A DNA stretch of 15,896 nt from Pseudomonadota bacterium (lineage in GTDB: Bacteria > Pseudomonadota > Alphaproteobacteria > UBA8366 > JADFVY01). The notes below the pieces were generated by a model. The model saw only the letters and a program-made list of their open reading frames with translations, was not told the origin of the DNA and ran no database searches. Where the stretch lies: NCBI GenBank assembly GCA_030671915.1, contig DAOVHN010000009.1, positions 1 through 15,896 on the forward strand, in the 5' to 3' direction. How positions within the stretch are numbered: the stretch's first letter is position 1; every line of letters begins with the position of its first letter. Made by a program: the position numbers and the translations under genes. Positions 1 through 15,896 of this stretch are shown piece after piece.

Positions 1-75
1 ATGATACTGTGAGAGAACCAAGCTCCCCAGGATCACGATACCGGCAAATGCCATGACGATCCGGTCAATGCTCAT
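1..75 (-). CDS. Small membrane protein, DUF2892/YgaP-like (partial, 5' end only)
   Basis: The minus strand from the ATG at 75-73 runs open to the window edge. Its 25 residues begin MSIDRIVMAFAGIVILGSLV, and a hydrophobic stretch starts at about residue 7. This resembles the first helix of short DUF2892 inner-membrane proteins, which are often linked to rhodaneses and sulfide- or metal-responsive ArsR regulators. A GGGGAAG lies about 9 nt upstream of the ATG, and a good promoter with a palindrome lies at 152-200. The remaining part of the gene is outside the window. The family call rests on the short N-terminus only; another small membrane protein is possible. Confidence 0.5.
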   Translation of the reverse strand, partial: MSIDRIVMAFAGIVILGSLVLSQYH

Positions 76-151
76 AGTCAGTTACTTCCCCAAATTCGGT
101 TGTATGACGGGCCGCCCGAACGAGTTCCTGCGGCCTCTCCCGTCGTCATTC

Positions 152-180
152 AATATACGGACTCTATTATGTGAAATCAA
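152..180 (-). promoter_or_regulatory. Sigma70-type promoter for the 1-75 gene
   Basis: On the minus strand TTGATT (180-175) is followed, after exactly 17 nt, by TATATT (157-152). These match the consensus boxes at 4/6 and 5/6. The predicted start, near 145, leaves a leader of about 70 nt before the ATG at 75. The -35 box overlaps the edge of the palindrome at 179-200. Confidence 0.5.
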
Positions 181-200
181 TATCAGCATACGCTAATATT
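179..200. promoter_or_regulatory. 22-bp AT-rich palindrome, candidate ArsR-type operator
   Basis: The 22-bp site has half sites AATATCAGCAT and ACGCTAATATT, and 18 of its 22 positions are self-complementary. It overlaps the -35 box of the minus-strand promoter, a position suited to repression. ArsR-family repressors commonly bind AT-rich imperfect palindromes of this size, and DUF2892 genes are frequent targets of sulfide- or metal-sensing members. The regulator is not in the window, so the family is inferred. Confidence 0.45.
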
Positions 201-232
201 AAGGAGAGGGGAGCGACAGAGTGTCGCAGGGG

Positions 233-946
233 TCAGATTGTACCCGCTTTGCGCACCACGGGCGGGCCTTCACCTGCCGCCCTGGCCTCGACTTCACCAC
301 CCTCGCCGATCTCCAGCACCGGCCCGTCCGCGGCCGCGGCGTCATCGGGATCGTGGGTCACCAGCAGCGTCGGCAATCCGCGCTCCGTGGCGTGATCGAA
401 GACGAAGCGGCGAACGCGGTCGCGCAAGGCGGCGTCAAGTTTCGAGAAGGGCTCGTCCAGCAGCAGCGCCTTTGGTTCGGCAAGCAGGGTGCGCATCAGC
501 GCGATCCTGGCCCGTTGCCCGCCCGACAGGGTCGCCGGGTCACGGTCCTCGAAGCCGGGTAATTCGGCCTCGGCCAGCGCATCGGCAACGCGCTTGCGGC
601 GTTCCTCGCGGCCCACGCCACGCGGGATGCCGAAGGCCAGGTTTTCGCCAACCGACAGATGCGGGAACAACAGATCGTCCTGAAACAGGATACCGACGCG
701 TCGCGCCTCCGGCACCGTTCCGGTGATGTCATGGCCGTCCAGTTCGATGCGGCCCTCTATCGCGAAGGCCGGGTCGACCGAACCGCAGATCCAGGACAGC
801 AGCGTCGACTTGCCGGACCCGCTGGGGCCCATGACCGTCGCCACCTCGCCGGGCGCCACGTCAAGCGACAAGCCCGCGATCAAGGGCTGGCCGTCCAGCG
901 AAACGGTCACGCCGCGCAATCGCAATGCACCATCGCTAGTACCCAC
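233..946 (-). CDS. ynjD: ABC transporter ATP-binding protein, YnjD-like
   Basis: 237-residue ATPase of an ABC importer. Visible motifs are Walker A GPSGSGKST (residues 40-48), Q-loop Gln89 (ILFQDD), signature LSGGQ (140-144), Walker B ALLLDEP (160-166), D-loop SKLDAALRD and switch His198. The length is normal for importer ATPases. It follows a fused double permease and a YnjB-type binding protein on the same strand, matching the ynjBCD layout; the substrate of that family is not established (thiamine-like has been suggested from homology). The start used here is GTG at 946-944, preceded by GGAG with an 8-nt spacer. Both lie in the terminal repeat of the element at 940-1201. The original start was probably the ATG at 1209-1207, now cut off by the insertion. 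A TTG at codon 8 is an alternative but has no clear ribosome binding site. Confidence 0.85.
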   Translation of the reverse strand: MGTSDGALRLRGVTVSLDGQPLIAGLSLDVAPGEVATVMGPSGSGKSTLLSWICGSVDPAFAIEGRIELDGHDITGTVPEARRVGILFQDDLLFPHLSVGENLAFGIPRGVGREERRKRVADALAEAELPGFEDRDPATLSGGQRARIALMRTLLAEPKALLLDEPFSKLDAALRDRVRRFVFDHATERGLPTLLVTHDPDDAAAADGPVLEIGEGGEVEARAAGEGPPVVRKAGTI

Positions 947-970
947 TATCGTAACTCCGTGGCACGTGAG
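940..970. repeat. Left terminal inverted repeat of the element
   Basis: Pairs with 1171-1201 at 29 of 31 positions; the only mismatches are at 963-964. Read on the minus strand (outward) it contains CACGGAG, then TTACGATA, then GTG. This is a ribosome binding site and start codon in frame with the downstream ATPase gene. Confidence 0.9.
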
Positions 971-1209
971 ACGGTGTTGCGAGGTCTCCGGTTAGGCGGC
1001 CGGCGCGCCGCGATGCTAGCCGCATCGCAAGCGTCGGGCAACGCGGCCGGAGGCCTCGCAACGCCGCCCGAAGGGTCGTTTTCCGCGCTCCCCCGGTGCG
1101 TCGGGACCGCTCGCCGATGCGCCAGCATCGCCTTCGCGCCCCCCCTTGCCGGGGAAGCGCGGAAAACGATCTCACGCACCACGGAGTTACGATAGTGGGT
1201 ACTAGTCAT
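946..1209 (-). CDS. 87-codon leader ORF created by the element insertion
   Basis: The likely ancestral ATPase start (ATG at 1209-1207, overlapping the permease TGA as ATGA) now reads into the inserted element. It stays open for 87 codons to TAG at 948-946. The product would start MTSTHYRNSVVREIVF and end TELR. It is proline-, arginine- and alanine-rich with no recognisable domain, so it is most likely a by-product. Its stop shares one base with the GTG start of the ATPase gene (TAGTG), an arrangement that favours termination-reinitiation. Whether it is translated is inference; the ATGA overlap with the permease makes coupled initiation plausible. Confidence 0.4.
   Translation of the reverse strand: MTSTHYRNSVVREIVFRASPARGGAKAMLAHRRAVPTHRGSAENDPSGGVARPPAALPDACDAASIAARRPPNRRPRNTVSRATELR
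1171..1201. repeat. Right terminal inverted repeat of the element
   Basis: Inverted copy of 940-970. Read outward on the plus strand it carries the same GGAG, 8-nt spacer and GTG, with TAG overlapping the GTG at 1193-1197. On this side it faces antisense through the permease gene and has no evident coding role. Confidence 0.9.
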
Positions 1210-2891
1210 GCCGCGAATACCTTCATGCCGCGCCTCTGCCGATAGAACCATGCGGGCACGCCGATCGCCAGCATGAAACCGATCCAGGGCAGCAGCGCCT
1301 GCAGGAAGCTGTAGACCCCGATCACCCGCCGGTCGCCGCCGGACGCCAGGCTAACGGCCTCGGTCGTCAGGGTAGCGAAACGGCCGCCGCCGGCGAAGAC
1401 CGTCGGCAGGTATTCGCCAACGCTGACCGCGAACCCGACGGCCAGCGCGAACAGTACGGGGCGCAGCAGCATCGGCAGTTTAATGCGCCAGAACACGCGG
1501 TCGGGCGCGGCGCCGAGGCAGCGGGCAGTCCGGGCGTAACGTTCGTCGAGCCGGCGCCAGGGGTCGGCCAGGGCCAGGAAGACATAGGGCAGCACGAACA
1601 ACAGATGGCCCCAGACCAGCGCCACCCAACTGCCGTCCAGCCCGGCCGAGATGAACAGCACTTGCACCCCGAACAGGAATCCGATCTGCGGCGCCAGCAG
1701 GGGCGCATAGATCAGCCACAGTACGCGCGACCCCGGCGTCACCCCGTTGCGCTGCTCGTTCTCCAGACAGCCCAGCACCAGCGCGATGGCGATCAGCGCG
1801 GCGGCGACGGCGACGGTCACGGTCGTCCAGCCCGGCCAGGCCAGCGCACCGGCCTGGCGCATCCAGTTGTCGCCGGTCCAGGCCGAGGGCAAAGCATCCG
1901 GCCACCGCCAGCGCCGCGCCAGAGACCAGATCGCCATGCCCAGAATGCCGGCCAGGCCGATGGCGAAGACCAGCAGCATCGCCCCCATGCCCGCCCGGCG
2001 GCTGGCCCGCCCGGAACGCCCGCGCCCGCCGGCCGCGATCCAGCGTCGGCCAAGGCGGGCGGCCAAGCGCTCGCCGCCATAGAGCACGGCGATCGAGCCC
2101 GCGACCAGCAGGAACTGCAGGCTGGCGCCCGCGGCGGCCAGAAAATGCCGCCCCAGTTCCGGATCGTTGAACCAGCGTAATATGCGCGGCGCCAGCGGCG
2201 GCGGCGTACCCGGGGCCAGCACCAGCGCCATGTCCACCACCGACAGGGAAAAGGCCAGCACCGCGAAGACCGGCAGGCGAATCTGCGGCCAGACCAGCGG
2301 CAGCACCGTCTTTGCCCAAGCCGTGGCCGGACCATAGCCCAGCGAGCGGGCGATGGCGAGCGTACGGTCCACCGGCGCCTGGCCCAGCGCCCCCAGCGTG
2401 ATCAGCAGCAGGAACGGCACCTCCTTCAGCACCAGCCCGCAGACCAGCGCGATGCCCAAGGGGTCCGGCGCGGTGGCGATGTCGGGCGGCCGGTCCCAGC
2501 CGGTGAGCCACGGCGATACCAGCCGTGCGGCCCAGCCGCTGGGCGAGGCCAGGAAGGCGAAGCCGATGGCCACCGCCACATGGGGCACCGCCAGCAAGGG
2601 CGCCAGCAACTTGCGCACGAGGACGACCGGCCGCCTGCCGTGGCAGGACGCCAGGAAGCCCAGAACGATCGCCAGCGAGATCAGGGTGGCGGCAAAACCG
2701 GTACCGAGCGACAGGGCCAGCGATTTTCCCAGCCCTGGTTCCGCTAAGAGTTGCCGCCAGGGATCAAGTGAAAACCCGCTGCCGCCCAGCGACGGCAGGT
2801 AACCGAACGCCGGCGCCCAGGTCCCGACCAGTCCGGCCGCCACCGGCCCCAGGAACAGGACCAGCGTCAGCGCGGGAAACCAGCGGAGCAT
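1206..2891 (-). CDS. ynjC: ABC transporter permease, YnjC-like (fused double permease)
   Basis: 561-residue membrane protein made of two permease halves joined in one chain. Each half has about six hydrophobic segments and one EAA-type loop that contacts the ATPase: ARSLGYGPATAWAKTVLPL in the first half and ARCLGAAPDRVFWRIKLPML in the second. The double length matches YnjC rather than single-domain permeases, which implies a permease monomer with two ATPases. The ATG at 2891 is preceded by AGGAG with a 4-nt gap. It begins 7 nt after the binding-protein stop, so the genes are co-transcribed. Its stop TGA (1208-1206) overlaps the ancestral ATPase ATG. Substrate unknown. Confidence 0.85.
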   Translation of the reverse strand: MLRWFPALTLVLFLGPVAAGLVGTWAPAFGYLPSLGGSGFSLDPWRQLLAEPGLGKSLALSLGTGFAATLISLAIVLGFLASCHGRRPVVLVRKLLAPLLAVPHVAVAIGFAFLASPSGWAARLVSPWLTGWDRPPDIATAPDPLGIALVCGLVLKEVPFLLLITLGALGQAPVDRTLAIARSLGYGPATAWAKTVLPLVWPQIRLPVFAVLAFSLSVVDMALVLAPGTPPPLAPRILRWFNDPELGRHFLAAAGASLQFLLVAGSIAVLYGGERLAARLGRRWIAAGGRGRSGRASRRAGMGAMLLVFAIGLAGILGMAIWSLARRWRWPDALPSAWTGDNWMRQAGALAWPGWTTVTVAVAAALIAIALVLGCLENEQRNGVTPGSRVLWLIYAPLLAPQIGFLFGVQVLFISAGLDGSWVALVWGHLLFVLPYVFLALADPWRRLDERYARTARCLGAAPDRVFWRIKLPMLLRPVLFALAVGFAVSVGEYLPTVFAGGGRFATLTTEAVSLASGGDRRVIGVYSFLQALLPWIGFMLAIGVPAWFYRQRRGMKVFAA

Positions 2892-2898
2892 GGTGCTC

Positions 2899-4104
2899 CT
2901 ACGACCCGTAACGCGACAACCAGGTCTTCTCGATCCGGGTCATCCAGCCGGGGTGCGGCTCCGGCAGGGTGAGGCCCAGTTCCTCGGGGGCCAGCGTGGC
3001 GGCGCCGCGCGGCAGTTCGTCGAACAGCTTGCGGCCGGCATCGTCGAGCTTGCCCATCGCCAATACCGTATTGTCGCCCCAATATTCCGGGTTTTCCTTG
3101 CGGGCCTGGGCCTCCGGCGACATCAGGAAATCGGCGACCACCATCGCGCCCTCGCTGGCATTGGCGTTATAGGGGATGGCGACGAAATGGGTGTTGCCGA
3201 TGGTGCCCCTGTCCAGCACGAAGGTCCGGGCGGTCTCGGGCAGCTTGCCCGACGCGATCGCCGAGGAAGCCTCGGCCGGATAGAACGAGATCGCAAAATC
3301 CACCTCGCCGTCGTCGAGCATCTGGATCAGCGCCGGGCCGTTCTTCGGGTAGATCTTGCCCGACCGCCACAGATGCGGCGTCAGTTCGTCCAGCCAGGCC
3401 CAGAGCGGCCCCGTCACCGCGTCGAAATTGTCGCCGGGCGGCTGTTGCAGCACCGCCGGGTCCGCCACCAGTTCGTACAGCGCCTGCTTCAGGAAGGTGG
3501 TGCCGATGAAATCCGGCGGCGCGGGATAGGCGACGCGGCCCGGATTGGCCTTTGCATGGGCCAGGATCGCGGGAATGCCGCGCGGCGGGTTCGCGAGGGT
3601 TGCGCTGTCGTAAACGAAATTGAGCTTGGCCATGCCCCAGGGCGCTTCCAGCCCGTCGGTCGGCACGGTGAAGTCAAGCCGCGTCGTCGGCTTGTTCTCG
3701 ACATCGACATAGCGGAAATTCGGCAGTTGTTCGGCGAAGGGGCCGAACAGCAGGCCCTGGTCCTTCATCGCCTTGAAATTCTCGCCGTTGATCCAGATGA
3801 GGTCGACCGTGCCGCCCTCGTTCCGCCCGGCGGTCTTTTCCGCCAGCACCTTGCGCACCGCCTCGGCCGTGTCGGACAGCTTCACATGGCGCAGCGTGAC
3901 GCCATACTCGGCCTTAACACGTGTCCCCACCCAGGCGATATAGGCGTTGATTCGCTCATCGCCGCCCCAGGCGTTCCAGAACACTTCCTGCCCGTGGGCC
4001 TTGTTTCGGACCTCCTGCCAGTCGAGTTTTTCTTGCGCCCCGGCCGGTAGCGTGAGGGCGAGAACGAAGGCCGCAGCCAGTCCTGCAATCCAACGCATAG
4101 TCAT
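2899..4104 (-). CDS. ynjB: ABC transporter periplasmic substrate-binding protein, YnjB-like
   Basis: 401-residue secreted binding protein. Residues 1-23 are a signal peptide (hydrophobic core, then LPAGA before QEK). The mature protein has the layout of family-1 type solute-binding proteins of the YnjB group, with WNAWGGDERINAYIAWVG near the start and WINGENFKAMKDQGLLFGPF in the first lobe. It delivers an unknown ligand to the YnjC/YnjD pair encoded immediately downstream. Two starts are possible: ATG at 4104 and ATG at 4098. The GAAGGG upstream is 3 nt from the first and 9 nt from the second, so the second is better spaced. No clear promoter was found, though CTGACA (4169-4164, minus) is a possible -35 box. 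Confidence 0.85.
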   Translation of the reverse strand: MTMRWIAGLAAAFVLALTLPAGAQEKLDWQEVRNKAHGQEVFWNAWGGDERINAYIAWVGTRVKAEYGVTLRHVKLSDTAEAVRKVLAEKTAGRNEGGTVDLIWINGENFKAMKDQGLLFGPFAEQLPNFRYVDVENKPTTRLDFTVPTDGLEAPWGMAKLNFVYDSATLANPPRGIPAILAHAKANPGRVAYPAPPDFIGTTFLKQALYELVADPAVLQQPPGDNFDAVTGPLWAWLDELTPHLWRSGKIYPKNGPALIQMLDDGEVDFAISFYPAEASSAIASGKLPETARTFVLDRGTIGNTHFVAIPYNANASEGAMVVADFLMSPEAQARKENPEYWGDNTVLAMGKLDDAGRKLFDELPRGAATLAPEELGLTLPEPHPGWMTRIEKTWLSRYGS

Positions 4105-4184
4105 TATCCCTTCGATTCCTGTGGTTTTACACTTGTACTGAAACTAGCGCCGTGGCCAGCTCTTGTCAGCCGCGGAAATGCCCT

Positions 4185-4214
4185 TTGACGTATCTGTGAT
4201 CGAGACCGTATGAA
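4185..4214 (+). promoter_or_regulatory. Candidate promoter for the GNAT leader transcript
   Basis: TTGACG (4185-4190, 5/6) is followed after 18 nt by TATGAA (4209-4214, 4/6). Transcription starting near 4221 would give an untranslated leader of about 230 nt before the GNAT start codon, enough for a structured regulatory RNA. Confidence 0.35.
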
Positions 4215-4291
4215 TACTGTGCTTTTGGCTGGCGCGGACCGGGCCGGCGTGATATAGCGCATTCCTGTTTACGACTGAGGAGCTTGATCCC

Positions 4292-4375
4292 TTGGCGCAT
4301 TTGCGACGAGAGCGACGACGAGGACCGAACCGCCCGGCAAGCCGGGCGCAAGACCTTCGTCATGCCGTCGCCTAG
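4292..4375 (+). CDS. Arginine-rich upstream ORF (27 aa), candidate leader peptide
   Basis: TTG at 4292 follows GAGGAG (4277-4282) with a 9-nt spacer, and the frame runs 27 codons to TAG at 4373. The peptide begins LAHLRRERRRGPNR and has 8 arginines in 27 residues. The stop lies immediately after GCCGTCGC (4364-4371), which takes part in competing hairpins. A second open frame, TTG 4284 to TAA 4394 (36 codons, ending RPRQTG), overlaps it but its start is too close to the same GAGGAG. Translation is not proven. Arginine-rich leader peptides can respond to arginine, ornithine or polyamine supply, which is the reason to flag it. Confidence 0.4.
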   Translation: MAHLRRERRRGPNRPASRAQDLRHAVA

Positions 4376-4422
4376 GCCGCGCCAAACGGGATAAAGCATC
4401 CGATCGGGCGTGCCGCGACGGC
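4292..4422 (+). promoter_or_regulatory. Structured 5' leader with alternative hairpins (speF-like candidate)
   Basis: Hairpin A is a 7-bp stem 4331-4337/4342-4348 (loop CAAG), enclosed by GCGACG 4312-4317 pairing with CGTCGC 4366-4371 and ACGAGG 4318-4323 pairing with CCTTCGT 4354-4360. Hairpin B pairs GCCGTCGC 4364-4371 perfectly with GCGACGGC 4415-4422, extended by CGCGCC/GGCGTG. A and B share 4366-4371 and exclude each other. There is no U-run on the plus strand, so any control would be over translation or Rho rather than an intrinsic terminator. The alphaproteobacterial speF motif lies upstream of ornithine decarboxylase genes; the resemblance is a recollection and has not been tested. 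Confidence 0.4.
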
Positions 4423-4453
4423 AGAAAAAACTCAAAGTCGCGAGAACGCAAAC

Positions 4454-4978
4454 ATGAAAATCATCCCCCAGGGCCCGATACACGGGGCCGCCATCGAGCG
4501 GCTGCTCGATCTCACCTTCGGCCATGACCGGCGCAACAAGACCGTCTACCGGCTGCGCGAGGCCGCCCCGGCGGTATCCAGCCTGTCCTTCGTCATCGAA
4601 CGCGATGGCGCGGTCGTCGCGAGCTTGCGCTTCTGGCCGGTGACGCTGCCCAATCACGCGCAGGCCCTGCTGCTGGGCCCGCTGGCGGTACTGCCGGAGC
4701 TGTCTGGCCAGGGCATGGGCCGCGCCCTGGTGCGCCACGGGATGGCGCAGGCGAAGGCGGAGGGTTGGCCCGCCGTGCTGGTGGTCGGCGAGCCGTCCTA
4801 TTACGAACCCTTCGGTTTCAGCCGGGCCGCGGCCGAACATCTGCGGCTGCCCGGCTGGGTCGAACTACCCCGCTTCCAGGCCGCCGAACTGATCCCCGGC
4901 GCGCTGGACGGCGTCGAAGGCCCGATTAAACCCGGCCGCCCCGCCAAACCGGCATGGACGCGCAAGGCCAAGGCGTAA
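4454..4978 (+). CDS. GNAT-family N-acetyltransferase (YhbS/COG3153-like)
   Basis: 174-residue acetyltransferase that would move an acetyl group from acetyl-CoA to an unknown amine. The central strand and acetyl-CoA loop are visible as LGPLAVLPELSGQGMGRALV, with the pyrophosphate-binding QGMGRA at residues 86-91. They are followed by the family's GEPSYYEPFGFSRA segment (about 112-125), typical of YhbS-like proteins. The C-terminus is basic (KPGRPAKPAWTRKAKA). The ribosome binding site is weak (GCGAGAAC at about 4440-4447), so translation may depend on the structured leader. It stands alone, with the YnjB-like operon diverging and 299 bp before the next gene. Confidence 0.8.
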   Translation: MKIIPQGPIHGAAIERLLDLTFGHDRRNKTVYRLREAAPAVSSLSFVIERDGAVVASLRFWPVTLPNHAQALLLGPLAVLPELSGQGMGRALVRHGMAQAKAEGWPAVLVVGEPSYYEPFGFSRAAAEHLRLPGWVELPRFQAAELIPGALDGVEGPIKPGRPAKPAWTRKAKA

Positions 4979-5277
4979 TCCTGACCACCATGGCGCATCG
5001 ACAAGGCGGTTGACATCCACCGCCGCTTGGCATTGAGTCTCGGGAGCCGGTTATTGTGTACAATAATCTGTAGCCGGTTAACGGGCAGGAACTGCCGTTA
5101 ATGCAAGGTCGCAGCCGGCGGCAGGTCGACATGGCAGTACGTACAAGGTGGCGGCGTGGACAATCACGCTGCCAAAATGCGTATTCCGTGGCTTTCCTAA
5201 CCCAAACGACACAACAGTTGCCGGACCGCGAAGCTTGATGCGATCGGGTGAAACTCAATAACTGCAGGGAGGAAAAA
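4979..5277 (+). other. Intergenic regulatory region upstream of the TRAP operon
   Basis: 299 bp with no gene. It contains TTGACA at 5010-5015 (no convincing -10 at 17 nt; TTGAGT at 5033), a 16-bp palindrome at 5051-5066, a short stem-loop at about 5078-5101 (TTAACGGGCAG, then GAA, then CTGCCGTTAA, one bulge) and a duplicated AGCCGGTTA on both sides of the palindrome. The last 15 bases carry the strong GGGAGG ribosome binding site of the binding-protein gene. Confidence 0.5.
5051..5066. promoter_or_regulatory. Palindrome TTATTGTGTACAATAA, candidate GntR (FCD-type) operator
   Basis: The two 7-bp arms are perfectly inverted around GT. The core TTGTGTACAA fits the TNGTNNACNA style of FadR/FCD-group GntR regulators, which often control TRAP transporter operons. 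TACAAT (5059-5064) inside it could serve as a -10 box, so a bound repressor would block initiation. The regulator gene is not in the window. Confidence 0.5.
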
Positions 5278-6237
5278 ATGCGACTCTTGACATTGATTTC
5301 CGCGGCATTGTTCGGCTTGGCTCTGATACAGCCGGCTGCCGCACAGGAAAAAGAGAATATCGCTTGGGGCGGGTCCAACCCCGGCGGCGTGATGTACTAC
5401 ATGGTCGGCACCGCCGGCACGATCATTTCCGAGAAACTGCCCCAATACAACATCACCCAGATAACGACGGGCGGCTCGACCGAGAACGCCAAGCGCATCA
5501 TCAAGGGCGAACTGGACATGGGCATCGTCTACGGCGCGCATGTTTTCATGTCGCAGAAGCCCGAAGGCCCCTTCGAGGGCGGGGCCAAGGGCACCATGTT
5601 CCGCGGCGTCGCCAAGGCCTACAAAGGGCCGACCTATTTCGTGACCCTGCCGGGTTCCGGGATTACCAAAATTTCCGATCTCGACGGCAAGAAGGTTGCA
5701 CTTGGCCCTCCGGGGTCCGGGACTGTCTTCAACTGCTCGAACATCATGCGGGCGACCGGCATGCTGGACAAGCTCAAACCCAGCATGATGACCTTCGCCG
5801 ACGCCGGGCGCGCGCTTGGCAACGGCCAGATCGACGCGCTCTGCCAGTCCTCCGCCCCGGCCGCGGCCGTGAAGGAGCTGGCGGAGACCAAGGGCGCGGT
5901 AGTGATTCCCTATACGGCCGACGAGATGAAGGCGATCACCGGGACCTATCCGTTCTACAATGCGGGCACGATGCCTTCGACCACCTACAAGGGCGTGCCG
6001 GATGTCGATCTTCCGTACTTGACTGTCTATTGGGTGGCGCATGAACGCGTCTCGGCAAAGGCAGTCGAAGACATCCTTGATCTCGTCTACCAGCCCGACA
6101 TCAAGAAGCAACTGGCGGCCGGCCACAAGGCGTGGGGGCAGATGGAACCCGACACCAAGAACTTCGTGGCCCTGGGCGTGCCGATGCATCCGGGCGCGGA
6201 GGCCTACTACAAGAAAAAAGGCCTCTGGCAGGAATAA
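5278..6237 (+). CDS. TAXI-family TRAP transporter substrate-binding protein
   Basis: 319-residue secreted binding protein of the TAXI (TRAP-associated extracytoplasmic immunogenic) group. The signal peptide MRLLTLISAALFGLALIQPA ends with AAA before QEK. The mature N-terminus IAWGGSNPGGVMYYMVGTAG and the following TTGGSTENAKRIIKGELDMG are characteristic of TAXI proteins. ATG 5278 is chosen over the in-frame ATG at 5248 because it is preceded by GGGAGG with a 6-nt gap and gives a clean signal peptide. It feeds the fused permease encoded downstream across a terminator. The ligand is unknown; TAXI systems generally carry organic acids or amino acids such as glutamate. Confidence 0.9.
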   Translation: MRLLTLISAALFGLALIQPAAAQEKENIAWGGSNPGGVMYYMVGTAGTIISEKLPQYNITQITTGGSTENAKRIIKGELDMGIVYGAHVFMSQKPEGPFEGGAKGTMFRGVAKAYKGPTYFVTLPGSGITKISDLDGKKVALGPPGSGTVFNCSNIMRATGMLDKLKPSMMTFADAGRALGNGQIDALCQSSAPAAAVKELAETKGAVVIPYTADEMKAITGTYPFYNAGTMPSTTYKGVPDVDLPYLTVYWVAHERVSAKAVEDILDLVYQPDIKKQLAAGHKAWGQMEPDTKNFVALGVPMHPGAEAYYKKKGLWQE

Positions 6238-6252
6238 CGCCACCTGAACATT

Positions 6253-6291
6253 CCAGCCGCCGCGGCGCCGGTCGCGGCGGCTGGTTTTTTT
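6253..6291 (+). terminator. Strong Rho-independent terminator after the TAXI binding protein
   Basis: A perfect 12-bp stem, 6253-6264 with 6273-6284 (CCAGCCGCCGCG), has an 8-nt loop and is followed by seven Ts at 6285-6291. It lies inside the transporter operon, 15 nt after the stop of the binding protein and 32 nt before the permease start. Confidence 0.9.
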
Positions 6292-6323
6292 GCTGTAATC
6301 CTGGTGGGTGTAGGTGAGCGCCG

Positions 6324-8237
6324 ATGACGGGCGAAAATTGGTTTCCAGACATAAAGGGCAGGGGGCGAACCCTGTCCGGCTATTTTGCCGTGATTTACAG
6401 CCTGACGGCGGCGGGTTTCTCGTTGTGGTATCTCTACACCTCGGGATTCGGCCTCGTTTCGACTGAAACCAACCGCGGTTTCTACCTGCTGTTCACCTCG
6501 ATCCTGGTATTCCTGATTTTTCCGGCTTGGCGCGGCGCACCGGCCCACCGGCCAAGCATCATCGACATTGTCTTCATCGGCGCGGCGATCGCCTGTATCG
6601 GATACTGGATGGATCAGTACGTGCCCTATGCGATGTTCCGGGTCAGCGATCCGAACCAGTGGGACCTCACCATGGGGGCCGTCGCCATCGTGGTGATCCT
6701 GGAAACGAGTCGCCGGGTGCTTGGTCCCGCCATTCCGATCATCGCGATCCTGTTTCTGGCGCAGCTCTATTTCGGCCCTTACCTACCGGGTAAGCTCAGC
6801 CATCCAGGCATGCCGGTCGAGCGCATCCTGGAGTTCAGCTTCTCGACCCAGGAGGCTATTTTCGGCGTGGTCACCGCGACTTTCGCGACCTTCGTCTTCC
6901 CCTTCATGATCTTCGGTGCGTTCCTGGAGCGCAGCGGCGCCGGCACATTCTTCATGGAGCTGGCGACGGCGCTGACCGGGCGCTGGCGCGGCGGCCCCGC
7001 CAAGATCGCAACGCTGAGTTCGGCCCTGTTCGGCTCCATATCCGGCTCGTCGGTGGCTAATGTGGTGGCCTCCGGTGCCTTCACCATCCCGATGATGAAG
7101 CGCATCGGTTTCAAGCCGCACCATGCCGGCGCCATCGAGGCGATCGCGTCGACCGGCGGCCAGATCATGCCGCCGATCATGGGGGCCGGCGTGTTCATCC
7201 TGGCGACACTGACCGAGCGCGACTATCTGGGCATCGCTCTGATGAATGTGATCCCCGCTGTTTTGTTCTTCACCTTCATCCTTTTGATGGTCGACCTGGA
7301 GGCCATGCGGACCGGCCTGAAGGGCTTGCCCGACGAGGAAATTCCACGGGTTGGCGACGTGCTGCGCCGCGGCTGGTTCTTCTTTGTGCCGCTGGCCGTC
7401 GTCATCACCCTTTTGTTCATGGGCTATTCGGCGAATTACGGCGCGTTCTACGGCACCGTCTCGACATTGGTGCTATCATGGCTCCGCAAGGATACGCGCA
7501 TGGGGCCGAAAAAAATCTTCCACGGCCTTATCGCGGGTGGCCACAACAACACCTCGGCCGGGGCCGCGATCGGTAGCCTCGGCCTCATCATCGGCGGCGT
7601 CATCCTGGCCGGGCTCGGCCTGAAGTTCTCCGCCGTTCTGGTCGAATTCGCCGGCGGCCAGCTATTCCTGACGGTGGTCCTGGTGACCATCATCTCCATC
7701 ATCATAGGCATGGGCAGCAGCACGACGGGGTCCTACATCATCCTGGCGGTGGTGGCGGCGCCGGCGCTGATCCATCTCGGCGTGGACCAAGTGGCGGCGC
7801 ATCTGGTGGTGTTCTACGCCGCGTGCCTGTCGAATGTGACGCCGCCGGTCTGCGTTTCCGCTTTCGCGGGCGCCGCGATCGCCGGGGCCGACCCGATGAA
7901 GACCGGTTTTGCGGCATTGAAGTTCGGGGCGACGCTGGTGCTGATTCCGTTCAGCTTCGTCTATGTGCCGGAACTGCTGCTGATCGGAGAGCCCGCCGAG
8001 ATCGCCTATGCCGCGTTACGCTATCTTGCGGGTTATGCCGTGCTGGCGATGGGCATCCAGAAGACCGAATTCTTGACCGGCGAGATATCGCAATGGCGGC
8101 GCGTCGGTTTCATCGCCGCCGCGATCGGCCTGCTGTTCCCGCTGTTCCCCTATATCGAGATCGCCGGCTTCGCGCTGGCTGCCGTCGTATGGGCGCCGAG
8201 CCTGCCCACCTTCCTGGCCGCCCGGCGCGCATCCTGA
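6324..8237 (+). CDS. TRAP transporter fused permease (DctQM-type, TAXI class)
   Basis: 637-residue polytopic membrane protein that takes up its substrate with a sodium or proton gradient. The N-terminal ~150 residues form a DctQ-like four-helix part. The remainder is the DctM domain, with GSISGSSVANVVASGAF (about 236-252), AIASTGGQIMPPIMGAGVF, GMGSSTTGSYIILAVVAAPA and LSNVTPPVCVSAFAGAAIAG. The fusion and its length are usual for TAXI-associated permeases. ATG 6324 follows AGGTGAG with a 5-nt gap. It is separated from its binding protein by a strong terminator, so its expression is probably lower, through readthrough or a weak internal start. Confidence 0.9.
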   Translation: MTGENWFPDIKGRGRTLSGYFAVIYSLTAAGFSLWYLYTSGFGLVSTETNRGFYLLFTSILVFLIFPAWRGAPAHRPSIIDIVFIGAAIACIGYWMDQYVPYAMFRVSDPNQWDLTMGAVAIVVILETSRRVLGPAIPIIAILFLAQLYFGPYLPGKLSHPGMPVERILEFSFSTQEAIFGVVTATFATFVFPFMIFGAFLERSGAGTFFMELATALTGRWRGGPAKIATLSSALFGSISGSSVANVVASGAFTIPMMKRIGFKPHHAGAIEAIASTGGQIMPPIMGAGVFILATLTERDYLGIALMNVIPAVLFFTFILLMVDLEAMRTGLKGLPDEEIPRVGDVLRRGWFFFVPLAVVITLLFMGYSANYGAFYGTVSTLVLSWLRKDTRMGPKKIFHGLIAGGHNNTSAGAAIGSLGLIIGGVILAGLGLKFSAVLVEFAGGQLFLTVVLVTIISIIIGMGSSTTGSYIILAVVAAPALIHLGVDQVAAHLVVFYAACLSNVTPPVCVSAFAGAAIAGADPMKTGFAALKFGATLVLIPFSFVYVPELLLIGEPAEIAYAALRYLAGYAVLAMGIQKTEFLTGEISQWRRVGFIAAAIGLLFPLFPYIEIAGFALAAVVWAPSLPTFLAARRAS

Positions 8238-8248
8238 ACGCGAGCCGC

Positions 8249-8277
8249 TTGAACCGCACAGCGCCGTGCCATATAAG
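8249..8277 (+). promoter_or_regulatory. Promoter of tRNA-Gly
   Basis: TTGAAC (8249-8254, 4/6), a 17-nt spacer, and TATAAG (8272-8277, 5/6) place transcription start at about 8284, 5 nt before the mature tRNA end. The tRNA is therefore likely expressed independently of the TRAP operon. Confidence 0.6.
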
Positions 8278-8288
8278 GATCGCGGAGC

Positions 8289-8363
8289 GCGGGCGTAGTT
8301 CAGTGGTAGAACGTCAGCTTCCCAAGCTGAATGTCGTCGGTTCGATCCCGATCGCCCGCTCCA
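8289..8363 (+). tRNA. tRNA-Gly (anticodon CCC)
   Basis: 75 nt including an encoded CCA. The acceptor arm GCGGGCG (8289-8295) pairs with CGCCCGC (8353-8359), followed by discriminator T and CCA at 8361-8363. The D arm is GTTCAGTGGTAGAAC. The anticodon stem TCAGC/GCTGA encloses the loop TTCCCAA, so the anticodon is CCC, reading GGG glycine codons. The T arm contains the standard GGTTCGATCC. All arms are intact. No terminator is visible before the oppositely oriented nitrilase gene, which ends 13 nt downstream. Confidence 0.95.
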
Positions 8364-8376
8364 ACTCTTTCCTGAG

Positions 8377-9384
8377 CTACGACTCGTCGGCGAAGGGATC
8401 GCCGATGACGCCGGAGTTGGAGACCACGGGCGGCTGGGGCCTTTCGTTGACATGCAGGCGGAAGACGTCCGGGCGGGCGTAGTGGCCTGCCACGTCGAAA
8501 TCGTATTTGCCTCGCACTACCTCGTCCAGGTCAATATCGGCTGTCAGGATGCATTCGCCGTCGTAGTCCGGGCCGGCGAGGATTTCGCCCATCGGGTTCA
8601 CGATGCAGCTTCCGCCGCGCGAAATTACGGCGGCGGGATCGTTGGCCGCCTCGCCACCCGCGCCGGCCGGCGCGTCTTCGCGCGGCGTGGCCTGGCCGGC
8701 CGCCAGGTCCGCAGGGAAATCGCCGCGCCGGGAGAACTGGTTGCAGGACAGCACGAAGCAGCGGCCCTCGATGGCGATATGCTGCATCGATGGAATCCAG
8801 GTGGGCCGGTCGTCCGCCGTGGGGGCGCAATAAATCTGTATGCCTTTGGCGTACATCGCCATGCGCAACAGCGGCATGCGGTTTTCCCAGCAGATCACCG
8901 AGCCGATCTTGCCGATGCCGGTGTCGAACACCGGCAGGGTCGAGCCGTCGCCGAAACCCCAGACCGTACGCTCCGAAGCGGTTGGCATCAGCTTGCGGTG
9001 CTTACCCAGAAAGGCGCCGTCCGGACCGAAAAACAGCACCGTGCAATAGAGGGTGCCGAGGTCGCGCTCCATGACGCCGACCACCAGATGCAGCTTGTTT
9101 TCGGCCGCGACCTTGCCGAGAAATTCGACATCCGCGCCGGGCACGTCGATGGCGCCGTCCCAATATCGGCGAAACGCCTCGCGCCCATCGGCGGTGCGCA
9201 TGCCAACCCGCGCCCCGAAATCGAAACCCTTCGGATAGCCCGAAACGAAGGCTTCCGGAAACAGCGCCAGCGTCGCGCCCTGCGCCGCGGCGTCCGCGCA
9301 CAACGCGCGCAGCTTGTCGAGGGTTTTGGCGCGGTCGAAGGCAACGGAAGCGGCCTGCACCACGGCCGCGCGGAAATGCGCCAT
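8377..9384 (-). CDS. Nitrilase (carbon-nitrogen hydrolase family, aliphatic nitrilase type)
   Basis: 335-residue cytoplasmic enzyme expected to hydrolyse a nitrile to a carboxylic acid and ammonia. The catalytic triad is in place: Glu44 in LFPEAF, Lys131 in KHRKLMPT and Cys165 in [15 protein letters not shown]. The CWEN sequence after the cysteine and the length of about 335 residues fit true nitrilases better than amidases. A 25-residue Ala/Gly/Pro-rich insertion (about 226-250) interrupts the C-terminal half before [18 protein letters not shown] 9384 is preceded by AGGGAG with a 7-nt gap. It diverges from the proline racemase-family gene across 112 bp, which may hold shared control. Substrate unknown. 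Confidence 0.88.
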
Positions 9385-9496
9385 ACCGGTTCTCCCTTCG
9401 CGGTTATTGTCGCCGGTCGGTCGGCAAGTCTAGAATATGCGGAACGGCACCCGCAAGGGCGCGATTGCGGCCGGCCATAACAGGGAAACCCACGCT

Positions 9497-10531
9497 ATGC
9501 GCTCATCGAAAATCATCCATACGGTAAGCTGCCATGCCGAGGGCGAGGTCGGTGATGTTATCGTCGGCGGGGTGGCGCCGCCGCGCGGCGATACGCTGTG
9601 GGCGCAGTCGCGCTTTATCGCTGACGACGGCGAGCTGCGCGCCTTCATGCTGAACGAGCCGCGCGGCGGGGTGTTCCGGCATGTGAACCTGCTGGTACCG
9701 CCGAAGAACCCGGACGCACGGATGGGCTGGATCATCATGGAGCCGGAGGACACGCCGCCGATGTCGGGCTCCAACAGCCTGTGCGTCGCGACCGTGCTGC
9801 TGGAAACCGGCATCCTGCCCATGGAGGGGCCGGAAACCACCCTGGTGCTGGAGGCGCCGGGCGGGCTAGTTACCGCAGTTGCTACCTGTAGCAACGGTAA
9901 GGTGGAGAGGGTGCGCGTCTATAACGTGCCCTCCTTCGCCGGGAAACTGGGCGCGGCGCTGGAAGTGGAAGGCATCGGCACGCTGACGGTCGATACCGCC
10001 TATGGCGGCGACTCTTTTGTCATCGTGGAGGCCGGCGCGCTGGGCTTCGCGCTGACCCCCGACGAGGCCCGCGACATCGCCGAGACCGGCATCCGCATCA
10101 CCAACGCGGCCAACGAACAGCTCGGCTTCGACCATCCGGAGAACCCCGACTGGGCCCATATTTCCTTCTGCCAGGTCGCCGGGCCGGTGGTCGAAGAGGA
10201 CGGCGTGAAGACGGGCAGGAACGCGGTGGCGATCCAGCCCGGCAAGATCGACCGCTCGCCCTGCGGCACCGGCTGCTGCGCCCGCATGGCGGTGCTGCAT
10301 GCCAGTGGAGAACTCCGCGTCGGCGAGCCCTTCATCGGCCGGTCGCTGATCGACTCCCGTTTCGATTGCCGTATCGAGGGCGAGACCACGCTCGGCGGCC
10401 ACCCGGCCATCCTGCCGTCCCTGTCGGGCCGCGCCTGGATCACCGGCACCCACCAGCACATGCTGGACCCGGACGACCCCTGGCCCGGTGGTTACCGACT
10501 CAGCGACACCTGGCCGGTGCGGCGCAACTGA
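9497..10531 (+). CDS. Proline racemase superfamily enzyme (hydroxyproline epimerase or trans-3-hydroxyproline dehydratase type)
   Basis: 344 residues. Members epimerise proline or 4-hydroxyproline, or dehydrate trans-3-hydroxyproline, using two acid/base residues. Here the first position is Ser90 in [19 protein letters not shown], where classical racemases have Cys in MCGHG. The second is Cys256 in [15 protein letters not shown] Ser/Cys pair argues against plain proline racemase. The N-terminus ([15 protein letters not shown]) and the C-terminal [18 protein letters not shown] are typical of the alphaproteobacterial MSGSN group. ATG 9497 is preferred to the in-frame ATG at 9437 because conserved sequence starts there and AGGGA lies 10 nt upstream. 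It ends 3 nt from the convergent TPR gene. Confidence 0.85.
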
Positions 10532-10534
10532 ACG

Positions 10535-11422
10535 TCAGCTCACCGCCGCGCGGATTCCCTCGGCCCTGGCGTTCATTTCGTCGGCGCGGGCTTCCTCGCC
10601 GGCGTTGCGCAGAACCTTGGCGAAGTTCACCAGCGTGGAAACCAGTTCGGGATGGTCGGCGCCGAGGCGCGATTCCCTGATTTCCAGGGCGCGGTCGATC
10701 AGCCGGACGGCGTCCCGGTCCCTGCCCTGCGCCTGGAAGACCGAAGCCATGCGGCCCAGCGTCGTGGCGATATAAGGATGATCCGCTTCCAGCGACGTTT
10801 CCTGGAGCTGCAGCGCCTGTTTATAGGCCTCCAGCGCTTCCTCGTACCGGCCCTTGTCGTCGAGCATCCCGCCGAGGTTGATCAGCACGTCGGCGTGCTC
10901 GGGCCGCGCCTTGTTCGAGGCCGTGGCCATGATCTTCAGGGCGCGGCGATAGAGCTTTTCCGCCTCTTCGTAGTTGCTGCCGTCGTGATGGACGAGCGCC
11001 AGATTGTTGATCGTCGCCGCGAGGTCCGCATTGTCCTTGCCCAGGGCCTTTTCCTGAATTTCGATGGCGCGTTCGAACAGCGGGATCGCGTCTTCCACCC
11101 GTTCGGTGGCGCGAAAGAGTTCCGCGATTCCGTTCAGGACGCTGGCGGCTTCCGGGCTGTCGGCCCCGTAGGAGGCCTCCATGATCTCCAGCGCGCGCTC
11201 ATAGAGCGGCAGCGCGGCGTCGTATTCGCCATAGGCGTCGTAAAGCGCGCCAAGGCTGTTCATCGCCATGCCCATCTGCAGGCTGTCCTGGTCCGCCTCT
11301 TCCGCGGCCTTCACCGCGGCGGTGAGCTCCTTCTCGGCATCTATATCGTTGCCGGCATCGAGCGCCGCCTGCGCGGCGTTCATATGGGTTTCCCAGTCTT
11401 TCATCTTTGCTTGCGCGGCCAT
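10535..11422 (-). CDS. Tetratricopeptide (TPR) repeat protein, kinesin-light-chain type repeats
   Basis: 295 residues, nearly all built of about 42-residue helical repeats of the TPR_12/kinesin-light-chain type. At least five are recognisable, from GMAMNSLGALYDAYGEYDAA through NLALVHHDGSNYEEAEKLYR, LINLGGMLDDKGRYEEALEA and TLGRMASVFQAQGRDRDAVR to STLVNFAKVLRNAGEEARAD. No signal peptide or membrane segment is seen, so it is probably a cytoplasmic scaffold. ATG 11422 is chosen because AAGGAG lies 9 nt upstream. The same frame stays open far upstream to 14146 only because of GC-rich antisense coding. Partner and pathway unknown. Confidence 0.85.
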   Translation of the reverse strand: MAAQAKMKDWETHMNAAQAALDAGNDIDAEKELTAAVKAAEEADQDSLQMGMAMNSLGALYDAYGEYDAALPLYERALEIMEASYGADSPEAASVLNGIAELFRATERVEDAIPLFERAIEIQEKALGKDNADLAATINNLALVHHDGSNYEEAEKLYRRALKIMATASNKARPEHADVLINLGGMLDDKGRYEEALEAYKQALQLQETSLEADHPYIATTLGRMASVFQAQGRDRDAVRLIDRALEIRESRLGADHPELVSTLVNFAKVLRNAGEEARADEMNARAEGIRAAVS

Positions 11423-11569
11423 GGTTAATTTCTCCTTGCGCGCATCATATGCGGCAATGGTGACGGGAAGGTAAACGGAGCGGGATTTGAAGCCTGATTT
11501 TGCCGCTGGCGGGCAGGCCGCCGGTTGGGATAGCATGCGCGCGGCGAACGGATATGGGAGACAGTTCCA
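11423..11569. other. Divergent intergenic region, TPR gene / MetE-like operon
   Basis: 147 bp holding the start regions of two divergent genes. TATGAT on the minus strand just upstream of the TPR ribosome binding site could be a -10 box, but no matching -35 was found. No convincing promoter was seen for the MetE-like gene; its GGGAGA lies 8 nt before the ATG. Confidence 0.4.
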
Positions 11570-12625
11570 ATGCGGCTGACGACAACGACCATCGGGGCCT
11601 TTCCGAAACCGGATTACGTGCCGATCACCGACTGGTTCCAGGGCCGCGAAGGGCCCGATACGGTCAGCCCGACCGGGGGCTATTCCGCCCAGATGGGGCG
11701 CGTGAAGGCGGACGAAGCCGAGGCGCTGTTCGTGCGCGCGGCCCAAGAGGTCATCCGCGACCAGATCGAGGCGGTGGTCGATATACCGACCGACGGCGAA
11801 GTGCGGCGCGAGAACTATATCCATTATCATTGCCGCCACTTGAACGGCATCGATTTCGAGACCCTGACCGAGAAGGAACTGCGCGGCGGCGCCTATTCGG
11901 CCTCGCTGCCCACCATCACCGGCCCGATCGGCGCAGGCGGGCATTTCCTGCCGCATGACTGGAAAGCGGCCCAGGCCTTCACCGACCGCCCGGTCAAGGT
12001 GACGATGCCCGGCCCCATGACCATCGCCGACACGGTGGCGAATACCTTCTATGACGACGACGCCAGGCTGGGCGCGGATATAGCGGCGGCGATCAACGCG
12101 GAACTTCTGGCGCTGGCCGAGGCCGGCTGTACCCAAATCCAGATCGACGAACCGGTCTTCGCGCGCAAGCCCGAAAAAGCGCTGGCCTATGGCTTCGAAA
12201 ACCTGGAGCGCTGCTTCCATGGCGCGCCCGACGGCGTGACGCGCACGGTCCATATGTGCTGTGGCTACCCGGACAAGCTGGACAATCCCGACTATCCCAA
12301 GGCCGACCGGGACGCCTATCTGCAGATCGCCGATGCGATCGAGGCGTCCGCGATCCAGGCGATCTCGCTGGAGGACGCGCATCGCCACAACGACCTGTCC
12401 CTGCTGGAGCGTTTCAAAACCACAACCGTGATTTTCGGCGCCGTCGCCGTGGCGAAAAGCCGGGTCGAAAGCGTCGATGAAATCCGCGACCGCCTGCGCC
12501 AGGCCCTGGACCATATCGACGCCGACCGGCTGATGGCCGCGCCCGATTGCGGTCTCGGCCTGTTGGGCCGCGATCTGGCGATGGCCAAGCTGAAAAACCT
12601 CTGCACGGCCGCGCATGACCTCTGA
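11570..12625 (+). CDS. Core MetE-like (cobalamin-independent methionine synthase C-terminal domain) methyltransferase
   Basis: 351 residues corresponding to the catalytic C-terminal barrel of MetE, without the roughly 350-residue N-terminal domain. Zinc ligands are visible as His228 and Cys230 in VHMCCGYP and Cys327 in APDCGLG, with Glu268 in SLEDAHRH as the likely acidic ligand. IDEPVF (192-197) matches the homocysteine-binding strand. It probably methylates homocysteine or a related thiol, but single-domain homologues often use donors other than methyl-folate (methylcobalamin or other corrinoid proteins), so the donor is unknown. Its last 11 bases overlap the start of the FetA-like gene, indicating translational coupling. 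Confidence 0.82.
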   Translation: MRLTTTTIGAFPKPDYVPITDWFQGREGPDTVSPTGGYSAQMGRVKADEAEALFVRAAQEVIRDQIEAVVDIPTDGEVRRENYIHYHCRHLNGIDFETLTEKELRGGAYSASLPTITGPIGAGGHFLPHDWKAAQAFTDRPVKVTMPGPMTIADTVANTFYDDDARLGADIAAAINAELLALAEAGCTQIQIDEPVFARKPEKALAYGFENLERCFHGAPDGVTRTVHMCCGYPDKLDNPDYPKADRDAYLQIADAIEASAIQAISLEDAHRHNDLSLLERFKTTTVIFGAVAVAKSRVESVDEIRDRLRQALDHIDADRLMAAPDCGLGLLGRDLAMAKLKNLCTAAHDL

Positions 12626-13238
12626 CGGCGAAGCACTTCTTTCCGTTCGCGGCCTGGTCCGGGCCGGCATCGACATTCCCGATTTCGAGTTGGCGCCGGG
12701 CGAGGCGCTGGCGGTGGTCGGCCCGTCCGGGTCGGGCAAGAGCCTGTTCCTGCGCGCGCTGGCAGACCTCGACCCGAACGAGGGCGACATCCGCCTGCGC
12801 GGCGATGCGCGCGGCGCCATGAGCGCCCCGGACTGGCGCCGGCGGGTGACTTTTGTGGCGGGGGAATCCGGCTGGTGGGCGGAACGGGTGCGCGACCATT
12901 TCGAGGACTGGGAGGCGGCCGAGCCGCTGGCGAAGCGGCTGGGGCTGCCTGAAGAAGCAGGGGGCTGGACGATCTCGCGGCTGTCAACCGGCGAGCGGCA
13001 GCGCCTGGCGCTGGTGCGCGCGCTGGTCCAGGAGCCGGACCTGTTGCTGCTGGACGAGCCGACCTCGGGGCTGGATACGGAAACGGAAACGGCCGCCGAG
13101 GAAATACTGGCCGAACGGCTGAGCGTTGGGGCTGCGATCCTGTTCTCGACCCATGACGAGGCCCAGGCCGGCCGTCTCGCGAATCGCTGCCTGCGCTTCG
13201 CCAAGGACGGCGCGGCGGAGATTACGTCATGCCGCTGA
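12615..13238 (+). CDS. fetA: ABC transporter ATP-binding protein, FetA (YbbL)-like
   Basis: 207-residue short ATPase. Walker A GPSGSGKS (36-43), signature LSTGE (123-127), Walker B LLLLDEPT (143-150) and switch His180 are all present. The segment VTFVAGESGWWAERVRDHF replaces the usual Q-loop, with Gly where glutamine normally sits. Related alphaproteobacterial FetA proteins tend to have a similar AESGWW sequence, so this is probably a family trait. It pairs with the FetB-like permease, whose start overlaps its end by 10 bp. In E. coli FetAB is a putative iron exporter linked to oxidative stress; the metal here is not established. ATG 12615 overlaps the MetE-like stop region. Confidence 0.85.
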   Translation: MTSDGEALLSVRGLVRAGIDIPDFELAPGEALAVVGPSGSGKSLFLRALADLDPNEGDIRLRGDARGAMSAPDWRRRVTFVAGESGWWAERVRDHFEDWEAAEPLAKRLGLPEEAGGWTISRLSTGERQRLALVRALVQEPDLLLLDEPTSGLDTETETAAEEILAERLSVGAAILFSTHDEAQAGRLANRCLRFAKDGAAEITSCR

Positions 13239-14035
13239 TCGCGCTCGATTACTGGGATCTTGCGCTGGCCGCGCTGTTGTTGCTGGTCAATGCGGGGCTG
13301 TCGATCTGGCTGCAGCTTGGCCTGGCGCGCGATACGCTGATCGCCGCCGCCCGCATGGCGGTGCAACTCAGCCTGATGGGGCTGGTGCTCAAAATGCTGT
13401 TCGGGATGGTCTCGCCGTGGCTGACCGGACTGTTCGCGCTGGCGATGATCCTGTTCGCCGGGCGCGAGGCGATGGCGCGCCAGGAACGCCGGCTGGCCGG
13501 CTGGTGGGGTTATGGCGTCGGTACAACGGCGATGCTGGCGGCCGCCGCGATCGTCACGGTGTTCGCGCTGACCACCCAGGTCCGCCCCGACCCCTGGTAC
13601 GACCCGCGCTACGCCATCCCGCTGCTGGGCATGATCCTGGGCAACACCATGACCGGGGTGGCGCTCGGCCTGCATACGCTGACCGCGACGGCGGCGCGCG
13701 AGAAGGCGGCGATCGAGGCCCGCCTCGCGCTCGGCCACCCGCGCAACGATGCGCTGCGCCATGTGGTGGCGGCGGCATTGAGGACCGCGCTTATGCCCAT
13801 CGTCAATTCCATGGCGGCGACCGGCCTTGTGGCCCTGCCCGGCATGATGACCGGCCAGATCCTGTCGGGCGTCGACCCGGTGGAGGCGGTGAAATACCAG
13901 ATCCTGATCATGTTCCTGATTGCCGGCGGCACCGGCTTCGGCGCCCTCACCGCCGTGTTGGCCGCCGCCGCGCGGATAACGGACGGACGGCACAGGCTGC
14001 GGCTGGACCGGCTGGCGCCGAAAAAGGCCCGCTGA
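13229..14035 (+). CDS. fetB: ABC transporter permease, FetB (YbbM)/UPF0014-like
   Basis: 268-residue membrane protein with about six to seven hydrophobic segments. The UPF0014 signatures are clear: REKAAIEARLALGHPRNDA, then MPIVNSMAATGLVALPGMMT, GQILSGVDPVEAVKYQI and the final hydrophobic GGTGFGALTAVLAAAA. It forms the export channel with the FetA-like ATPase encoded immediately upstream (10-bp overlap). A third overlapped gene, the MetE-like methyltransferase, shares the operon. The C-terminus is short and basic. No strong terminator follows; CGGA...TCCG plus six Ts at 14184-14211 is only a weak candidate. Confidence 0.85.
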   Translation: MPLIALDYWDLALAALLLLVNAGLSIWLQLGLARDTLIAAARMAVQLSLMGLVLKMLFGMVSPWLTGLFALAMILFAGREAMARQERRLAGWWGYGVGTTAMLAAAAIVTVFALTTQVRPDPWYDPRYAIPLLGMILGNTMTGVALGLHTLTATAAREKAAIEARLALGHPRNDALRHVVAAALRTALMPIVNSMAATGLVALPGMMTGQILSGVDPVEAVKYQILIMFLIAGGTGFGALTAVLAAAARITDGRHRLRLDRLAPKKAR

Positions 14036-14420
14036 TAAGCTGGTCTCATTCGCGCGTCGGCGGGCGCCAGTCGAGGGCGCGGCTCTACTGGTCACCCGCG
14101 ATTGTAAATAGGCGCGGATACACAGAACTCGGGTACTTGTCACCATCCGGCATTTCGCGGCCCGATTTGCGCGTTTTACTGGCCGGATTAACCCTGATCG
14201 TCCGATTTTTTCATGCGCCTGTTCTATTTATTCTTTTTTTGTTCTCTGGTTATTCCTCTGTTGTTCCAGACAAATTGAATTAAGGTTAATTGCAAAGGAT
14301 AATGGAGTTAAGCACGGGCGCCGCCGTTGGCAATTCACCGCTTGAGCGTTAGAGCCCGCGGGTGTATTGGGCCTGCTGCAATATTAACCAGGGGCCTGCC
14401 CACGGGCAGCGGACACCGGC
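14036..14420 (+). other. AT-rich intergenic region and leader of the homocysteine methyltransferase gene
   Basis: 385 bp with no gene. Its central part (about 14200-14310) is strikingly AT-rich for this genome, with T-runs such as TTCTTTTTTTG. It holds a weak terminator candidate (14184-14211), a good promoter (14275-14303) and a leader of about 110 nt. Near the start codon CTGCC/GGCAG can form a small stem-loop (about 14397-14411). No known riboswitch (cobalamin, SAM-I, SAM-II, SAH) was recognised by eye. Confidence 0.5.
14275..14303 (+). promoter_or_regulatory. Sigma70-type promoter for the homocysteine methyltransferase gene
   Basis: TTGAAT (14275-14280, 4/6) and GATAAT (14298-14303, 5/6) are separated by exactly 17 nt in an AT-rich stretch. 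Start near 14310 gives a leader of about 110 nt before the ATG at 14421. Confidence 0.6.
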
Positions 14421-15440
14421 ATGAGCGACCTTCTGCACACCCTGCTGGCCGAGCGGGAATATCTCGTGGCCGACGGCGCCACGGGCACCAACCTGTTCGA
14501 GGCAGGGCTGATGACCGGCGATTCGCCGGAGCTGTGGAATGTCGATCATCCGGACCGGATCGCGGCGCTTCACCGCGGCATGGCCGAGGCCGGGGCCGAC
14601 ATCATCCTGACCAACACCTTCGGCTGCAACCGCTACCGGATGGCGTTGCACGGCGCGCAGGACCGTGTGTCGGAGTTGAACATGGCAGGCGCCCGGATCG
14701 CGCGCGAGGTGGCGGACGCCGCCGGCCGGCCGGTCGTTGTCGCCGGTTCGATGGGCCCGACGGGTGAGATCTACCGGCCGGTCGGGCCGCTGAGCATCGA
14801 GGACGGAAGCGAGGCCTTCGCCGAGCAGGCGCGCGCGCTGGCCGAGGGCGGCGTGGACGTGCTGTGGATCGAGACCATGTCGGGCAAGGAAGAACTGGAG
14901 GCCGCGGTCACCGGCGCGGCCGTCACCGGCCTGCCGATCGTCGCCACCATGACCTTCGACACCAACGGCCACACCATGATGGGGCTGGCCCCGGACGCCG
15001 CGATTCAGTTCGCCCATACCCTTGACGCGGGCCTGGTCGCCTTCGGGTCGAACTGCGGCATCGGCCCGGCGGCGCTGGTGGATTCGGTGCTGGGCATCAG
15101 CGGCGCGTCCAACGAGGGCGACGTTATCGTCGCCAAGGGCAATTGCGGCATCCCGGAATATCACGACGGCCATATCCATTATTCCGGCACGCCGGAGATC
15201 ATGGCCGACTATGCGCGCCTGGCCCGCGACGCCGGCGCACGCATCATCGGCGGCTGTTGCGGCACCTCGCCGGTGCACTTGCGGGCGATCGTCGAGGCGC
15301 TGGACACCTACGAGCCGGGCCCGCGCCCCAGCCGCGCCGATATCGAGGCGAAACTGGGCGCGCTTGCCGCCGGCTCGGAAGCCCTGGAACGCGCCGCTGA
15401 ATCCACCGAACGCCGCCGAAGCCGGCGCCGGCGGGGTTAA
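14421..15440 (+). CDS. Homocysteine S-methyltransferase (BHMT/MmuM family)
   Basis: 339-residue zinc enzyme that transfers a methyl group to homocysteine, making methionine. The fold is recognisable from VADGATGTNLFEAGL at the start and IILTNTFGCNRYRM. The three zinc cysteines are present: Cys212 in GSNCGIGP and Cys279/Cys280 in IGGCCGTSP. Relatives of this size in alphaproteobacteria include betaine-homocysteine methyltransferases, but S-methylmethionine or another methylated onium compound cannot be excluded as donor. The last residues are unusually arginine-rich (ERRRSRRRRG). The ribosome binding site is poor, so the stem-loop just upstream may matter. It lies 385 bp after the MetE/FetAB operon with its own promoter. 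Confidence 0.85.
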   Translation: MSDLLHTLLAEREYLVADGATGTNLFEAGLMTGDSPELWNVDHPDRIAALHRGMAEAGADIILTNTFGCNRYRMALHGAQDRVSELNMAGARIAREVADAAGRPVVVAGSMGPTGEIYRPVGPLSIEDGSEAFAEQARALAEGGVDVLWIETMSGKEELEAAVTGAAVTGLPIVATMTFDTNGHTMMGLAPDAAIQFAHTLDAGLVAFGSNCGIGPAALVDSVLGISGASNEGDVIVAKGNCGIPEYHDGHIHYSGTPEIMADYARLARDAGARIIGGCCGTSPVHLRAIVEALDTYEPGPRPSRADIEAKLGALAAGSEALERAAESTERRRSRRRRG

Positions 15441-15593
15441 TTCCAAGTCTCGTTGGTATTACGCCAAGTCGTCGCGAAAAACAGCAAAAGCAGGAGAGAC
15501 TGCGCTGGATCAATGACTCGGGACGAAACCTGACGGTAATAAGGGCGCAGCTTGGCGGGTATCCCTTCAACTGTATGGTTTAGGGAGTTTCCC
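15441..15593 (+). other. Intergenic region before the cytochrome gene
   Basis: 153 bp without a gene. No clear terminator for the methyltransferase was seen. TTGGCG (from about 15552) with TATGGT 16 nt later is a weak promoter candidate. The ribosome binding site AGGGAG lies 6 nt before the ATG at 15594. Confidence 0.35.
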
Positions 15594-15896
15594 ATGACTA
15601 TCACACGCACAATTATTGTAGCGGCTATGGCGGCAGGTCTGTCAGCGTCGGCGCTTGCGGCCAGTCCGTCGGACTGGTCTGCCATCCCGACGAAAACGGT
15701 AACGCTCTTTTATCCTGGACAGTCCACGTACCAGTGGCTGCGCAGCGACGAGCACAATGGCGCGCAACTGGTGTTGAAGGGCAAGCGCTGCACCACCTGC
15801 CACAAGGGCAAGGAAGCAAAGATGGGCGAGAAGCTGGTCGTCGAGAACAGGCTCGAGCCAATGCCGCTCAAGGGCAAGAATGGCGTCCTCAAGCTG
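15594..15896 (+). CDS. Secreted c-type cytochrome, ethylbenzene-dehydrogenase-related haem protein (partial)
   Basis: Open from ATG 15594 to the window edge (101 codons seen). Residues 1-22 are a signal peptide ending ALA before ASPSDW. The next part, IPTKTVTLFYPGQSTYQWLR, followed by one haem c motif CTTCH (66-70) within KGKRCTTCHKGKEAKMGEKL, resembles the N-terminus of periplasmic haem proteins with an EB_dh-type (ethylbenzene dehydrogenase gamma-like) domain. Such proteins belong to respiratory chains and sit near DMSO-reductase-type or other electron-transfer genes. The domain itself would lie beyond the window, so that assignment is tentative; the c-type haem site and export signal are secure. 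Start supported by AGGGAG 6 nt upstream. Confidence 0.7.
   Translation, partial: MTITRTIIVAAMAAGLSASALAASPSDWSAIPTKTVTLFYPGQSTYQWLRSDEHNGAQLVLKGKRCTTCHKGKEAKMGEKLVVENRLEPMPLKGKNGVLKL

What the first reader, a model, noticed from the sequence alone, without database searches (positions are those of the whole stretch)
936..970. Mobile element whose terminal repeat supplies a new ribosome binding site and in-frame start codon
The insertion cut the ATPase gene away from its ATG (1209-1207). The outward end of the terminal repeat reads CACGGAG, 8-nt spacer, GTG, and that GTG is in frame with the surviving codons ACT AGC GAT GGT. The ATPase is otherwise intact, so the operon seems to have survived an insertion in its second and third codons because the element carries a start signal. 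Both ends carry the same outward signal, so it would work in either orientation. A repeat family that rescues translation of genes it interrupts would be a distinct role for a MITE.
Basis: partly seen in the sequence, partly recalled or inferred. Interest (0 to 1): 0.75.

Follow-up and report, generated by a model that had tools for sequence, protein, structure and literature searches.

The report
Mobile repeat supplying genes' start codons
A small mobile DNA repeat that landed just after the start codon of a transporter gene carries its own ribosome-binding site and start codon in the right frame, and related copies sit at the starts of other bacterial genes, two more of which had likewise lost their original start.

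Summary
Window 939-1202 is a 264-bp hairpin element, flanked by TA inside CTAG, that separates an ABC-transporter ATPase from its ATG (1209-1207). Its end reads GGAG, 8 nt, GTG (946-944), in frame with the ATPase. Five relatives show the uninterrupted ATGA junction. This end type (T1) was found at five loci in the family's seven held genomes. At all five the GTG is in frame with the downstream gene. At three (this ATPase, a membrane protein, purK) the native ATG is cut off at the same position, ATGNN|TA; for purK a relative carries the exact empty site. A commoner sister end (T2), without the signal, shows none in 29 paired insertions. In the three severed cases the old ATG reads an open frame through the insert and stops beside the new GTG (stop codon beginning at -2 or +8). 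That fits translational restart, which may be needed because the element's RNA hairpin pairs the signal. Limits: expression is untested, numbers are small, tests were framed after seeing the data, only T1 ends do this, and a MITE supplying N-terminal codons has a precedent (MITEAba12). Verdict: new variant of a known kind.

The parts
939..1202 (.). 264-bp T1 element (MITE-like), inverted terminal repeats GTACCCACTATCGTAACTCC
   Evidence: second copy G000:C8 89%
936..939 (.). CTAG junction with TA (937-938), ATPase side
   Evidence: TA duplication is the IS630/Tc1 rule (PMC2170065 passages)
1202..1205 (.). CTAG junction with TA (1203-1204), permease side
955..958 (-). GGAG ribosome-binding-like site in the terminal repeat
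   Evidence: 8-nt spacing found by script
944..946 (-). GTG, proposed new start codon of the ATPase
946..1209 (-). 87-codon through-frame from the severed native ATG, ending in TAG (948-946) that overlaps the GTG by one base (TAGTG)
1207..1209 (-). severed native ATG of the ATPase, overlapping the permease stop
   Evidence: junction in five relatives
233..946 (-). ABC transporter ATPase (YnjD-like; the Ynj name is recalled), ORF intact
   Evidence: PF00005
1206..2891 (-). ABC transporter permease
2899..4104 (-). ABC transporter substrate-binding protein
   Evidence: NF008633, 547 bits
1183..1197 (+). mirror-image outward GGAG...GTG at the other end, facing the permease's 3' end (unused here)

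Best explanation
The window holds a non-autonomous IS630-like element (T1) inserted at a TA in the overlap between permease and ATPase genes (ATGACTAG). It removed the ATPase from its ATG, and the inverted repeat supplies a replacement start: GGAG, 8 nt, GTG, in frame [sequence shown; use inferred]. A ribosome that starts at the severed ATG reads an open frame through the element and melts its hairpin. It stops at TAG overlapping the GTG and restarts there (termination-reinitiation) [inferred]. The window's T1 end has a stop codon beginning at -2 and at +8 around the GTG in the two other frames and is open in the third, so ribosomes arriving in any frame end beside the start or pass through in frame. 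T1 copies that severed starts persist because of this [inferred].
For: Five T1 loci (G000 C384, C8, C329, C121; G006 C46), GTG in frame in 5 of 5. Three severed native starts, all at ATGNN|TA: the ATPase (native junction in 5 relatives), the C8 membrane protein (junction without insert in G001; the same site is occupied in G003) and purK in G006 (the exact empty site ATGAGTAGGCGGCTGCCG is present in G005). T2 control: 0 of 29 paired insertions at a real ATGNN|TA start; Fisher p 0.0017 for 3 of 5 against 0 of 29, 0.002 if only paired T1 loci, 2 of 2, are used. An in-frame GGAG-type start lies inside the element at 5 of 5 T1 ends facing a gene's 5' side (C8 and C410 counted apart, C329 not in this count), against 1 of 48 T2 ends, p 2e-6. 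The through-frame is open in all three severed cases (87, 90, 76 codons; stops at -2, +8, +8 from the GTG). Database proteins start MGTS/MGTN (3 of 39 in the C8 family, two of them apparently the G000 and G003 genes themselves) and MIVGTRR/MGTRR (2 of 61 PurK N-termini viewed), the peptides the T1 end predicts. The C8-family residues PEKPKKEP upstream of the next Met are kept in both species with the insert.
Against: No protein or RNA data. As a free RNA the site is fully paired (unpaired probability 0.00 for GGAG and GTG in the window, C8 and C410; the GTG also in the purK copy), and even with the left part removed the GTG stays mostly paired in C8 and purK. The through-frame peptide is not under protein selection (6 synonymous, 15 nonsynonymous), and an open frame of that length has chance probability 0.18-0.31 per locus. 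C329 lacks GGAG and keeps its native ATG; C121's native start is unknown. A T1-like copy in another family (G020, L025) lies between converging 3' ends. Some gene calls in the same protein families start further inside (P0011; 6 of 39 in the C8 family). The statistical comparisons were framed after seeing the data.
Confidence: 0.72

Rival explanations
1. The element donates the start, but initiation is direct on the GGAG...GTG, without coupling to translation from the old ATG.
For: GGAG with 8-nt spacing is a good site on its own; in the purK mini-copy GGAG is largely unpaired.
Against: In the window, C8 and C410 both GGAG and GTG are fully paired in the full-length hairpin; a sigma-70 consensus scan of 850-1300 found no promoter-like site that would start RNA inside the element (other promoter types not covered).
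Confidence: 0.2
2. Target preference: T1 elements favour ATGNSTAG-like overlaps and the start signal is incidental; the genes survive by luck or restart downstream.
For: All three severing insertions hit the same offset; IS630 is known to prefer CTAG (title of Tenzen and Ohtsubo 1991 in a reference list).
Against: Only 3 of 86 CTAG sites in the background sequence have ATGN before them on either strand (one search gave 3 of 87 with part of the window counted twice); T2 uses the same CTAG target without this bias; PurK cannot plausibly start at its next Met without losing the GGGQLG loop (inference).
Confidence: 0.15
3. The ATPase starts at an internal codon (TTG codon 8 or GTG codon 13) or is dying; the in-frame GTG is coincidence.
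For: ABC ATPases may tolerate a short N-terminal loss (recalled); one close relative's database entry starts at an internal Met (P0011).
Against: No Shine-Dalgarno-like motif before those codons; ORF intact; P0001, one residue different from the window's protein and representative of a 15-member cluster (other members' N-termini not seen), also begins MGTSDG; the coincidence would have to recur at C8 and purK.
Confidence: 0.12

Closest known systems
MITEAba12 of Moraxellaceae (PMC6382973, passages read)
   Same: Small non-autonomous inverted-repeat element whose terminal repeat, read outward, gives the first residues (MQQS) of neighbouring genes.
   Different: There outward promoters are stressed, 'ribosome binding' was not found in the main text, and no severed native start is described in the passages read. 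Here a ribosome-binding-like site and GTG replace a severed start at three operon junctions, with uninterrupted relatives.
Rickettsia palindromic elements and enterobacterial ERIC/RU elements (PMC10969869, PMC2229807, PMC2759123, passages read)
   Same: Small repeats tolerated in genes because they carry open frames.
   Different: Those are described as in-frame fusions; here the gene is not fused but restarted, and gains one or two residues in place of its first codons.
IS630/Tc1-mariner elements (PMC2170065, passages read)
   Same: TA target duplication, preference for CTAG, inverted ends.
   Different: No parent transposase with these ends was found.
Termination-reinitiation coupling of overlapping genes (PMC6728339, PMC10666635, abstract openings seen in a search listing)
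   Same: Stop/start overlap geometry (TAGTG, or a stop beginning 8 nt after the start begins).
   Different: Here the stop and start are brought by a mobile element; coupling itself is not shown.

Membership tests
IS630/Tc1-mariner-type MITE | TA target-site duplication | tested here: met
   TA on both sides in CTAG; exact empty TA site for the purK copy in G005, where in G006 a second repeat lies beside the T1 remnant
IS630/Tc1-mariner-type MITE | terminal inverted repeats | tested here: met
   22 nt exact, TA included; 51-nt arms 84% complementary
IS630/Tc1-mariner-type MITE | no transposase gene inside | tested here: met
   264 bp is too short for one and no ORF of 80 aa or more is confined to it; the frames crossing it were not searched against families
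IS630/Tc1-mariner-type MITE | an autonomous element with the same ends | tested here: not met
   DDE_3 found in 2 of 7 family genomes (one place each in G002 and G006, none in G000), with no T1 or T2 end recognised in those loci. Assemblies are fragmented, so it may be missing; the element is called IS630-like by its target only
IS630/Tc1-mariner-type MITE | several copies | tested here: met
   T1 at 5 loci; related core with T2 ends at many loci
Translationally coupled gene pair | stop codon overlapping or next to the downstream start | tested here: met
   TAGTG in the window; stop beginning 8 nt after the GTG begins in C8, C410 and purK
Translationally coupled gene pair | downstream translation depends on upstream translation | not testable with these tools
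   needs a reporter
Start-donating MITE (MITEAba12-like) | neighbouring CDS begins inside the terminal repeat | tested here: inconclusive
   sequence and frame fit at 5 loci, and at 3 the native start is gone; initiation itself not shown

The most novel reading that the evidence does not exclude
The T1 terminal repeat is a portable translation-restart module. It carries a ribosome-binding site and GTG, and stop codons in both other frames beginning 2 nt before or 8 nt after that GTG, so a ribosome arriving in any frame either ends at the new start or passes through in frame. This lets the element insert into tightly overlapping operon genes without killing the downstream gene, and hosts have kept such donated starts in housekeeping genes such as purK, possibly across several species.
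Probability: 0.4. Interest if true: 0.78.

Novelty: new variant of a known kind. Interest (0 to 1): 0.62.

Why it matters
Insertions at the 5' end of operon genes are expected to inactivate the gene. An element whose ends preserve the upstream stop and replace the downstream start would explain how mobile DNA survives in gene-dense genomes, and how start sites and N-termini are replaced in evolution. It gives a simple reporter test of termination-reinitiation at a transposon end, and a caution for gene callers, which can misplace such starts.

Tried and rejected
Rfam search of 700-1500 gave only hits below the families' gathering scores, the best to a microRNA family, rejected as hairpin chance. 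Sigma-70 promoter and terminator scan: none, so an internal promoter was not adopted. A protein made from the through-frame was rejected: no codon-position bias and 6 synonymous against 15 nonsynonymous changes between C8 and C410. One shared insertion in C8/C410 is not settled: the element differs by 8% while the neighbouring gene has dS 0.63, so either the element is constrained or the site was hit twice; I count it as one locus, except where both are listed. One pattern hit (G005, L188, 2 mismatches) was dropped from the T1 loci: it lies inside a long coding frame. T2 ends as start donors: an ATG or GTG near -29 is in frame at some T2 ends, with an SD-like motif at one (G006 C34), which also has its own start outside. 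Of the 20 T2 ends whose gene frame is open into the element, 14 have a start with an SD-like motif outside and 6 have an outside start without one, so deeper 5' truncation by T2 cannot be excluded. T2 copies at contig edges were not all fetched, and 9 T2 ends had under 200 bases of flank. The T1/T2 comparison was made after seeing the data. One search's mismatch limit missed C329, which was examined by hand. C121's native start could not be checked. Paper searches on bacterial MITEs with start codons, ribosome-binding sites, IS630, reinitiation and palindromic elements showed MITEAba12 as the only start-donation precedent in what I read; most subscription papers are not held.

Full report
What is there. 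The window is a contig of a fragmented genome (G000, 3.46 Mb, 792 contigs). A three-gene ABC transporter operon runs on the minus strand: substrate-binding protein 2899-4104, permease 1206-2891, ATPase 233-946. A 264-bp inverted-repeat element (939-1202), flanked by TA inside CTAG, lies between permease and ATPase. The permease keeps its stop (TGA 1208-1206). The ATPase's ATG (1209-1207) is cut off after five nucleotides (ATGAC), at the TA. The element's end reads, outward, GGAG (958-955), 8 nt, GTG (946-944), GGT ACT AGC GAT GGT, in frame with the ATPase.

The native state. Six of the seven genomes of the family gave the ATPase. In the five relatives (G001, G002, G003, G005, G006) the permease stop and ATPase start overlap as ATGA with no insert; G003 reads ATGACTCGCGATGG against ATGACTAGCGATGG inferred for the empty site here. 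The insertion is thus seen only in G000 among the held genomes. P0001, one residue different from the window's protein and representative of a 15-member cluster, also begins MGTSDG, so the junction is unlikely to be an assembly accident; of the 60 best N-termini viewed (P0001-P0060) it is the only one beginning MGT.

Other copies. The exact end (T1) occurs only in this genus among 43 genomes of the order; a three-mismatch hit lies in G006 of the same family. Looser patterns give five loci in the seven family genomes (one further hit, in G005, lies inside a coding frame and was dropped). They are the window (C384); G000 C8, with the same site occupied in G003 C410; G000 C329; G000 C121; and G006 C46. 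C8: the element follows ATG GC at the TA in the 300-aa gene, whose upstream neighbour ends in the same TAG; GTG GGT ACT AGT CCC GAG is in frame. G001 has this junction uninterrupted, ATGGCTAAAATCCCGGAAAAACCC. C46: a short T1 remnant (about 37 bp), next to a second repeat, separates purE from purK; GTG GGT ACT AGG CGG CTG CCG is in frame, and G005 holds the exact empty site ATGAGTAGGCGGCTGCCGCCCAATTCC. The other purK genes seen (G000, G001, G002, G004) also lack the insert. C329: inserted in the last codons of purQ, which now ends in element sequence, and just before purL; GTG GGT ACT AAC CGC ATG AGC is in frame and the native purL ATG is intact; no GGAG here (gene names by eye). C121: a one-ended remnant before a PAS/GGDEF-like gene (name by eye), ATG GTA GTG AGT ACC in frame.

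Control. A sister end (T2) on a related core is commoner: 106 of 114 ends enumerated in the fetched loci. Of 48 T2 ends facing outward genes, 28 have an in-frame stop outside the element; 20 are open, 14 of them with an SD-preceded start outside and 6 with an outside start lacking such a motif. 17 T2 ends abut a gene whose stop codon is formed at the junction, 7 a gene whose stop lies in the element. None of 29 paired T2 insertions lies at a real ATGNN|TA start; two match by letters only, and by inspection of the flanks neither is a gene start. T1: three of five loci, p = 0.0017; paired loci only, two of two, p = 0.002. In-element GGAG-type start in frame: T1 5 of 5 outward ends (C8 and C410 counted separately, C329 not included), T2 1 of 48, p = 2e-6. 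GTG in frame at five of five loci has chance 0.004 if frames were random. These tests were framed after seeing the data.

Mechanism. As one RNA the element folds at -197 kcal/mol against -122 for shuffles, and GGAG and GTG have unpaired probability 0.00 in the window, C8 and C410; in the purK remnant GGAG is mostly free but the GTG is paired. So simple initiation should be poor. But the severed ATG opens a frame through the insert at all three severed loci: 87 codons ending at TAG that overlaps the GTG by one base (window), 90 codons (C8, C410) and 76 codons (purK), the last two with a stop that begins 8 nt after the GTG begins. The window's T1 end has TAG in each of the two other frames, at -2 and +8 from the GTG, and is open in the GTG frame. 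A ribosome entering at the old start would melt the stem, stop beside the GTG and could restart. The open frames are each not rare by chance (0.25, 0.31, 0.18), and the peptide is not conserved as protein. This step is inferred.

Persistence. C8-family proteins mostly begin MAK or MAR (26 of 39, one as MMAK); three begin MGTS or MGTN, and six are called from the next Met. In the two species with the insert, codons 2-12 differ by 3 synonymous and 1 nonsynonymous change, and the gene has dN 0.15, dS 0.63. The element itself differs by only 8%, so either it is constrained or the site was hit twice. PurK relatives P0161 (MIVGTRR...) and P0164 (MGTRR...) carry the N-terminus a T1 end would give, though their DNA was not seen.

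Known relatives. MITEAba12 gives MQQS to neighbouring genes. Reviews describe in-frame fusions for RPE and ERIC-like repeats. The IS630 TA rule is documented. No parent transposase with T1 or T2 ends was found.

Verdict. It is not a property of the wider repeat family, and the idea of MITE-supplied N-termini has a precedent.

Noticed in passing
G000, G002, G003, G006 loci (T2 ends): T2 elements often sit exactly at a gene's stop (17 of 106 ends), where TA plus the element's first G forms TAG, or just upstream of an intact GGAG-type site: insertion points that spare operon genes.
   Followed up: partly
L010/L130 (G000:C329): An element with a third end type between purQ and purL; purQ now ends in element-encoded residues (...EALVPTIMEG).
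   Followed up: partly
window 967-1174 against T2 elements: T1 and T2 elements share a core (about query 32-239, roughly 77-81% identical in most of the longer hits) but have different ends, which suggests exchange of ends between element families.
   Followed up: no
L120, L135, L146, L132: T2 elements of only 51-60 bp made of little more than two terminal repeats.
   Followed up: no
L180 (G006:C46), between purE and the T1 remnant: A second, different inverted repeat is inserted directly beside the T1 remnant at the purE-purK junction.
   Followed up: partly
L025 (G020): A T1-like element in another family of the order lies between converging gene ends, with a TAG stop at one junction; its end lacks the GTG.
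   Followed up: partly
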